A stretch of 64,000 nucleotides of DNA, taken from contig NZ_PJNI01000009.1 in NCBI RefSeq assembly GCF_002844555.1, forward strand, positions 62,001 through 126,000, written 5' to 3'. Positions within the stretch are counted from its first letter, which is position 1, and each line of letters opens with the position of its first letter. Under the pieces are notes generated by a model. The model was not told the origin of the DNA, did not search any database, and was given only the letters and a program-made list of their open reading frames with translations. This document shows, piece after piece, positions 1 to 64,000 of the stretch. The position numbers and the translations under genes are program-made. This DNA is from Brumimicrobium salinarum (GTDB lineage: Bacteria; Bacteroidota; Bacteroidia; Flavobacteriales_D; Crocinitomicaceae).

Positions 1-615
1 ATCAACAGTGGAATCTACAAAAGCATCAGGTGTCCAATCTTGAGCACACCCTGATATATTAACTACAAAATTGTAAATCATTGTACTGCCATCTGTGGAA
101 TGATAAACCTCTGGATGAAATTGTATCCCGTAAGTTTTTTCATTTTTAACGGCGTAGGCTGCGTTTTTAACATCCTCTGTACTTGCTATAGTATAAAAAT
201 CATTGGGTAGTGATTTTATTGAATCTCCATGAGACATCCAAACTTGAGATTTCTGCGGAACACCTTGCATGAGCTCATTTTCCAAATCATGTTCAACTAT
301 ATTTGCACGACCATACTCTCTTGTATTAGAAGCGGCAACCTCTCCACCATAATTATGGGCCATATATTGCGCACCAAAACAAACGCCTAATAAAGGTACT
401 TTTCCTTTAATATTTGATAAATCAATATTTGGTGCTTTTTCATCTCGAACGGAGAAAGGGCTCCCAGAAAGAATTACCCCTTTGATATTTTCGGTAATTT
501 CAGGACACTTGTCCCATGGATGAATTTCACTATATATATTAAGTTCTCTTACACGTCGTGCAATTAATTGCGTGTACTGTGAACCAAAATCTAAAATTAA
601 AATTGTGTCTTGCAT
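1..615 (-). CDS. guaA: GMP synthase (glutamine-hydrolysing), 5' part only
   Basis: The reading frame starts at the ATG ending at 615 and runs off the left edge, so only the first 205 codons are present. It begins [19 protein letters not shown], the typical start of the class I glutamine amidotransferase domain of GuaA. The nucleophile Cys sits near residue 79 in GVCFGAQ, and the His-Glu pair is in FHPEV. GuaA converts XMP to GMP in the cytosol, with ammonia from glutamine. The synthetase and dimerisation domains lie outside the window. A TATCTTTG -7 box ends only five bases upstream of the ATG, so the leader must be extremely short. Confidence 0.95.
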
Positions 616-619
616 GGCG

Positions 620-627
620 CAAAGATA
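620..627 (-). promoter_or_regulatory. -7 box of the guaA promoter
   Basis: On the minus strand TATCTTTG matches the Bacteroidota -7 consensus TAnnTTTG exactly. The -33 side is weak (TTCG about 20 bp upstream). The box ends five bases before the guaA start codon, so transcription would begin at or beside the ATG. Confidence 0.55.
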
Positions 628-727
628 ATAAACGCTTCATTTGAATACGAAGTTATTATGCTTTTTTATCTAAAGTTAAAACAAATGATATTCAAAAAAT
701 AAAAAAATTAGAAGCACTATAGACGAA

Positions 728-1180
728 CTATTTTTGAGGTCCTTTATAATGTTCAAATGCCTTTTCTGCGGGGTAAGCATTAAAAGTACCACTTGCTTTT
801 GCTACCAACACATCATTTTGATTGGTAACCGAAGCTTCTACATATATCAAGCTTTTTCCCGCAGAAATAACTTTACCTATTGCCACCAATTGATCATCTA
901 AAACAACTGGTTTCAGGTAATTTACATGCAATTCAACAGTACTTACAACTTTGTTATTTTTTCCAGCAATTGACAAAGCGGCAACACCTAAAGTTCCATC
1001 AATCAAACCTGCAACAACACCACCATGTGCTGCTATTGGTGTGGCCAAGTGTTTTTCTTTTATATTTAAAGTATACTTAACTTCGCCTTCATTCAAAACC
1101 TCAAGGTCCATTTCCAAAAACGCACCAAAATTGTTTGACGCTTTATATAACTCCATTACTTTTTCATCAATCATTCTCAA
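728..1180 (-). CDS. PaaI-family hotdog thioesterase
   Basis: This 150-residue protein looks like a single hotdog-fold domain of the PaaI/YbgC-like acyl-CoA thioesterase group. The segment HGGVVAGLIDGTLGVAAL is the usual HGG..a.l.D signature carrying the active-site Asp on the central helix. It is followed by strands such as TVELHVNYLKPV and GKVISAGKSLIYVEA. It probably hydrolyses CoA thioesters in the cytosol; the substrate cannot be told. It is upstream of guaA in the same direction with a gap of about 110 bp containing a guaA promoter, so they need not be co-transcribed. The start could also be the Met two codons downstream (1174). Confidence 0.8.
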   Translation of the reverse strand: MRMIDEKVMELYKASNNFGAFLEMDLEVLNEGEVKYTLNIKEKHLATPIAAHGGVVAGLIDGTLGVAALSIAGKNNKVVSTVELHVNYLKPVVLDDQLVAIGKVISAGKSLIYVEASVTNQNDVLVAKASGTFNAYPAEKAFEHYKGPQK

Positions 1181-1325
1181 AAAATTTTCAACAAAATTAA
1201 TACTTTGACCTATATTATCAATTTTGGTAGGATTCTAATAATATGGTTAAACACAATTATTATTTATTTAATCATTAAAAATAAAGAAAAGAATTAACTT
1301 TAAATTTTCCAAGTAGAATAATACC

Positions 1326-1811
1326 ATGAAACTTTTTAGAAGAAAGAAGAAATACAAAGGAGACGCAGACAAGAAGCCTGCGGCAAAACTAAGTGTCAAA
1401 CCACTAGAATATCATCCAAAAATACTATTAGCTTGGGCAAAAGGAATTGAAGGAAACCAAGAGCTTTTAAATTATTTATTAGAAAATGGTTATAAAGAAT
1501 TGGTAATGGCCACCCATGCAATTCGATTAAAAGACAAAGCACGAGATTGGTTGATGGAAAATGGTTACCCACACTTGATGGCAATGATTAACGCTGCTGA
1601 AGGAAACAAACAAGCATTAAGCTGGTTACGAAAAAACAATTTTCATTTACTTTACAATATGGCACGTGCGATAGATGGTGATGCAGAGGGTTTTAAATGG
1701 ATTAATACAAACAGTACACAAGAGTGGTTCTACCTAACAAAAGTAATCAAAGAAGTTAAAGATGAAATAGAAATGGGGCACAATGATATTCATAAAAGAA
1801 GTACAGATTAG
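1326..1811 (+). CDS. Unrecognised protein with four tandem 25-residue helical repeats
   Basis: I do not recognise this 161-residue protein. A very basic N-terminus (MKLFRRKKKYKG) is followed from about residue 34 to 130 by four repeats of exactly 25 residues. The aromatic residues at 50, 75, 100 and 125 (Y/W/W/W), each followed by Leu or Ile, and the ENGY, ENGY, KNNF, TNST segments are in register. Each unit also has a central A-I/A-x-G-like piece (AKGIEGN, INAAEGN, ARAIDGD). The pattern suggests a small alpha-helical solenoid, perhaps protein-binding. No signal peptide or membrane segment is seen. It lies just upstream of the Sua5 gene, which appears to have its own -7 box. Confidence 0.75.
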   Translation: MKLFRRKKKYKGDADKKPAAKLSVKPLEYHPKILLAWAKGIEGNQELLNYLLENGYKELVMATHAIRLKDKARDWLMENGYPHLMAMINAAEGNKQALSWLRKNNFHLLYNMARAIDGDAEGFKWINTNSTQEWFYLTKVIKEVKDEIEMGHNDIHKRSTD

Positions 1812-1832
1812 CGAGATTACAAATCAGTTCCG

Positions 1833-1840
1833 TATTTTTG
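1833..1840 (+). promoter_or_regulatory. -7 box upstream of the Sua5/YrdC gene
   Basis: TATTTTTG matches TAnnTTTG and ends 18 bases before the GTG start at 1859. No convincing -33 TTG is seen at the right spacing. Confidence 0.4.
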
Positions 1841-1858
1841 CATTAAAATAATGATCAA

Positions 1859-2422
1859 GTGTCTAAAAAAGTAAATATTCATGAAGCCATAAAAGGCTTA
1901 AAAGAAGGAAATACCCTACTCTATCCAACAGACACAATTTGGGGGTTAGGCTGTGACGCTACTAATGAAGTAGCAATTGAATCTTTAAAAAAATTAAAAC
2001 AAAGACCTGACGAGAAATCATATATTCTTTTGGTGGACAGTGTGGCAATGCTAGAGCGGTACGTAAGTGACTTCCCAGACGTGTGCTACGACTTGATTGA
2101 TTTAGCTGAGAAACCGTTAACCATTATTTATGATCAGCCCAAACAATTACCAAAAACGGTATTGGCAGAAGATGGATCAGTTGCTATTCGTGTAACCGAA
2201 GATTTAAATTGTAAAAAGCTGATTCAAGGAATGCGTAAGCCTCTTGTTTCTACAAGTGCAAATATATCAGGAAGTACTTCCCCTAATTCATTTGCTGAAA
2301 TTCATGACAATATAAAAGACCAAGTTGATTTAATCCTCAACACCCGAATGGATGAAAAAATGATGACCCCTTCTGACATTATCAAAGTGAGTAACAACCA
2401 AGGGGTAAAAGTAATTCGATAA
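1859..2422 (+). CDS. Sua5/YciO/YrdC-family protein, probable threonylcarbamoyl-AMP synthase
   Basis: This 187-residue protein has the YrdC-domain signature: YPTDTIWGLGCDA near residue 22, KxR (KQRP), and ADP/RNA-binding strands with ISGSTSPNS near the C-terminus. The family makes L-threonylcarbamoyl-AMP for the t6A modification of ANN-decoding tRNAs. The short single-domain length matches YrdC rather than full Sua5. The start is GTG. An upstream ATG at 1851 is in another frame and stops at once, and the GTG gives the expected N-terminus. The stop is one base from the start of the DEAD-box helicase gene, so the two are probably one transcript. Confidence 0.88.
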   Translation: MSKKVNIHEAIKGLKEGNTLLYPTDTIWGLGCDATNEVAIESLKKLKQRPDEKSYILLVDSVAMLERYVSDFPDVCYDLIDLAEKPLTIIYDQPKQLPKTVLAEDGSVAIRVTEDLNCKKLIQGMRKPLVSTSANISGSTSPNSFAEIHDNIKDQVDLILNTRMDEKMMTPSDIIKVSNNQGVKVIR

Positions 2423-2423
2423 A

Positions 2424-3743
2424 ATGAAATTTGAAGATATTAAATTAAACAAGCAACTTTTAAGCGCCCTACAACAACAGGGAATCACTGAAATGACTCC
2501 AATACAAGAAAAAGCTATTCCTAAAGTACTTTCAGGAACAGACGTTATTGGTATTGCACAAACAGGTACAGGAAAAACCTTAGCCTATTTGTTACCACTT
2601 TTACGTGATTTAAAATATGCAAAAACAAACCAACCCCGTGTTTTAATACTAGTACCCACAAGAGAATTGGCTGTACAAGTAGCTACAGAAGTTGAAAAAC
2701 TTACCGAATTTTTATCTCTCAGATCACTAGCTGTTTATGGTGGTACAAATATCAATACACAAAAAAAAGCAGTTCATGAAGGATGCGATATCATCGTTGG
2801 AACACCCGGTAGACTGTACGATATTGCCATGACAGGACTTTTACGATTGAAAGATATCAAAAAAGTTGTAATCGATGAATGTGATGAAATGTTGAGTCTA
2901 GGATTCAGACCTCAAATTCAGCGAATATTTGATCTTTTACCGGAAAAAAGGCAAAACTTGTTATTCTCTGCCACAATAACTGATGAAGTTGAAACATTAG
3001 TCTCCACTTTTTTTCGAAAAACAGAAAAAATAATTGCAGCTCCATCTGGAACCCCATTACAAAAGATAAATCAAACTGCTTATTTGGCTGACAATTTTAA
3101 TACAAAATACAACCTCTTAAAACACCTACTTGAGCAGGATGAAGTCATAAAAAAAGCTTTTATTTTTGTTCAGTCAAGAGTATATGCTGACATACTTAGT
3201 GAAAAAATCAACATTGATTTTCCAGATCAATTTGGCGTTGTTCATAGCAATAAATCTCAAAACTATCGCTTACGCATGGTAAAGGAATTTAAAAAAGATG
3301 AGTTAAGAGGAATAATTGCTACCGATTTAGTTGCTAGAGGAATAGACATCGACAATGTAAGTCATGTAATTAATTTTGATCTACCTGACAATAAGGAAAA
3401 TTACATCCATAGAATAGGAAGAACTGCTAGAGCTGAAGCTGAAGGAAATACAATTTCATTTATAAAGAACAGCGAAAAAAACAACTTTGAAGCCATTCAA
3501 GACTTCATGAAAGTATCCATTGAATTTTCAGCGTTTCCTGAAAATGTTAATCAAACAGAAGAATTAATTCCTTTAGAGCAAACACCAGATATCAACGAAG
3601 CTCCTACAGTTCTTAACCCTAAACACTCTATTGGAAGTGGTCCAAAGGATGAACATAAAAAGAAGGAATTCAAAAGGAATATTCGTCCAATAGAGAAAAA
3701 ATTGGAACGCAAAAAACAAAGAAAAAATAAACGTAAAAAATAA
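2424..3743 (+). CDS. DEAD-box ATP-dependent RNA helicase (DECD variant)
   Basis: This 439-residue protein has both RecA-like domains of a superfamily 2 RNA helicase. The Q motif lies at TPIQEKAIP, motif I is AQTGTGKT (residues 45-52), Ia is PTRELA, Ib is TPGR, motif III is SAT (182-184), V is RGIDID and VI is HRIGRTAR. Motif II reads DECD (151-154) rather than DEAD. The last 30 or so residues are very Lys/Arg-rich, a common RNA-binding tail of RhlE-type proteins. It probably unwinds rRNA or mRNA structures in the cytosol. It starts one base after the Sua5 gene. I would not assign it to a specific symbol such as rhlE or dbpA. Confidence 0.92.
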   Translation: MKFEDIKLNKQLLSALQQQGITEMTPIQEKAIPKVLSGTDVIGIAQTGTGKTLAYLLPLLRDLKYAKTNQPRVLILVPTRELAVQVATEVEKLTEFLSLRSLAVYGGTNINTQKKAVHEGCDIIVGTPGRLYDIAMTGLLRLKDIKKVVIDECDEMLSLGFRPQIQRIFDLLPEKRQNLLFSATITDEVETLVSTFFRKTEKIIAAPSGTPLQKINQTAYLADNFNTKYNLLKHLLEQDEVIKKAFIFVQSRVYADILSEKINIDFPDQFGVVHSNKSQNYRLRMVKEFKKDELRGIIATDLVARGIDIDNVSHVINFDLPDNKENYIHRIGRTARAEAEGNTISFIKNSEKNNFEAIQDFMKVSIEFSAFPENVNQTEELIPLEQTPDINEAPTVLNPKHSIGSGPKDEHKKKEFKRNIRPIEKKLERKKQRKNKRKK

Positions 3744-3873
3744 ACGTAAAGAATAAACAAAATGATATAGATTTTGTATATTTCGCAGTTATTGTAAAAA
3801 ATTAAAACTAGCTGTATACATAAGCTCTACAAAGCAATGATATACAATGATTAATCGAGATTGATATTGAATT

Positions 3874-6183
3874 ATGACCTTATTTTTATATGTTATACTC
3901 GCTCCATTCCTATTTGCAATACTCTTGTTTGGGATAGGTCAGCAAAACTTTAAGCGAATAACATTACTCGCCTCTATTCTTCCCATTGCTTTATTTGGAT
4001 ATTTTTTAAGCCTCACACCAACCGTAATTAATGGAGATGTACTCACCTCCTTTACTGAATGGGTTCCTTCGTTAGGTATTAATCTAGACTTCAGACTAGA
4101 CAATCTAGCGCTTCTTTTTTCTTTATTAATTACTGGAGTAGGAAGCATTGTATTTTTATACACCTCGCAATATTTAAAAGGACATCCTAAGTTATTGCGT
4201 TTTTACATCTTTCTAACTGTATTTATGGGGGCTATGATTGGATTAGTAACCTCCAACAACATTCTAACGCTATTCATTTTTTGGGAACTTACCAGTATTA
4301 GTTCATTCTTCCTAATTAGCTTTAATAATACAGAAGCGTCTTCAAGAAAATCGGCAATAATTGCACTTACCATAACAGGCTTAGGTGGTTTAGCTTTATT
4401 AGCATTTGCAGTTTTGGCAGGAGAATTAACAGGAACATACTCAATTGCAGAAATGTTGCAGTCTCCCGAAGTTTTTGCTAACAATGCTTACACAAGTTAC
4501 CTCATACTCTTTTTATTTTTAGCTGCATTTACAAAATCTGCACAATTTCCTTTTCACTTTTGGTTACCCGGAGCAATGAAAGCTCCAACTCCTGTTTCTA
4601 CCTATCTACATTCTGCCACAATGGTTAAGGCAGGGATATATTTATTACTTAGGTTTACACCTCATTTTAATGGAAACGAATCGTTTTTTATCATATTATT
4701 ATTCGTTGGTGGATTTACAATGCTTTACGCTGCGATTAACACATTATTTAAAACAGATCTAAAAGGCATATTAGCCTATTCAACTATTGGTGCTCTCGGT
4801 ATTATTGTCTTCTTAATTGGGATAGGAACAGCTGCTTCAATTACAGCGGCGATAGTATTTATTGTAGTTCACGCATTGTACAAAGCCAGTTTGTTTCTTG
4901 TTACAGGAACCATAGACCATCAAGCAGGAACGCGCGATATTACCAAACTAGGTGGATTAAGAAAAGCGCTTCTACCACTTGCGATTGCTGGGTTCATTGC
5001 TGCACTTTCAAGCGGAGGGTTTCCGCCAACCATTGGTTTTATAGGAAAAGACTTAATTTACGAATCCACTTTAAATGCAAGTATTAATCCGACCTTGCTG
5101 ACCACAATTGCCGTAATCACAAACATCTTCATGGTTTTTGCTGGACTAATTGTTGGCGTTAAGCCTTTTTCAGGTTCAAAACCGGAATCCTTGGGAGCCA
5201 TAAAAAAACCACACTTTATTCTCTGGCTAATGCCCATGTTGTTGGCGGCTTTAAGTTTAATTTTTGGTTTATTTCCGCAATGGGTTGAAGTATTATTTAC
5301 ACATCAAATTACACCATTATTAACATCCGTAGAAAGTCCACATTTAGCAATTTGGCATGGGTTCAACCTTATTTTATTATTATCTGCCATTACAATAATT
5401 AGCGGAATAATTATATACTTCTTTTGGAAACCAAACCACAGGAAAGAGCAACAAATTAAAAGGATTGAATATTTATCTCCACGATCTATTTCTTTACAAT
5501 TTGCGCAACTCTTTCACAATACATCCTACTTTTTAACGCGTGTTTTTCAAAATGGCTATCTGAGAAGGTACATCATGATTATACTTGTTTTACTCACACT
5601 AGTGTTTGGTATTCATATTTTTATTAATCCAAGGATATTTTTAAGTTTAAAAGATATAAAGGCGCTTAATTGGAATGAAGTCGTTATTTTATTCATGATG
5701 CTTATATCGATATTATTTACAGTGTTCACAAAATCTAGACTTACCGCTATTGCTGGAATGGGGGTTTTAGGATACACCATGTGTTTTATTTTCGTATTCT
5801 ATGGTGCTCCAGATTTAGCCATGACTCAATTCTCGATTGATACACTAACCGTTATACTTTTCGTTTTGGTAGTTTATCGTTTACCCAAATATTTAAAACT
5901 ATCTAATCCTACCAATAGAATTCGAGATGGAATTATTGCTACTTCGTTTGGTACATTCTTAGCCTTTACGATTATTGAAATAATGAATGAAACACCTGTA
6001 AAGTCTACCACAGCTTTTTATGCTGAAAATGCTTACCTTTTAGCAAAAGGAAAAAACGTAGTAAATGTAATCTTGGTGGATTTTCGTGGATTCGATACCA
6101 TGATAGAAGTCTCAGTTTTATCTATTGCTGCCATTGGTGTATTTGCGTTATTAAAGTTACATCTTAAAAAACACGAAAAATAA
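3874..6183 (+). CDS. mrpA: Mrp Na+/H+ antiporter subunit A
   Basis: This 769-residue polytopic membrane protein is the first gene of a complete mrpA-G operon. Its N-terminal two thirds resemble the proton-translocating antiporter module shared with NuoL. Typical pieces are [42 protein letters not shown] and [11 protein letters not shown]. The C-terminal part (from about residue 590) carries the MrpA-specific DUF4040/MbhE-like extension with [14 protein letters not shown]. The Mrp complex exchanges cytosolic Na+ (or other monovalent cations) for protons at the inner membrane and supports pH and salt homeostasis. mrpB follows one base after the stop, so translation is probably coupled. Confidence 0.95.
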
Positions 6184-6184
6184 T

Positions 6185-6598
6185 ATGAAAAGTGTCATTT
6201 TAAATACCGTTTCAAAAACTTTATTGCCCTTACTGATTTTATTTTCAGTCTTTGTACTACTTCGTGGTCATTACTTGCCTGGCGGTGGTTTTATCGGAGG
6301 ATTGATTGCTGCTGTGGCGTTTATTCTTCATGCTTTTGCAAATGGACTTACAGAAACACGTAAACTTTTAAGGATACATCCAGGTTTCCTCATACCTGTT
6401 GGTCTTCTCCTTGCAGTAATTAGCGCACTAGCTCCAATCTTGGTCACTGGAGAACCACTAATGACCGGTTTATGGCATGATAAAGACATTGCCATTTTAG
6501 GAAAAATAGGGAGTGCTTTATTTTTCGACACAGGAGTCTACCTGGTGGTAATTGGTGTTTGTTTAACAATTATATTCACCATTTCAGAAAGCGTTTAA
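6185..6598 (+). CDS. mrpB: Mrp antiporter subunit B
   Basis: This 137-residue membrane protein has the MrpB/MnhB signature [21 protein letters not shown] near its N-terminus and about four membrane helices. MrpB is one of the small subunits needed for activity of the hetero-oligomeric Mrp antiporter. The gene starts one base after mrpA and stops three bases before mrpC, in the conserved A-B-C-D-E-F-G order. Confidence 0.93.
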
Positions 6599-6601
6599 GA
6601 T

Positions 6602-6955
6602 ATGGAAATACTATTAGCAATAATGACTGGAGTTTTGTACGCAGCGGGAATTTATCTCATTCTACGTCGAAGCTTAGTAAAATTAATCATTGGAATCGTA
6701 ATTTTAGGAAATGGCGTTAATTTACTGATCTTTTTGATGGGTGGTTTAGTTAAAGAACGTCCGCCATTAATTCCAGAAGATGGTAAAATGCTTGAAGGTG
6801 TCTTTGCCGACCCTGTTCCTCAAGCGCTTATTCTCACCGCAATCGTAATTAGTTTTGGACTGCAATCTTTTGCCATAGTGTTAATAAAAAGAGCATACAA
6901 AGTTTTAAAAACTGACGATATTGATACTTTAAATAAAACTGACGACATCACATGA
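6602..6955 (+). CDS. mrpC: Mrp antiporter subunit C
   Basis: This 117-residue protein is homologous to NuoK. It has three membrane helices with the typical [17 protein letters not shown] and GNGVNLLIF segments and the [17 protein letters not shown] helix. The C-terminus is short and hydrophilic. The stop overlaps the mrpD start by four bases (ATGA), which indicates translational coupling. Confidence 0.94.
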
Positions 6956-8478
6956 GCGAACATTTAACTATATATCCAATTATCGTCCATTTGTTGACGG
7001 CAATTCTGTTGCTCTTATTCTGGATGAAACCACAAGTGCAACGCTACATAAGCATCCTAGGAAGTGCAGTAGGAATAGTAATCGCTGTTTTACTATTTCA
7101 ACGCGTGTGGGAAAACGGTATTCAAAGTGTACAATTAGGTAATTGGGAAGCGCCATTCGGAATAAGCATGGTTGCCGATACCTTGGCGGTAACCTTAATT
7201 TTACTGACGAACATTGTAGCCTTTGCACTTTCAATTTATTCAACGGAAACCATGGTTTCTTCACGTGTAAAGTTTGGTTATTACGCCATTTTTCACTTCC
7301 TCGTTATGGGCTTAAGCGGTGCTTTTTTAACAGGAGATCTATTTAATCTTTACGTTTGGTTCGAAGTAATTATAATTTCATCTTTTGTCTTACTCACCAT
7401 AGGTGGACGTAAAATACAAATTGAAGGAGCGGTTAAATACTTTACCCTAAACATGATTTCATCTATAATATTCTTAACAGGAATAGCTATGGTTTATGGC
7501 GCAACGGGTTCTTTAAACATGGCAGAACTCTCTAGGATTATTCCCGAAATTGAAAACAAAGGCTTAATGGCTACTATATCATTGGTCTTTTTTATTGGAT
7601 TTGGTGTAAAATCAGGTGTATTTCCGTTATACTTTTGGTTACCCGCATCTTATCACACACCTCCGGCAGCTGTTTCCGCTTTATTTGCTGGGTTATTGAC
7701 AAAAGTAGGAATATACGCCATGATCCGTGTTTTTACACTCATTTTTCCACTAGGAGAAACAAATCAAATGATCTTAATGATCATTTCCGCACTTACCATA
7801 TTTTTTGGCGGAATAGGAGCTCTTGTTCAAAAAGATGTTTTACGGGTTTTTTCTTACCTCATCATCTGTCATATTGGTTTTATGGTAGGAGGTCTAAGCC
7901 TTTTTACTGAAGTCGCTATAATAGGAGCTGTTTTATACATGTTCCACGACATAATAGTTAAAGCAACACTTTTCATGATGGGCGGTGTATTTTATCGCAT
8001 ATTCGGACACACCAAAATGGAAAACATGGGTGGTTTAATGAACAATTATCCACGCCTCTCACTGTTGTTTGCTATACCATTATTTGCCTTGGTGGGTATC
8101 CCTCCATTATCAGGTTTTTGGCCAAAAGTTTCCTTATTTTCGGCTAGCTATGAACAAGGTGCTATATTTATGTTAATCGTATTTATATTTGCGAGTTTAA
8201 TAACACTCGTCATTATAGCGAAAGTGTGGAATAAAACTTTTTCTAAAAACCCAACAACATTACCTCGCCAAAAGAACTTGAGATATTTTGATCAGTTTTC
8301 CATTCGGGAGAAAGCAGCATTTATCGTTCCTATCGCTATGCTTGTTGGCGTAACATTATACTATAGCTTCTTTGCCGAACATTTTCAATTAATTGCAACA
8401 CGCATTGGAGAGGAATTAATGAATTCAGAGCATTATTACAATGCCGTATTTAAAACTAAAGAAGTCACAGAATTATGA
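6952..8478 (+). CDS. mrpD: Mrp antiporter subunit D
   Basis: This 508-residue membrane protein is the second NuoL/M/N-like antiporter module of the complex. Recognisable pieces are [51 protein letters not shown] and [15 protein letters not shown]. The conserved membrane Glu and Lys residues of such modules are present in these helices. It overlaps both neighbours by ATGA junctions, so mrpC, D and E are tightly coupled. Confidence 0.95.
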
Positions 8479-8951
8479 GGGTTCAGTTTTTATTAAATAT
8501 ATTACTCGCAATAGTATGGGTCTTTTTAACGGGAACCATTAATGCAACTAATTTTGCATTTGGATTTATCTTAAGTTTTCTCGTTTTATGGCTCATCAGT
8601 TTCAACGAGAAAAGTAGGAAATATTTCGTTATTGCACCGCGGATCGTAAGTTTTGCTTTTTATTTTCTTTATGAATTAATAAAAGCCAATTTACAAGTAG
8701 CTGCAGATGTAATTACCCCCAAATTTTACATGGAACCAGGTATAATTAAATATCCTTTAGATGCAAAATCGAACCTAGAAATTACATTATTGGCCAATGT
8801 AATCACTCTTACACCAGGAACCTTAAGCTTAGATGTTTCAGATGACAAAAAAGTATTATACATCCATGCCATGTACGTGCACGATAAGGAAGAATTTATA
8901 GCCAGTATAAAAAATGGATTTGAAAAACGAATTTTGAAAATAGTACGATGA
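8475..8951 (+). CDS. mrpE: Mrp antiporter subunit E
   Basis: This 158-residue MrpE/MnhE protein has two or three membrane helices at the N-terminus. The hydrophilic C-terminal domain contains the family signature ANVITLTPGTLSLDV and a following LYIHAM strand. It is required for assembly or stability of the antiporter rather than the ion path. It overlaps mrpD and mrpF by four-base ATGA junctions. Confidence 0.93.
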   Translation: MRVQFLLNILLAIVWVFLTGTINATNFAFGFILSFLVLWLISFNEKSRKYFVIAPRIVSFAFYFLYELIKANLQVAADVITPKFYMEPGIIKYPLDAKSNLEITLLANVITLTPGTLSLDVSDDKKVLYIHAMYVHDKEEFIASIKNGFEKRILKIVR

Positions 8952-9223
8952 ATATAGACGAATTTTTAACATATATCATTCTACCGCTTTTAAGCACATC
9001 TAGTCTTCTGGTGTTTATACGGTTTCTCATGGGACCTCAATTGCCAGACCGAGTGGTGGCACTAGATTTATTAATTACCATTGGAATATCAATCATTGCA
9101 GTGGTGAGTATTATTTCCCACCGCCCCTCTTTCTTAGATATTGCAATGATATTTGCATTAATTGCATTTCTAAGTACAGTAGCATTTTCGTTTTACCTTG
9201 AAAAAAGAAAGAAAAATGAATGA
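8948..9223 (+). CDS. mrpF: Mrp antiporter subunit F
   Basis: This 91-residue protein has three membrane helices. The MrpF signature GPQLPDRVVALDLL lies after the first helix, and the charged tail reads EKRKKNE. It is a small subunit of the Mrp complex. Its start overlaps the mrpE stop (ATGA) and its last codons overlap the start of mrpG by eight bases. Confidence 0.93.
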   Translation: MNIDEFLTYIILPLLSTSSLLVFIRFLMGPQLPDRVVALDLLITIGISIIAVVSIISHRPSFLDIAMIFALIAFLSTVAFSFYLEKRKKNE

Positions 9224-9626
9224 TATTATCATTATGATTATTATTTCCCTCGGAACACTTTTCATATTACTCGCAGCAGTGGGTTTATTGCGAATGCCCG
9301 ATCTTTATTTACGTATATCGGTTACTACCAAAGCAGCCACATTAGGAGTTGGACTTATTTTGTTAGGCTTAGCACTCTACTATATGGAAACTTCAATTAC
9401 CACACGTGTAATCGCAATTATCGTTTTTCTCTTACTTACAGCGCCAATTAGTGCGCATGTAATTGGAAGAGCTTCTTACTTCGTGGGAATTCCGATGTGG
9501 AAAAAAACAAAAATTGATGATTTAGATGGAATGTACAACACCAAAACACACGATTTAAGAAGTGGATTTGAAAGAGAGGATGAACTAAAGGAAGAAAACC
9601 ATCCAGAAAATGAAGGTTTACATTAA
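9216..9626 (+). CDS. mrpG: Mrp antiporter subunit G
   Basis: I place the start at the ATG at 9216, giving 136 residues beginning MNDIIIMIIISLGTLF. The frame extends upstream to a TTG at 9198, but that only adds a charged stub from inside mrpF. Family features are LLRMPDLYLRISVTTKAATLGVG and TAPISAHVIGRASYF. MrpG is the last small membrane subunit of the antiporter. Its C-terminal 30 residues are hydrophilic and acidic. No obvious terminator follows, and the 157 bp to the next (convergent) gene hold nothing I recognise. Confidence 0.92.
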   Translation: MNDIIIMIIISLGTLFILLAAVGLLRMPDLYLRISVTTKAATLGVGLILLGLALYYMETSITTRVIAIIVFLLLTAPISAHVIGRASYFVGIPMWKKTKIDDLDGMYNTKTHDLRSGFEREDELKEENHPENEGLH

Positions 9627-9783
9627 TACATTAAAAGGAAAAAAATCACATAAACAATATGCGCCTTAACCCATCTACAGCTGCTAGTTACTTTAATAAA
9701 TAGTTACGGCAAACGCCAATCAGCAAGAGCTTCTAAAGTCGCTTAGCTTCTTTGGGTGACCTGCTCTATTTATACAAAGTAAG

Positions 9784-10617
9784 CTATTCGCTTTCGCTGG
9801 GGCGTGAAGTATCTTTTCTACCCACAAAATGTTCCATCGTTTTATAAATACCGAGAACACGACCAGCAAACCAATCAAATAATCGCAACGGCATAATTGC
9901 TTGACCTAATCTTGTTATACGGTAAATATAACCTGGTAAGGTAACCATATACCTCCCTTTCTCAATCGACTTTATAATTTTTAATGCTGAAGGTTCTGGC
10001 TTCAAAATAGGAATTTTAGATCGTACGCCGTCAAACATACCCGTGTGGATATAATAAGGCATTATGGTAGTAAATTGAACCTGCTTATTCAGTTGCTTCA
10101 TCTCTAATCGCAAACTATCCGACCAACCAATTAGCGACCATTTACTCGCTGCATAAACAGACATTTTCGGATTAGAAATTAATCCACCAGAAGAGGCTAT
10201 ATTACATACTACTCCATCGTTTTGCTGTATCATATCATCAAGAAACGCAAGTGTTGTAAGCATAGGCGCATTTGCGTTAATTGCAGATGTATTTAAAATG
10301 TTATCAACCGTATGCTCATGGAAATATTTACCGACCACAATTCCTGCGTTATTGATTAGCACATCCACTATACCTTGTTCCTTCTTCACCTGTGTTACTG
10401 TAGATTTAATCTGATTAGCATCAGCCAAATCTAAGGTGTAACCTACAATTCTTCCATAATTAGAAAATTCTGTCAATACTTGTTCGATAGCTTCGCTATT
10501 TATGTCCCAAATAATAACTTTTGCACCACGTTCTAAACATAAGCGTGCCATTATTTTACCAATTCCTGAAGCACCTCCAGTAATCAACACCCGTTTATTC
10601 TTAAAATCCCTCACCAT
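9784..10617 (-). CDS. Short-chain dehydrogenase/reductase (SDR)
   Basis: This 277-residue classical SDR has the NAD(P) motif TGGASGIG near residue 14, NNAG near residue 90, a catalytic Ser in IASSGG, and YAASK as the YxxxK motif. Asp in IIWDINSEA at the end of the second strand favours NAD(H), although this is only a rule of thumb. The C-terminal part (GYIYRITRLGQAIMPLRLFDW) is like the 17-beta-hydroxysteroid/DHRS-type SDRs that sit close to membranes. The substrate is unknown. It is followed on its upstream side by the DUF1287 gene with a 47-bp gap, and the two may form a unit. Confidence 0.88.
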   Translation of the reverse strand: MVRDFKNKRVLITGGASGIGKIMARLCLERGAKVIIWDINSEAIEQVLTEFSNYGRIVGYTLDLADANQIKSTVTQVKKEQGIVDVLINNAGIVVGKYFHEHTVDNILNTSAINANAPMLTTLAFLDDMIQQNDGVVCNIASSGGLISNPKMSVYAASKWSLIGWSDSLRLEMKQLNKQVQFTTIMPYYIHTGMFDGVRSKIPILKPEPSALKIIKSIEKGRYMVTLPGYIYRITRLGQAIMPLRLFDWFAGRVLGIYKTMEHFVGRKDTSRPSESE

Positions 10618-10664
10618 GTTCTTGTTAATAAAAATGCAAAATTAAAATACCCCAAGGTACGAAT

Positions 10665-11243
10665 TTAGGGTGTATTATATCGATAATGACCCGTAATTTT
10701 ATATCTAAATAAACAATCTTCTAATACTTGACCTGCACCAATATTATGAACAATCAGTGGTCTTTGTTTATCCCTCGATTTTTTATCTGCCACTATTCCA
10801 ATGTGCTTCATTCCATTTGTTAACTCCCATGTCACAATATCACCAGGAAGGTAAGCATTGGCATCATTTGTAATCGGGAGAGCTGCATTTTTACGTTCGA
10901 AAAAAGTTCTCAAATTAGGTACACGCCGATGGTCGATATTTTTATCTGTGCTTTTTAGCCCCCAATTTTTAGGATAAGCACCAAAATTGCGCCGCATATC
11001 CTCATGTACTTCTTTTTGTAAATCTATGCCTACTTTTCTATACGCACGAATTACTACATCCGTACAAACACCTTTATCACTTGGAACATCACCATTCGGA
11101 TAAGCTATTGAAAAGTAACTAGGATCATACGTAACTTTGTCATTTGTTAGCGTTAAAGCAGCTTCAGCCAATGTCAAACTCCCTTGTGCCTGAATGTTTG
11201 AAATGAGAAGAAAAAACAGACTAAAAACGAATATAAAACGCAT
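10665..11243 (-). CDS. DUF1287 secreted protein, probable NlpC/P60-like amidase
   Basis: This 192-residue protein has a cleavable signal peptide ending near ...SNIQAQ. The mature part has the DUF1287 hallmarks: GVCTDVVIRAYR with a candidate catalytic Cys, VHEDMRRNF, NIDHRRVPNL, YLPGDIVTWEL, KHIGIV with a candidate catalytic His, and a final IGAGQVLED. The architecture suggests a papain-like cell-wall hydrolase acting in the periplasm. The biological substrate is not established here. Confidence 0.85.
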   Translation of the reverse strand: MRFIFVFSLFFLLISNIQAQGSLTLAEAALTLTNDKVTYDPSYFSIAYPNGDVPSDKGVCTDVVIRAYRKVGIDLQKEVHEDMRRNFGAYPKNWGLKSTDKNIDHRRVPNLRTFFERKNAALPITNDANAYLPGDIVTWELTNGMKHIGIVADKKSRDKQRPLIVHNIGAGQVLEDCLFRYKITGHYRYNTP

Positions 11244-11446
11244 AATTAAAATTTAAATTTGAACATAAATAAGCCTTGATCAATCAATATCAGATACATA
11301 TAAACAAACTGTTTAAATAATTAAGGAAAATCTATTTAAAAGATAACCGATAATATAATATTCCTCGCTTTTTTTACTAAGGTCTTTAGTAAGTGATACT
11401 TCTACCCGAACAAAAATTAGTTGTAAGAAGACAGGGAGTCCATGCG

Positions 11447-11989
11447 TTATTTATCAATTCGCAAAAAATCTCCTTTTTTATTAAACTCCAATTCTACTCC
11501 ATTATTAAGCTCTACTTCTTGTTTCATCCCATCCAGTTTCCAATCCGTAATAAAGTTATCACTATAGTTTTCAGAAACAAAAGTCAAAATTTTATTGGGA
11601 ACTATGCTGTTAGGTAATTGTGTATCACTTTCCACTTCTACGAGTTTGTGCTTTGCATCAAAAGATAGTTCAACATTATTATCTAATTTCACTTCGTATT
11701 CATAATCAGTTAAGCGTTTTTCTCGCTCTGCTTCAACCACTTTTTGATTTGGAAAATGTTTTTTAATCACTTTTTGAATTTGCTTTGGTAAATCTTTAGC
11801 CGTAATCTTCTCTTCATTATCTAAAACACGATTGTTTTGCTTTGCAAGAACATCCGCATCGGCAATAGATTGTTTCATGATTACTTTTTCCTTGGTAGAA
11901 ATTCGTGTTTCTTGTGCATTACTTAATCCTCCCATCAAAAAGCTTGCTGACAAGGCAACAGTTGCTATTTTTTGCATTTGATTTTTCAT
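11447..11989 (-). CDS. Periplasmic PepSY-like protein
   Basis: This 180-residue protein has an N-terminal signal peptide ending near GGLSNAQ. Two PepSY-like (DUF2874-type) repeats of alternating acidic/basic strands follow: LPKQIQKVIKKHFPNQKVV and a second one starting near VPNKILTFVSENY. It ends in EFNKKGDFLRIDK, much like the lipoprotein encoded at 17808-18248. Such proteins are common periplasmic inhibitors or regulators, but no partner is visible. The 200-bp gap to the DUF1287 gene contains a short imperfect hairpin without a U-tract. Confidence 0.75.
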   Translation of the reverse strand: MKNQMQKIATVALSASFLMGGLSNAQETRISTKEKVIMKQSIADADVLAKQNNRVLDNEEKITAKDLPKQIQKVIKKHFPNQKVVEAEREKRLTDYEYEVKLDNNVELSFDAKHKLVEVESDTQLPNSIVPNKILTFVSENYSDNFITDWKLDGMKQEVELNNGVELEFNKKGDFLRIDK

Positions 11990-12163
11990 AAATTTTAATT
12001 TTAAATGTCTACTTCATTGTAAAAACACTACTAAAATCAACATTTTTATTAAAATAAATGCTATTGATTCCACCAAGAAAAGTTAAGCTCAACACTTTTT
12101 ATATTTTTTTATGATTCTGAAAGCCAATATTCACCATTACATTCGACAAGCTAATATGGTATT

Positions 12164-13399
12164 CTAGTCGTATAATAAATACGCTTTCCTTGTTTTTTTA
12201 AAAGCATTTAAATCAGGTCTCCAGGACGCTCTAATTTCTTGTGCAGTCTTTCCGGCTTCAATTTGTAGCCTAAGCTGATCAGTGCCTGCCAAAAGATCAA
12301 ACCATTTGTTTTTAGTTATAAAGAAATCCTCACGCTGCAAAGCATGATAAGATGCTATTAACCATTCAATCTTTAAGGTATGGTATCTTGAAGAGTCTAC
12401 AAGCCTTCCCAAATCTTTTCCATAACATTGTTCATTTTCCAATTTAGGTGATTTTGCTCCATAACTTGAAACCGGCGTAAAAGTAAAATCGAAACCATCC
12501 ACATCCTCAAGTGCTGGATGTCCAAACATTTCAAAAGGCCTTTCTGTTCCTCTACCTACACTCATGAGCGTTCCTTCAAACAAACATAAACTTGGATATA
12601 ACTGAATTGCTGCATCACTTCTCAAATTAGGAGAAGGGGAGATTGGTAGTGAGTACTGCATATCTCTACTGTAATTTTGACAAGGAATAACTTCTAAACT
12701 ACATTTTAAGCTATCCCTTAACCACTGCTCCCCATTAATCATCTTAGCAATTTCCCCCACAGTCATTCCATGTACAATTGGAATTGGATGCATGCCAACG
12801 AACGAAGAAAACCCTTCTTTTCTTACTGGTCCATCAACATAATGTCCATTCGGATTGGGTCTATCCAATACTACCACCGCTAAATTTTGTTCAGCCGCTG
12901 CCTCCATAACATAATGCAAGGTAGAAATATAGGTGTAAAATCGTGTACCAACATCCTGAAGATCAAATAATAAAATATCGATTCCAGCTAATTGTTCCTT
13001 TTTAGGTTTCTTATTTCCACCATATAAGGAAACAATTGGTAAACCTGTCTTTGCATCCACATCTGAGGAAACATGTTCTCCCGCATCTGCATCTCCTCTA
13101 AAACCATGTTCTGGAGAAAAAACAGTTTTCAGATTTACATTTAAACTAAGCAAGGTGTCAACTAAATGCCTAGCTCCTACTCTACTTGTCTGGTTAGCGA
13201 TGACACCTACATTTCTTCCTTCAGTAAGAGCAAGCACTTTATTTAATTGTTCGGCACCAACTTTTATGGTTTTAGCCAAAGGTTTCTTAACTTTTTCAAC
13301 TACTTTCACCTCATCATTTTCTTGTGCAGGTAGGTTTCCCTTACAAGAAAGTAGGAAAATTAGGAAAAAACTTTTTAGGAACAGACGCAATGAGTACAT
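12164..13399 (-). CDS. namZ: NamZ-like (DUF1343) exo-N-acetylmuramidase, lipoprotein
   Basis: The start is placed at the ATG at 13399 (MYSLRLFLKSFF). The frame extends two codons further to a TTG. The first residues form a lipoprotein signal ending LLSC, so the protein is probably anchored to a membrane. The DUF1343 family signatures are NQTSRVG, FSPEHGFRGDADAG, FDLQDVGTRFYTYISTL, LDRPNPNG and VGRGTERPFE. Characterised family members (NamZ of Bacillus subtilis and Tannerella) release MurNAc from the non-reducing ends of peptidoglycan fragments, so cell-wall recycling is likely. It is divergent from the FtsX-like gene, with only 21 bp between start codons. Confidence 0.88.
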   Translation of the reverse strand: MYSLRLFLKSFFLIFLLSCKGNLPAQENDEVKVVEKVKKPLAKTIKVGAEQLNKVLALTEGRNVGVIANQTSRVGARHLVDTLLSLNVNLKTVFSPEHGFRGDADAGEHVSSDVDAKTGLPIVSLYGGNKKPKKEQLAGIDILLFDLQDVGTRFYTYISTLHYVMEAAAEQNLAVVVLDRPNPNGHYVDGPVRKEGFSSFVGMHPIPIVHGMTVGEIAKMINGEQWLRDSLKCSLEVIPCQNYSRDMQYSLPISPSPNLRSDAAIQLYPSLCLFEGTLMSVGRGTERPFEMFGHPALEDVDGFDFTFTPVSSYGAKSPKLENEQCYGKDLGRLVDSSRYHTLKIEWLIASYHALQREDFFITKNKWFDLLAGTDQLRLQIEAGKTAQEIRASWRPDLNAFKKTRKAYLLYD

Positions 13400-13420
13400 T
13401 AGCAAGCATTTTAGAATATC

Positions 13421-15121
13421 GTGAATAAATTATATTACATAGCGAAAAAAATCCACAAGGGAAAAAGCGAAGATAAAAAAGTTTCGCAACCTATCACGCG
13501 TATTGCACGTTTGAGTATCATTTTGGCTATGGTTATCAACATCATTACCCTTGCCGTAGTAACGGGGTTTCAAAATGAGGTAAAGGATAAAGTTATTGGT
13601 TTTGGTTCACACGCTACCATTGTTAAGGCTGGTGAAAGTTCCACATTTGAATCTGCACCAGTAATCTATAACGATTCCTTACTGCATGAAGTTAAAAAAA
13701 TAAAGGGCATAAAAAACATTCAACCTTTTGCCTACAAACCTGCACTGCTTCAGTCAGACCCAGACACAAATTTTTATCAAATTAAAGGAGTTGACACCTT
13801 TCAAGTACAACAAGAAATTCATGGGATTGTAATGAAAGGGGTAAGCAAAACTTATAATTGGGACTTTTTTAATACGCATTTAATAGCCGGAAAAACACCT
13901 GTCATTAATGACAGTGCGCCGAAAAATGAAATAATAATCTCCGAACAAATTGCTAAAAACCTAAACATAGCACTGCAAGATCGGGTTAATGTATTTTTTG
14001 TAAAAGCATCACCAATAAAGCTAAAGTACACCGTTACAGGCATATTTAAAACAGGGCTTCAAGAATTCGATGAGCAGGTAGTTGTCGGAGACATTCGAAA
14101 TGTTCAAAAACTCAATGATTGGGGAATACAAACTGCGGTTCGGGTTGCTGATACGGTAACCAAAGACGGTCAATTTGTAATTTATGCTGACCCAAGAGGA
14201 GGTAATGGAAATTACAGACATGATTGGGGAGATGGTTATGAAAATGCTAGAGGTTTTACATATTGCGATGTCAAAGACACAATTATTCGTTTAATTACGT
14301 CAGATTATCAAATGTTTTTAGATGGATTTGGTGAATTAAATGCCATTCCAGACACTGCATATCTTAAAGTTACGGTTAAAGGAAACAAACATCTTCCTTG
14401 TTACCCTGAAGAATTGGAAATGGGTAATCTTCAGCGTACATTTCTTAATGATTCGGGAACAAAGTTTGCCGTAGATATACGAGGAGGCAAACGTGTTATC
14501 TTCGAGTACATCGACGGCAAAGGAAGCCATCAAAACTACGTAGGAGGCTATGAAGTCGAAATCAATGATTTTAACGAATTAAGTGAAATCACATCAGCAG
14601 TCAAACGCGCAATTTATTTTCAAGACAATGATGATAAAACGGAATATAGAATTCGGACGATTGCTGAAGACCAGCAAGAAATTTTTCTCTGGCTTGATTT
14701 TCTAAATTTAAATGTGATAATAATCTTGGTTCTTATGTTACTCATAAGTACAATTAATATGGGGTCAGGATTGCTAGTACTTATCATAACTAAAACACAA
14801 TTAATTGGTCTTTTTAAAGCACTTGGATCAACCAATTGGAACATTCGCAAACTGTTTTTATACCAAGCTGTATTTATCATCCTTCGTGGAATGATCATCG
14901 GAAATGTTATTGGTATTGGCTTATGCCTATTACAAGATTACTTTACGTTAATCCCATTAAATCCGGAAGTTTATTACCTCGATGCAGTTCCTGTGGAGTT
15001 GAATTTATGGCATATTTTATTTTTAAACATTGGAACAATTGTTCTTTGTACTGCCGCTTTAATCATTCCTTCTTATGTAGTTACTCGAATTTCTCCTATA
15101 AAAGCATTAAAGTTTGATTAG
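13421..15121 (+). CDS. FtsX/LolE-like ABC transporter permease
   Basis: This 566-residue inner-membrane protein has one helix near residues 30-50, a large periplasmic region, and three C-terminal helices of the FtsX domain (from about residue 430). It begins with a GTG. The N-terminal ITRIARLSIILAM and KVIGFGSHATI match Bacteroidota permeases of the LolC/E-MacB type, which work with a separate ATPase in lipoprotein release or lipid export. No ATPase gene is adjacent. It is longer than the usual 400 or so residues because of an insertion of roughly 140 residues in the periplasmic loop. ribD starts three bases after its stop. Confidence 0.85.
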   Translation: MNKLYYIAKKIHKGKSEDKKVSQPITRIARLSIILAMVINIITLAVVTGFQNEVKDKVIGFGSHATIVKAGESSTFESAPVIYNDSLLHEVKKIKGIKNIQPFAYKPALLQSDPDTNFYQIKGVDTFQVQQEIHGIVMKGVSKTYNWDFFNTHLIAGKTPVINDSAPKNEIIISEQIAKNLNIALQDRVNVFFVKASPIKLKYTVTGIFKTGLQEFDEQVVVGDIRNVQKLNDWGIQTAVRVADTVTKDGQFVIYADPRGGNGNYRHDWGDGYENARGFTYCDVKDTIIRLITSDYQMFLDGFGELNAIPDTAYLKVTVKGNKHLPCYPEELEMGNLQRTFLNDSGTKFAVDIRGGKRVIFEYIDGKGSHQNYVGGYEVEINDFNELSEITSAVKRAIYFQDNDDKTEYRIRTIAEDQQEIFLWLDFLNLNVIIILVLMLLISTINMGSGLLVLIITKTQLIGLFKALGSTNWNIRKLFLYQAVFIILRGMIIGNVIGIGLCLLQDYFTLIPLNPEVYYLDAVPVELNLWHILFLNIGTIVLCTAALIIPSYVVTRISPIKALKFD

Positions 15122-15124
15122 AAC

Positions 15125-16192
15125 ATGTACGATTTAAAGAATAAAGAACAGCATTTGGACTTTCCTTATATGAAAAGAGCATTAAAACTTGCGCGATTGG
15201 CAGGAGTAAATGCTGCACCAAATCCTAAAGTCGGTGCTGTCATCACACATAAGAATACAATTATAGGAGAAGGATATCACGTGGAGTTCGGCCAACCCCA
15301 TGCTGAAGTCAATGCAATTGAATCAGTTAAAAACAAGTCAATACTCAAGGAAGCAACAATATATGTTACGCTTGAGCCTTGTGCACATTATGGAAAAACA
15401 CCACCATGCGCAGATTTAATTATTAAACATCAGTTTAAAAGAGTTGTTATTGCGTGTAAGGATACTTTTTCAGCAGTTGCTGGCAAAGGAATTCAACGTT
15501 TAAAACAAGCAGGCATAACGGTTGATGTTGGTTTACTTGAAAATGAAGCAAGGGCAATTAATAAACGTTTCTTTACTTTTCATGAGCAAAAAAGACCATA
15601 TATTATTTTAAAATGGGCTGAAACACGCGATGGATTCATCGACCGATTAGCTGCAGACAGAGCAACTGGAATTAATTGGATTACACATCCAAAAACAAAA
15701 TTATTAGTACATAAGTGGCGCAGCTTAGAACAAGGCATTATGGTTGGCTGGAAAACTATAAAAAATGACAATCCAAAGTTAAACGTTAGAGCAATAGCGG
15801 GATGTTCACCGCATCGTTTTATTATTGATCCAGATGGAAAATCTCCTATTAAAGCCAATGTATTTCAAGATGGTAATCCTACATCCATAATAACTAGAAA
15901 AAAGACGATTCCCAATCTTCCAAACCATGTTGAAATCATTCATTTGGAAGAATTTAACAATAAAGCAATACTAAAGGCTTTACACGCGCGAAATATTCTT
16001 TCTATTTTTATTGAAGGTGGTGGATTCACCCATCAATCTTTTATCGATGAAGGATTATGGGATGAGGCATTTCAACTTATTGGAACCTCAACTTTTGGTC
16101 GTGGACTTCCTGCTCCACAGTTAAAAGATAAGATCTTACAATCAAGTGAAAAATGGGGTGAAGATATGGTCCAACATTATACACGGGTATGA
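15125..16192 (+). CDS. ribD: Bifunctional riboflavin biosynthesis deaminase/reductase
   Basis: This 355-residue protein has an N-terminal cytidine-deaminase-like zinc domain (HAEVNAIE with the His-Ala-Glu motif, then PCAHYGKTPPC supplying two Cys ligands). The C-terminal RibD reductase domain begins near RPYIILKWAETRDGFID. It deaminates and then reduces the pyrimidine intermediate made from GTP in riboflavin synthesis. The other riboflavin genes are not nearby, and no FMN riboswitch is seen upstream. The stop overlaps the start of the EamA gene by four bases (ATGA). Confidence 0.95.
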   Translation: MYDLKNKEQHLDFPYMKRALKLARLAGVNAAPNPKVGAVITHKNTIIGEGYHVEFGQPHAEVNAIESVKNKSILKEATIYVTLEPCAHYGKTPPCADLIIKHQFKRVVIACKDTFSAVAGKGIQRLKQAGITVDVGLLENEARAINKRFFTFHEQKRPYIILKWAETRDGFIDRLAADRATGINWITHPKTKLLVHKWRSLEQGIMVGWKTIKNDNPKLNVRAIAGCSPHRFIIDPDGKSPIKANVFQDGNPTSIITRKKTIPNLPNHVEIIHLEEFNNKAILKALHARNILSIFIEGGGFTHQSFIDEGLWDEAFQLIGTSTFGRGLPAPQLKDKILQSSEKWGEDMVQHYTRV

Positions 16193-17055
16193 TTTATTTA
16201 TTGTTAAGCATCATTAGCTCAACCCTAATCTTGGTTATCTTTAGGATATTTGAGCGGTACTCTATTAATGTTTTTCAGGGCATTGTTTACAATTATATCA
16301 CTGCTTGCCTAGTGGGGCTTATCTTTTTTGGTGATGAGTGGAAACCAACAGACTGGTCACAAGGAACTTGGATACCATTCGCATTTCTCGTCGGTAGTCT
16401 TTTTATAAGTCTATTTGTAATGATGGGCAAGAGTTCTCAAGAAAATGGAATTGGAATTACTTCTGTGACTGTAAAAATGAGTTTAGCGATACCTGTTTTA
16501 GCAGCATTTTTTCTTTATGATGAATCTATATATTTTACTAAAATTGTTGGGATTATTGCAGCATTAATCGGCGTGTTCCTTATTACTTTTCAAAAAAAGA
16601 AAGCACACGATTCAGGTAAGAAAGCAAATATTATTTTTTTAATCATATTATTTGTAGGAAGTGGATTGCTTGATACGGTTGTAAATTATGTAGAAAAAGT
16701 TGCTGCTGGAAGTCTATCTCTAGCCTTATTCTCAGCAATTAGTTTTGGAATTGCTGCAACGATTGGGATGAGCATAATGTTGTTTAAAGCAAGTTTTAAA
16801 AAAATACAACTACAGAAACGAGCTATTTTTGGTGGTCTTATTTTGGGAATACCTAACTTTTTTTCAATTTATTTTTTAATGATGGCCATTCGTTTCTCGG
16901 GTTTTTCGGACTCGGTAACTTACGCACTCAACAACACAGGTGTTGTAATCACATCATTTCTAATGGGAATAATGGCGTTTAAGGAGGCTACTACAAGCTT
17001 AAAAATAATCGGTGGAATTGTCTCTATCATTGCTATCCTCTTATTGATTTTATAA
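16189..17055 (+). CDS. EamA/DMT-family membrane transporter
   Basis: This 288-residue protein is almost entirely hydrophobic, with about ten membrane helices and an internal duplication typical of the drug/metabolite transporter (EamA) superfamily. Examples are VTVKMSLAIPVLAAFFLYDE in the first half and YALNNTGVVITSFLMGIMAF in the second half. The substrate is unknown. Its start overlaps the end of ribD, so the two are probably co-translated, which may only reflect operon packing. No signal peptide beyond the first helix is seen. Confidence 0.82.
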   Translation: MIYLLLSIISSTLILVIFRIFERYSINVFQGIVYNYITACLVGLIFFGDEWKPTDWSQGTWIPFAFLVGSLFISLFVMMGKSSQENGIGITSVTVKMSLAIPVLAAFFLYDESIYFTKIVGIIAALIGVFLITFQKKKAHDSGKKANIIFLIILFVGSGLLDTVVNYVEKVAAGSLSLALFSAISFGIAATIGMSIMLFKASFKKIQLQKRAIFGGLILGIPNFFSIYFLMMAIRFSGFSDSVTYALNNTGVVITSFLMGIMAFKEATTSLKIIGGIVSIIAILLLIL

Positions 17056-17060
17056 AAGAA

Positions 17061-17091
17061 TTGGTAGTCAACAAATATTACATTAAATTTG
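17061..17091 (+). promoter_or_regulatory. Predicted clpS promoter
   Basis: TTG at 17061-17063 and TAAATTTG at 17084-17091 match the Bacteroidota -33 and -7 elements with a 20-bp spacer. The site lies right after the EamA stop and about 28 bp before the clpS ATG. Confidence 0.55.
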
Positions 17092-17119
17092 CATTTCTAT
17101 TTAAAATTAAAATTCTAAA

Positions 17120-17389
17120 ATGAGTACCGAAACATTATTTGAAGAAGAAGTTCTCGAGCAAAAGGTCGCTGAGCATAATTTAATTGTATATAATGATGAC
17201 GTAAACACATTTGACCATGTAATTGAATCCTTGATAAAAGTTTGTAAGCACAAACCTCTTCAAGCTGAACAATGCACTATGCTAATTCACTATCGTGGAA
17301 AATGTGAAGTTAAGGTTGGAGAATATGAAAAGTTAGCATCGATGTGCACTGGATTGCTAGATCGAGGAATTTCTGCAGAAGTTCATTAA
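17120..17389 (+). CDS. clpS: ATP-dependent Clp protease adaptor ClpS
   Basis: This 89-residue protein matches ClpS. It has a short flexible N-terminus, then LIVYNDDVNTFDHVIESLIKV with the NDD.NTF motif that helps form the N-degron pocket, HKPLQAEQCTMLIHYRGKCEV, and a final helix ending ISAEVH. ClpS delivers N-degron substrates to ClpA/ClpC-type unfoldases. It is a stand-alone gene with its own predicted promoter; no clp unfoldase gene is in the window. Confidence 0.93.
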   Translation: MSTETLFEEEVLEQKVAEHNLIVYNDDVNTFDHVIESLIKVCKHKPLQAEQCTMLIHYRGKCEVKVGEYEKLASMCTGLLDRGISAEVH

Positions 17390-17460
17390 GAAATGACAAT
17401 ACTGTTAATCAACGTATTAAAATAAATATTGAAATAAAAAACATTTATTTTTAAATAAGA

Positions 17461-17491
17461 TTTGTTTTTAGTTAAAAAACCACTATTTTTG
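17461..17491 (+). promoter_or_regulatory. Promoter of tRNA-Arg
   Basis: TTTG at 17461-17464 and TATTTTTG at 17484-17491 match the Bacteroidota sigma-A consensus with a 19-bp spacer. The tRNA begins about 40 bp downstream. It is one of the two best-matching promoters in the window. Confidence 0.7.
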
Positions 17492-17531
17492 CACCCGCTA
17501 TGAACGCATAGCATACAAAAAAATAAAACAT

Positions 17532-17605
17532 GGCTCCGTAGCTCAACTGAATAGAGCACTACATTACGGCTGTAGAGGTTTCAAGTTTGAATCTTGACGG
17601 GGTCA
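17532..17605 (+). tRNA. tRNA-Arg (anticodon ACG)
   Basis: The 74-nt sequence folds into a full cloverleaf: acceptor GGCTCCG/CGGGGTC (two G-U pairs), D stem GCTC/GAGC, anticodon stem CTACA/TGTAG with loop TTACGGC giving anticodon ACG (arginine, CGN codons), variable loop AGGTT, T stem TCAAG/CTTGA, discriminator A. CCA is not encoded. The T loop reads TTTGAAT instead of TTCGAAT, so position 56 is U. The D loop AACTGAATA has A at position 19. The normally invariant G19-C56 pair is therefore replaced by A19-U56, a compensated change that argues for a functional tRNA. Confidence 0.93.
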
Positions 17606-17613
17606 CAAAGAAT

Positions 17614-17643
17614 AAAAGCTTTCACTTTAGTGGAGGCTTTTTT
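17614..17643 (+). terminator. Terminator after tRNA-Arg
   Basis: The hairpin has AAAAGC TTTCAC, a short loop, then GTGGAG GCTTTT, followed by a T-rich tract. It sits eight bases after the tRNA. Confidence 0.7.
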
Positions 17644-17756
17644 CATTTTTCACCTTTTGATTCAATTATGAATTATGCAATTAGGAATGTTGGATTGGTT
17701 TGGATCTCCCAATTTTCCATTCTCAATTCTCAACCATCCATTACCTCTATCCAACA

Positions 17757-17781
17757 GAAAAGCCGCATCTTTCGATGCGGC
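17757..17781 (-). terminator. Terminator of the 17808-18248 lipoprotein gene
   Basis: GCCGCATC, loop TTTC, GATGCGGC forms a perfect 8-bp stem. Read on the minus strand it is followed by a run of T, and it lies 27 bases after the lipoprotein stop. Confidence 0.75.
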
Positions 17782-17807
17782 CATTTCAAAAACATATAAT
17801 ATTTGAA

Positions 17808-18248
17808 TTATTTATCAATTCGAATTCCTTTTTCATTAAAGTGAAAAGTTTCGCTTCCTTCACCTCTTTTGACACGAACTTCATACGCCTTTTCGCCATC
17901 ATTATTATAAGAAAAAGCTCTTTCAACCTTACAATCTAAATAAGGTTCTGTTTTAAGTTCTTCCGTTATTGCAGGAGGTAAAAGTGTCAATTTAATTTCT
18001 TCTCGCTCTTCTTCCATGCTGGTTTCATGAGCTTCATCTGACGGATGCTCTGATGAAGCGTCACTAGATGGATGCTCTCCTTCGTTGTTTGCTGGATGTT
18101 CGTTTCCTGTTTCAGACATTTTTTCAGACATTTCTAAAGAATCTTCATAAGCCTCCATATCTTCTGAAGATGAATTTCCAGAATTACAACTCATCAAAAT
18201 CATACTTGATGAAAACAAACCAATTAATACCTTTTTACTAATGTTCAT
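17808..18248 (-). CDS. Small lipoprotein with EHP repeats and a PepSY-like C-terminus
   Basis: This 146-residue protein has a lipoprotein signal (SSSMILMSC) and then a low-complexity acidic stretch in which EHP recurs three times about nine residues apart (EHPANNEG, EHPSSDASS, EHPSDEAHE). The C-terminal 60 residues resemble one PepSY-like unit and end FNEKGIRIDK, close to the end of the protein at 11447-11989. The His/Asp/Glu repeat might bind a metal, but this is a guess from composition. It appears monocistronic with a strong terminator. Confidence 0.7.
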   Translation of the reverse strand: MNISKKVLIGLFSSSMILMSCNSGNSSSEDMEAYEDSLEMSEKMSETGNEHPANNEGEHPSSDASSEHPSDEAHETSMEEEREEIKLTLLPPAITEELKTEPYLDCKVERAFSYNNDGEKAYEVRVKRGEGSETFHFNEKGIRIDK

Positions 18249-18480
18249 ACTGTTTAGTTTTTAGTTAATTTTAATTTACAATTAATTAAAAATACAAATT
18301 AACAGTAAGTCCCGCAAGATAATACGCTCAGCTTCATTGTCTTTTAGAAATTCTTAACTATTTCTAAAAATATTTACCGATAACGAAGTAATTACATAAG
18401 ATAAAACAACACTAAAAGTGACCATTGTTACATATCTAAAAAAACAACTGCATTATTATGCATACCTAACATAAATAAAC

Positions 18481-18488
18481 TACCTTTG
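18481..18488 (+). promoter_or_regulatory. -7 box upstream of the truncated T9SS cargo gene
   Basis: TACCTTTG matches TAnnTTTG and ends 22 bases before the ATG at 18511. A matching -33 element is not clear. Confidence 0.4.
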
Positions 18489-18510
18489 TCGAAAATTTTA
18501 CAACTATACA

Positions 18511-19452
18511 ATGACGAAAATCAGTTTCTTAGGTTTAATTTTGTGCGTTTTACTCCTAAATTCTACAAATGCTCAGGTTATTTCTCATTTCACATGGAAT
18601 GACTTAAATCAAGACCCTGAAATTGCAGATGTAGGTCCAAATGCAACAAGTATTTCACCTGATGCAACAATAACAGCCGATGGTGCAAATGGAACACCAG
18701 GTTTAAATGCTGGCAATGAAAGAACAAACATCAATATGATTTTACCTAACGATCCTATTTTTAATGTTCCAGATATTGACATATCAATTGATTATCAAAG
18801 AGATGAGAACAGCGGGACTTTTATAAAACGCGGAAGAAACTTTTCATTTTTAGGGGCTTCCAATTTATTTGTCAGATATCAAGTAATGTCTACAATTGAT
18901 TCAACCATTACAGCAGTAAATTCGGGAAATGTTTATAGCATACCTCGAACCAACGATAATACGTTTAGAAAATATCGATTTACATTTGATGCCGCTACTG
19001 GAATAGGCAGACTTACTGTTGATGGAGTTGAAATGTGGGCATCTGCTCCTAGACCTAATTCTATTTTAGTATGGGATAATAGCACAATAAAAATTGGGGA
19101 TAAAATGGATGGTTCCTCAGAAAACAAAGCTATTTATGACAACCTATTGATTCAGCGCTATCAACCAGAGCCATTACCCATAGAATTGATTTCTTTCTCA
19201 GCTGATGAAAGCGCTTTTAAAAATCAAGTAGATTTGAATTGGAGTACAGCATCGGAAAAAAATAATGACTTTTTCACACTCGAAAAATCAACCAATGGCA
19301 AAGATTGGGAACTTCTGAAAACTCTAAATGGCGCAGGAAATAGCACACATACTTTAAAGTACCGATGGACAGATCAAAGTCCTTATTCGGGAATATCCTA
19401 TTATCGTTTGAAACAAACTGACTTTGATGGAAAATTTAGTTATTCATCATGA
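18511..19452 (+). CDS. Secreted LamG-like protein, probable T9SS cargo truncated at its C-terminus
   Basis: This 313-residue protein has a signal peptide ending near STNAQ. A beta-sandwich-like region follows (residues 20-220, with ISIDYQRDE and YRFTFDAATGIGRLTVDG as in LamG/concanavalin-like folds). After it comes PLPIELISFSADES, the linker-plus-Fn3-like module that normally precedes a T9SS sorting domain (LNWSTASEKNNDFFTLEKS to YYRLKQTDFDGKFSYS). The expected sorting domain (YPNP... to the last strand) is missing because the frame stops here. Right after the stop, in another frame, TKKLVVR and a stop resemble the last strand of such a domain, so an internal deletion with frameshift is likely. 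It may be poorly secreted or a pseudogene. Confidence 0.7.
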   Translation: MTKISFLGLILCVLLLNSTNAQVISHFTWNDLNQDPEIADVGPNATSISPDATITADGANGTPGLNAGNERTNINMILPNDPIFNVPDIDISIDYQRDENSGTFIKRGRNFSFLGASNLFVRYQVMSTIDSTITAVNSGNVYSIPRTNDNTFRKYRFTFDAATGIGRLTVDGVEMWASAPRPNSILVWDNSTIKIGDKMDGSSENKAIYDNLLIQRYQPEPLPIELISFSADESAFKNQVDLNWSTASEKNNDFFTLEKSTNGKDWELLKTLNGAGNSTHTLKYRWTDQSPYSGISYYRLKQTDFDGKFSYSS

Positions 19453-19495
19453 CAAAAAAGTTAGTTGTAAGATAAAAAAACAAATTCACATCCTT

Positions 19496-20116
19496 TTATA
19501 GCATTGCAGACCGTTCTTTACGGTCTGTAATAGTTTTAAGGGCATGATTTAAGAAGTTATCTATAATAGCTTGTCCGTGCTCACTCAAAATAGATTCTGG
19601 ATGAAATTGAACACCATAAATTGGATAATCTCGATGGCGAATAGACATTATTGTACCATATCCATCAATTGAGGTAACAATTAAAGAGGATGGGAAATTT
19701 AATGATGATAAACACCAACTATGATAACGGCCAACGACAAAGCTTTGCGGAAGTTGAGAAAAAAGTATATCCGATTGATCTTTTATAAAAATTGAATCTG
19801 CAATCCCATGATAAGTAGTCTCCATATTTTCAAGTTTTGCACCGAAGCACTCTCCAATGGCTTGCATTCCTAAACAAACACCCAAGATAGGTTTTTCAGA
19901 TCCATACTTTTCAATTAGAGATAACATAATACCTGAATCTTGAGGTAATCCAGGACCTGGTGACAATACAAAAACATCATATATGGAGATTTTATTTATA
20001 CAGATTTCATCATTTCTAAAAACATCTACCTCGAAGGCACCACTAGATTCTATATAATGTACCAAATTATAGGTAAATGAATCATAATTGTCTAATACAA
20101 GTATTTTCTTTTTCAC
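19496..20116 (-). CDS. Anthranilate/aminodeoxychorismate synthase glutamine amidotransferase subunit
   Basis: The start is placed at the GTG at 20116 (KKKILVLDNYDSFTYNLVHY). The open frame continues upstream to an ATG at 20191, but that adds 25 residues that look like non-coding translation. The class I amidotransferase features are SPGPGLPQDSG, the nucleophile Cys in GVCLGMQAIGE and the His-Glu pair in QFHPESIL. It would supply ammonia to a PabB- or TrpE-like partner; none is encoded nearby, so PabA and TrpG cannot be told apart. A 7-bp perfect hairpin lies within the last codons (19507-19527). Confidence 0.88.
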   Translation of the reverse strand: MKKKILVLDNYDSFTYNLVHYIESSGAFEVDVFRNDEICINKISIYDVFVLSPGPGLPQDSGIMLSLIEKYGSEKPILGVCLGMQAIGECFGAKLENMETTYHGIADSIFIKDQSDILFSQLPQSFVVGRYHSWCLSSLNFPSSLIVTSIDGYGTIMSIRHRDYPIYGVQFHPESILSEHGQAIIDNFLNHALKTITDRKERSAML

Positions 20117-20209
20117 GCTGTGAAGATAGATTTTTTTAAACAATTCAAACCCGATATTGTAAGGAATAAACGACTGGCTTTTAGGAGGCATTTAATTCAA
20201 TCTTAAGGT

Positions 20210-20217
20210 TACCTTTG
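20210..20217 (+). promoter_or_regulatory. -7 box of the MFS transporter gene
   Basis: TACCTTTG matches TAnnTTTG and ends ten bases before the ATG at 20228, so the leader would be only a few bases long. No clear -33 element. Confidence 0.45.
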
Positions 20218-20227
20218 CAATAAGGAA

Positions 20228-21742
20228 ATGGAAGTAAACAAAAAAGAACTCAAGAGAAATTATATCCTCGCTGCGTTAATGACCACAATGGTATTAGCCG
20301 CGATGGACAATACAATTGTAGCGACTGCCATTCCACAAATTGTTGGTGATTTAGGTGGTTTTTCCCTATTCAGTTGGCTTTTCTCCATATACCTGCTCAT
20401 TCAAACTATAACTATACCACTTTATGGTAAATTAACCGATTTATTAGGAAGAAAAGCAATAATCATTTTCGGTATCCTTATATTTTTAATCGGATCAGCC
20501 GCTTGTGGATTTGCCTGGAACATGCATTCTTTAATAGCTTTTAGGGGTGTTCAAGCAGTTGGTGCAGGAGCAATTATGGCCACAGTAAATACCATTGCTG
20601 GCGATATTTACACCATTGAAGAACGAGCTAAAATTCAAGGATGGCTCTCGAGTGTTTGGGGTATTTCGGCTATTTTAGGTCCTTCTATTGGAGGAGCTTT
20701 AGCAGATTATGTTTCGTGGCGATGGATCTTTTTCATTAATATTCCATTTGGGATTATTTCAATTTTACTAATTGTCAAATACTTACATGAAGAAAAACAA
20801 TTATCAAAACCGAAAATCGATTGGGCTGGAGCCATTGCAATGCTCATTACTGCTTCTGTGATCATGTTCATGTTACTTCAAAGTGGACAATCTTGGCCTT
20901 GGATCTCAAGCACAACTCTTATTTTTCTAGTCATAAGCATTGCTTTTGTTTACATCACTATGCGCATTGAACGAAATGCAATAAACCCAATACTTCCGTT
21001 ATGGGTATGGAAAAAACGCGTTTTAATGGGTGCAAATCTAGCAACTATCGGCATGGGTGTTATTATGATGGGACCAGGTATGTACCTTCCAGTTTTTGCC
21101 CAATCCGTAACAGGAGTGAGCGCAATTGCTGCAGGTTTCATCTTAGCCAGTATGAGCATCACATGGCCAATAACCTCCTCCCTATCTGGAAAATTGTATT
21201 TAAGAATTGGCTTTAGAAATACGGCGTTAATCGGAATTTCACTTGTAGCAATTGGAACATATTGTTTCTCCTTTATTTCATTTCCTAGTCAAGCATGGTC
21301 TTTAGTAGGGATTCAAATGACAATGGGAGGTGGATTTGGATTAATCTCTACTCCTCTTTTAGTTGGTGTTCAATCAACTGTTCCTTATCAACAAAGAGGT
21401 GTAGTAACAGGAACCAATGTCTTTTCACGCTATTTTGGTCAAAGTTTGGGTGCTGCAATTTTCGCTGTTGTTTTTAACAATAGTATTTTAAACGCTTTTT
21501 CAAAAGCTCCTAAACATCTGAGTGAAAAGTTACCAGAGGTAAATCAAGTGGTTGATGTTTTGCAAGAGAAATCTACATCTTCATCCTTAAAGTTATTTTT
21601 AAGAGAAGTTTTCTTTGATGCCACTCAACTCGTTTATTTTGGTCTTTTCTTAGCAGCGCTCACCACTTTTATAATTCTTTTATGGACACCCAAAAAGTTT
21701 AAGGTTTTAACAGAAAAAAAGGAAAGTTCTCTTAATCCTTGA
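20228..21742 (+). CDS. MFS drug efflux transporter (DHA2, EmrB/QacA type)
   Basis: This 504-residue membrane protein has about 14 helices, as in the DHA2 branch of the major facilitator superfamily. Signatures are LDNTIV-like [19 protein letters not shown] in the first helix, [16 protein letters not shown] between helices 2 and 3, and motif C around [17 protein letters not shown]. It probably exports drugs or other small molecules using the proton gradient. It is divergent from the amidotransferase gene. No regulator gene is adjacent. Confidence 0.9.
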
Positions 21743-21812
21743 AGATAAAGGATTGTTAAAAACTATTTATCTACTTCCTCAATAAACCTCAGAAAAAGTT
21801 GCTGCTTATTTG

Positions 21813-21820
21813 TATCTTTG
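21813..21820 (+). promoter_or_regulatory. -7 box of dnaE
   Basis: TATCTTTG matches TAnnTTTG and ends 19 bases before the dnaE ATG. The -33 side is weak. Confidence 0.45.
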
Positions 21821-21839
21821 AAAGTTAAAATCAGCATCC

Positions 21840-24800
21840 ATGTACATAGTTTTTGATACCGAAACAACGGGTTTACCAAAAAATTGGAATCTTCCTTATA
21901 CAGACACAGATAATTGGCCAAGATGTATTCAAATTGCTTGGCAATTACACGATGAAAAAGGTCAACTTATCGAAGCGAAAGATTTCCTCATTCGACCCGA
22001 TGGATTTGATATTCCCTACGATTCAGAACGAATTCATGGTATTTCTACACTTTTAGCTGAAACAGAAGGTGTTCCACTTCGGGAAATGATGGAGGAATTC
22101 AATAAAGACTTGGCTCAATCTGAGTTTATTGTTGGTCAGAATGTAGGTTTCGATATCAATGTAATGGGATCTGAGTTTGTGCGTTTAAATATGGAAACGC
22201 CAATGCATGATATGCCGATTTTGGACACGTGTACTGAAGTTACTGCCAATTTATGTCGTATTCCTGGTGGTAGAGGTGGAAAATTCAAACTCCCGACGCT
22301 CACAGAATTGCATGAATATTTATTTGATGTTCCATTCAATGAAGCGCATAATGCTACTGCCGATGTTGAAGCTACTGCCCGATCATTTTTTGAATTGGTA
22401 AGGCGACGTATCTTTTCAGCTCAAGAATTAAATAAAGACGAAACTTACTTTGACGATTTTCTTGCTGTAAATACTGATTTAATTGAACCAGTAGGTCTAC
22501 AACATGAGAATTTAAAAAAGAAGAGTGAGGAGTTAAAAGCAAAACATGAAACGACAGATGAAGTTTCGAAAGAAGAAATTGAAGAAGGTTTACAGCAGTT
22601 AGCCGACACATCCTTTGTGCATTTGCACAATCACACACAGTTTTCGGTTTTACAATCAACCAGTAATATAAAAGCGCTTATCAACAAAACTGCAGAATAC
22701 AATATGCCTGCTGTAGCGCTAACTGATACTGGAAATATGATGGCCGCTTTTCATTTTGAAAAACACATTACTGCGCATAATGAAAAGATTCGCGCAGCAC
22801 GTGAAAAAGCTAAAGCAGAAGGAAAAGCATATCATCAAAATGAAATTATTCCCATAATTGGTTGTGAATTTAATATATGTGAAGACCACACCAATAAAAC
22901 GGTAAAAGATAATGGTTACCAAGTTGTATTATTAGCTAAAAACAAACGTGGATACCACAATTTAGCTAAGATGTCTTCAATTGCTTTTACTGAAGGAAAA
23001 TATTATGTTCCACGAATTGATAAGAAGATTGTTGAAAAGTACAAAGAGGATATTATTGTTTTATCTGGTAATATGTACGGTGAAATTCCTTCCAAAATAC
23101 TTAATGTTGGTGAAAAACAAGCAGAGGAGGCACTATTGTGGTGGAAGGAGCAATTTAAAGATGATTTTTATCTAGAATTAATGCGCCATAATCAAGAAGA
23201 TGAACGGCGTGTGAATGAAACACTTCTAAAGTTTGCTAAAACGCACAAAGTTGAAATTGTTGCGACCAATAACACTTTTTACATCGATAAAAAAGATGCC
23301 TCTGTTCATGATATTTTATTGTGTATAAAAGATGGTGAAATGGTGGAAACACCAAAAGGTCGTGGCCGTGGATTTAGATTTGGTTTGCCAAACGATAATT
23401 ATTATTTCAAATCTCCAGAGGAGATGAAAGCGCTTTTTGCTGATTTACCCGAGGCCATAGAAAACACCATTAACATTACTAATAAGTGTGAGCCATATAC
23501 ATTGGCAAGTGACATTTTGCTACCTGCGTTTGATATTCCTGAGGAATTTAGAGACGAAGAAGATGAAAAAGATGGAGGTAAACGTGGAGAAAACAATTAC
23601 TTACGCCACCTCACCTATGAAGGAGCAAAAAAGAGATATCCCGAGATTACAGATGAAATAAGAGAACGACTCGATTTTGAGTTATCAATTATTGCTAAAA
23701 CAGGATATCCTGGTTATTTCCTAATTGTGCAAGACTTCTGTCACGCTGCACGAGATATGGGAGTTATTGTTGGACCTGGAAGGGGTTCAGCAGCAGGTTC
23801 GGCTGTCGCATATTGTAACGGAATTACAAATGTAGACCCGATTGCCTATGATTTACTTTTTGAGCGTTTTTTGAATCCTGATCGTGTATCGATGCCCGAT
23901 ATTGATATTGATTTCGATGACGAAGGTCGTGGACGAATCATAGATTGGGTAATTGAAAAATATGGCGCAAATCAGGTTGCTCAAATTATTACTTATGGAA
24001 CCATGGCGGCTAAATCTTCAGTAAGAGATACGTCACGTGTATTAAATCTTCCACTTTTTGAAGCTGATCGCTTAGCGAAGTTAATTCCTGACATTTCCCT
24101 ATCTAAACTTTTTGGTTTAGATGCCGCTGAGTTATCGGAAAAATTAAAAGGCAATCAAGATAGTATCTCTATGGCTAATCAATTAATTGATATAGCTAAA
24201 GGAGATGATTTACCGGCAAAAGTGATTAGCAACGCCCGAAGATTAGAGGGGAATGTAAGAAATACAGGTATTCACGCATGTGGTGTAATCATTACACCTA
24301 GCGACATCACAGAATACGTTCCCGTGGCATTAGCTAAGGATTCTGACATGTATTGTACACAGTACGATAACTCAGTGGTTGAGGAAGCTGGACTGCTAAA
24401 AATGGATTTTTTAGGTTTAAAAACCTTGACGTTAATAAAAGATGCTGTTGCTTTTGTAAAAGACATTCATGGCATAGAGCTGATTCCTGATGAATTTCCG
24501 TTGGACGATGAAAAAACATACGAATTATTCCAGCGAGGAGAAACAGTGGGAGTTTTCCAATATGAATCCGCAGGTATGCAGAAGTACATGCGAGAATTAA
24601 AACCAACAGCTTTTGCAGATTTGATTGCCATGAACGCCTTGTATCGTCCTGGTCCATTAGAATACATTCCTGATTTTATTAAGCGGAAAAATGGAGAACA
24701 GGAAATTGTTTACGATATAGAAGCATCTAAAGAATACCTGGAAGAAACGTATGGAATTACTGTTTATCAAGAGCAGGTGATGTTACTTTCTCAAAAATTA

Positions 24801-26204
24801 GGTGGTTTTACGAAAGGTGAAGCAGATACCTTGCGTAAAGCAATGGGTAAGAAAAAGTTGGATCTTCTAGCAGAATTAAAACCTAAATTCTTAAACCAAG
24901 GTGTTGAAAGAGGTCATAATAAAGCCAAGTTAGAAAAAATATGGCATGACTGGGAAGCCTTTGCTTCTTATGCGTTTAATAAATCTCACTCTACTTGTTA
25001 TGCTTGGATCGCCTATCAAACCGCTTATTTAAAAGCGAATTATCCGGCGGAATATATGGCGTCTGTGTTAAGTAATAACATGAATGACATCAAGCAAGTT
25101 ACTTTTTTCATGGAAGAAGCCAAGCGAATGGGGCTTGATGTTTTAGGACCTGATGTAAACGAATCTAACTTTAAATTTACAGTTAATAAAGACGGAGCAG
25201 TAAGATTCGGGTTAGGTGCAATTAAAGGAGTTGGCGCCGGTCCAGTTGAGGCAATTGTTGAGGAAAGGAAAGAAAATGGACCTTTTAGAGATATTTTTGA
25301 TATTACGAAAAGGGTTAATTTAAGAAAATGTAACAAAAAAGCTTTTGAAGGTCTAGCCCTTTCTGGTGCCTTAGATTCATTTCAAACTATCCATCGTGCG
25401 CAATATTTTGTAGAAGAAAATGGTAAAACCTTTTTAGCAAACGCTATTAAATTTGGAAGTAATCATCAAGAAAGTGCCAATTCCAATCAAGTTAGTTTAT
25501 TTGGAGAAGGAACAGGAGTAGAAACGCCAGCTCCAAAAGTTCCACCAGCTCAAGAATGGTCTTCGCTTCAAAAACTCAATAAAGAAAAAGAAGTGGTTGG
25601 AATTTATATTTCTGGTCACCCTTTAGATGACTATAGAATAGATATTGATTCATTTTGTAATGGAAGTGTTGAGTTCATCAATAATGTCGACAATTACAAA
25701 AACCTAGAATTTACTGTAGCAGCTATTATAACGGAAGTAGAACACCGTCATACACGTAAAGGAGATCCATTTGGAACTATCACCCTTGAAGATTACAACG
25801 ATTCTGCAAAATTATATTTATTTAAAGAAGAATACGGCCGTTTCAGAGATTATATGGTTGAAGGTTCTTTTATTTATATGGTTGGAAAAGTAATGCCAAA
25901 GCGTTGGAACCCAAACGAATTTGAATTTAAAATACAAAAAATTGATTTTCTCTCTAATTTAAGGGAGCAAAAAGCAAATGCTTTAGAGTTATCATTACCA
26001 TTGAGCGAAGTAAACCATTCCTTAATAGAAGACTTGGACGGAATCTTTAAAGATCACGAAGGAAACTTTCAAGTTAAATTTAAAATATTTGATACCGTGA
26101 ATAAATTAGAAGTTGAGATGCCTTCTCGGGCTTTGAAAGTAGACATTAATGAAGTACTTTTAAAATCTTTACAAACGAAGAATATCGATTACAAAATGAT
26201 ATAG
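21840..26204 (+). CDS. dnaE: DNA polymerase III alpha subunit with fused N-terminal exonuclease domain
   Basis: This 1454-residue protein is the replicative polymerase. Residues 1-195 or so form a DnaQ-like 3'-5' exonuclease: DTETTG (6-11), GFDIN with Asp105, and H170...D175 in AHNATAD. A linker leads to the PHP domain (HLHNHTQFSVLQS). The polymerase core has GPGRGSAAGSAVAY and the catalytic MPDIDIDFDDEGR. The C-terminal half carries the helix-hairpin and OB-fold regions. A proofreading domain in cis is usual in Flavobacteriales DnaE, so a separate epsilon may be less important. The length fits relatives in that order. Confidence 0.96.
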   Translation: MYIVFDTETTGLPKNWNLPYTDTDNWPRCIQIAWQLHDEKGQLIEAKDFLIRPDGFDIPYDSERIHGISTLLAETEGVPLREMMEEFNKDLAQSEFIVGQNVGFDINVMGSEFVRLNMETPMHDMPILDTCTEVTANLCRIPGGRGGKFKLPTLTELHEYLFDVPFNEAHNATADVEATARSFFELVRRRIFSAQELNKDETYFDDFLAVNTDLIEPVGLQHENLKKKSEELKAKHETTDEVSKEEIEEGLQQLADTSFVHLHNHTQFSVLQSTSNIKALINKTAEYNMPAVALTDTGNMMAAFHFEKHITAHNEKIRAAREKAKAEGKAYHQNEIIPIIGCEFNICEDHTNKTVKDNGYQVVLLAKNKRGYHNLAKMSSIAFTEGKYYVPRIDKKIVEKYKEDIIVLSGNMYGEIPSKILNVGEKQAEEALLWWKEQFKDDFYLELMRHNQEDERRVNETLLKFAKTHKVEIVATNNTFYIDKKDASVHDILLCIKDGEMVETPKGRGRGFRFGLPNDNYYFKSPEEMKALFADLPEAIENTINITNKCEPYTLASDILLPAFDIPEEFRDEEDEKDGGKRGENNYLRHLTYEGAKKRYPEITDEIRERLDFELSIIAKTGYPGYFLIVQDFCHAARDMGVIVGPGRGSAAGSAVAYCNGITNVDPIAYDLLFERFLNPDRVSMPDIDIDFDDEGRGRIIDWVIEKYGANQVAQIITYGTMAAKSSVRDTSRVLNLPLFEADRLAKLIPDISLSKLFGLDAAELSEKLKGNQDSISMANQLIDIAKGDDLPAKVISNARRLEGNVRNTGIHACGVIITPSDITEYVPVALAKDSDMYCTQYDNSVVEEAGLLKMDFLGLKTLTLIKDAVAFVKDIHGIELIPDEFPLDDEKTYELFQRGETVGVFQYESAGMQKYMRELKPTAFADLIAMNALYRPGPLEYIPDFIKRKNGEQEIVYDIEASKEYLEETYGITVYQEQVMLLSQKLGGFTKGEADTLRKAMGKKKLDLLAELKPKFLNQGVERGHNKAKLEKIWHDWEAFASYAFNKSHSTCYAWIAYQTAYLKANYPAEYMASVLSNNMNDIKQVTFFMEEAKRMGLDVLGPDVNESNFKFTVNKDGAVRFGLGAIKGVGAGPVEAIVEERKENGPFRDIFDITKRVNLRKCNKKAFEGLALSGALDSFQTIHRAQYFVEENGKTFLANAIKFGSNHQESANSNQVSLFGEGTGVETPAPKVPPAQEWSSLQKLNKEKEVVGIYISGHPLDDYRIDIDSFCNGSVEFINNVDNYKNLEFTVAAIITEVEHRHTRKGDPFGTITLEDYNDSAKLYLFKEEYGRFRDYMVEGSFIYMVGKVMPKRWNPNEFEFKIQKIDFLSNLREQKANALELSLPLSEVNHSLIEDLDGIFKDHEGNFQVKFKIFDTVNKLEVEMPSRALKVDINEVLLKSLQTKNIDYKMI

Positions 26205-26236
26205 TTTTATCCAATCCGAATTTTGACGCTGTAGAT

Positions 26237-27943
26237 ATGAGAAGCTTTTTTATTTTATTTGTTAGTTACTTTTTAAGTGTGTTTTGTTATTCACAAAAGA
26301 AAGAGATAGATTATGGAGATTATGACCTACATTCTCCTTTGGATGTACCCTTAATTTTGGCGGCTAATTTTGGAGAACTGCGCACTAATCATTTTCACAC
26401 AGGTATAGATTTAAAAACAGACCGACGAACAGGCTACAATATTTTGAGCATTGCTGATGGTTATGTCTCTAGAATTAAAGTTTCTCCGTGGGGATACGGA
26501 CATGCTGTTTACATAGACCATTATAATGGATTAACTTCTGTTTATGCACACTGCGAATCATTTGTAGGTAAAATTGGAGAAGTAACTTTATCTCAACAGG
26601 AGAAGAATAATTCTTTTGCTATTGATTATTACCCAGAGAAAGACGCTATTCAAGTAAAGAAAGGTCAACTGATCGCAAAATCTGGTAATACAGGAGGAAG
26701 TACTGCACCGCATTTACACTTTGAAATACGAGAAACAAAAACAGAACATGCGCTTAATCCGTTATTGTTTAACTTTGATATTCAAGACACCAGAAAACCA
26801 AATATTCGGTATTTAAAAGTATATGCATTAACAGAGGAAGGATATCGAGTTCCCAATAAATCAAAACGATTTAGACTTTGGGGAAAAGACGGTCAATTTT
26901 ATGTTAAAAACAACAGTGTTAATATTGATGCCTCCTACACCTCAGAGCATGGCGGAATTGGTTTTTCATTTGACGCCATAGATCAATTAAATGGTGCCAA
27001 TAATATTTGTGGAATTCATGAGGCTATTTTAGAAGTGAATAATGACACCATTTACACGCAAAACATGGAGTACATTGACTTTTACACGAACCGCCACATA
27101 AACACCCATAAAGATTATGAAGAATTTCATAACCGTAGACGGCATTTTCAGAAAACTTTTATAACAGAACATAATGCACTTCCAATCTATAGACAATTAA
27201 AAAATAAAGGAATTATAAAAGCATCACCTGGTAAAAGTTATATCATAAATTATACTGCCAAAGACGCTTATGCTAATACAAGTCAAATCAATTTCACATT
27301 AAATGTGGGAACAGGCAAAAAGAAAAAACAACAAACATTATATCTTGAAGAAAAATTGCTGTATCCCGATAGTGCTTTTTTAAGTTATGATAAAAACCAC
27401 TACCTTCTTTTTCCACCAGGCATAATATATGAACCTACACCTTTAAAGCTAAAATCTGAACCCAATAATATTGAATTTGGAAGTGATTTAATTCCGTTGC
27501 AAGAAACGTTTAAGCTAATGTTGCCTATTATTCCTAATCAACAAGAGAATAAACAATATATACAACGTATTTCGCGTTACGGAACGCAATATAGTGAGGG
27601 CGGAAGTGTTAAAAATGGTTGGATCACGAGCCGTATTAAGTCTTTTGGAACATTTTCGGTTGAAATAGATACAATTGCTCCGCAAATTAGAGCTAGAAAC
27701 TTTATAAATAATGGAACGGTTAGGGGAAAAAGATTATCATGGTCTATTGACGAACATGAGTCTGGACTTAAAAGTTATAACATAAGTATAGACAACAATT
27801 GGTATTTACTATCCTATGAACCTAAAAGAAGCATGTTCTATTTCGATCCACCAAAAGAGTTGAAGGGAAATAAACAGGTTACTATTAAAGCAACTGATGC
27901 TTGTGGTAATGAAAACACTGAAAGTTATCAATTAACATTCTAA
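26237..27943 (+). CDS. M23-family metallopeptidase, secreted
   Basis: This 568-residue protein has a signal peptide (MRSFFILFVSYFLSVFCYS). An LytM/M23 domain follows in residues 35-175, with HTGIDLKTD supplying the His and Asp zinc ligands and HLHFEIRET supplying the HxH. Four hundred further residues of beta-rich sequence follow, probably binding domains, with SWSIDEHESGLKSYNI and a C-terminal immunoglobulin-like strand pattern. It probably cuts peptidoglycan cross-links in the envelope. No T9SS sorting signal is apparent. Confidence 0.88.
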   Translation: MRSFFILFVSYFLSVFCYSQKKEIDYGDYDLHSPLDVPLILAANFGELRTNHFHTGIDLKTDRRTGYNILSIADGYVSRIKVSPWGYGHAVYIDHYNGLTSVYAHCESFVGKIGEVTLSQQEKNNSFAIDYYPEKDAIQVKKGQLIAKSGNTGGSTAPHLHFEIRETKTEHALNPLLFNFDIQDTRKPNIRYLKVYALTEEGYRVPNKSKRFRLWGKDGQFYVKNNSVNIDASYTSEHGGIGFSFDAIDQLNGANNICGIHEAILEVNNDTIYTQNMEYIDFYTNRHINTHKDYEEFHNRRRHFQKTFITEHNALPIYRQLKNKGIIKASPGKSYIINYTAKDAYANTSQINFTLNVGTGKKKKQQTLYLEEKLLYPDSAFLSYDKNHYLLFPPGIIYEPTPLKLKSEPNNIEFGSDLIPLQETFKLMLPIIPNQQENKQYIQRISRYGTQYSEGGSVKNGWITSRIKSFGTFSVEIDTIAPQIRARNFINNGTVRGKRLSWSIDEHESGLKSYNISIDNNWYLLSYEPKRSMFYFDPPKELKGNKQVTIKATDACGNENTESYQLTF

Positions 27944-28048
27944 AATAATAAACATGTTAACCCTTCGAGATTAATAATAATTAGATAACTTAAGCAATGT
28001 GGTGCTAAAACATTTTTAAGTCATCTCCTACTTTTGAGACTGATCATT

Positions 28049-28286
28049 ATAACCCGGATTATTCATGCATTTAATTTTAAATCTATTCTAGGCACAAGAC
28101 CTAAAGTAATATATGTATATTTCGCAGGGCTTGTAACGACGAATAGATCAAAATTAAATCAAAATCTTACAAATACACAAATACCCAAAAATGGGTTTCT
28201 CAAATTTTACAGGAAATACAGTTAAAATACTGACTTACAAATGTTAATATTCTTAAACTTTAAGATTGGTGAATAATTCGGGATAA
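28049..28286 (+). mobile_element. MITE-like element, copy A (element 28053-28282, plus ATAA duplications)
   Basis: The 230-bp element starts CCCGGATTATTCA and ends TGAATAATTCGGG, a 13-bp inverted terminal repeat with one mismatch. It is flanked by ATAA on both sides (28049-28052 and 28283-28286), as expected of a 4-bp target-site duplication. From 28062 to 28282 (221 bp) it is identical to the reverse complement of 44382-44602 except for three A/G differences. It has no open frame of note, but contains a short hairpin ACCCA-AAAA-TGGGT. No transposase gene is in the window, so it is non-autonomous. Confidence 0.82.
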
Positions 28287-28333
28287 GTTTCTGTATCCTC
28301 ATATGTATAGAAGGAACTTTTCAAAAGGTTCGA

Positions 28334-28375
28334 AAAATATCCTTCGTTCCTGATTTGACGTACGAAGGATATTTT
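28334..28375. terminator. Long hairpin, probable bidirectional terminator
   Basis: AAAATATCCTTCG and CGAAGGATATTTT form a perfect 13-bp stem with a 16-nt loop. On the plus strand the right arm runs into TTTTGTTT. It lies between the convergent M23 and GH18 genes. Partly overlapping repeats just upstream (GGAAC at 28313 and GTTCC at 28346) could give alternative structures. Confidence 0.55.
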
Positions 28376-28466
28376 GTTTAAAGATGAAGTCTTATACTAA
28401 TTTAAAAATTGCGGATAGATTTGGCATATCATGAAAGCGTTAAGCGTTAACAAGCACCATGACAAT

Positions 28467-31424
28467 CTATTGTTTAATCCACGTATGTTCTGTAATTTGG
28501 CCCTTAGTTTTCACACGTAATACGTACGTTCCAGAGGCAAAGTTAGCAACACTAATAGGATTAGATTTTCCACTAACTTCAATTGTTTTCAACAGTTTTC
28601 CATTCATATCATACAAACCAATAGATACAATTTCTTGATTCATTTCAATGTTTAAGAACTCACCTACGGGATTTGGATAAATTTTCGGCAATTCAACATG
28701 GTGATTTTCTAATCCACTTGTTTCCATAATTCTAAATCCATTAGATGATTGTGTACCTGAAAGTCCAGCATTATTATTTGCTTGTACATTAAAATAATAA
28801 AGTTCACCATAAACAAAGTTTTGACTATTTATGGTAACACTATTATCCATATTTACATTTGTTAAACCTACAATAGAATTATCATTAGGTTGTACACCGA
28901 TGCTATAGTAAAAGCTTTGAACACCTGAATTAGGATCATACGCCGACCAGTTTGCCGAAGCTTCCAAAGCAATTCCGTTTGGTGGAATTGTATCTAAGTC
29001 TATTTGCGCATTTCCGTCATGTATGTAGTTAAAATCTGGCGCTGTCCAATCGACATTAACCAAAATTGAATCGGGTTGAGAAATCATGTCGTATGAGTTT
29101 GTCACCATAGACCTCACCATACCAGAAGGTTGTTGTGGATTTGGGTTTTGATATCGAATATCATTCGTACTGTCGGCTCCAATTTCAATAATTTCAGAAG
29201 GATATCGAGATCGATATACCATAAAGTCATCGATTTGGTAATTACAACCACCACTTTTGAACCCAACAAAATCACCCGTAGGAAAAGGATCTGCATCAAC
29301 CCATTGCGCTTCTAATTGATCGTTAATATAAATATACACACCACCAGCAATTCGATCGTATATTAATTTAAAATCATACCACGTGTCTTCAACAAAAACA
29401 AAAGTTTCTCTTATTTTTGGTGGCCAAAATAAATCATTTTCTACTTTAAAAAATTGTATTTCGTTGTCATCCAAACGGAAATATACGAAATATGAATTCC
29501 CTCCATGAGGCGCATCCTGATCATCCGCGAAAATATGTAAACCAGCTCTTCGATCTGTACCGCTACCGCTTATTTTCCCTTTCCAATGATATAAATGATG
29601 ATTGGATAATTGTTGATTTAAAGGCGCAAAAACACGTGCATTGTTGTCATTTTCATCCGATTGAGTAAGTATGTTCGATTCTGTCCATGTACCGCTCTTC
29701 TGCACCCAATCAACATGCATATCGAAATCATTGAAATTATCATAAAAGAAGCCATTATCTGTATTCGCTCGAAATTCGTTTCCATTATGATCTGCTACAG
29801 AGTAATATCGTTTTTTAATCTCTGAATTGGGAACACTTTCAGTAAAATTCTGCGTATAATCTGTCGATTTCCATCCCGCAACTGTGTCTACAAAAGCAAT
29901 TGGAGGATCTATAACTACCGTTGTACACGTGTAATTTATCTTAAATCCAGGACTTGTTGTTGCACCATCAGATGTGAATCTAAAAGTTACTGCCCCTGTA
30001 CTTGAAGTAAAATTGGAAGGAATAGAACTTCCTGTAAAAGGACTTCCCGGAATTTGCGAAGCTGAGGTATTTGCTCCATCATATACATATAAGAAATCAT
30101 AATTTTCTTCTACGTCAAAATCTTCAAATTCAATATTGACATGAGTAGCATTTTCTGGAGCAATTGTAAATTCGTAATCCTCATCATCATAATAATTACG
30201 GTAATCACCACCACCAATATCTGTTATTGTTCCAGAACAAGGAGAATTGTAACAATCAGTCATTTTTTCCTCAATAGCATTCCAAAGATCTGGAAAGCCA
30301 TCATCATTTCCTAAAGCCCACATTCCCATTCCAGCCAATCCACGTTTTCGAATAAATTCTAAACGTTTTTTCACTTCATCTGCACCAGATATAAAACATT
30401 GATAATTATCCCCCCCACTTGTATAATTATAATAGGTAGAATTGCTAGCGGCCTCAATATTTTTATTGCTAGAACTAAAGTTTCCATTCGCATTGGTTTT
30501 TAGAGCTGAATAAGTTACAGAAGGTCCCGAACCTACAGTGGTAGCAGGAACTGAAAAACTATTTACTTTCCATGACCTTCCATAATAAGGAATAGCCATA
30601 ATAAACTTATTTTTTGGGACTCCTCTATCCAGATAATGTGTTACGGATTTAGAAAGGGTAAAGTTGTAGGTATTTCCAAAATGAAACAATGGATCAGTAG
30701 GTCCGGCTGTACTACTTCCTCCGTAATAATAATCATACCCCATTAGACAAAACAAATCAACATGTTGATTTAAAGCTGGAATATCATAAACATTTCCCCA
30801 ATCGACAGCATGTAATGCAACGGAAATTTCAGCACCAGATATTGCATTTTTCATCTGGGTAGATAAGTCAGCAATAAAGTTAGTAAAGCTATTTTTATGA
30901 CTTGAATTCATACTTTCAAAATCAATATTTACACCATGAGCTCCGCGATTTTGAATCAAAGTAATTAAATTATTAATTAAGTTTTGCTGTGCTGAAGCAC
31001 TATTAAAAAACGTACTGTGATCATTAAATAGCGTTACACAAAGATTCACATTTACTCCATTATTTAGAGCATTGCTTACGGCGCTTGAAGTTGCAAATCC
31101 TCGGGTAGAATATGCATTTCCATTATTTGGATTTACCTCATAACCAAAATACGAGAAATCAGTTAATAAATTCCATTGATAATTTACTTCTTTACCATTG
31201 TTCCAATAGGGATGCCAACCAAAAACTCTTTTTTCTAAATTACAATTGGCTTTTTCATACATTATAGGTTCAGGAGATTGATAATTGTCCTCGTAAAACT
31301 TATAATCCTTCCCTAAGGCAGCATAATGCTCTGCTTGCTCTTGATGAATCGATTTTCTCGTAGTTTGTTGAGCATAAGAATTAAAAATAATAAATCCCAA
31401 TAATAGAACATGTAGTAGTCTCAT
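28467..31424 (-). CDS. GH18 chitinase-like enzyme with CUB domain and T9SS sorting domain
   Basis: This 985-residue secreted protein has a signal peptide ending near FNSYAQ. The GH18 barrel spans about residues 65-385. The active-site motif reads HGVNIDFE with the acid Glu at residue 170; the first Asp of the DGxDxDxE motif is His and the second is Asn. A CUB domain follows (about 395-500, with DYEFTIAPE and YDFLYVYDG), then a LamG-like region and an Fn3-like stretch. The last 75 residues, from YPNP, form a T9SS sorting domain. It is probably an outer-surface polysaccharide hydrolase, perhaps chitin-directed. A TAAATTTG -7 box lies just upstream (31441-31448). Confidence 0.88.
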   Translation of the reverse strand: MRLLHVLLLGFIIFNSYAQQTTRKSIHQEQAEHYAALGKDYKFYEDNYQSPEPIMYEKANCNLEKRVFGWHPYWNNGKEVNYQWNLLTDFSYFGYEVNPNNGNAYSTRGFATSSAVSNALNNGVNVNLCVTLFNDHSTFFNSASAQQNLINNLITLIQNRGAHGVNIDFESMNSSHKNSFTNFIADLSTQMKNAISGAEISVALHAVDWGNVYDIPALNQHVDLFCLMGYDYYYGGSSTAGPTDPLFHFGNTYNFTLSKSVTHYLDRGVPKNKFIMAIPYYGRSWKVNSFSVPATTVGSGPSVTYSALKTNANGNFSSSNKNIEAASNSTYYNYTSGGDNYQCFISGADEVKKRLEFIRKRGLAGMGMWALGNDDGFPDLWNAIEEKMTDCYNSPCSGTITDIGGGDYRNYYDDEDYEFTIAPENATHVNIEFEDFDVEENYDFLYVYDGANTSASQIPGSPFTGSSIPSNFTSSTGAVTFRFTSDGATTSPGFKINYTCTTVVIDPPIAFVDTVAGWKSTDYTQNFTESVPNSEIKKRYYSVADHNGNEFRANTDNGFFYDNFNDFDMHVDWVQKSGTWTESNILTQSDENDNNARVFAPLNQQLSNHHLYHWKGKISGSGTDRRAGLHIFADDQDAPHGGNSYFVYFRLDDNEIQFFKVENDLFWPPKIRETFVFVEDTWYDFKLIYDRIAGGVYIYINDQLEAQWVDADPFPTGDFVGFKSGGCNYQIDDFMVYRSRYPSEIIEIGADSTNDIRYQNPNPQQPSGMVRSMVTNSYDMISQPDSILVNVDWTAPDFNYIHDGNAQIDLDTIPPNGIALEASANWSAYDPNSGVQSFYYSIGVQPNDNSIVGLTNVNMDNSVTINSQNFVYGELYYFNVQANNNAGLSGTQSSNGFRIMETSGLENHHVELPKIYPNPVGEFLNIEMNQEIVSIGLYDMNGKLLKTIEVSGKSNPISVANFASGTYVLRVKTKGQITEHTWIKQ

Positions 31425-31638
31425 AGTATAAATTTTACAACAAATTTAAATAAGAAATTGGAATTACCTAGCTGTTTTGTTAAAAATATAACTCAATACT
31501 TATAAAATGTTGTTTTACCTATGGCACTAAAGAGGTTTAAAACGTATTTATCCTACCACAAGTAAATCAATAAATAAATATTTGAACTATTTATTGAGTT
31601 CATTAGGTTGTTAGATTTTAAACAAGGATAGAATACTT

Positions 31639-32199
31639 TTATCCTTTTTTACTCAGGTATTTTTGAATTCTTTTAGTGATTACCTGAAACATCAGCTTTA
31701 CATCTTTATCTTCTAATTTCCTTCCGAAAGAATGCGTTTTTCCAAAATATTCAAATTGAATCCTGTTCGCTCCCCTAACCCATGGTGAGTCATCATAAAC
31801 CTTTTGAAAGGAATTGTCTTTTAATTCAACTTGATTAAATTTGGTGATGTTTTCTATGAAATATTGTTTGGACTTGCCGTAGCTGCCTGTGGCTTTTTTT
31901 ATTCTCAGACTATTTCGATCCAATTTTATATATTCTTTACCAAAAAACAAAAACAATAAAGTTCTAAATACACGAAGTGCAAAGTAAAACCAAAATACCA
32001 TAAAAATAACGAGGGCTAACTTTTCTTCCTGTGTATAGTCTTGAAAGAATTGAAAAAAAACATAACCTCCAATCAACAACCAAAGAGCAAACCATACAAC
32101 AATTAACACCTTCTTTCTTCCTAATTTAGGAGGATAAATAACAAAGCTTATACTGTCTTTTTTATCTACAAAACTAATCCTATCTCCAATCCACTTCAT
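31639..32199 (-). CDS. Unrecognised two-helix membrane protein with PH-like C-terminal part
   Basis: I do not recognise this 186-residue protein. A cytoplasmic N-terminus (MKWIGDRISFVDKK) is followed by two membrane helices (about residues 32-52 and 60-80, IVVWFALWLLIGGYVFF and LALVIFMVFWFYFAL). The C-terminal part of about 100 residues alternates charged strands (EYIKLDRNSLRIKK, FIENITKFNQVEL), resembling the PH-like domains found after two helices in bacterial YdbT/DUF304-type proteins. It sits between two T9SS cargo genes in the same direction, but nothing ties it to them functionally. Confidence 0.65.
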   Translation of the reverse strand: MKWIGDRISFVDKKDSISFVIYPPKLGRKKVLIVVWFALWLLIGGYVFFQFFQDYTQEEKLALVIFMVFWFYFALRVFRTLLFLFFGKEYIKLDRNSLRIKKATGSYGKSKQYFIENITKFNQVELKDNSFQKVYDDSPWVRGANRIQFEYFGKTHSFGRKLEDKDVKLMFQVITKRIQKYLSKKG

Positions 32200-32274
32200 A
32201 ATTCACAAAGATAAATGATATTTAGAGATTAATTCTGAATAAACGTAAACTAATTAGAATCTTATTAAATCAGA

Positions 32275-33912
32275 TTATTTTTTAATGAGCTTTTGTACTG
32301 AAACTCCTTTACTTGTATGGACGTGGACAAAGTAAGCTCCAGAAGGAAGTTCATCTATTGCTAACTCACTAGCTTTTGATGTGCGCATAACACGTCCTTC
32401 AATTGAATAAATGATTACACGCTCTACTTCAGAATTTTTTGAAGAAATATGAATGTGGTCATTTGCTGGATTAGGATAAACTATTATATCGTCTTTTAAC
32501 TCTTCAGTTGGCAATGAAACCAATTGTTCATCTCCATAGGTAACATTTAAAATGGGAGCAAAATCAGGATCTCCTACACCAGAAAACTCCACTACACCAT
32601 TTGTAGCGTTTGGACTTTTTATTTTGAATTGTGTTACATTGTTGATTGTCATATACGAAAGCAGTTCTTCAGGGAGGTCAAATCTTACCCAATTCCCATC
32701 GGTGTTGGTCCCAAAAACACAAGGAACACCCGACTCCATTCCATTTGCGTTAAAGTCAGCTGCTTCAACAGCTGTGCTTGTTCCAAAAGCGAGGTTATTA
32801 ATTTCAATGACGATATCACTCGTCACTGGATTTGCGCCCGTTGAGGTTTTACGATGTAAAAACAAACTTGCTTTTTCTGCAACTGAATCCAATTCATATA
32901 AAGTTTCAAATGTAAGCATAGCTTGATGTTCTACTCCGTTATCTACTCCTAATAAAATTTGAGAATTGGCAATTCCGTTAGATGCCACCGAACCGTTTGT
33001 TAAGGCGTTTTCAGCAATAAAATATTTATCATCCATTAATGCTTTGTGGTAGTACTTTTGTGTGGTATAACCAATTAAGTCTTCATAACCTTGTTGTGAT
33101 AAATGAAAGCAGTCTTTAAAAACACCATAATTTCTCATCGAGGGTCTTGGCGATGGATAATCAACATTACCATAAGGAAGCGGAACTGTCCGAGCGGGAT
33201 ACACACCAAAAGGAGCTACACCTAAGGGATCGATCTGACCATAAGTATGTTGTGTTATTGCAGTTGATTTAACAAAGAAAACACGAGGATCATTCATATA
33301 ATAATCTTCAATAGTCTCTGAAAATAAATTAAGCTGTTCATTAATGGCGCTATTTGAAGGCGATTCCATATTTTGCCAATTGCTATTAAAGGGGTGTGCA
33401 CTTGGGATAACAGCACCCGTAATAACTTCTTCAAAGTTAGAATATGCATAACCACTCCACACAATTTTAATATTTGGTCTTACACTTTTCAAAAAGTCTA
33501 TTACTGCAATTACACTATCTCGAACTTGCAAACGCAAAGAATCTGTTTGTGCTGTAGTGAAAGATTGCGATTTCCAACTTCCTAGCACATCATTTCCTCC
33601 AATACTTAAATGAACATATTCAATTGAAGGTTGACTTATTAATTGATTGGCAATTTCTCCTTGACGAGTAGATTCGAGAAAATCTTCGGTTTCAGCACCA
33701 TTCTCAGCCAATGTTGTGTTCGTATAAAATTTATAATTGGAATGTCCCCAATCTTCAAAAACATCATCAATTGTATTGTCAAATCCCATAAAAAAGGCCC
33801 AGCTATCACCAATTAGGAGAACTTTTGTTTCTTCGTCTTCAGCACATTGTGCGCTTACAAATTGAGTTCCGAGGAATAAGAATAAACTGAATAATAAAAA
33901 TCTAGTCATCAT
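32275..33912 (-). CDS. SGNH/GDSL-family esterase with T9SS sorting domain
   Basis: This 545-residue secreted protein has a signal peptide ending near FVSAQ. The SGNH hydrolase domain has block I LLIGDSWAF (nucleophile Ser), block III SIGGNDVL and block V DCFHLSQQGY with the Asp and His. A jelly-roll-like middle part follows, then a T9SS sorting domain of about 75 residues from VYPNPANDH to a final VQKLIKK. It probably removes acyl groups from polysaccharides or lipids outside the cell. Two Met codons lie at the start; either may be used. Confidence 0.87.
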   Translation of the reverse strand: MMTRFLLFSLFLFLGTQFVSAQCAEDEETKVLLIGDSWAFFMGFDNTIDDVFEDWGHSNYKFYTNTTLAENGAETEDFLESTRQGEIANQLISQPSIEYVHLSIGGNDVLGSWKSQSFTTAQTDSLRLQVRDSVIAVIDFLKSVRPNIKIVWSGYAYSNFEEVITGAVIPSAHPFNSNWQNMESPSNSAINEQLNLFSETIEDYYMNDPRVFFVKSTAITQHTYGQIDPLGVAPFGVYPARTVPLPYGNVDYPSPRPSMRNYGVFKDCFHLSQQGYEDLIGYTTQKYYHKALMDDKYFIAENALTNGSVASNGIANSQILLGVDNGVEHQAMLTFETLYELDSVAEKASLFLHRKTSTGANPVTSDIVIEINNLAFGTSTAVEAADFNANGMESGVPCVFGTNTDGNWVRFDLPEELLSYMTINNVTQFKIKSPNATNGVVEFSGVGDPDFAPILNVTYGDEQLVSLPTEELKDDIIVYPNPANDHIHISSKNSEVERVIIYSIEGRVMRTSKASELAIDELPSGAYFVHVHTSKGVSVQKLIKK

Positions 33913-34142
33913 GTAGTAGAATATTTTATACTAAATTAACTAAAAATGATTGTTAAGACAAAAATCACTGAAATAAAATTTTGAATTAAATCTCATTGTC
34001 AGTTCTAATACAAATAATAACAAGGATGTACATAATTCAAAAGCATGGTGCTAATTAACCTCATTGAAAGTTCTAAGATTTACTTTACAATCAATTATAA
34101 ATTTCCTTATTTGCATATCTTCAGTATTTTGTTTAAATTGTT

Positions 34143-34409
34143 ATGAATCAAAAAACAAAAATTATGAATTGGAGTAAAAAAAATAACCAACTTGAGAAAT
34201 CTTATGTTATGGATGATTTTAAACAAGCGATTCAATTTGTAAATAAAGTTGCAGATTTAGCAGAGCAAAAGGAACATCATCCATCGATTCACATCCACAG
34301 TTATAAGAATGTAGATATAAGATTAACAACACACGACCAAGGCAATAAAGTGACAGAAATTGATCAGGAAATGTCAAGAGAAATTGATGAGATAAAAAAA
34401 CAAATGTAA
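34143..34409 (+). CDS. Pterin-4a-carbinolamine dehydratase family protein
   Basis: This 88-residue protein has the PCD fold hallmarks: [25 protein letters not shown], the active-site EHHPSIHIH, then [21 protein letters not shown]. The dehydratase recycles 4a-hydroxytetrahydrobiopterin. In bacteria lacking aromatic amino acid hydroxylases its role is less sure. The Gly pair usually seen before the last helix is GN here. The start could be the second Met, at 34164. An upstream 17-bp direct repeat (33992-34008 and 34060-34076) is a possible operator. purE follows 34 bp downstream. Confidence 0.8.
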
Positions 34410-34443
34410 AACGCACAAGAAATTTTATCTTTACAGAAAAAAA

Positions 34444-34926
34444 ATGAAAAAGGTTGGAATTATCATGGGTAGTAAATCAGATCTACCTGTAATGCAAGAA
34501 GCTGCGGACATGCTAGATTATTTTGGTATTCCTTATGAAATGGATATTGTTTCTGCTCATCGAACACCAGAAAAAATGTTTGAATATGGTAAAAACGCAC
34601 ATAAAAGGGGTATAAAAACTATAATTGCAGGAGCTGGAGGAGCTGCCCATCTACCAGGAATGGTTGCATCTCTAACACCATTACCAGTTATTGGCGTTCC
34701 CGTAAAATCAAGAAATTCAATTGATGGTTGGGATTCTATACTATCCATCTTGCAAATGCCCGGCGGAATTCCCGTTGCTACTGTTGCACTCGATGGAGCA
34801 AAAAACGCTGGAATATTAGCAGCAAAAATAGTGGCAGTTGAAAACCCTGAATTAATGGAAAGATTGGTTGAATATATTGCTGAATTAAAACAAAAAGTAA
34901 TAGATTCAGCTCGAGATTTAGATTAA
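34444..34926 (+). CDS. purE: N5-carboxyaminoimidazole ribonucleotide mutase (PurE, class I)
   Basis: This 160-residue protein has the PurE landmarks: [16 protein letters not shown] at the N-terminus, DIVSAHRTP with the active-site His, [13 protein letters not shown], and [30 protein letters not shown]. It converts N5-CAIR to CAIR in purine synthesis. The purK partner is not in the window. A strong bidirectional terminator follows. Confidence 0.96.
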
Positions 34927-34940
34927 AAAATGAAGCATAA

Positions 34941-34970
34941 AAAAAAGCGTTTCGAATGAAACGCTTTTTT
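34941..34970. terminator. Bidirectional terminator between purE and nqrF
   Basis: AAAAAAGCGTTTC, loop GAAT, GAAACGCTTTTTT is a 13-bp perfect stem with A- and T-tracts on both sides, so it can end transcripts from both convergent genes. Confidence 0.85.
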
Positions 34971-34986
34971 TATTATTTTATGTTTT

Positions 34987-36285
34987 CTAACCACCGAAAT
35001 CATCAAACGATACATTTTCTGGCGGAACTCCCCATTGATCACACATATTTAAAACCGCTTGGTTCATTAAAGGTGGACCACAGAAGTAGAATTCAATGTC
35101 TTCGGGTTCATCATGCTTAGTCAAGTATTCATCAATTACAGCTTGGTGAACAAAGCCTAAGAATCCATCACCTTCTTCATCATTTATATCTTTCTTTACC
35201 TTCCAATTATCTTCTTCTAAAGGTTCAGATAAAACCATATAAAACTTAAAGTTTGGAAATTCTCTTTCCAAAGCACGGAAATGTTCTATGTAGAACAATT
35301 CTGCTCTTGAACGACCACCATACCAATAGGTTACTTTACGATTTGTTTTCATAGTTTTAAACAATTCATAGAGGTGAGAACGCATAGGAGCCATTCCTGC
35401 ACCACCACCAATGTAAAGCATTTCAGCGTCTGATTCTTCATTAATAAAGAATTCACCGTAAGGTCCAGATATAATTGCTGTATCTCCTTGTTTCAAGTTA
35501 AAGATATAAGAAGATGCAACACCAGGGTTAACCTTCATCCAACCACCAGCTTTTCTATCAAAAGGAGGTGTAGCAATACGCACGTTCAGCATAATTCTAC
35601 GACCTTCTGCTGGGTATGAAGCCATTGAATAAGCTCGTACGGTATCTTCATCATTCTTCATAGTGAGTGGCCACAATTTGAATTTATCCCACTCTTCTTT
35701 AAATTTATCTGGTTGTCCAGGATGATCTTCAGGATGAGCTGTGATGTCCATAGTTTCAAAGTTCACAACACATGGTGGTACACGTATTTGAATATAACCA
35801 CCAGCCTTATAATCCATATCTTCAGGAATTTCAACAATAAACTCCTTAATGAATGATGCAACGTTATAATTTGAAACAACTTTAGCCTCCCATTCTTTAA
35901 TCCCCAATACTTCTTCTGGCACTTCAATTTGTAAATCTTCTTTTACCTTTACCTGACAGCTTAATCGAACATTCTCTTTAATTTCTTTTCTAGAAAAATG
36001 AGGTTCTTCTGTCGGTAATATACTTCCTCCACCTTCATGAACTTTACATGTACATTGAATACATGTTCCACCACCACCACAGGCAGAAGGTAAAAATATT
36101 TGATGATCTCCGAGCGTACTCAACAGCGTTCCTCCACCATCAACTTCAATTTCTTTTTCTCCGTTGATTGTAATTTTTATCTTTCCAGAAGGAGATAATT
36201 TAGCCTTTACAAAAAGCAGCATTGATACTAAAATCAAAATAACTGCTAAAAAGAATATTACTGTTATTAAAATTGATAAACCCAT
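34987..36285 (-). CDS. nqrF: Na+-translocating NADH:quinone reductase subunit F
   Basis: This 432-residue protein is the electron entry subunit. One N-terminal membrane helix is followed by a plant-type [2Fe-2S] domain (SACGGGGTCIQCTC and a fourth Cys in RLSCQV), then a ferredoxin-reductase-like FAD domain with RAYSMASYP, and an NADH domain with GGGAGMAPMRSH and CGPPLMN. It passes electrons from NADH through FAD and the cluster into the pump. The start shares one base with the nqrE stop (TAATG). It is the last gene of the nqr operon. Confidence 0.96.
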   Translation of the reverse strand: MGLSILITVIFFLAVILILVSMLLFVKAKLSPSGKIKITINGEKEIEVDGGGTLLSTLGDHQIFLPSACGGGGTCIQCTCKVHEGGGSILPTEEPHFSRKEIKENVRLSCQVKVKEDLQIEVPEEVLGIKEWEAKVVSNYNVASFIKEFIVEIPEDMDYKAGGYIQIRVPPCVVNFETMDITAHPEDHPGQPDKFKEEWDKFKLWPLTMKNDEDTVRAYSMASYPAEGRRIMLNVRIATPPFDRKAGGWMKVNPGVASSYIFNLKQGDTAIISGPYGEFFINEESDAEMLYIGGGAGMAPMRSHLYELFKTMKTNRKVTYWYGGRSRAELFYIEHFRALEREFPNFKFYMVLSEPLEEDNWKVKKDINDEEGDGFLGFVHQAVIDEYLTKHDEPEDIEFYFCGPPLMNQAVLNMCDQWGVPPENVSFDDFGG

Positions 36286-37001
36286 TAGTTTACTTGTTTT
36301 ACGTTAATAATTTGTGAAGTTTCAACAGCTCCACCACTTTCTGTGTTAGACTTTGCTTCTTCTTTCTTACCATACTCCACTCCCATGAAACTCATAAATG
36401 CAATTCCCATAAGTCCTGTTACTATAAAAGTAATACCAAGACCTCTTAATGCAGGAGGAACATTTGAGTAACGAATTTTCTCTCTAATCGCTGCCAAAGA
36501 AACAATGGCAATAAACCATCCTACTCCAGATCCAAGTGCGAATGATGTTGCATCTAAAATTGTAGAATATTGACGGTCTTGCATAAATAAAGCACCACCC
36601 AATATTGAACAGTTTACTGCGATCAATGGCAAAAATATACCTAAAGCTCCATACAAAGCAGGTGCAAATTTCTCAACAAGCATTTCTACCAATTGAACAA
36701 TTGATGCAACAACTGCTATAAACATAATGAAAGAAAGAAAACTTAAATCAATGGTATTTGAACCATTTACACCGTAATCTTCATTCAACCATGAAAGCGC
36801 ACCTTCTTTAAGAACATAATTTTCTAATAAATAGTTCATAGGAACGGTAACTCCCAATACAAAAACAACGGCTAATCCCAGTCCTACTCCTGTTTTTACT
36901 GTTTTAGAAACAGCCAAATAGGAACACATCCCGAGGAAATAAGCGAAAATCATGTTTTCAGTGAAAATCGCTTTTACGAATATATCTAATGTACTTTCCA
37001 T
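36285..37001 (-). CDS. nqrE: Na+-NQR subunit E
   Basis: This 238-residue membrane protein has six helices, as in NqrE/RnfA proteins. Typical segments are [21 protein letters not shown] and the Cys-bearing [14 protein letters not shown]. It is about 40 residues longer than most NqrE because of a hydrophilic C-terminal tail ([16 protein letters not shown] to the end). It carries cofactor-binding Cys residues at the membrane interface. It sits 20 bases after nqrD and overlaps nqrF by one base. Confidence 0.95.
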
Positions 37002-37020
37002 AATTAATTATCTTATACTA

Positions 37021-37710
37021 TTAATTTTCTTCAACTAATTCTTTATTCATAGAACGTTGAACCCAAATAATTACTCCAACCACAATTAAAGCCATAGGAG
37101 GTAAAATCATTAGGTTATTGTTTACATATCCTAATGCATAGAGTCCAGATTCTTCTCCTGGAAGATTGTTTCCAAAGATATTTGCTCCCCAAATTTTTCC
37201 AGAACCTAGCACTTCTCTAACCAAAGCAACAAGTACCAATATCCATGCGTATCCGATTGCGTTTCCAACTGCATCTAATATAGAAGGGAAAGGCTTATTT
37301 GACATTGCAAAAGCCTCAAATCGACCCATAATAATACAGTTGGTAATGATTAATCCAACAAAAACAGAAAGCTTTTCTGAAACGTCGGGCACGAATGCTT
37401 GTAAAGATTCGTTTACAATAATCACAAGAGAAGCTACAATTACTAATTGAACGATAATTCTTACACGAGATGGGATCAGGTTTCTAAGTAATGAAACAAT
37501 CAAGTTACCAAAAACCATTACAAAAATAACAGAAATAGACATCCAGAAAGCTTGTTCGACTTGAACTGTAATTGCAAGTGCAGAACAGATTCCCAATACT
37601 TGAATTGTAATTGGGTTATTGTCTGATAATGGGTCTGTAATTAATCGTTTATTCTTTTTTGAGAATAACGGCTCTTTAGGAGCTTTTAATTTTTCTTCAG
37701 TCGTACTCAT
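37021..37710 (-). CDS. nqrD: Na+-NQR subunit D
   Basis: This 229-residue six-helix membrane protein has the NqrD pattern NNPITIQVLGICSALAITVQ near the N-terminus and TNCIIMGRFEAFAMSNKPF with the conserved interface Cys. Together with NqrE it forms a pseudo-symmetric pair in the membrane. The gap to nqrC is four bases. Confidence 0.95.
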   Translation of the reverse strand: MSTTEEKLKAPKEPLFSKKNKRLITDPLSDNNPITIQVLGICSALAITVQVEQAFWMSISVIFVMVFGNLIVSLLRNLIPSRVRIIVQLVIVASLVIIVNESLQAFVPDVSEKLSVFVGLIITNCIIMGRFEAFAMSNKPFPSILDAVGNAIGYAWILVLVALVREVLGSGKIWGANIFGNNLPGEESGLYALGYVNNNLMILPPMALIVVGVIIWVQRSMNKELVEEN

Positions 37711-37714
37711 ATCA

Positions 37715-38434
37715 TTATTTATTTTTACTGAAATATTTATAATACACGCGCATGGTTTTGTTCACCATTTTCTCAACACCTTTAGAAGTAATTGTACCTC
37801 CAGTGATTCCGTCCACTTTTTGTTCTTCTGAACCCGTACCATTTTGAACAACTTTAATAGGCGTGAATTGTCCATTATCGGCAATTTTTTCACCATTATA
37901 TCGGTTTTCAAAAAAGTCTTGTGCAATTTCAGCACCTAATCCAGGGGTCTCTCCTTTGTGATCGAAAGAAGTACCAACGATTGTTTCATAATCATCAGCT
38001 AGAGCAACGAATCCCCATATTGGTCCCCAAAGTCCTTTTCCAACAACAGGAAGTACGAATATAGTGGCTCCATCTTTTTCAGCTTCAAAAATAGGATATA
38101 ACCTATCTGAAACTTCGATTGTTTTATCTCTAAATTGTTTTTGTACATCTAGATTGAACGCTTTTTTCTCTTCAGGAAGGTCTTCTTGTAAAACACCGTT
38201 GTGAGAAATCACATAACTATCTTTAATGAACTCATCATATTTATCACTTCCATCTTGTCGTGTTGATTCAACACCTAATGCAGAGAGAATGTTCATTTTC
38301 TTCTTCACTGCTACATTTGCTTTTTTCAAAGGGTCTAACCCAATAGATAGGGAGGATAATATAACACCAACCACAATAACTAGTATGATTGAAAAAGCAA
38401 AAGTATAACCGTTTCCGTCTTTATTTACTTTCAT
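37715..38434 (-). CDS. nqrC: Na+-NQR subunit C
   Basis: This 239-residue protein has one N-terminal helix and a periplasmic FMN-binding domain. TGGTITSKG near residue 210 fits the [ST]GATx[ST] motif that holds a covalently bound FMN through a Thr. GETPGLGAEI is the other FMN_bind landmark. It passes electrons between nqrB and the other subunits. It is two bases after nqrB. Confidence 0.95.
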   Translation of the reverse strand: MKVNKDGNGYTFAFSIILVIVVGVILSSLSIGLDPLKKANVAVKKKMNILSALGVESTRQDGSDKYDEFIKDSYVISHNGVLQEDLPEEKKAFNLDVQKQFRDKTIEVSDRLYPIFEAEKDGATIFVLPVVGKGLWGPIWGFVALADDYETIVGTSFDHKGETPGLGAEIAQDFFENRYNGEKIADNGQFTPIKVVQNGTGSEEQKVDGITGGTITSKGVEKMVNKTMRVYYKYFSKNK

Positions 38435-38436
38435 AA

Positions 38437-39714
38437 TTAAGCTGTTTTAAATCGTTTTTTACGTCTTGAAATATTCACCTGAACAACATAATGGTCAATC
38501 AGTGGTGCCATAATATTCATGAACAAGATGGCCAACATTACTCCTTCTGGATATGCAGGATTCAATACACGTATTAAAACTGCTAATCCTCCACCGAGAA
38601 ATCCATACCACAACTTTCCGTATTGCGTTTGAGCAGCTGTTACTGGATCTGTAGCCATAAATACGGCACCAAAAGCAAAGCCTCCTAGAATAAGATGGTA
38701 CCATGCAGGCATATCCATGTATGCATTTGCTCCGATTAGATTCATCAATAATCCGAAGACCAGACCACCTGCAAAGAAGGAAAGAATAATTCTCCATGAA
38801 GCAACTCCTGTGTAAAGTAATAACGCTGCTCCCAATAAGATTGCAATAATTGATGTTTCTCCAATTGATCCTGGAATCATTCCAATAATAGCATGCAATG
38901 GGTCGTAAGCATTTTCAAATTTTTGTATTAGCTCAGCACTACCTGCCTCCGAAGAAAGAACCTCTCCAGCTACAACGGGCGCGTCTCCAACCAAGGAGGC
39001 CATATCTCCTAATGCAGTAGCCCCTGAAGCACCGTCTGGTAAAGTACCACCGTTATCAGCAATCACTTCATTCGTTCCTGACTTCCAAACCTTATCACCA
39101 GACATTGCTGTTGGGTATGCAAAGAATAAAAATGCACGTGCGGTTAAGGCAATATTTACAATATTCATTCCTGTACCTCCGAAAACCTCTTTACCAATCA
39201 CTACGGCAAATGCAGTAGCAACACCAACCATCCACAATGGAACGTCAGCTGGCATTGTTAAAGGTATTAACATTCCAGAAACTAAAAATCCTTCATGTAA
39301 ACCATGACCACGAATAAATCCAAAAATAAATTCAACAGCCAATCCTACGGCATAAGAAACAATAATTAATGGCAATACCTGGAGAAGCCCATAAATAACT
39401 TTATCTCCAAAACCTACTAAATAATCACTGTAAGCTCCGTACTCTTCTGGATTAAGGTGAGACATTAACTCGTAATGCCAATGTCCGGTATTGTATATCC
39501 CAAATAATAACGCTGGAATTAACGCAAGAACTACCATAAACATAGTTCTCTTTAAATCTACTCCATCGCGAATATGAGCTCCTTTTTTTGTTACGTGTTT
39601 AGGCGTAAATAAGAATGTAGATAAGGTTTCATAGAGTGGATATGCTTTTTCCCACTTCCCACCTTTCTCAAATTTCGGATCGAGATTGTGTATGACTTTT
39701 TTTAATGCTTTCAA
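38437..39714 (-). CDS. nqrB: Na+-NQR subunit B
   Basis: This 425-residue multi-helix membrane protein has the NqrB/RnfD features KRTMFMVVLALIPALLFGIYNTG, GFLVSGMLIPLTMP and GKEVFGGTGMNIVNIALTARAFLFFAYP. It also has SGATALGD near residue 233, which matches the motif carrying the covalent FMN. NqrB holds much of the Na+ path and the riboflavin site. It follows nqrA closely (25 bp). Confidence 0.95.
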   Translation of the reverse strand: MKALKKVIHNLDPKFEKGGKWEKAYPLYETLSTFLFTPKHVTKKGAHIRDGVDLKRTMFMVVLALIPALLFGIYNTGHWHYELMSHLNPEEYGAYSDYLVGFGDKVIYGLLQVLPLIIVSYAVGLAVEFIFGFIRGHGLHEGFLVSGMLIPLTMPADVPLWMVGVATAFAVVIGKEVFGGTGMNIVNIALTARAFLFFAYPTAMSGDKVWKSGTNEVIADNGGTLPDGASGATALGDMASLVGDAPVVAGEVLSSEAGSAELIQKFENAYDPLHAIIGMIPGSIGETSIIAILLGAALLLYTGVASWRIILSFFAGGLVFGLLMNLIGANAYMDMPAWYHLILGGFAFGAVFMATDPVTAAQTQYGKLWYGFLGGGLAVLIRVLNPAYPEGVMLAILFMNIMAPLIDHYVVQVNISRRKKRFKTA

Positions 39715-39739
39715 TTTCCTAAAATTTATAATTTAACAT

Positions 39740-41101
39740 TTACATGCACTCTTCTTCAATTACATCAAGACCTTCACGAACTTTTTCTTGAATCGCTATT
39801 TTTGATGTACATACATATTCGCACAACGCAAAATCTTCAGGTGCGATTTCATATATTCCCAATTGCTCCATGGCATCAATATCGTTAACCATGATTGCTT
39901 TAATTAATTGTAACGGTAAAATATCAAAAGGTAAGACTTTGTCTAACTCTCCTGTTACAACAAACCCACGTTCTTCACCATTCAGATTAGTATCTAATCT
40001 TCTTTTCTTCTTTGGCATCAACCAAGTCGGGAATAAACGGTGACTAGAGTATTTATCGAATCCTGGAGACAACCATCCTTCCGTTAAGAAAAACTTATAC
40101 TGATCTCCTTCAGGAAGTACAGTTATGTGCGCATCATAAAACCCTAAAAAACCATCTTTACCAACAGCAGTACCCGTTAAAGCATTTCCACTTATAACTC
40201 GCACATTATCTTGCGTTAAGCTATCACCAATTACGGAATCAAGTCGAGCACCAATTATTGTTTTATAATACTTTCTATTTTCAACTTCAGAACCTGTTAA
40301 AGCAACAATCCTAGATGGATCGTATTTTCCTTCAGCGAAAAACTTACCAATGGTAATTACATCTTGTGGATTAACTGTAAAAACAAACTCTCCCTTATCA
40401 ATAGGATTGAAATGATGAATTTGTGTACCTACATTTCCTGCAGGATGCTTACCTGAAATTTTATTAATGGTTACATTCTTAGCGTTCAAAAACGCTTTAT
40501 CTGGAGCACCATTACCATTCACTGTAATATTTACATCTCCTTCTGTTAGTTTAGACAAGGCGTTTAAACCATGCTGAAAATGCTGATCTTGATCTCTTAA
40601 TATAAAATCGTAATCTGGTGCTAAAGGTGCAGAATCAAAAGCTGAAATAAAAATAGCTTTTGGAGATACTGATGGATCAGCGATTTTATCTAGAGGTCTC
40701 TGTTTGATAAAAGGCCATAATCCATTCTCAAGAAGGATTTGCTTAACTTCTTCTTTGGAAATAGAAGAAGGATCAACAGCTTCTTTTTGAACCACCTCAT
40801 CATTGGCGTCCACTACTATTCTTACTTCTAATATTCTTCTTTTATCACCTCGAACTATTTCAGAGAGCGTACCAGAAACAGGTGAAACAAATTTCACATC
40901 CTTATTGTACTTATCGTAAAAAACGACTTCTCCACGTTTAACTTTCTCTCCTTCTTTAAGGATGACTTTTGGAACTAATCCATGAAAATCTGAAGGTTTT
41001 AATGCGACCACTGAAGGAGTTTTTGAATCCACTTTCACTTGATCGGCTTCACCTACTAACTTGATATCAAGTCCTTTTTTTAGTTTAACCGCCTTTGACA
41101 T
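39740..41101 (-). CDS. nqrA: Na+-NQR subunit A
   Basis: This 453-residue peripheral subunit opens with KLKKGLDIKLVGEA, the usual NqrA start. It has the barrel-sandwich segment GEKVKRGEVVFYDK and the later IHHFNPIDKGEFVFTVNPQDV. It binds quinone on the cytosolic side and heads the operon nqrA-B-C-D-E-F. A TATTTTTG -7 box (41128-41135 on the minus strand) lies 27 bases upstream of the start. Confidence 0.95.
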   Translation of the reverse strand: MSKAVKLKKGLDIKLVGEADQVKVDSKTPSVVALKPSDFHGLVPKVILKEGEKVKRGEVVFYDKYNKDVKFVSPVSGTLSEIVRGDKRRILEVRIVVDANDEVVQKEAVDPSSISKEEVKQILLENGLWPFIKQRPLDKIADPSVSPKAIFISAFDSAPLAPDYDFILRDQDQHFQHGLNALSKLTEGDVNITVNGNGAPDKAFLNAKNVTINKISGKHPAGNVGTQIHHFNPIDKGEFVFTVNPQDVITIGKFFAEGKYDPSRIVALTGSEVENRKYYKTIIGARLDSVIGDSLTQDNVRVISGNALTGTAVGKDGFLGFYDAHITVLPEGDQYKFFLTEGWLSPGFDKYSSHRLFPTWLMPKKKRRLDTNLNGEERGFVVTGELDKVLPFDILPLQLIKAIMVNDIDAMEQLGIYEIAPEDFALCEYVCTSKIAIQEKVREGLDVIEEECM

Positions 41102-41127
41102 GTCTTACACACATTTTATTTAGGTTA

Positions 41128-41135
41128 CAAAAATA
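41128..41135 (-). promoter_or_regulatory. -7 box of the nqr operon
   Basis: On the minus strand TATTTTTG matches TAnnTTTG. The -33 side is unclear. It is the only good candidate before nqrA. Confidence 0.45.
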
Positions 41136-41323
41136 TAAATTTGTTCGACTTTTACATATTTTAACATGGGTTAAGCCAAGACAAAAACTAATTTAGAATG
41201 ATTATAAATAACAAAAATACTAAGTTTGAATTTCTTAGCCTATTTTTTTGACATATATTGCGTCAATAACTATATTTATGAAATCTTACAAAGGTTTCAT
41301 TTTTTAATTTAGCACTTAAAAAC

Positions 41324-41722
41324 ATGTATGTTGCCATAACAAAAGGAATTAAAATAACTGTTAATGCAATTTTTAGATCTGATTTAACTCAGCTAAAGAA
41401 AAACTTGTATTTCTTCAATTACTCAATTCAAATTGAGAACCTAAGTAACAACAGGGTACAATTAATATCGCGACATTGGCGCATAATTGATTCTTTAGCG
41501 CCCACTAGAATTGTTGAAGGAAAGGGGGTAATTGGAGAACAACCTATTCTTGAACCAGGAGAAATGCATGTTTATTCTTCGGGATGTGATTTATCTTCGG
41601 GGCTTGGCTTCATGGAAGGCCACTATAATTTTGATGTGATTAATGACAAAGGGGAACAAACCAAATCATTCAAAGTGAGCGTTCCTAGATTCAGTTTAGA
41701 ATATAATGGCAAATTAAACTAA
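41324..41722 (+). CDS. apaG: ApaG-family protein
   Basis: This 132-residue protein has the ApaG (DUF525) pattern FFNYSIQIENLSNN, VQLISRHWRIID, EGKGVIGEQPILEPGE and GLGFMEGHYNF, which describes an Fn3-like beta-sandwich with a Gly-rich nucleotide-binding-like loop. ApaG is linked to divalent cation resistance in enterobacteria, but its biochemical job is not settled. It stands alone, divergent from nqrA. Confidence 0.92.
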   Translation: MYVAITKGIKITVNAIFRSDLTQLKKNLYFFNYSIQIENLSNNRVQLISRHWRIIDSLAPTRIVEGKGVIGEQPILEPGEMHVYSSGCDLSSGLGFMEGHYNFDVINDKGEQTKSFKVSVPRFSLEYNGKLN

Positions 41723-41856
41723 ATACAAACCTGTTTTCTCCACTAGTTATTAAAATAAGATTATCATTCATTCTAAAAAATAAAGGTTCGACCTTGATGC
41801 AACTTGAATGATTGTCAAGCACTCAATAAAGAATAAACTAATGTGTAGAGAATACG

Positions 41857-42366
41857 CTATTCAGTTTTAAAATCAAGTGCTGCTGAGTTGAGACAATATC
41901 TTAAACCAGTTGGGCGAGGACCATCTTCAAAAACGTGTCCTAAATGTCCGTCACACCGTGCACACACCACCTCTACTCTATTCCAACCATTTGAAGTATC
42001 CGTCTTTTCAGCAACATTAACATCGTTAATAGGCGCATAAAAACTTGGCCAACCTGTTCCTGACTTAAACTTAGTATTTGAAGCAAACAACGGTAATTGA
42101 CAAGCCACACAATGATAGACACCCTTTTTTGTGTTATCCCAATACGCACCAGAAAAAGCACGTTCTGTTCCTCCTTCTCGTACTACTCGATATTGCTCTG
42201 GTGTCAATTGTTTCCTCCATCGTTCTTCTGACTTCCTTATTTTTTGAAGCGTATCCTCTTGCATATTTGTAAATCCGTGAACTTTCAAGCTCTCCTTTGT
42301 GTTGGATTCACATCCAAAAGCAGGTATTACAAACAAAAATATAAGGATATGATAATAAGTTTTCAT
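41857..42366 (-). CDS. msrB: Peptide methionine-R-sulfoxide reductase, lipoprotein
   Basis: I place the start at the ATG at 42366 ([19 protein letters not shown]), which gives a lipoprotein signal. The open frame extends another 22 codons upstream without protein-like sequence. The MsrB domain has CVAC and CARC as zinc ligands, [11 protein letters not shown], and the catalytic Cys in [11 protein letters not shown]. It reduces methionine-R-sulfoxide in proteins and is probably in the periplasm because of its lipobox. Confidence 0.92.
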
Positions 42367-42738
42367 AAATTTCTTTTTCTTACTTAACGAAACACACAAA
42401 CATGTATTTTGTTTTGTACAATAGATTTCCAATTAAAGACCAAGAAGTTTTTATTTTTCAAATATTCCAAAAAGCTTTTACACCATATCAAAGACATTAC
42501 ATGCTCAAAAAACAACCATCTTTTGAAATAAATATGTTCATATAGAAAGTAATTACAATTGAAAAAAAACGCTATAAATTGGAATGAACCACTAATACTG
42601 TTAACCTAGACTTGATTTGCATCGTTAAATTCAAATTCTTTTTGAGAAAGATTTTTTTCCTTATCATCCGTAAATAATTTACAGATACAATGTTTTTAAA
42701 CACTCAGCTTATACTTTTTAAAAAGCCTAAACATTTTG
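42367..42738. other. Non-coding gap between msrB and the acidic protein gene
   Basis: These 372 bp are AT-rich and hold no gene, RNA or clear repeat that I can support. A promoter for msrB must lie in the right part next to 42366, but no full consensus is seen. Confidence 0.6.
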
Positions 42739-43038
42739 CTATTCAAATTCTTCATCCAAATTATCTTCATACTCTTCTTTTATATCATCTTTTAAAAAAC
42801 CTTCTTCGTCATAATCATCATCGTCTTCGATAATTTCTTGTGCTTGGCTCACCGTCATTCTAATTAAATAGTAATAATCCTCTGTTTCGAAAGGTAGCGC
42901 ACTAACGGTATTTCCTTCTTTATTCTTGAATTTGATCAAATGATCTTCAAATCCTTCTGGATAATTCACTTTTATAGCTTGTTTAACAAGTTCATCCAAC
43001 TTAACATAGTCCTTAACAACTCTTGGTTTACTCTTCAT
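42739..43038 (-). CDS. Conserved acidic protein of unknown function
   Basis: I do not recognise a function for this 99-residue protein. The N-terminal half (VKDYVKLDELVKQAIKVNYP, then HLIKFKNKEGNTVSALPFET and EDYYYLIRMTVSQAQ) looks like a small folded domain. The last 35 residues are almost wholly Asp/Glu. Proteins of this kind recur in Bacteroidota and are sometimes labelled DNA primase without good reason. It is encoded just upstream of, and divergent from, gpsA. Confidence 0.65.
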   Translation of the reverse strand: MKSKPRVVKDYVKLDELVKQAIKVNYPEGFEDHLIKFKNKEGNTVSALPFETEDYYYLIRMTVSQAQEIIEDDDDYDEEGFLKDDIKEEYEDNLDEEFE

Positions 43039-43171
43039 AATAATTCAATGCATTTTAATTGTAAATTCAAAAGTATTAAAATAGTGCATTCGTAATAAAT
43101 ATAAAAGTGTTTTTTAAAAAAATAAAATGTAAGATTAGCACGGAAAGTGGTTACGAATTAAGCAAAATATG

Positions 43172-43179
43172 TATTTTTG
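43172..43179 (+). promoter_or_regulatory. -7 box of gpsA
   Basis: TATTTTTG matches TAnnTTTG; TTAC 17 bp upstream is a poor -33. The box ends five bases before the ATG at 43185, so the mRNA is leaderless or starts translation at the later Met (43191). Confidence 0.5.
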
Positions 43180-43184
43180 TCTGA

Positions 43185-44192
43185 ATGCGTATGGATAAAT
43201 CAGAACAAATACTGGGAGTAATTGGTGGCGGTAGTTGGGCAACAGCCTTAATTAAAATACTAACCGAGAATGTATCACAGGTAAATTGGTACATGCGAAA
43301 TGAGGATGCGGTAGAAAATATAAAAAAATACCGTAGAAATCTTAAATACCTACAAGCCGTAGAGTTAAACACCTCAAAAATAGAAGTAAGCAGTGAATTA
43401 GAAGAAGTTATTGCGCAATCAGATATTATTATCATTGCTACACCTTCTGCTTTTCTAACAGAGTTATTCGAAGATTTTCCTACAGAATTATTTAAAGGTA
43501 AAACAGTATTTTCAGCAGTAAAAGGAATTATTCCTGAGTATCATGCTATTCCCGCTCGATTTATTCACAAAACGTTTGGAACACCGTATGATCAAATTGG
43601 AATTATCTGCGGGCCATGTCATGCTGAGGAGGTTGCTTTAGAAAGATTATCTTATTTAACAATTGTTTGCCAAGACGAGGATATTGCAGAAGCAATGAGT
43701 GATCGATTTAAAACACGATATATTAAAACCACAATTTCAGATGACCTATTTGGAACGGAGTTTTCTGCAATTTTAAAAAATGTTTATGCTATTGCATCTG
43801 GAATCTGTGCTGGATTAGGATATGGTGACAACTTTCAAGCGGTACTCATTTCAAATGCTATTCAAGAAATAGAGAATTTTATTGATGAAGTAAGTCCCAT
43901 ACATCGAGATGTAAAAAGTAGCGCCTATCTAGGAGATTTGTTGGTTACAGCCTATTCAAAGTTTTCAAGAAACCGAACTTTCGGATTTATGATTGGAAAA
44001 GGATACTCTGTAAAGATAGCGCAAATGGAAATGGATATGATTGCAGAAGGTTATTATGCTGTAAAATCAGTTATGGAAATCAACAAAAAATTTAATGTTG
44101 AAATGCCAATAGTTGAAGCTGTTAACAATATTGTTTACGAACGGATTTCGCCCGTTATCGAAATGAAAATACTTACAGATAAACTAAGTTAG
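43185..44192 (+). CDS. gpsA: NAD(P)+-dependent glycerol-3-phosphate dehydrogenase
   Basis: This 335-residue protein has the dinucleotide-binding start GVIGGGSWATAL and the substrate site at FSAVKGIIPE and GPCHAEEVALE. The active-site Lys region is ALSAILKNVYAIASGICAG-like (FSAILKNVYAIASG). The C-terminal helices include SSAYLGDLLVTAYSKFSRNR. It makes sn-glycerol 3-phosphate for phospholipids from DHAP. The start may be the Met at 43185 or at 43191; the promoter box is closer to the first. Confidence 0.93.
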   Translation: MRMDKSEQILGVIGGGSWATALIKILTENVSQVNWYMRNEDAVENIKKYRRNLKYLQAVELNTSKIEVSSELEEVIAQSDIIIIATPSAFLTELFEDFPTELFKGKTVFSAVKGIIPEYHAIPARFIHKTFGTPYDQIGIICGPCHAEEVALERLSYLTIVCQDEDIAEAMSDRFKTRYIKTTISDDLFGTEFSAILKNVYAIASGICAGLGYGDNFQAVLISNAIQEIENFIDEVSPIHRDVKSSAYLGDLLVTAYSKFSRNRTFGFMIGKGYSVKIAQMEMDMIAEGYYAVKSVMEINKKFNVEMPIVEAVNNIVYERISPVIEMKILTDKLS

Positions 44193-44377
44193 ATTCATTA
44201 TATTTCTAATTGGAAGTTACTAAGACACTATCGCATCAAGTGATTAAAGAATATACTATCATTTTCACACCGTCATACTCACTTAAACACTTCTCTCCGT
44301 ATGAATGGCACATTTTTCCTACTCAACTTTTGAGACTGGTCCGCGTTACAACAAAAAACATTCACTTAACAACTATG

Positions 44378-44649
44378 TTAACCCGAATTATTCACCAATC
44401 TTAAAGTTTAAGAATATTAACATCTGTAAGTCAGTATTCTAACTGTATTTCCTGTAAAATTTGAGAAACCCATTTTTGGGTATTTGTGTATTTGTAAGAT
44501 TTTGATTTAATTTTGATCTATTCGTCGTTACAAGCCCCGCGAAATATACATATATTACTTTAGGTCTTGTGCCTAGAATAGATTTAAAATTAAATGCATG
44601 AACCGAGCCTGCGAGCTCAACGACTAAAGGAGTTAATAATCCGGGTTAA
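44378..44649 (-). mobile_element. MITE-like element, copy B (element 44382-44645, plus TTAA duplications)
   Basis: The 264-bp element is in inverted orientation to copy A. It begins CCCGAATTATTCA and ends AATAATCCGGG, giving an 11-12 bp inverted terminal repeat. TTAA flanks it on both sides (44378-44381 and 44646-44649). It is 34 bp longer than copy A because of one extra GC-richer segment (AACTCCTTTAG...GGCTCGGTT on the minus strand) next to the right terminal repeat, at about 44601-44634. The other 221 bp differ at three positions. It has no coding potential. Confidence 0.82.
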
Positions 44650-44658
44650 ACTCTAAAT

Positions 44659-44694
44659 AAAAAAAGCAGTTTTGAAATCAAAACTGCTTTTTTT
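44659..44694 (-). terminator. groEL terminator
   Basis: GCAGTTTTGA, loop AA, TCAAAACTGC is a perfect 10-bp stem with A-tract and T-tract outside. It lies 30 bases after the groEL stop and may also stop transcripts from gpsA. Confidence 0.8.
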
Positions 44695-44723
44695 TGTAAA
44701 CTCTATTAAGAAACTTATTAAAA

Positions 44724-46373
<1,650 letters not shown>

Positions 46374-46392
46374 TTAATTTTAACATGAATAA

Positions 46393-46668
46393 TTATTGAA
46401 ACACACCATAAATATCAGACTCCTTCATAATTAAATATGTTTTGTCTTCAACTTTAATTTCGGTTCCTGAGTATTGACCATAAAGAACAGTATCACCATT
46501 TTTCACAGTCATTGGCTCATCTTTTTTACCTTCACCTACGGCAACTACAGTTCCCTTTAATGGTTTTTCTTTCGCTGCATCTGGAATAATAATTCCACTT
46601 GCTGTTTTTTCTTCGGCTGGTGTGGGCTCAATAAGCACACGATCCGCCAGCGGTTTTAATACTGACAT
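46393..46668 (-). CDS. groES: Co-chaperonin GroES
   Basis: This 91-residue co-chaperonin has [25 protein letters not shown] with the mobile loop, and [23 protein letters not shown]. It caps the GroEL ring. A candidate promoter (46706-46735) lies about 40 bp upstream. I see no CIRCE inverted repeat, so HrcA control is not evident. Confidence 0.98.
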
Positions 46669-46705
46669 AATGATTTATTTAAATTTTAGTTTATGTTTAT
46701 TTTAT

Positions 46706-46735
46706 CAAAATTGGATTTGACGAATTCTGTGCCAA
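46706..46735 (-). promoter_or_regulatory. Predicted groES-groEL promoter
   Basis: Minus-strand TTG (46733-46735) and CAATTTTG (46706-46713) with a 19-bp spacer. The -7 differs from TAnnTTTG only in the first base. Confidence 0.5.
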
Positions 46736-46782
46736 TTGATAAAAAGTGGATTTTTGTCAGTTAAAAAGATAAAGGCATAAAA

Positions 46783-46813
46783 AAATGTCAGCGTATATGA
46801 CACACTGACATTT
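46783..46813 (-). terminator. Terminator after secG
   Basis: AAATGTCAG and CTGACATTT form a 9-bp perfect stem with a T-tract on the minus strand side. It closes the miaB-secG operon before groES. Confidence 0.7.
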
Positions 46814-46850
46814 AAAAAAAGGTTGGTTTTAAGATAAAACCGTATAAATA

Positions 46851-47159
46851 TTATTCTTGAACTGCTCCTTCACCGCTGTTATCAGCTGGTGCTTGTTGCT
46901 CTGTTGCAGCATCATCTTGTTGAGGCACAATAACAGGTTCATGATACATCAATGTCATTACGATACTTAACACGGCAATAACACCTGCTAAGCTCCAAGT
47001 TGTTTTTTCGATAAAATCATTTGTTTGTTTAACACCTCCCATTTGATGTGCAGAACCAAAGTCAGTTGACAAACCTCCTCCTTTTGGATTTTGCATTAAT
47101 ACAACTAAAACAAGTAAAACACTTGCGATGATAATCAGTACTGTTAATAAAGTTCCCAT
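46851..47159 (-). CDS. secG: Preprotein translocase subunit SecG
   Basis: This 102-residue protein has two membrane helices, the SecG signature VVLMQNPKGGGLSTDFGSA between them, and a hydrophilic C-terminal tail rich in Gln, Ala and Asp. It is a small subunit of the SecYEG channel. It follows the acidic TPR-like gene by three bases and is the last gene of the operon. Confidence 0.93.
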   Translation of the reverse strand: MGTLLTVLIIIASVLLVLVVLMQNPKGGGLSTDFGSAHQMGGVKQTNDFIEKTTWSLAGVIAVLSIVMTLMYHEPVIVPQQDDAATEQQAPADNSGEGAVQE

Positions 47160-47162
47160 ATT

Positions 47163-48380
47163 TTAATTTAATTTTCTTTTCAAGGTTTCAATTTGAAGTG
47201 CAAAGAAACTCTTTTTTTCTGGATTTTTCAACATTAATTGCTCATAAGCTCCAATTGCTTTCGGATAATTTCCTTGTGCAACATATACTTTCGCCAATGT
47301 CTCACTCACAGGAACCCTTGTCTCATCAAGGCTTTCACGCGCTTTTTGCAATGGAGAAAAGAAGGCTTTTCTTTGACTTTTTGGCTCAGAAATTTCTTGA
47401 TTTTTTTTCAAAACTTTTCTTTTCAAATCAATTTTCTCTTCCTTTTCTAATTGTTTTTTCGGTTTTTCATTTGAATTTGAAGTATTCATCCAAGCTGTAA
47501 ACGATCTCAATTCACCTTCTTGGGATTGGTCGGCTGGATGCTCTTTTGGTTCATCCGAGACAAAGCTTTCACCATCTTCATCAAGCAATGGCATATCAAA
47601 AGAAATATCTATCTCTTCACTTTCATCATCCTCATTTGTATCGTCTGCTAATTTTTCCATTTTAGCAAACCTATATGTCTCTTGCTCTTCTTCATCTACC
47701 TCAAGGTAAATGGAAGAACTCACTGCATGGGCAAGAATATCTCTTTCTAAACTTCCTAAGCTTCTCTTCTCTTGATCTGATTGACCATCTGTAATATTTT
47801 GCTTTTTAGATTTAGAAGAATCTTCACTTATTTCTTCAGCTTCTTTAATAGGTAACTCTTCTTCATCTTTCTCAACTACATTATCTACCTCTTCGGCTTC
47901 TCGTTCATCAGCTTCACTCGTCTCAACTTCTTCCGCTATTTCTGAAGACAAAGAAGTAGATTCATTGTCCGACGTTTTATCAGCAGATTCAAGCACAGTA
48001 TTACCATCTTGTTCCTCCGCTATTTGTTTCCCCTCTAATCTGGTATCCTCTTGAAGAGCTGTTATTGACGCATCTTCAACTTCAGGTCTTGGGTCTTCAT
48101 TGGAATCCTCTAATATTTCAGTAGACTCTTTAGTTTTTTCAACTTCTACAAAGTGCACCATTTGAAAGAGTCTTGCCCGATCAGGAATACGATAGGCATG
48201 ATTTTTCAGCTCTGATTCAAACTGAATTGTATTGTGCATAGCCAATCCTTTCAAATAAAGTTGTGAAAAAATGGCAGAATAAGGATAGCGTTCAGCTAAA
48301 GTTTTTAAACTGTCTAGATCCTCCAACCTGATCAACTCTGGTTGGCTTATTCGTGTAGATATTTCATTAAAATTCAACAT
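47163..48380 (-). CDS. Acidic repeat protein with a TPR-like C-terminus, function unknown
   Basis: The start is placed at the ATG at 48380, which overlaps the last base of the lptE stop (TAATG). This gives 405 residues. The first 90 residues are helical ([32 protein letters not shown]). Then comes a long stretch of about 200 residues dominated by Glu, Asp, Ser. A basic patch and a single TPR-like unit follow at the C-terminus ([28 protein letters not shown]). It has no signal peptide. Its place between lptE and secG suggests an envelope-biogenesis role, but nothing shows what it does. Confidence 0.65.
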
Positions 48381-48889
48381 TACCAATTCGAAAGTAGTTT
48401 ATTTAAAACATCTTGCACAATTTGTTCGTTAATTTCTGCCAATAATTGTGTTTGAATACTTCCCACATCTTGTGTCGCATCAAAATCTGCAAATCGAGCA
48501 CTACTAACTTCCATGATTTCCTCTTCAGGTGCAGAAATAAAAATTTCGAAACTTGCACGGATAGTCAATCTATTTTTTACATCTGTAGTGTTATCCTGCA
48601 AAGAAAGTGGTGTAACTTCATAACTATTTACGGCTCCAGTAATCACAATTTGCGGATCATCCTGCTCATTTGACACAAGTGTTAACCCTACTCTATTTTG
48701 AATTCCATCCCGTATTTCTTCGGTTAAATTAGATCCATAGCTTATAGGTGCGTTTGCCGCTTTACTTTCAAGTACATTTACCATAAAACGTTTCCATTCT
48801 GGAGGAACACTACCATCCCTAAATGAAACACTTGTTGGCCAACAAGAAGTTAGCAGCAATATAACCACGCTAAACAGTAAAAATCGCAT
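48380..48889 (-). CDS. lptE: LptE-like lipoprotein
   Basis: This 169-residue protein starts with a lipoprotein signal (VVILLLTSC). The mature part ([63 protein letters not shown]) follows the LptE-type pattern seen in Bacteroidota. LptE forms a plug with LptD and helps deliver LPS to the outer membrane. The gene order miaB, sigma-54 activator, lptE, secG recurs in this phylum and supports the call. The next gene starts on its stop codon (TAATG). Confidence 0.75.
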
Positions 48890-48897
48890 TCAGTAAT

Positions 48898-50160
48898 TTA
48901 TTTTAAATTATACTCCTTAATCTTTCGATATAATGTTCGTTCAGATATTCCAAGTTCTTTTGCAGCATCTTTTCGTTTACCGTGATGTTTTTCCAAAGCT
49001 TTTTTGACAAACTCCATTTCTCTTTCTTCTAAAGACAATGACTCCTCTACCTCAACATGATCTTCAAAATCGCTATCCACAATCGTCATTTCCTCTTGTT
49101 CTGGGTAATTTGTCTTGTGAACTTCATCTCTAACTCCAGCTTCCAATAATCGTTTGCTGTCTTCATTAGAAATATCAGAATACACACGATTAAGCACATC
49201 ACGTTGAGAACCGGTTAAATCAACATCCTTATTCCCATTCAGCAATTCAATTACAAGCTTTTTAAGCTCATTCATATCACGCTTCATGTCAAAAAGAAAC
49301 TTATAAATTAATTCTCGATCAGAAAAAGCATCAGATTCGCTAGACTTTTCATTAATTACTGACGGCAGTTCTGGAATTACATCTTCTGGTAAATATGATT
49401 TCAATTTCTCTGCAGAAATTGCACGTTCATTTTCAATTACCGAAATTTGCTCAACTACATTTTTTAATTGTCTAATATTTCCTGGCCAAGGATATTTCTC
49501 TAAACCAATTACCCCTTCACTATCTAACTTTATTGCTGGCATGCGGTATTTTTCGGCAAAATCAGCAGCAAACTTTCTAAATAAAAGATGAATATCCTCC
49601 TTTCTTTCTCGAAGCGGCGGTAATTTAATTGGCACCGTACTCAAACGGTATAATAAATCTTCTCTGAATTTATTTTTCTGGATGGCTTTAGCCATGTTTT
49701 CATTGGTAGCAGCAACCACACGAACATTTGTTTTAATAACCTTTGAAGAACCTACGCGAATAAATTCTCCAGTTTCCAAAACCCTTAACAATCTCACCTG
49801 AGTTTGTTGCGGTAGTTCTGCTACTTCATCCAAAAATATAGTTCCACCATCAGCTACTTCAAAATATCCTTTCCTACTGCCACTCGCACCAGTAAACGCA
49901 CCTTTCTCATGTCCAAAAAGCTCTGAATCAATCGTTCCTTCCGGTATAGCACCACAGTTCACAGCGATATAGCTTCCATGTTTACGACTGCTTAATTGAT
50001 GAATAACTTGAGGAATAATCTCTTTTCCGGTTCCACTTTCACCTGTCACTAAAACAGAAATATCTGTTGGTGCAACCTGAACCGCAACTTCTAAGGCACG
50101 ATTTAAACCCGAGGAATTACCTATAATTCCAAATCTCTGTTTAATTTGCTGAATGTTCAT
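48898..50160 (-). CDS. Sigma-54-dependent transcriptional activator without a sensor domain
   Basis: This 420-residue protein begins directly with the AAA+ domain (residues 1-240). Walker A is GESGTGKE, the sigma-54 contact loop is GAFTGA, and the Walker B region includes GTIFLDEVAELP; a further conserved segment is RLLRVLETGEFIRVGSSK. A 130-residue hydrophilic linker follows. A Fis-type helix-turn-helix closes the protein (KRKDAAKELGISERTLYRKIKEY). There is no receiver or GAF/PAS domain, so activity would depend on expression or a partner. It lies between miaB and lptE with 12- and 8-bp gaps, so it is probably in the same operon. Confidence 0.92.
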   Translation of the reverse strand: MNIQQIKQRFGIIGNSSGLNRALEVAVQVAPTDISVLVTGESGTGKEIIPQVIHQLSSRKHGSYIAVNCGAIPEGTIDSELFGHEKGAFTGASGSRKGYFEVADGGTIFLDEVAELPQQTQVRLLRVLETGEFIRVGSSKVIKTNVRVVAATNENMAKAIQKNKFREDLLYRLSTVPIKLPPLRERKEDIHLLFRKFAADFAEKYRMPAIKLDSEGVIGLEKYPWPGNIRQLKNVVEQISVIENERAISAEKLKSYLPEDVIPELPSVINEKSSESDAFSDRELIYKFLFDMKRDMNELKKLVIELLNGNKDVDLTGSQRDVLNRVYSDISNEDSKRLLEAGVRDEVHKTNYPEQEEMTIVDSDFEDHVEVEESLSLEEREMEFVKKALEKHHGKRKDAAKELGISERTLYRKIKEYNLK

Positions 50161-50172
50161 AAACTACACAAT

Positions 50173-51600
50173 TTAAACTTCAACAATTTCACCTTTTAAA
50201 GAAGCTTTGTTGGCTGCCGTAATTTTTACCATTACATAATCGCCAATTTTTGCATCCTTTTTATCAAATATCACCTTGTGATTTTTATCTGTTCGCCCCA
50301 TTAACTGTTCTGAAGAACGACGAGATTCCTTTTCTATTAACACTTCTTGAATTTCGCCTATCTGCTTATTGTTTATTGCTAAACTGTGTTTATGCTGTAA
50401 TTCTATTACTTCTTCAAGACGACGTTGTTTAACATCTTCAGGAACATTATCCTCGTATTTACGCTCTGCCAAAGTTTTTGGTCGCTCAGAGTATTTGTAC
50501 ATGTAAGCTGAATCATATCTAACCTCCTTCATAATGGAAAGTGTATCTTGATGTTGCTCTTCAGTCTCATCACAAAACCCAGTAATGATATCTGTAGATA
50601 TCCCACAATCTGGTATAATTCGCTTAATTGCATCAATTCTATTCATATACCATTCACGTGTATAACCTCTGTTCATTCTTTTGAGTACATCACTATTTCC
50701 GGATTGTACTGGTAAATGAATATAATTACATACATTCTTGTGTTTTGCAATAGCATGCAAGACATCATCTGTCATATCTTTAGGATGGGAAGTAGAAAAA
50801 CGAACACGTAACTTTGGATGTACTCCTGCAACCATTTCTAATAATTGTGCAAAATTCGTGGTTGGTTTAGTTTCATCTTTTATTTCTCCTTTACTGGTCA
50901 TATTCCATCTGTATGAGTCAACATTTTGCCCCAACAAAGTCACTTCTCGATATCCTGCATTATACAAAGCTGCACATTCTTGCACAATGGTGTGTGGGTC
51001 TCTACTTCTCTCTCTACCTCTGGTGAAAGGAACCACACAAAAAGAACACATATTATCACAACCTCTTGTTATACTCACAAACCCGGTTACTCCGTTTTTA
51101 TCTAAACGTACAGGGCTAATATCTGCATAAGTTTCATCACGTGACAATAAAACGTTCACAGCTTTTTGTCCGCCATCAACCGCTTCAATTAAACCAGGTA
51201 AATCTCGGTAAGAATCAGGTCCTGCGACTAAGTCAACTAACTTTTCCTCCTCTAAGAGATTTGTTTTTAACCGTTCGGCCATACACCCCAATATACCTAT
51301 TACCATTCCTGGCTTTTGTTTTTTCGCTTTATTAAATTGTGTAAGTCGATTTCTTATTCTTTGCTCTGCATTTTCTCGAATACTACACGTATTTATCAAA
51401 ACAACATCTGCCTCATTTGAATCTTGGGTAGTCACGTATCCTTGATCTATAAGTATAGAGGCTACAACCTCACTATCGGAGAAATTCATAGCGCATCCGT
51501 AACTTTCTAAAAACAATTTCTTACCCTCTTCCTTATCATTCATGGATAGAGCCTCACCTTGACGCTCTTCATCCATATCCTTATCTAATACAATTCCCAT
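50173..51600 (-). CDS. miaB: tRNA-2-methylthio-N6-dimethylallyladenosine synthase (MiaB)
   Basis: This 475-residue radical SAM methylthiotransferase has the UPF0004 domain ([14 protein letters not shown] with the first iron-sulfur Cys, [21 protein letters not shown]). The radical SAM CxxxCxxC is in [13 protein letters not shown], and the TRAM domain forms the last 65 residues. It converts i6A37 to ms2i6A37 in tRNAs. It is the first gene of the operon and has a near-perfect promoter 25 bp upstream of the start. Confidence 0.96.
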
Positions 51601-51625
51601 TGCTAATTTTCAATTTTATGAACTG

Positions 51626-51656
51626 CAAAGATATACTTTCTTCTTCAGGTGTCAAA
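51626..51656 (-). promoter_or_regulatory. Promoter of the miaB-secG operon
   Basis: On the minus strand TTTG (51653-51656), a 19-bp spacer, and TATCTTTG (51626-51633) match both elements of the Bacteroidota sigma-A consensus exactly. Confidence 0.75.
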
Positions 51657-51846
51657 ATGTCAGTCGATATTTTTAAATAAAAGTTTCCATAAAACTTTTT
51701 GATTTTAAAATTGTAATAATTTGTAGTGTATTTTTGAATCCTTAATAAAAATTCTGAAAAGTAAAATCAAAGGAAAGTTTGTTATTGGTATTAATTTAAA
51801 GTTATTTTGCATTCAATTTCATTAAAAGTAAATACGGTTTATCATT

Positions 51847-54249
51847 ATGGCAAAGAATTTAGTAATTGTTGAGTCCCCTGCAAAAGCAAAAACAATAGAA
51901 GGATATTTAGGTAAAGATTTCCTTGTTTTATCAAGTTATGGACACGTAAGAGATTTAGCTAAAAAGGGCGTAGCAATCGACATCGAGAATAATTTCAAAC
52001 CTAATTATGAAATAAGTACAGATAAAAAATCTGTAATTACAGATTTAAAAAAGGAAGTTAAGAAATCAGAAACTGTTTGGCTAGCAACGGATGAGGACCG
52101 TGAAGGAGAAGCAATATCTTGGCATCTTTATGAAACCTTGAAATTAAAAAATAAAGATACCAAAAGAATTACTTTCAATGAAATCACGAAATCGGCAGTT
52201 CAAAAAGCAATTGAACAACCAAGAGAAATAAATCAAGAATTGGTAAATGCTCAGCAGGCAAGACGAGTTCTAGATCGATTGGTAGGATTTGAACTTTCTC
52301 CAGTATTATGGAAAAAAGTAAAACCTAGTCTGTCCGCAGGAAGAGTTCAATCTGTTGCTGTAAGATTGATCGTAGAAAGAGAACGGGAGATAATGAATTT
52401 CAAACCCGATAATTACTTTAGGGTTACTGGAGATTTCGTTAGCGGTAAAGACAAGATAGCTGCTACTTTGGCTCACAACTTAAAGTCTAGTGAAAAAGTA
52501 GAGGCATTTCTAAACGATTGTAGCACTGCCAATTTTAAGGTTAATGAGGTTACCAAAAAGCCGGGAAAGAAAAATCCAAGCGCACCATTTATCACATCTA
52601 CCTTACAACAAGAAGCAAGTTTAAAGCTTGGCTTTAGTGTTTCAAGAACCATGCGTGTTGCACAAAGTTTATATGAATCTGGGCTTATAACTTATATGAG
52701 AACAGACAGCGTAAACCTTTCCGAAACAGCCATGGAAGGCGCAAAAAAGACAATCGTTTCTAATTATGGGGCCGAGTTTAGTAATCCAAAAAAATATAAA
52801 AGTAAAAGTGCCGGAGCGCAAGAGGCACACGAGGCGATTCGTCCAACAGACTTCAGTGTTTCATCCGTTAATAAAGGCAATGATGAAAATCGCCTTTACG
52901 ATTTGATTTGGAAAAGATCAATTGCTTCTCAAATGAGTCCTGCGAAATTAGAAAGAACAACGATAAAAATAGGTGCTGATAACGTAGAAGACATCTTCAT
53001 TGCAAAAGGAGAAGTAATCAAATTTGAAGGATTCTTAAAAGTTTACTTGGAATCACAACTTGAAGATGAAGATGATGAAGATAAAGCATTAGAAGGATTA
53101 TTACCTGATCTTAAGGAAGGAACAGAACTCGATAAATTAGCAATCGTTGCACGAGAACGCTTTACAAAAGCAGCTCCAAGATACGTAGAAGCTTCATTGG
53201 TAAAAAAATTAGAAGAACTAGGAATTGGTAGACCGTCCACTTATGCACCTACAATTTCTACCATACAAAAACGTGGGTATGTAGAAAAACTAGAACGAGA
53301 AGGTACTGAACGAACCTACCTTATATATACACTTGATGAAAAAGGAACAAAGAAAGAAGAAGCAACAGAAATAACTGGACGCGATCGTAATAAACTTTCT
53401 CCTTCAGATATTGGAATGGTGGTAACTGACTTCCTTGTAGAACACTTTGGAGACATTCTAAACTACAATTTTACCGCTGAAGTAGAACAGGAGTTTGACG
53501 AAATTGCCAACGGATTAAAAGAATGGACAGAAATGATCAAACGTTTTTATGATCCATTTCATAAAACAGTTGAACATACACTAGAACATTCTGAACGCGC
53601 ATCGGGTGAGAGATATTTAGGAGAACATCCTAAAACTGGCGAAAAAGTAATTGTTAGAATTGGACGTTACGGTCCAATGGCACAAATAGGAGATACTGAA
53701 GGTGAGAAAAAAGCAAGATTTGCAAGCTTACGCCCACAACAATCAATCGAAACAATAACATTTGATGAAGTTATGGATTTGTTTAAACTTCCTAGAGAAT
53801 TAGGCGAGTTTGAAGATAAAGTAGTAAAAGCAAACATCGGACGTTTTGGACCTTATGTGCAACATGACGGTAAATTTGTATCGATAAAAGAAGACGATCC
53901 TATGGATATCGAGCTTGATCGCGCAATTGAATTAATAAAAGAGAAGCGCATTGAAGATGCAAAAAAGTTAATCAAAACATTCCCCGAGGATGACAACATG
54001 CAGTTACTTAATGGTCGATGGGGACCGTACTTGAAAATTGGTAAGAAAAACTATAAACTCCCTAAAGATCTTGAGGAAGAAGATATTCCGAAGCTAACCT
54101 ACGAGCAGTGTGTTGAAATATCGGAAAATCAGCCTAAGAAAACAGGACGCAAAAAAAGTACTGCAAAGAAAAAGAGTACAACAAAAAAGAAAAGTACGAC
54201 GAAGAAAAAAAGTACGACGAAGAAAAAAACAACAGAAAAAAAGAAATAA
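51847..54249 (+). CDS. topA: DNA topoisomerase I
   Basis: This 800-residue type IA topoisomerase has the Toprim start LVIVESPAKAKTIEGYLG and DEDREGE. The active-site Tyr is in GLITYMRTDSVNLS, and three C-terminal zinc-free topo C domains are suggested by repeats such as IGRYGPMAQIGD and IGRFGPYVQHDG. The last 40 residues are Lys-rich with four KKKST units in a row, probably a DNA-binding tail. It relaxes negative supercoils. The arginase-fold gene starts 30 bp downstream. Confidence 0.97.
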   Translation: MAKNLVIVESPAKAKTIEGYLGKDFLVLSSYGHVRDLAKKGVAIDIENNFKPNYEISTDKKSVITDLKKEVKKSETVWLATDEDREGEAISWHLYETLKLKNKDTKRITFNEITKSAVQKAIEQPREINQELVNAQQARRVLDRLVGFELSPVLWKKVKPSLSAGRVQSVAVRLIVEREREIMNFKPDNYFRVTGDFVSGKDKIAATLAHNLKSSEKVEAFLNDCSTANFKVNEVTKKPGKKNPSAPFITSTLQQEASLKLGFSVSRTMRVAQSLYESGLITYMRTDSVNLSETAMEGAKKTIVSNYGAEFSNPKKYKSKSAGAQEAHEAIRPTDFSVSSVNKGNDENRLYDLIWKRSIASQMSPAKLERTTIKIGADNVEDIFIAKGEVIKFEGFLKVYLESQLEDEDDEDKALEGLLPDLKEGTELDKLAIVARERFTKAAPRYVEASLVKKLEELGIGRPSTYAPTISTIQKRGYVEKLEREGTERTYLIYTLDEKGTKKEEATEITGRDRNKLSPSDIGMVVTDFLVEHFGDILNYNFTAEVEQEFDEIANGLKEWTEMIKRFYDPFHKTVEHTLEHSERASGERYLGEHPKTGEKVIVRIGRYGPMAQIGDTEGEKKARFASLRPQQSIETITFDEVMDLFKLPRELGEFEDKVVKANIGRFGPYVQHDGKFVSIKEDDPMDIELDRAIELIKEKRIEDAKKLIKTFPEDDNMQLLNGRWGPYLKIGKKNYKLPKDLEEEDIPKLTYEQCVEISENQPKKTGRKKSTAKKKSTTKKKSTTKKKSTTKKKTTEKKK

Positions 54250-54279
54250 GTTCGTAAACATCCATTCAGAAAACGAAAA

Positions 54280-55434
54280 ATGAAAGACATATCCTTATAT
54301 TTTCAACCTGTCGGAAATACAGAAGAAAAAATAGAAGATTCTTTACATACTTATATTAATATATATCAAGAGGAAGAATTTCCAACTTTAGATAAAAAAG
54401 GGGTCGCCATTTTTCACGTACCTGAATACCGTAACGATACTCATGCTAAAGAGAAGCGATACAAAAATGAATTTAGAAACAAACTATATCGTTTATTCAG
54501 TGGTTCTAATTGGGAGCACACTATTTACGATTTAGGCAATATAGCACCTGGTAAACACATTAACGACACCTTTCATGCTATAGAAACTGTATGTGAAGAA
54601 CTCATAAAAAAAGAAATTATCCCAATAGTCGTTGGAGGAACACATGATCTTACCAACGCTATTTACAACACCTACGGCAAACTTGAACAATTGGTAAACT
54701 TAACTGTAGTGGATCACAAGATAGACTTAGGAGATGCTAATCAACAAGTTAAGAGTGATGGTTGGTTGAGTCATTTACTACTTCAAAAACCGTGTTACCT
54801 CTTCAATTTTGCAAACATTGGCTTACAAGGTCATTACACCAGTAAAAATTCATTAAAGCTTTTTGAAGAGTTATATTTCGATGTTACGAGGTTAGGTGAC
54901 ATCAGCAGTAACATAACTTTAGCTGAGCCTCAACTAAGAAACACAGATTTGCTTAGTTTTGATTTAAACAGCATCAGAGCAAGTGATTTACAGAATGAGA
55001 ATTACTCATCGCCCAATGGTGTTTTTGCCCACGAAGCTTGTCAAATAATGAGATACGCAGGAATAAGCGACAAATTAACAAGCGTTGGTGTTTTTAATTA
55101 TTTCAGTGAAAATCATCAAGTAACAGATGAACTCCTCGCGCAACTCATTTGGTATTTCAACGAAGGATATGCCAATAGAAAGGGAGACTTTCCGATTGGA
55201 AGCAAAAAAAGTTACACCAAGTACCGGGTGTTTTTGGAAGAACTCAATGAAGAAATTTTGTTCTACAAAAGCGACAAGTCTAGCCGATGGTGGATTGAAG
55301 TTCCTTATCCTGGAACTTCAAAATCTAAATTCTTAAGACATCAAATGGTTCCCTGCGATTATAACACTTACCAAGAAGCAATGAAAGGAGAGATTCCAGA
55401 TGTTTGGTGGAAGACATATCAAAAGTTTGTATAA
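54280..55434 (+). CDS. Arginase-fold protein lacking key metal ligands
   Basis: This 384-residue protein has the ureohydrolase layout, but the Mn-binding motifs are altered. GGDHS reads GGTHD (H122 kept). DAHxD reads DHKID, so D145 and D149 are kept but the middle His is K147. SxDxD reads SFDLN, with D228 kept and N230 in place of the second Asp. Bacteroidota relatives next to topA and the gld genes are often labelled formimidoylglutamase. With two of six ligands changed, normal binuclear Mn catalysis is doubtful. It is followed by porP after 180 bp. Confidence 0.8.
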   Translation: MKDISLYFQPVGNTEEKIEDSLHTYINIYQEEEFPTLDKKGVAIFHVPEYRNDTHAKEKRYKNEFRNKLYRLFSGSNWEHTIYDLGNIAPGKHINDTFHAIETVCEELIKKEIIPIVVGGTHDLTNAIYNTYGKLEQLVNLTVVDHKIDLGDANQQVKSDGWLSHLLLQKPCYLFNFANIGLQGHYTSKNSLKLFEELYFDVTRLGDISSNITLAEPQLRNTDLLSFDLNSIRASDLQNENYSSPNGVFAHEACQIMRYAGISDKLTSVGVFNYFSENHQVTDELLAQLIWYFNEGYANRKGDFPIGSKKSYTKYRVFLEELNEEILFYKSDKSSRWWIEVPYPGTSKSKFLRHQMVPCDYNTYQEAMKGEIPDVWWKTYQKFV

Positions 55435-55616
55435 ACAAATATTACGAAAGATTTCGAAAACCAATAAAGCACCGAAAAGCATTATTTTATTACAGAAAAT
55501 CGAGAATTTTATTTTTTTTATTTTCTTTTTACATTTTTTTAACTACTTTAGTCGACTGATGAAGGTAATAAAACCATCGTCAAAGGCTTAAACTATTGAA
55601 AAGAAGCAGTATAACT

Positions 55617-56543
55617 ATGAAAAAACTTTTACTTATTTCTATCTTAATATCCGTAAGCGTTCTATATACTTACGGACAACAGGACAAAGTTCTTACACAT
55701 TTTATTTTTGATAAGATGAGTATTAATCCTGGAGCAACAGGTGTCGGAATGAACCATCAGGTTTGTGGAACAATGATTTACCGAAATCAATGGGATAAAT
55801 TTAATGGTGCCCCCAACTCAGTTTTAGTTAATGCAGAAGCAAATCTATCTCAGTACTTTCCAAGTGCTGCAGGTATTTCATTCTATCATGATGCTATTGG
55901 ATACTCAAGACAAAACAACCTCACTTTGAACTACGCTTATCATTTGAATTTAGCGGATGGTGTTCTTGGAATAGGAGCTGCATTAGGAATGGTAAGTTAT
56001 GGAATGAATCCTACATGGATCACTCCTGACGGAAACCCAAATGACAACTCACTTCCTGAGTCAAAATCACAAGCCACTTTTGATGCTAATTTCGGAGTTT
56101 ACTATATGTCAAACGGAGGTTGGTATGCAGGACTTTCTTCAACACATTTACCTGCAATGGGTTTAAGTGATTTAAACTTTAACACCGCTAGACATTATTA
56201 TGCAATGGGTGGTTATCGCATGGATGAAGCATTTGATGTTTCTCCGCTTTCACTCGAAGCGAATGTCCTTGTTAGATCGGATTTCAAAGTATTGAGTTCC
56301 GACATTAACGTAAGAGCAATCTGGGATGATATGTTTTATGGAGGAGTAACTTTTAGAACAACAGATGCTATTGGAATTATGGCAGGTTTAAACTGGAATT
56401 CATTTACATTTGGTTATTCTTATGACATCACTGTTAATCGAATTTCAAATATTTCAGCAGGTTCTCACGAACTCCTTGTGAAATATTGTCATCCATTGCC
56501 TCCAATTCCAATTACAAAGGCAAGAAATCCAAGATATTTATAA
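55617..56543 (+). CDS. PorP/SprF-family T9SS outer-membrane protein
   Basis: The start is at the ATG at 55617 (MKKLLLISILISVSVLYTYGQQ), giving a 308-residue protein with a signal peptide; the frame continues a few codons upstream to a TTG. The sequence has the PorP/SprF pattern FIFDKMSINPGATG, YRNQWDKFNGAPNS and repeated barrel strands ending YDITVNRISNISAGSHE. Such proteins form a beta-barrel linked to the T9SS. It directly precedes gldK in the conserved porP-gldK-L-M-N order. Confidence 0.9.
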   Translation: MKKLLLISILISVSVLYTYGQQDKVLTHFIFDKMSINPGATGVGMNHQVCGTMIYRNQWDKFNGAPNSVLVNAEANLSQYFPSAAGISFYHDAIGYSRQNNLTLNYAYHLNLADGVLGIGAALGMVSYGMNPTWITPDGNPNDNSLPESKSQATFDANFGVYYMSNGGWYAGLSSTHLPAMGLSDLNFNTARHYYAMGGYRMDEAFDVSPLSLEANVLVRSDFKVLSSDINVRAIWDDMFYGGVTFRTTDAIGIMAGLNWNSFTFGYSYDITVNRISNISAGSHELLVKYCHPLPPIPITKARNPRYL

Positions 56544-56653
56544 AACTTTAATTAGAAACTGTAACCATTTACAAAGCTTTACCGTTATATTAATCCCAAG
56601 TATGTTGATCCTGTAGAAAGTTATTGGAGATTCGGAAAGCAAAAACGAGGTAT

Positions 56654-58198
56654 ATGAAAAAATTATTAATTATTGGTTTAATCGGGTTAATACTCGGGTC
56701 TTGTAGTACAAGATCAGGGCATTTAACAGGTGTTTTAGGTAGACAAGTTTACTACCCTGAAATTCCATTAGGAATGGTCTATATTCCATCAGGTTCTTAT
56801 ATCATGGGGCAAAATGACCAAGATGTTCCTTTTATGCATCAATCAGTTGCTAAGACGGTATCTGTTCAAGCATTTTATATGGATCAAACAGAAATCACTA
56901 ACAATGAATACCGTCAATTCGTTAATTGGGTAAGAGATTCGATAGCGCGTACAACAATTTATACCACAGTTGAAGAAGACGAGACTGCTGATAGATTCTT
57001 AAACTATCGTGAAGAATATTACGATGAAGGTATCGTTGAGTGGGTTGAATACGAATCAAGTGACCGTTTCGAAAACATTGAGAAGTTTCCATTGAACTGG
57101 GATCGTTCATTCTCGTATGATGATCCAGAGTTAGTTCCGTTATTAACTGATATGTATTATCCATCATCGCAACGTTTCTACAAAAGAAAAGAGTTTGATA
57201 CAAGAAAGTTAAACTTCAAATATTACTGGATTGATATTGTTGAAGCTGCACGTAGAGGTAAAATTCATATCAAGCAGGACGGATATGATAATACGGGGTC
57301 TAAACTTGACAATGATCACCGTACATTGCGTACACCAAAGCATCCTTTTACGAAGGAAGAACAAGGACAAGACAAAGATATGGGTCGTGTTAATAAACTT
57401 GGACAAAACAATGCCATTAGAGGACACGAAAACAGACAACGTTTTGTGATTGAGGAAACAATTAATGTTTATCCTGATACTTTATGTTGGGTACGTGATT
57501 TTACATATTCTTTCAATGACCCAATGACTAATATGTATTTTTGGCATCCTGCGTACGACAACTATCCTGTCGTAGGAGTAACGTGGGTTCAAGCAAAAGC
57601 ATTTAATGTATGGAGAACCCAGCTTTTAAATAGTTGGTTACAATCCATGGGAGAAATCTATGTTAATGATTTCCGTTTACCAACAGAAGCAGAATGGGAA
57701 AGAGCATCTCGTGGTGATTTAGATTTGTCACAATATCCTTGGGGTGGTCCTTATATCAGAAACTCTTCAGGATGTTTCTTAGGAAACTTTAAACCGATGA
57801 GAGGAAGATATTTTGAAGATGGAGGTTTCCATACTGTTAAGGCATTTTCTTACAATCCAAATGGTTGGGGATTATATTGTATGGCTGGAAACGTATCTGA
57901 ATGGTGTGAAACTGCATATGACGAGTCTATGTATGAAATGTCTCATGACTTGAATCCAGAATACCGTTACAACGCAATGGATTGGGATCCACCATCAATG
58001 AAGCGTAAAGTAATAAGAGGAGGTTCATGGAAAGATATTGGATATTACTTACAGAATAGTACAAGAACTTATGAGTATAGAGATACAGCTAAATCATACA
58101 TTGGATTTAGATCTGTTGCAACTCATTTAGGTCGTGGAGGAAGAGATTTCTCAAGTGAAGGAGGTGAAGAATTAGATCAAGACCTTCAATTAAGATAA
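56654..58198 (+). CDS. gldK: T9SS ring lipoprotein GldK
   Basis: The start is at the ATG at 56654, giving 514 residues; an upstream TTG only adds ten residues. A lipoprotein signal (IGLILGSC) precedes an FGE-sulfatase (SUMF1-like) domain with MVYIPSGSYIMGQND, NNEYRQFVNWV, RLPTEAEWERASRG and GNVSEWCETAYDE. GldK/PorK forms the periplasmic ring of the T9SS with GldN. gldL follows 58 bp downstream. Confidence 0.95.
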   Translation: MKKLLIIGLIGLILGSCSTRSGHLTGVLGRQVYYPEIPLGMVYIPSGSYIMGQNDQDVPFMHQSVAKTVSVQAFYMDQTEITNNEYRQFVNWVRDSIARTTIYTTVEEDETADRFLNYREEYYDEGIVEWVEYESSDRFENIEKFPLNWDRSFSYDDPELVPLLTDMYYPSSQRFYKRKEFDTRKLNFKYYWIDIVEAARRGKIHIKQDGYDNTGSKLDNDHRTLRTPKHPFTKEEQGQDKDMGRVNKLGQNNAIRGHENRQRFVIEETINVYPDTLCWVRDFTYSFNDPMTNMYFWHPAYDNYPVVGVTWVQAKAFNVWRTQLLNSWLQSMGEIYVNDFRLPTEAEWERASRGDLDLSQYPWGGPYIRNSSGCFLGNFKPMRGRYFEDGGFHTVKAFSYNPNGWGLYCMAGNVSEWCETAYDESMYEMSHDLNPEYRYNAMDWDPPSMKRKVIRGGSWKDIGYYLQNSTRTYEYRDTAKSYIGFRSVATHLGRGGRDFSSEGGEELDQDLQLR

Positions 58199-58256
58199 GA
58201 ACAAACAAGTAAATAAAAACAAATAAATAAATCGTTAAACCTTAAAAATTAAAACT

Positions 58257-59078
58257 ATGAAACCAGGAAGTAAAGGATGGAAAAATTTTATGGCTAAATT
58301 ATACGGTATCGGAGCGGCCGTAGTAATTCTAGGAGCATTATTCAAAATTATGCACTGGCCAGGGGCAGGTCCGATGTTAGTTGTAGGTCTAGGAACTGAA
58401 GCACTTATTTTCGTATTCTCGGCATTTGAACCAATACATGAGGATCCGAATTGGGAATTAGTATATCCCGAATTAGCTTTAGGAAATGATGAAGACTTCA
58501 ATCCAGAAGAGCTACAATCAGGGTCTAGACGTGGAGGAAATGGTGGTACAGGTATCACTGGTGAACTCGACAAAATGCTCGAAGAAGCGAATATAGATAG
58601 TGAGCTTTTAAATCGCTTAGGTGAAGGAATGAAAGCTTTAGGAGATAATGCCGCACAATTAAAAGGTGTAACATCAGCAGCTGCTGCAACAGATTCGTAT
58701 GTTGAAAGTTTACAAGCCGCTTCAGATAAAGTTTCACAGCTTTCAGAGTCGTATGAAAGAGCATCGGTTGCAATTTCAGGAATGACGTCTTCAACAGAGG
58801 AAGGTCAATCTTTCGGAGAGCAAATGCAAAAAGTATCGAAGAACTTATCAGCTTTGAATAATGTTTATGAGCTCCAATTAAAAGGTTCATCGGCACACTT
58901 AGAGGCAACTGAAAAGTTCCAAGGACAAGTTACAGATATGATGCAAAACTTATCTGAATCTGTTGAAGATACAAAACTATACAAAGAAAATATGTCTATG
59001 TTGTCTAAGAATTTAACAGACTTAAATAATGTATATGGTAACATGCTTAAAGCAATGACAGTTAGAGATAACGGTTAA
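58257..59078 (+). CDS. gldL: T9SS/gliding motor protein GldL
   Basis: This 273-residue protein has two membrane helices near the N-terminus (MAKLYGIGAAVVILGALFKIMHWPG with the conserved KxxHWPG-like turn, and LVVGLGTEALIFVFSAF). A long coiled-coil-rich cytoplasmic region follows. GldL and GldM form the inner-membrane motor that turns proton flow into mechanical work. A conserved Glu in the second helix (GTEAL) is in place. Confidence 0.96.
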   Translation: MKPGSKGWKNFMAKLYGIGAAVVILGALFKIMHWPGAGPMLVVGLGTEALIFVFSAFEPIHEDPNWELVYPELALGNDEDFNPEELQSGSRRGGNGGTGITGELDKMLEEANIDSELLNRLGEGMKALGDNAAQLKGVTSAAAATDSYVESLQAASDKVSQLSESYERASVAISGMTSSTEEGQSFGEQMQKVSKNLSALNNVYELQLKGSSAHLEATEKFQGQVTDMMQNLSESVEDTKLYKENMSMLSKNLTDLNNVYGNMLKAMTVRDNG

Positions 59079-59144
59079 TTATCATATCGAACCAACAAAG
59101 AAAGGTTCAACATTAATTAGTAAATTCTAAAATATTAATAAAAG

Positions 59145-60845
59145 ATGGCAGGAGGAAAAGAAACCCCAAGACAAAAGATGATCGGGATGATGTATCTCGT
59201 TCTTACTGCTCTTTTGGCACTGAACGTGTCAAAGGAGATAATTGCAGCATTTGTTACAATTAATGATAAGCTAGATGCCAGTGGTGAAGTTATAGATAAC
59301 GCCACAAAGTCTACTTATGGTACATTTGAAGCGAAAAGAGCTGCTATTCTTGCAGAGAAAGGTGATTTAAAAGTCATTAATTTATGGCAAGGAAAAGCAG
59401 ATAACTTAAACAACAGAACAAAACAAATTATTCACTTTATATTATCTGAATCTAACGACATGATTAAATATGTTGAAGGTAAAGACTGGGTTGCAGACAA
59501 AGATGAACAAGGAAGAATTGTTGAATTAGAATCGCTTTTGAAGATTCAGGCGATGGATAATTACGATAAACCGACTGAAATGTTTATTGGTCCAAATCCA
59601 ATGAAACCAAAAGCAAGAGGTTTAGCGATTCTTGACAGTATACATGCATACAGGAATTATGTTGCTGAACAAATGGGTAACTATAAAGTCGGAGCAAAAG
59701 AATATACGTTCACTGCACCTGATGATATATCTGGATTAAAAGAGGCATTGAAAACTGCAAATCCTGAAGATACTTCACGAATTGCACAGTATTACAAGTC
59801 AATGACTATTCCTGCTGAAATAGAAGTAAAAGATGCTGGAAAAAACAGAATGGTTCCATGGCCTACAGCTATGTTTGACAGAGCACCAATTGTTGCAGCA
59901 GCAGCTATGTTTACAGCACTAAAGCTTGATGTTTTGAATAGTGAAAGTACAGCCGCTGATTTTATGTTATCAAAAGTTGATGCACCGACATTTAACTTTA
60001 ATAAAATTGAACCATTAGCTTTTGCGAGAACAGGTTATATTAACGCAGGTGATTCTTTGAACGTACGCGTGATGATTGCGGCTTATGATTCAACAGATGT
60101 GCCTCCGATTAAGTATGGAGTAAATGATTCTATACCTGGAAATTGGAAAAGCACAACTGGAAGTATTAAGGTAGACGGCTCATCTCCTGGAAACTACAGA
60201 ATGACAGGATCAATTGGAGTTAAGGAAAAAGGAGAGTTGAATTGGAAGCCTTGGGAGTTTAATTACACTGTTGGTAAGCCATCTGGTACAGTTTCCCTTC
60301 CAGAAATGAATGTACTTTACCGTGGTTATGACAATAAGGTTGAAGGAGCCGCATCTGGTTTTCCAGATTACAACCTATCAGGTGCAGGAAACGTTTCAGT
60401 AACTAGGAGCGGTGATGGATACATTGCTAAACCTGGGTCAGGAAGAACAGCTAAAATTAATATATCAGGGGTAGCTGAAGATGGTTCAAGTAGTAACTTG
60501 GGTAGCTTTGAATTCAGAGTTCAAAACTTACCAAAACCTTCTGTATCTTTAGGTAGAATTAAGGATGGAGAATCTGCTACTTCAGGTCAATTACGTGCCT
60601 CTAGACAATTATTCGCAGGTTATCCGCCTTCTATACCATTGAAAGCAAAGTTTGGTGTTGTTTCTTGGGAAATATCTGTTTCAGGAGCACCAAGACCAGT
60701 GAAAGGTACAGGTTCGAAGTTAAGTGGAGCAGCATTGAGAATCATTGCGAATGCTCAAAAAGGTGGCATGGTAACAATTGTTACTAATTATCGTGAACCA
60801 AGCGGTAGAATTAAGCGTCAAAATGCTGTATTTACTGTAAAATAA
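59145..60845 (+). CDS. gldM: T9SS/gliding motor protein GldM
   Basis: This 566-residue protein has one N-terminal helix (MIGMMYLVLTALLALNVSKEI) and a long periplasmic part. The periplasmic domains D1-D4 can be seen as helix-rich then beta-rich segments, ending in IVTNYREPSGRIKRQNAVFTV. GldM spans the periplasm to contact the GldK/N ring. It starts 66 bp after gldL and ends 19 bp before gldN. Confidence 0.96.
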   Translation: MAGGKETPRQKMIGMMYLVLTALLALNVSKEIIAAFVTINDKLDASGEVIDNATKSTYGTFEAKRAAILAEKGDLKVINLWQGKADNLNNRTKQIIHFILSESNDMIKYVEGKDWVADKDEQGRIVELESLLKIQAMDNYDKPTEMFIGPNPMKPKARGLAILDSIHAYRNYVAEQMGNYKVGAKEYTFTAPDDISGLKEALKTANPEDTSRIAQYYKSMTIPAEIEVKDAGKNRMVPWPTAMFDRAPIVAAAAMFTALKLDVLNSESTAADFMLSKVDAPTFNFNKIEPLAFARTGYINAGDSLNVRVMIAAYDSTDVPPIKYGVNDSIPGNWKSTTGSIKVDGSSPGNYRMTGSIGVKEKGELNWKPWEFNYTVGKPSGTVSLPEMNVLYRGYDNKVEGAASGFPDYNLSGAGNVSVTRSGDGYIAKPGSGRTAKINISGVAEDGSSSNLGSFEFRVQNLPKPSVSLGRIKDGESATSGQLRASRQLFAGYPPSIPLKAKFGVVSWEISVSGAPRPVKGTGSKLSGAALRIIANAQKGGMVTIVTNYREPSGRIKRQNAVFTVK

Positions 60846-60864
60846 ATGAATTAAAAACAAAGTC

Positions 60865-61872
60865 ATGAAGAATTTAATGCTATGTACAATGTTGATTTTT
60901 AGCTTGAGTCTTTTTGCTCAAGAAATCAATGGAGGACCAATTAATAGCCGAACGGAAACGGGTGTTATTGATGGAGTTTATCTAAAATCAAACATTCCAA
61001 CAAAACGGCTTATTCCCTACGAACATGTGCGTGAAGCTGATGTTATATGGAGTAAACGTGTTTGGCGAGCAATAGACCTTCGTGAAAAAATAAATCGTCC
61101 TTTGTACTTTCCATTGGATGAGTTTACAAATCCAGATCCGGAAACAGGAGAGGTAGAATGGGTTAGAAATGATAACCGTTGGAGTTTGTGGACAATCATA
61201 CGCCAACATATTTTATCTGGTGATCTAACAGTATATTCAGACTACAACCCTGTAAGACCTTCAATAAAGGATGGTGATAAATTTAAATATCCATTATTAC
61301 CTGAACCTGGTAAAAATTATGCAACAGACTCTATCTATAGAGATGAATTGTTATATTATTTAGCAGAGTTAGGTGAAGTTGCATTAGATCCATATCTAAA
61401 CATATACGGAGAAGACTCAGTTGATATTAATGGAGAATTAGTTTATCCTCCTCGTGATACAATCTGGTATACCTCTAAAGACATTATTCAATACCGTTTG
61501 AAAGAAGATTGGTTTTTTGATAAAGAAAGATCAGTTCTTGATGTTAGAATCCTTGGAATTGCACCGGTAAGGTACTTGAAGGATCAAAACGGAACAATTT
61601 CTGGAACATGGACAATGTTTTGGTTATACTTCCCTACTGATTGTCGTTACGTATTTAACAATTACTTTGTTTATAATGAAGACAATGGTGCTAGATGGAT
61701 GAGTTTTGATGATTACTTTATGAAAAGACGATTCAGTTCATTCATTTACAAGGAAGAAAACGTCTATGACAGAAGTGTTGAGAAATACCGTGTAGGTGTT
61801 GATGCCTTGATGGAATCACAAAGGATAACTGAGGAAATAAGAACCTTAGAACACGATGTTTGGAGTTACTAA
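60865..61872 (+). CDS. gldN: T9SS ring protein GldN
   Basis: This 335-residue periplasmic protein has a signal peptide ending near LSLFAQ. The GldN/PorN features are READVIWSKRVWRAIDLREKIN, PLYFPLDE and FDDYFMKRRFSSFIYKEENVYDR. It forms the T9SS ring with GldK. It is the last gene of the gld block, followed by a strong terminator. Confidence 0.95.
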   Translation: MKNLMLCTMLIFSLSLFAQEINGGPINSRTETGVIDGVYLKSNIPTKRLIPYEHVREADVIWSKRVWRAIDLREKINRPLYFPLDEFTNPDPETGEVEWVRNDNRWSLWTIIRQHILSGDLTVYSDYNPVRPSIKDGDKFKYPLLPEPGKNYATDSIYRDELLYYLAELGEVALDPYLNIYGEDSVDINGELVYPPRDTIWYTSKDIIQYRLKEDWFFDKERSVLDVRILGIAPVRYLKDQNGTISGTWTMFWLYFPTDCRYVFNNYFVYNEDNGARWMSFDDYFMKRRFSSFIYKEENVYDRSVEKYRVGVDALMESQRITEEIRTLEHDVWSY

Positions 61873-61890
61873 ACATTGATAAACAAATTG

Positions 61891-61922
61891 AAAAGCCGTA
61901 TAATTTACTTTATACGGCTTTT
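61891..61922 (+). terminator. Terminator after gldN
   Basis: AAAAGCCGTATAA and TTATACGGCTTTT form a perfect 13-bp stem with a 6-nt loop, ending in T-rich sequence. Confidence 0.85.
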
Positions 61923-61934
61923 TTGATTTAATGA

Positions 61935-61967
61935 TTTGCAGCATATCAGTATATATGGTTATTTTTG
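61935..61967 (+). promoter_or_regulatory. Predicted ferredoxin promoter
   Basis: TTTG at 61935-61938 and TATTTTTG at 61960-61967, separated by 21 bp, slightly longer than usual. The -7 box ends 16 bases before the ATG. Confidence 0.5.
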
Positions 61968-61983
61968 TAAAAAATATTGAACG

Positions 61984-62310
61984 ATGGAAGAAAACAGCAT
62001 CATTGTAAACATAATTGATAGAGAAGGAGAAACACATAAATTAGAGGCTCCAACAGATATGAACATGAATATTATGGAGCTGTGTAAATCCTATGACTTA
62101 CCTGTAGAAGGAACATGTGGTGGAATGGCTATGTGTGCTTCTTGTCAATGTTATTTAGAATCTGATCATGAATTGGAAGAACAAAGTGATGCAGAGTTAG
62201 ATATGCTAGATCAGGCTTTTTTTGTTGAGGACAATAGCCGTTTAGGCTGTCAAATTGAAATCACTGAGGCAATAAACGACATTACACTCAGGTTAGCACC
62301 CGAGGCATAA
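61984..62310 (+). CDS. [2Fe-2S] ferredoxin
   Basis: This 108-residue adrenodoxin-type ferredoxin has the cluster motif CGGMAMCASC with another Cys in LGCQIEI. The start of the beta-grasp fold reads NIIDREGETHKLEAP. A 2Fe-2S ferredoxin of this type transfers electrons, for example to cytochrome P450 or in cluster assembly; the partner is unknown. The stop is two bases from that of the convergent nadE. Confidence 0.9.
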   Translation: MEENSIIVNIIDREGETHKLEAPTDMNMNIMELCKSYDLPVEGTCGGMAMCASCQCYLESDHELEEQSDAELDMLDQAFFVEDNSRLGCQIEITEAINDITLRLAPEA

Positions 62311-62312
62311 AC

Positions 62313-63095
62313 CTAAGATTTAACCTCACTCAAATCACAATAAGGTATTGGTTTCATTTTATGTTGATTCATGGTATTGTAACGTTTATAAATATCATAA
62401 ATCTCTTTTTGACGACCAGATAAATCATCATAAGCTCCTTTATAATTCATAGCGAATTCAAGTTCGTCATAAGAGGCACCAATCTGATCTTCATCATTAC
62501 GATTGTCACCCCATAGTCCGTCTGTTGGTTTAGCTTCAATGATTGATTTACATACGTTCAAATGACGAGCTAACTTGTACACTTCAGATTTTAACAAGTC
62601 TGCAATTGGATTTATATCCACTCCCCCATCTCCATATTTGGTAAAAAAACCTATTCCAAAATCCTCAACTTTATTACCTGTTCCAACAACGAGACAGTAA
62701 TGCTCTTGACCAATAGCATATAAAGTGGTCATTCTAATACGGGCTCTAGCATTTGCCATAGAAAGATCGTTAGATCCAACAGATTCAGGTAATGCGTTTT
62801 TAAAAGTTATAAATGTCGACGTTAAATCAATTTCCAAAGAAGAGACGTTTTCATAAGATACTTCTAAATGATGAATTTGCTCTTTAGCTCTTTCATACTC
62901 TGCTGAAGACTGAAGGATAGGCATATTCAATAGAAGAACCTTTTTTCTAGTTTGTGCACATAGCGTAGCGACTACAGCCGAATCAACGCCTCCAGAAACA
63001 CCAACGATAAAGCCATCCAATGGTGCTTCTTCCAAATAATCAACAAGCCAGTTAACGATGTAACTGGCTATTTTTTCACTATTAAATTGAGTCAT
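62313..63095 (-). CDS. nadE: NH3-dependent NAD+ synthetase
   Basis: This 260-residue protein is the short NadE form without a glutaminase domain. The PP-loop is GVSGGVDSAVVATL (residues 32-45), followed by MANARARIRMTTLY, GTGNKVEDFGIGFFTKYGDGGVDI and KPTDGLWGDNRNDEDQIG. It makes NAD from nicotinate adenine dinucleotide with ammonia. The stop is next to that of the ferredoxin gene, and the start is three bases from the stop of the barrel protein. Confidence 0.95.
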   Translation of the reverse strand: MTQFNSEKIASYIVNWLVDYLEEAPLDGFIVGVSGGVDSAVVATLCAQTRKKVLLLNMPILQSSAEYERAKEQIHHLEVSYENVSSLEIDLTSTFITFKNALPESVGSNDLSMANARARIRMTTLYAIGQEHYCLVVGTGNKVEDFGIGFFTKYGDGGVDINPIADLLKSEVYKLARHLNVCKSIIEAKPTDGLWGDNRNDEDQIGASYDELEFAMNYKGAYDDLSGRQKEIYDIYKRYNTMNQHKMKPIPYCDLSEVKS

Positions 63096-63098
63096 TTC

Positions 63099-63914
63099 TT
63101 AAAATAAAACTGCTACTTTGAGCAATAGTTGACTTTGTTTTAGGCTTGGTGAGTAATATGCTCCACGCGTACCATCTTCTTCTCTTTGAAATAAAGACAA
63201 AGATTTATCATCGTCCCCGAATAAAGCACCTTCTTGTTGAAAAACTTCCGAAAAGCCATAATAAAAACCAAGTTCTGCCACTAAAACTGTACTTCCTGTA
63301 ATATTATACTCGGCTCCGCCTGATAAACCAATAGATCCTTTATAAAAAGACATCACACCCGGTGAGATCATATCATCTAATTGTGTAATCTCTTTATCGA
63401 TTGCACCTAATTCATTAAATCCTTGACCTTCGTTATTGGTTCTTGTTGTCAATAAAAAACTATTTCTAACACCAAACTTTCCATAATAACGCATATATCC
63501 CATAAAATTAGTTTGAAATTTAAGCATTACAGGGATAGTTAAATATATGCTTTTGTGCTTTCTCTCGTTCAGCATAAAGCTTGTTTCCGCGTTATTCGGT
63601 TCATCTTTTGCTTGAATCACATTCTTATCTCTGTAGTCAAAGAAAATATCTTTGTTGTAAGTTGTTCTGAAACGGTTAAAATCAAACTCTAAACCTGTTG
63701 CAAGACCAATATTATTTGAGAAATTCCAATCAAGTGCCATTCCTGCAACAAAATCACCTCCTACATTGGCATCAATGGTATTTGTTTGTGGTTTATTAAA
63801 GTTTAAAGCACCTCCAAAAGTTAAACCAGCCATAACTTTTTTATCTGCTGCATCTTGTGCATTTGCACTGAAGAACATTGTTGATGCTAAGGCTAAAGTC
63901 AATATTTTTTTCAT
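63099..63914 (-). CDS. Outer-membrane beta-barrel protein (PorT-like)
   Basis: The start is placed at the ATG at 63914 (MKKILTLALASTMFFSANAQ), giving 271 residues with a signal peptide; the open frame runs 13 codons further upstream. The mature part has alternating strands such as DFVAGMALDWNFSNNIGLATGLEFDFNRF, and ends with QLLLKVAVLF, as barrels do. It resembles the outer-membrane PorT/OmpA-like barrels of Bacteroidota; it is not clear that it is a T9SS part. It may form an operon with nadE. Confidence 0.75.
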   Translation of the reverse strand: MKKILTLALASTMFFSANAQDAADKKVMAGLTFGGALNFNKPQTNTIDANVGGDFVAGMALDWNFSNNIGLATGLEFDFNRFRTTYNKDIFFDYRDKNVIQAKDEPNNAETSFMLNERKHKSIYLTIPVMLKFQTNFMGYMRYYGKFGVRNSFLLTTRTNNEGQGFNELGAIDKEITQLDDMISPGVMSFYKGSIGLSGGAEYNITGSTVLVAELGFYYGFSEVFQQEGALFGDDDKSLSLFQREEDGTRGAYYSPSLKQSQLLLKVAVLF

Positions 63915-64000
63915 ATTTTTGGTAATCATAATTTCAATATGTGTTAGATACATCTTTTTAATGAGTAGTCTATCTACTTATATCTCACAAAAATAATCAT

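Follow-up and report, generated by a model that had tools for sequence, protein, structure and literature searches.

The window (the whole 64,000-nucleotide stretch of Brumimicrobium salinarum DNA analysed here) carries, at 54280–55434 on the forward strand, a gene with an ATG start for a 384-residue protein that we designate, from its Pfam and NCBIfam matches and a fold model, a pseudo-formimidoylglutamase of the arginase fold, or pseudo-arginase for short. Just as the preliminary description had placed it, the gene sits between topA and a row of T9SS genes, all on the forward strand. Upstream is the DNA topoisomerase I gene topA (51847–54249, profile match), which ends 30 bp before it. The downstream block (55596–61872) begins with a porP/sprF-family T9SS gene (55596–56543, profile match) whose ORF starts 161 bp past the pseudo-arginase gene, followed by gldK for the PorK/GldK ring lipoprotein (56624–58198; NCBIfam 565.7 bits, cut-off 350), the T9SS motor genes gldL (58257–59078; 252.2 bits, cut-off 68.3) and gldM (59145–60845; 224.7 bits, cut-off 180), and the T9SS ring gene gldN (60865–61872; 172.7 bits, cut-off 85.9). 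The pseudo-arginase is predicted to be cytoplasmic from its sequence, in which a signal sequence is not obvious by eye.

With respect to known families, the protein belongs by score to the superfamily of Pfam Arginase PF00491 (33 bits, cut-off 22), but it is far from the equivalog score of the NCBIfam hutG model TIGR01227, reaching 26.6 bits where the cut-off is 229. That cut-off is a strict one, as four controls belonging to other classes of the phylum attain 199–214 bits. The hutG model matches all of the 58 relatives scanned (best E = 2.5e-33), and the nearest named relatives are from Flavobacteriales, several of them Crocinitomicaceae. The same genome encodes three further arginase-family proteins, each of which has kept all six metal ligands. 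One is an agmatinase (218.5 bits, cut-off 174), another is arginase-like (192 bits, cut-off 228) and the third is HutG-like (TIGR01227 60 bits, cut-off 229).

Alignment to canonical relatives puts the six ligand positions at H122, D145, K147, D149, D228 and N230. Four of these ligands are kept in the window protein and two are replaced: a His by Lys147 in the DxHxD motif (here D145-H-K147-I-D149; 54712–54726, forward strand) and the last Asp by Asn230 in the DxD motif (here D228-L-N230; 54961–54969, forward strand). These are the two substitutions that had been read from the sequence at the outset. Among 135 distinct family proteins (that of the window, those of loci from other genomes and those of 80 named loci, with identical sequences removed) the six-ligand set is complete in none. 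It is complete in 9 of the 13 controls, which comprise this genome's other three arginase-family proteins and 10 HutG-like ones belonging to other classes of the phylum; the four incomplete controls have Asn at the first His (n = 3) or at the third Asp (n = 1). The first His, kept here as His122 (codon at 54643–54645, forward strand), is missing from 120 of the 135 family proteins (His in 15, Gln in 109), the His of DxHxD from 128 (His in 7, Lys in 51, Arg in 30) and the last Asp from 129 (Asp in 6). The remaining three Asp ligands are retained in 126, 121 and 128 of the 135. The ligand set is incomplete throughout the family, and the annotation of relatives as formimidoylglutamase, mentioned in the preliminary description, fits the hutG matches.

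An AlphaFold2 model of the window protein (58 sequences; pLDDT 91.3, pTM 0.92) has the arginase fold; the structure alignments drew on 57 and 51 of the 80 named loci. Its best VIA-align match is the T. cruzi formiminoglutamase 4mxr (Z 33.5, rmsd 2.2, 274 residues), the B. subtilis formimidoylglutamase 3m1r reaches Z 31.7, and every one of the 50 Foldseek and 50 VIA-align rows listed belongs to the arginase superfamily. When compared with known structures, the family profile finds 3m1r (E 5.9e-13, residues 44–301) and the non-catalytic subunit B of metformin hydrolase (E 2.4e-6). The solved-structure matches cover model residues about 17–302. The part beyond them (residues about 302–384; 55183–55431, forward strand) lies outside the arginase match and forms, by alignment and model, a family-specific C-terminal domain of four strands and two helices (pLDDT 83.7 when modelled alone), in which W337 is present in 135 and C359 in 134 of the 135 family proteins. 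This domain has no Pfam match in the 4 members tried, a PDB sequence search gave only insignificant matches for it (best E 0.13), and a fold search reached at best Z 3.8, with no clear match among those listed; the domain may yet have a known fold.

Is the protein, in spite of its altered site, what the databases call it? A genuine formimidoylglutamase that tolerates changed ligands would be in keeping with its closest solved folds, which are formimidoylglutamases, and with the retention of the first His and three Asp in the window protein. However, two ligands are gone here, none of the 135 relatives is complete, the TIGR01227 score falls well short of the cut-off, and the genome has a separate HutG-like protein with six ligands. 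Moreover, one genome study (PMC11278836) reports a formiminoglutamase as the only histidine-degradation enzyme detected, without the rest of the pathway; we would take that formiminoglutamase to be a member of the pseudo-arginase family. We consider a genuine enzyme of this kind very improbable, and we are highly confident that the protein is not a Mn ureohydrolase. The comparison with HutG (TIGR01227; 4mxr, 3m1r) can be put briefly: the arginase fold is shared over residues about 18–301 (Z 31.7–33.5), whereas two of the six ligands are gone, the score is far below the cut-off and there is an extra C-terminal domain of ~80 residues.

Inactive members of the arginase family are not without precedent. 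In metformin hydrolase, the active subunit depends on an inactive one that is also of the arginase family (PMC11271267, PMC11399263), and the former source mentions reports of pseudo-arginases from both eukaryotes and prokaryotes whose functions are elusive. The pseudo-arginase resembles the beta subunit MetCb/MefH-beta in being an arginase-family protein that has lost metal-coordinating residues (PMC11271267), and could likewise be an inactive subunit that pairs with a working ureohydrolase; its fold and profile matches do include metformin hydrolase subunits, the non-catalytic one among them, and three ligand-complete arginase-family proteins are at hand in its own genome. On the other hand, MetCb has its active partner encoded adjacently (metCa-metCb), whereas no such partner is adjacent to the pseudo-arginase gene, the six scanned neighbours (topA, porP and gldK to gldN) including no arginase-family gene. 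Furthermore, the family member is the sole PF00491 match in 7 of 60 gene-positive genomes (G099, G138, G214, G261, G359, G363 and G379, all of family f3) in a chosen set that includes two genomes, G355 and G396, whose own family member escapes PF00491. Unless partners escape that model too, the protein does not in general require one from its own superfamily. As a general rule the pseudo-subunit explanation fails, and we regard it as quite improbable. From the arginase-like protein of Trypanosoma brucei, which is eukaryotic, the present family differs in being bacterial, class-wide and equipped with a C-terminal domain of its own.

The family is a single clade in both trees built. In the first, of 56 proteins, one branch (SH-aLRT 96) divides its 43 members from the 13 controls, and this branch is still found (SH-aLRT 97) when the ligand columns and the C-terminal part are left out (54 rows); both trees are quick ones without bootstrap, with long branches in the controls and in f5/f7. 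The gene is under purifying selection: for 22 chosen Flavobacterium-type loci (53 of 231 pairs, dS 0.1–1.5), its median dN/dS is 0.046, compared with 0.041 for topA, 0.045 for gldK, 0.126 for gldL and 0.159 for gldM. Over all pairs it evolves faster than its neighbours (median pN/pS 0.194 versus 0.099 for topA and 0.123 for gldK). The ligand loss, the fold, the trees and the purifying selection strongly support the proposal that this is a conserved arginase-fold pseudoenzyme, a gene that has lost catalytic residues and is nonetheless conserved under selection.

Where its function now resides is suggested by the fast-evolving families f5 and f7. In nine chosen members, D145 is found in only 1 and D228 in 2, yet W337, W291 and Q183 are present in all nine, and F328, C359, E216, P217 and R220 in eight. 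Other conserved residues, several of them in the C-terminal domain, are less often retained in these members: R51, S331, R336 and W338 in four and P373 in three. Since these proteins drop the metal-site Asp residues while retaining W337, C359 and others, the longest-kept residues lie elsewhere than the metal site, and the function has shifted off it. This bears on the idea of an enzyme with a new, metal-free chemistry, based either on a remodelled site (three Asp plus Lys/Arg147) or on the conserved Cys359 or Cys254. Such an enzyme would account for Lys or Arg at position 147 in 81 of the 135 proteins, for the three Asp in 121–128 of them and for the near-invariance of C359; in addition, the family-specific R51 and R204 follow core strands and, to judge by the fold, may face the old active-site rim. 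But the site varies freely, with 60 ligand patterns printed for the 135 proteins, and in f5 and f7 it is largely gone though W337 and C359 stay. A new chemistry is thus, in our estimation, unlikely.

Among the 80 named loci, which are the best-scoring relatives and in which Flavobacteriales weigh heavily, topA is found in 60, gldK in 54, gldM in 49 and porP in 31, contig ends lowering these counts. In a set of 111 loci, topA is upstream in 70 and porP/gldK downstream in 65: 60 have both flanks, 10 topA only, 5 the gld side only (L035, L075, L076, L079, L081) and 36 neither, the last figure including contig ends. The order topA–pseudo-arginase–porP–gldKLMN recurs in two taxonomic orders. One is the order of genome G230 (taken to be Bacteroidales), where it is seen in 12 of 12 gene-positive loci fetched, all chosen from linked cases. 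Of that order's 106 genomes with both coordinates, 61 have GldM on the same strand, 3.1–4.6 kb downstream, and 23 further gene-positive genomes have no GldM row among the matches listed. At two loci the pseudo-arginase gene has been cleanly lost in place with the remaining order intact, leaving topA–gldK in L178 (G727) and topA–porP–gldK in L182 (G788).

This arrangement can be understood in two ways: either the pseudo-arginase serves the gliding/T9SS machinery of the downstream genes, or it is a pseudoenzyme with another client, having a housekeeping role on the topA transcript unrelated to the T9SS, and the gld genes are its neighbours because the locus is old and stable. The spacing favours the housekeeping role. 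The median gap is 12 bp from topA to the pseudo-arginase gene versus 163 bp from there to porP/gldK (both lower bounds, since each ORF was made to begin at its first ATG, GTG or TTG), which suggests a conserved topA transcript that carries the pseudo-arginase gene. The 30 bp between the two genes in the window (54250–54279) are often only 3 bp, or an overlap, elsewhere. The TAnnTTTG motif, a Bacteroidota promoter element, points the same way: it occurs in 31 of 64 downstream gaps (mean 10.95, maximum 18 in 200 shuffles), with a slight enrichment in the upstream gap (7 of 62; mean 1.84, maximum 6). With its downstream gap so enriched in the motif, gldK may be a separate transcription unit. In the window's own downstream gap no TAnnTTTG was seen by eye, scans of 51400–56800 for sigma-70-type promoters and terminators gave no excess over shuffles, and a scan of the downstream gap for inverted repeats gave nothing interpretable. 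Loci L134 and L136, with topA and the pseudo-arginase gene and no gld genes within 9 kb downstream, are also as a housekeeping role would have them. Against it are the five loci with the gld side where topA was not found, the Pedobacter- and Mucilaginibacter-related loci with neither neighbour, and the fact that nothing links the pseudo-arginase to topoisomerase function.

A further point against the housekeeping role comes from family f7. In three of five f7 loci (L045, L048, L049; L061 was left out of this neighbour survey), the gene stands near another T9SS locus: it is beside murF, which lies on the opposite strand; gldJ comes next, porU is no more than four genes away, and two of the three also have porP. 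In L048 the neighbours were scored (GldJ 411 bits, cut-off 458; PorU 1183 bits, cut-off 420) and in L045 and L049 they were identified by cluster membership. The f7 pseudo-arginases at this second T9SS locus have lost most of the old metal-site residues. In loci of f3, f4, f5 and f8, the small number of neighbours that were annotated (in L064, L051, L039, L053 and L047) show no evident T9SS link, and no gld genes were found within the stretches fetched for them. In G002, a closed single-contig f3 genome, the gld genes have been rearranged, with gldL and gldM on the forward strand and gldN and gldK on the reverse strand (L155; G002:C1, 9701–14566). The SprA model found nothing in this genome, which possibly has a divergent or SprA-less GldKLMN system, or else represents a miss of the SprA search. 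In six other loci (L077, L082, L085, L091, L096, L126) gldM is followed by two or three consecutive gldN-like genes, presumably resembling a duplication of the gldN/gldO type.

The pseudo-arginase is a class-wide protein. Within the window's class, a single-protein query found a match in 90 of 98 genomes (its own genome included), with 35 other, weaker matches in other classes of the phylum; ten of these were fetched, and they are HutG-like, with six ligands complete in 6. The family profile has a match, in a few cases a weak one, in 349 of 375 Bacteroidia genomes at E 0.001. GldK is over its cut-off in 348 of the 375 and GldM is found at E 0.001 in 358. We have used GldM as the T9SS marker; GldK alone is ambiguous in its lower-scoring matches, and SprA negatives were not used since the SprA search missed the GldM-positive G002. 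Because GldM is in 358 of the 375 genomes anyway, co-occurrence at this level is weak evidence. Families f10, f12 and others have a T9SS without the pseudo-arginase. The converse is not widespread: 9 of the 349 gene-positive genomes are without GldM (out of 17 GldM-negative ones in the class sample), and six of the nine are less than 90% complete. In two genomes, G359 and G446, GldL, GldM and GldN were not detected and there are only weak GldK matches. In G446 (95% complete) the contig ends 470 bp from the gene, and a gap is possible. G359 (99% complete, 30 contigs; GldK match at 4.5e-27) has kept the gene and is a real challenge to the T9SS link. Both genomes, like the many that retain a T9SS without the gene, are what one would expect of a housekeeping role.

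In 188 sampled genomes from the order of G230 there were 142 family matches, of which 133 were counted; nine weak ones were removed as other arginases (G727, G750, G753, G789, G802, G811, G860, G878, G890), and the weak G721 and G832, which reach the C-terminal part, were retained together with the fragmentary G761 and G891. GldM is present in 172 of the 188. The pseudo-arginase accompanies it in 131 of these and is absent from 41, compared with a presence in 2 of the 16 GldM-negative genomes, both of which have SprA and are probably assembly gaps. Fisher's test of the gene against GldM gives p 6.6e-7, with genomes treated as independent though they are related. This relatedness matters: in a GldM tree of 40 chosen loci (28 of the 41 gene-negative and 12 gene-positive genomes), 19 of the 28 examined gene-negative genomes form one clade (SH-aLRT 99), so that the co-absence with the T9SS is not independent evidence. 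One old loss accounts for much of the absence of the gene in this order. Should the T9SS-free families nest in the gene-negative clade, their lack of the gene would tell little. The presence of the gene needs 8 changes on the tree, of which no fewer than 2 fall on supported branches, and there were probably several losses with the T9SS retained. GldL length was tried as a correlate of gene loss and rejected, since there is no difference (median 315 versus 317 aa). For these reasons we have set co-occurrence aside as proof of a T9SS role. The expectation that the gene would accompany gldKLMN across genomes agrees with the bare counts in the order of G230 and is not proven by them; it is weakened by the 41 T9SS-bearing genomes without the gene, of which 19 of the 28 examined are one clade, and by G359.

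How far, then, is the pseudo-arginase part of the T9SS? Like the core genes gldK–gldN (porK–porN), beside which it is found in many Bacteroidia, it belongs to a recurrent gene order. Unlike them, it is not always present with a T9SS (a core component would not be missing from 41 of 172 GldM-positive genomes) nor always absent without one, and the matches of its own family are arginases only. The preliminary description had suggested a structural or regulatory role beside gldKLMN. The recurrent gene order and the co-occurrence speak for such a role; the T9SS-bearing genomes without the gene, G359 and the greater proximity to topA speak against it. Searches of open-licence papers in connection with the T9SS, gliding and gldK listed no study of this protein.

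The evidence from the site and from selection leads us to infer that ureohydrolase activity is absent and that the function is one of binding. Whatever the client may be, we think a non-catalytic binding role probable. A HutG-like ureohydrolase in the lineage leading to Bacteroidia would have lost its binuclear metal centre and acquired a further domain, about 80 residues long, at its C-terminus, and the gene would then have been inherited, apparently vertically, often just behind topA. The protein would probably act in the cytoplasm as a protein- or ligand-binding module, without metal catalysis, a partner or a small molecule being bound either at the rim of the former active site or by the C-terminal domain. 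As to the client, our leading guess is the gliding/T9SS machinery of the downstream genes, such as the GldLM motor on its cytoplasmic side. Service to this machinery is hinted at by gene order, and as a claim it is tentative, standing about even with the housekeeping role tied to the topA transcript, to which we give the same guarded credence. In its most explicit form, the T9SS reading would make the pseudo-arginase a cytoplasmic gliding/T9SS accessory: a dead formimidoylglutamase that binds the cytoplasmic face of the motor via its own C-terminal domain, the old site perhaps serving to sense a ligand and so to adjust assembly or the activity of the motor, and which was lost in a large T9SS-bearing clade. 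So detailed a picture is rather unlikely to be right in all its parts.

Whichever client is the true one, a gene present in 349 of the 375 Bacteroidia sampled is probably misnamed, and its name would then bring a false histidine-degradation step into genome annotations. The family is a class-wide pseudo-arginase under selection, with an added domain, whose gene is often next to those of the T9SS motor. If a role in gliding or secretion is true, a cytoplasmic accessory of the T9SS has been overlooked; if it is not, there is a conserved function beside topA to be found.
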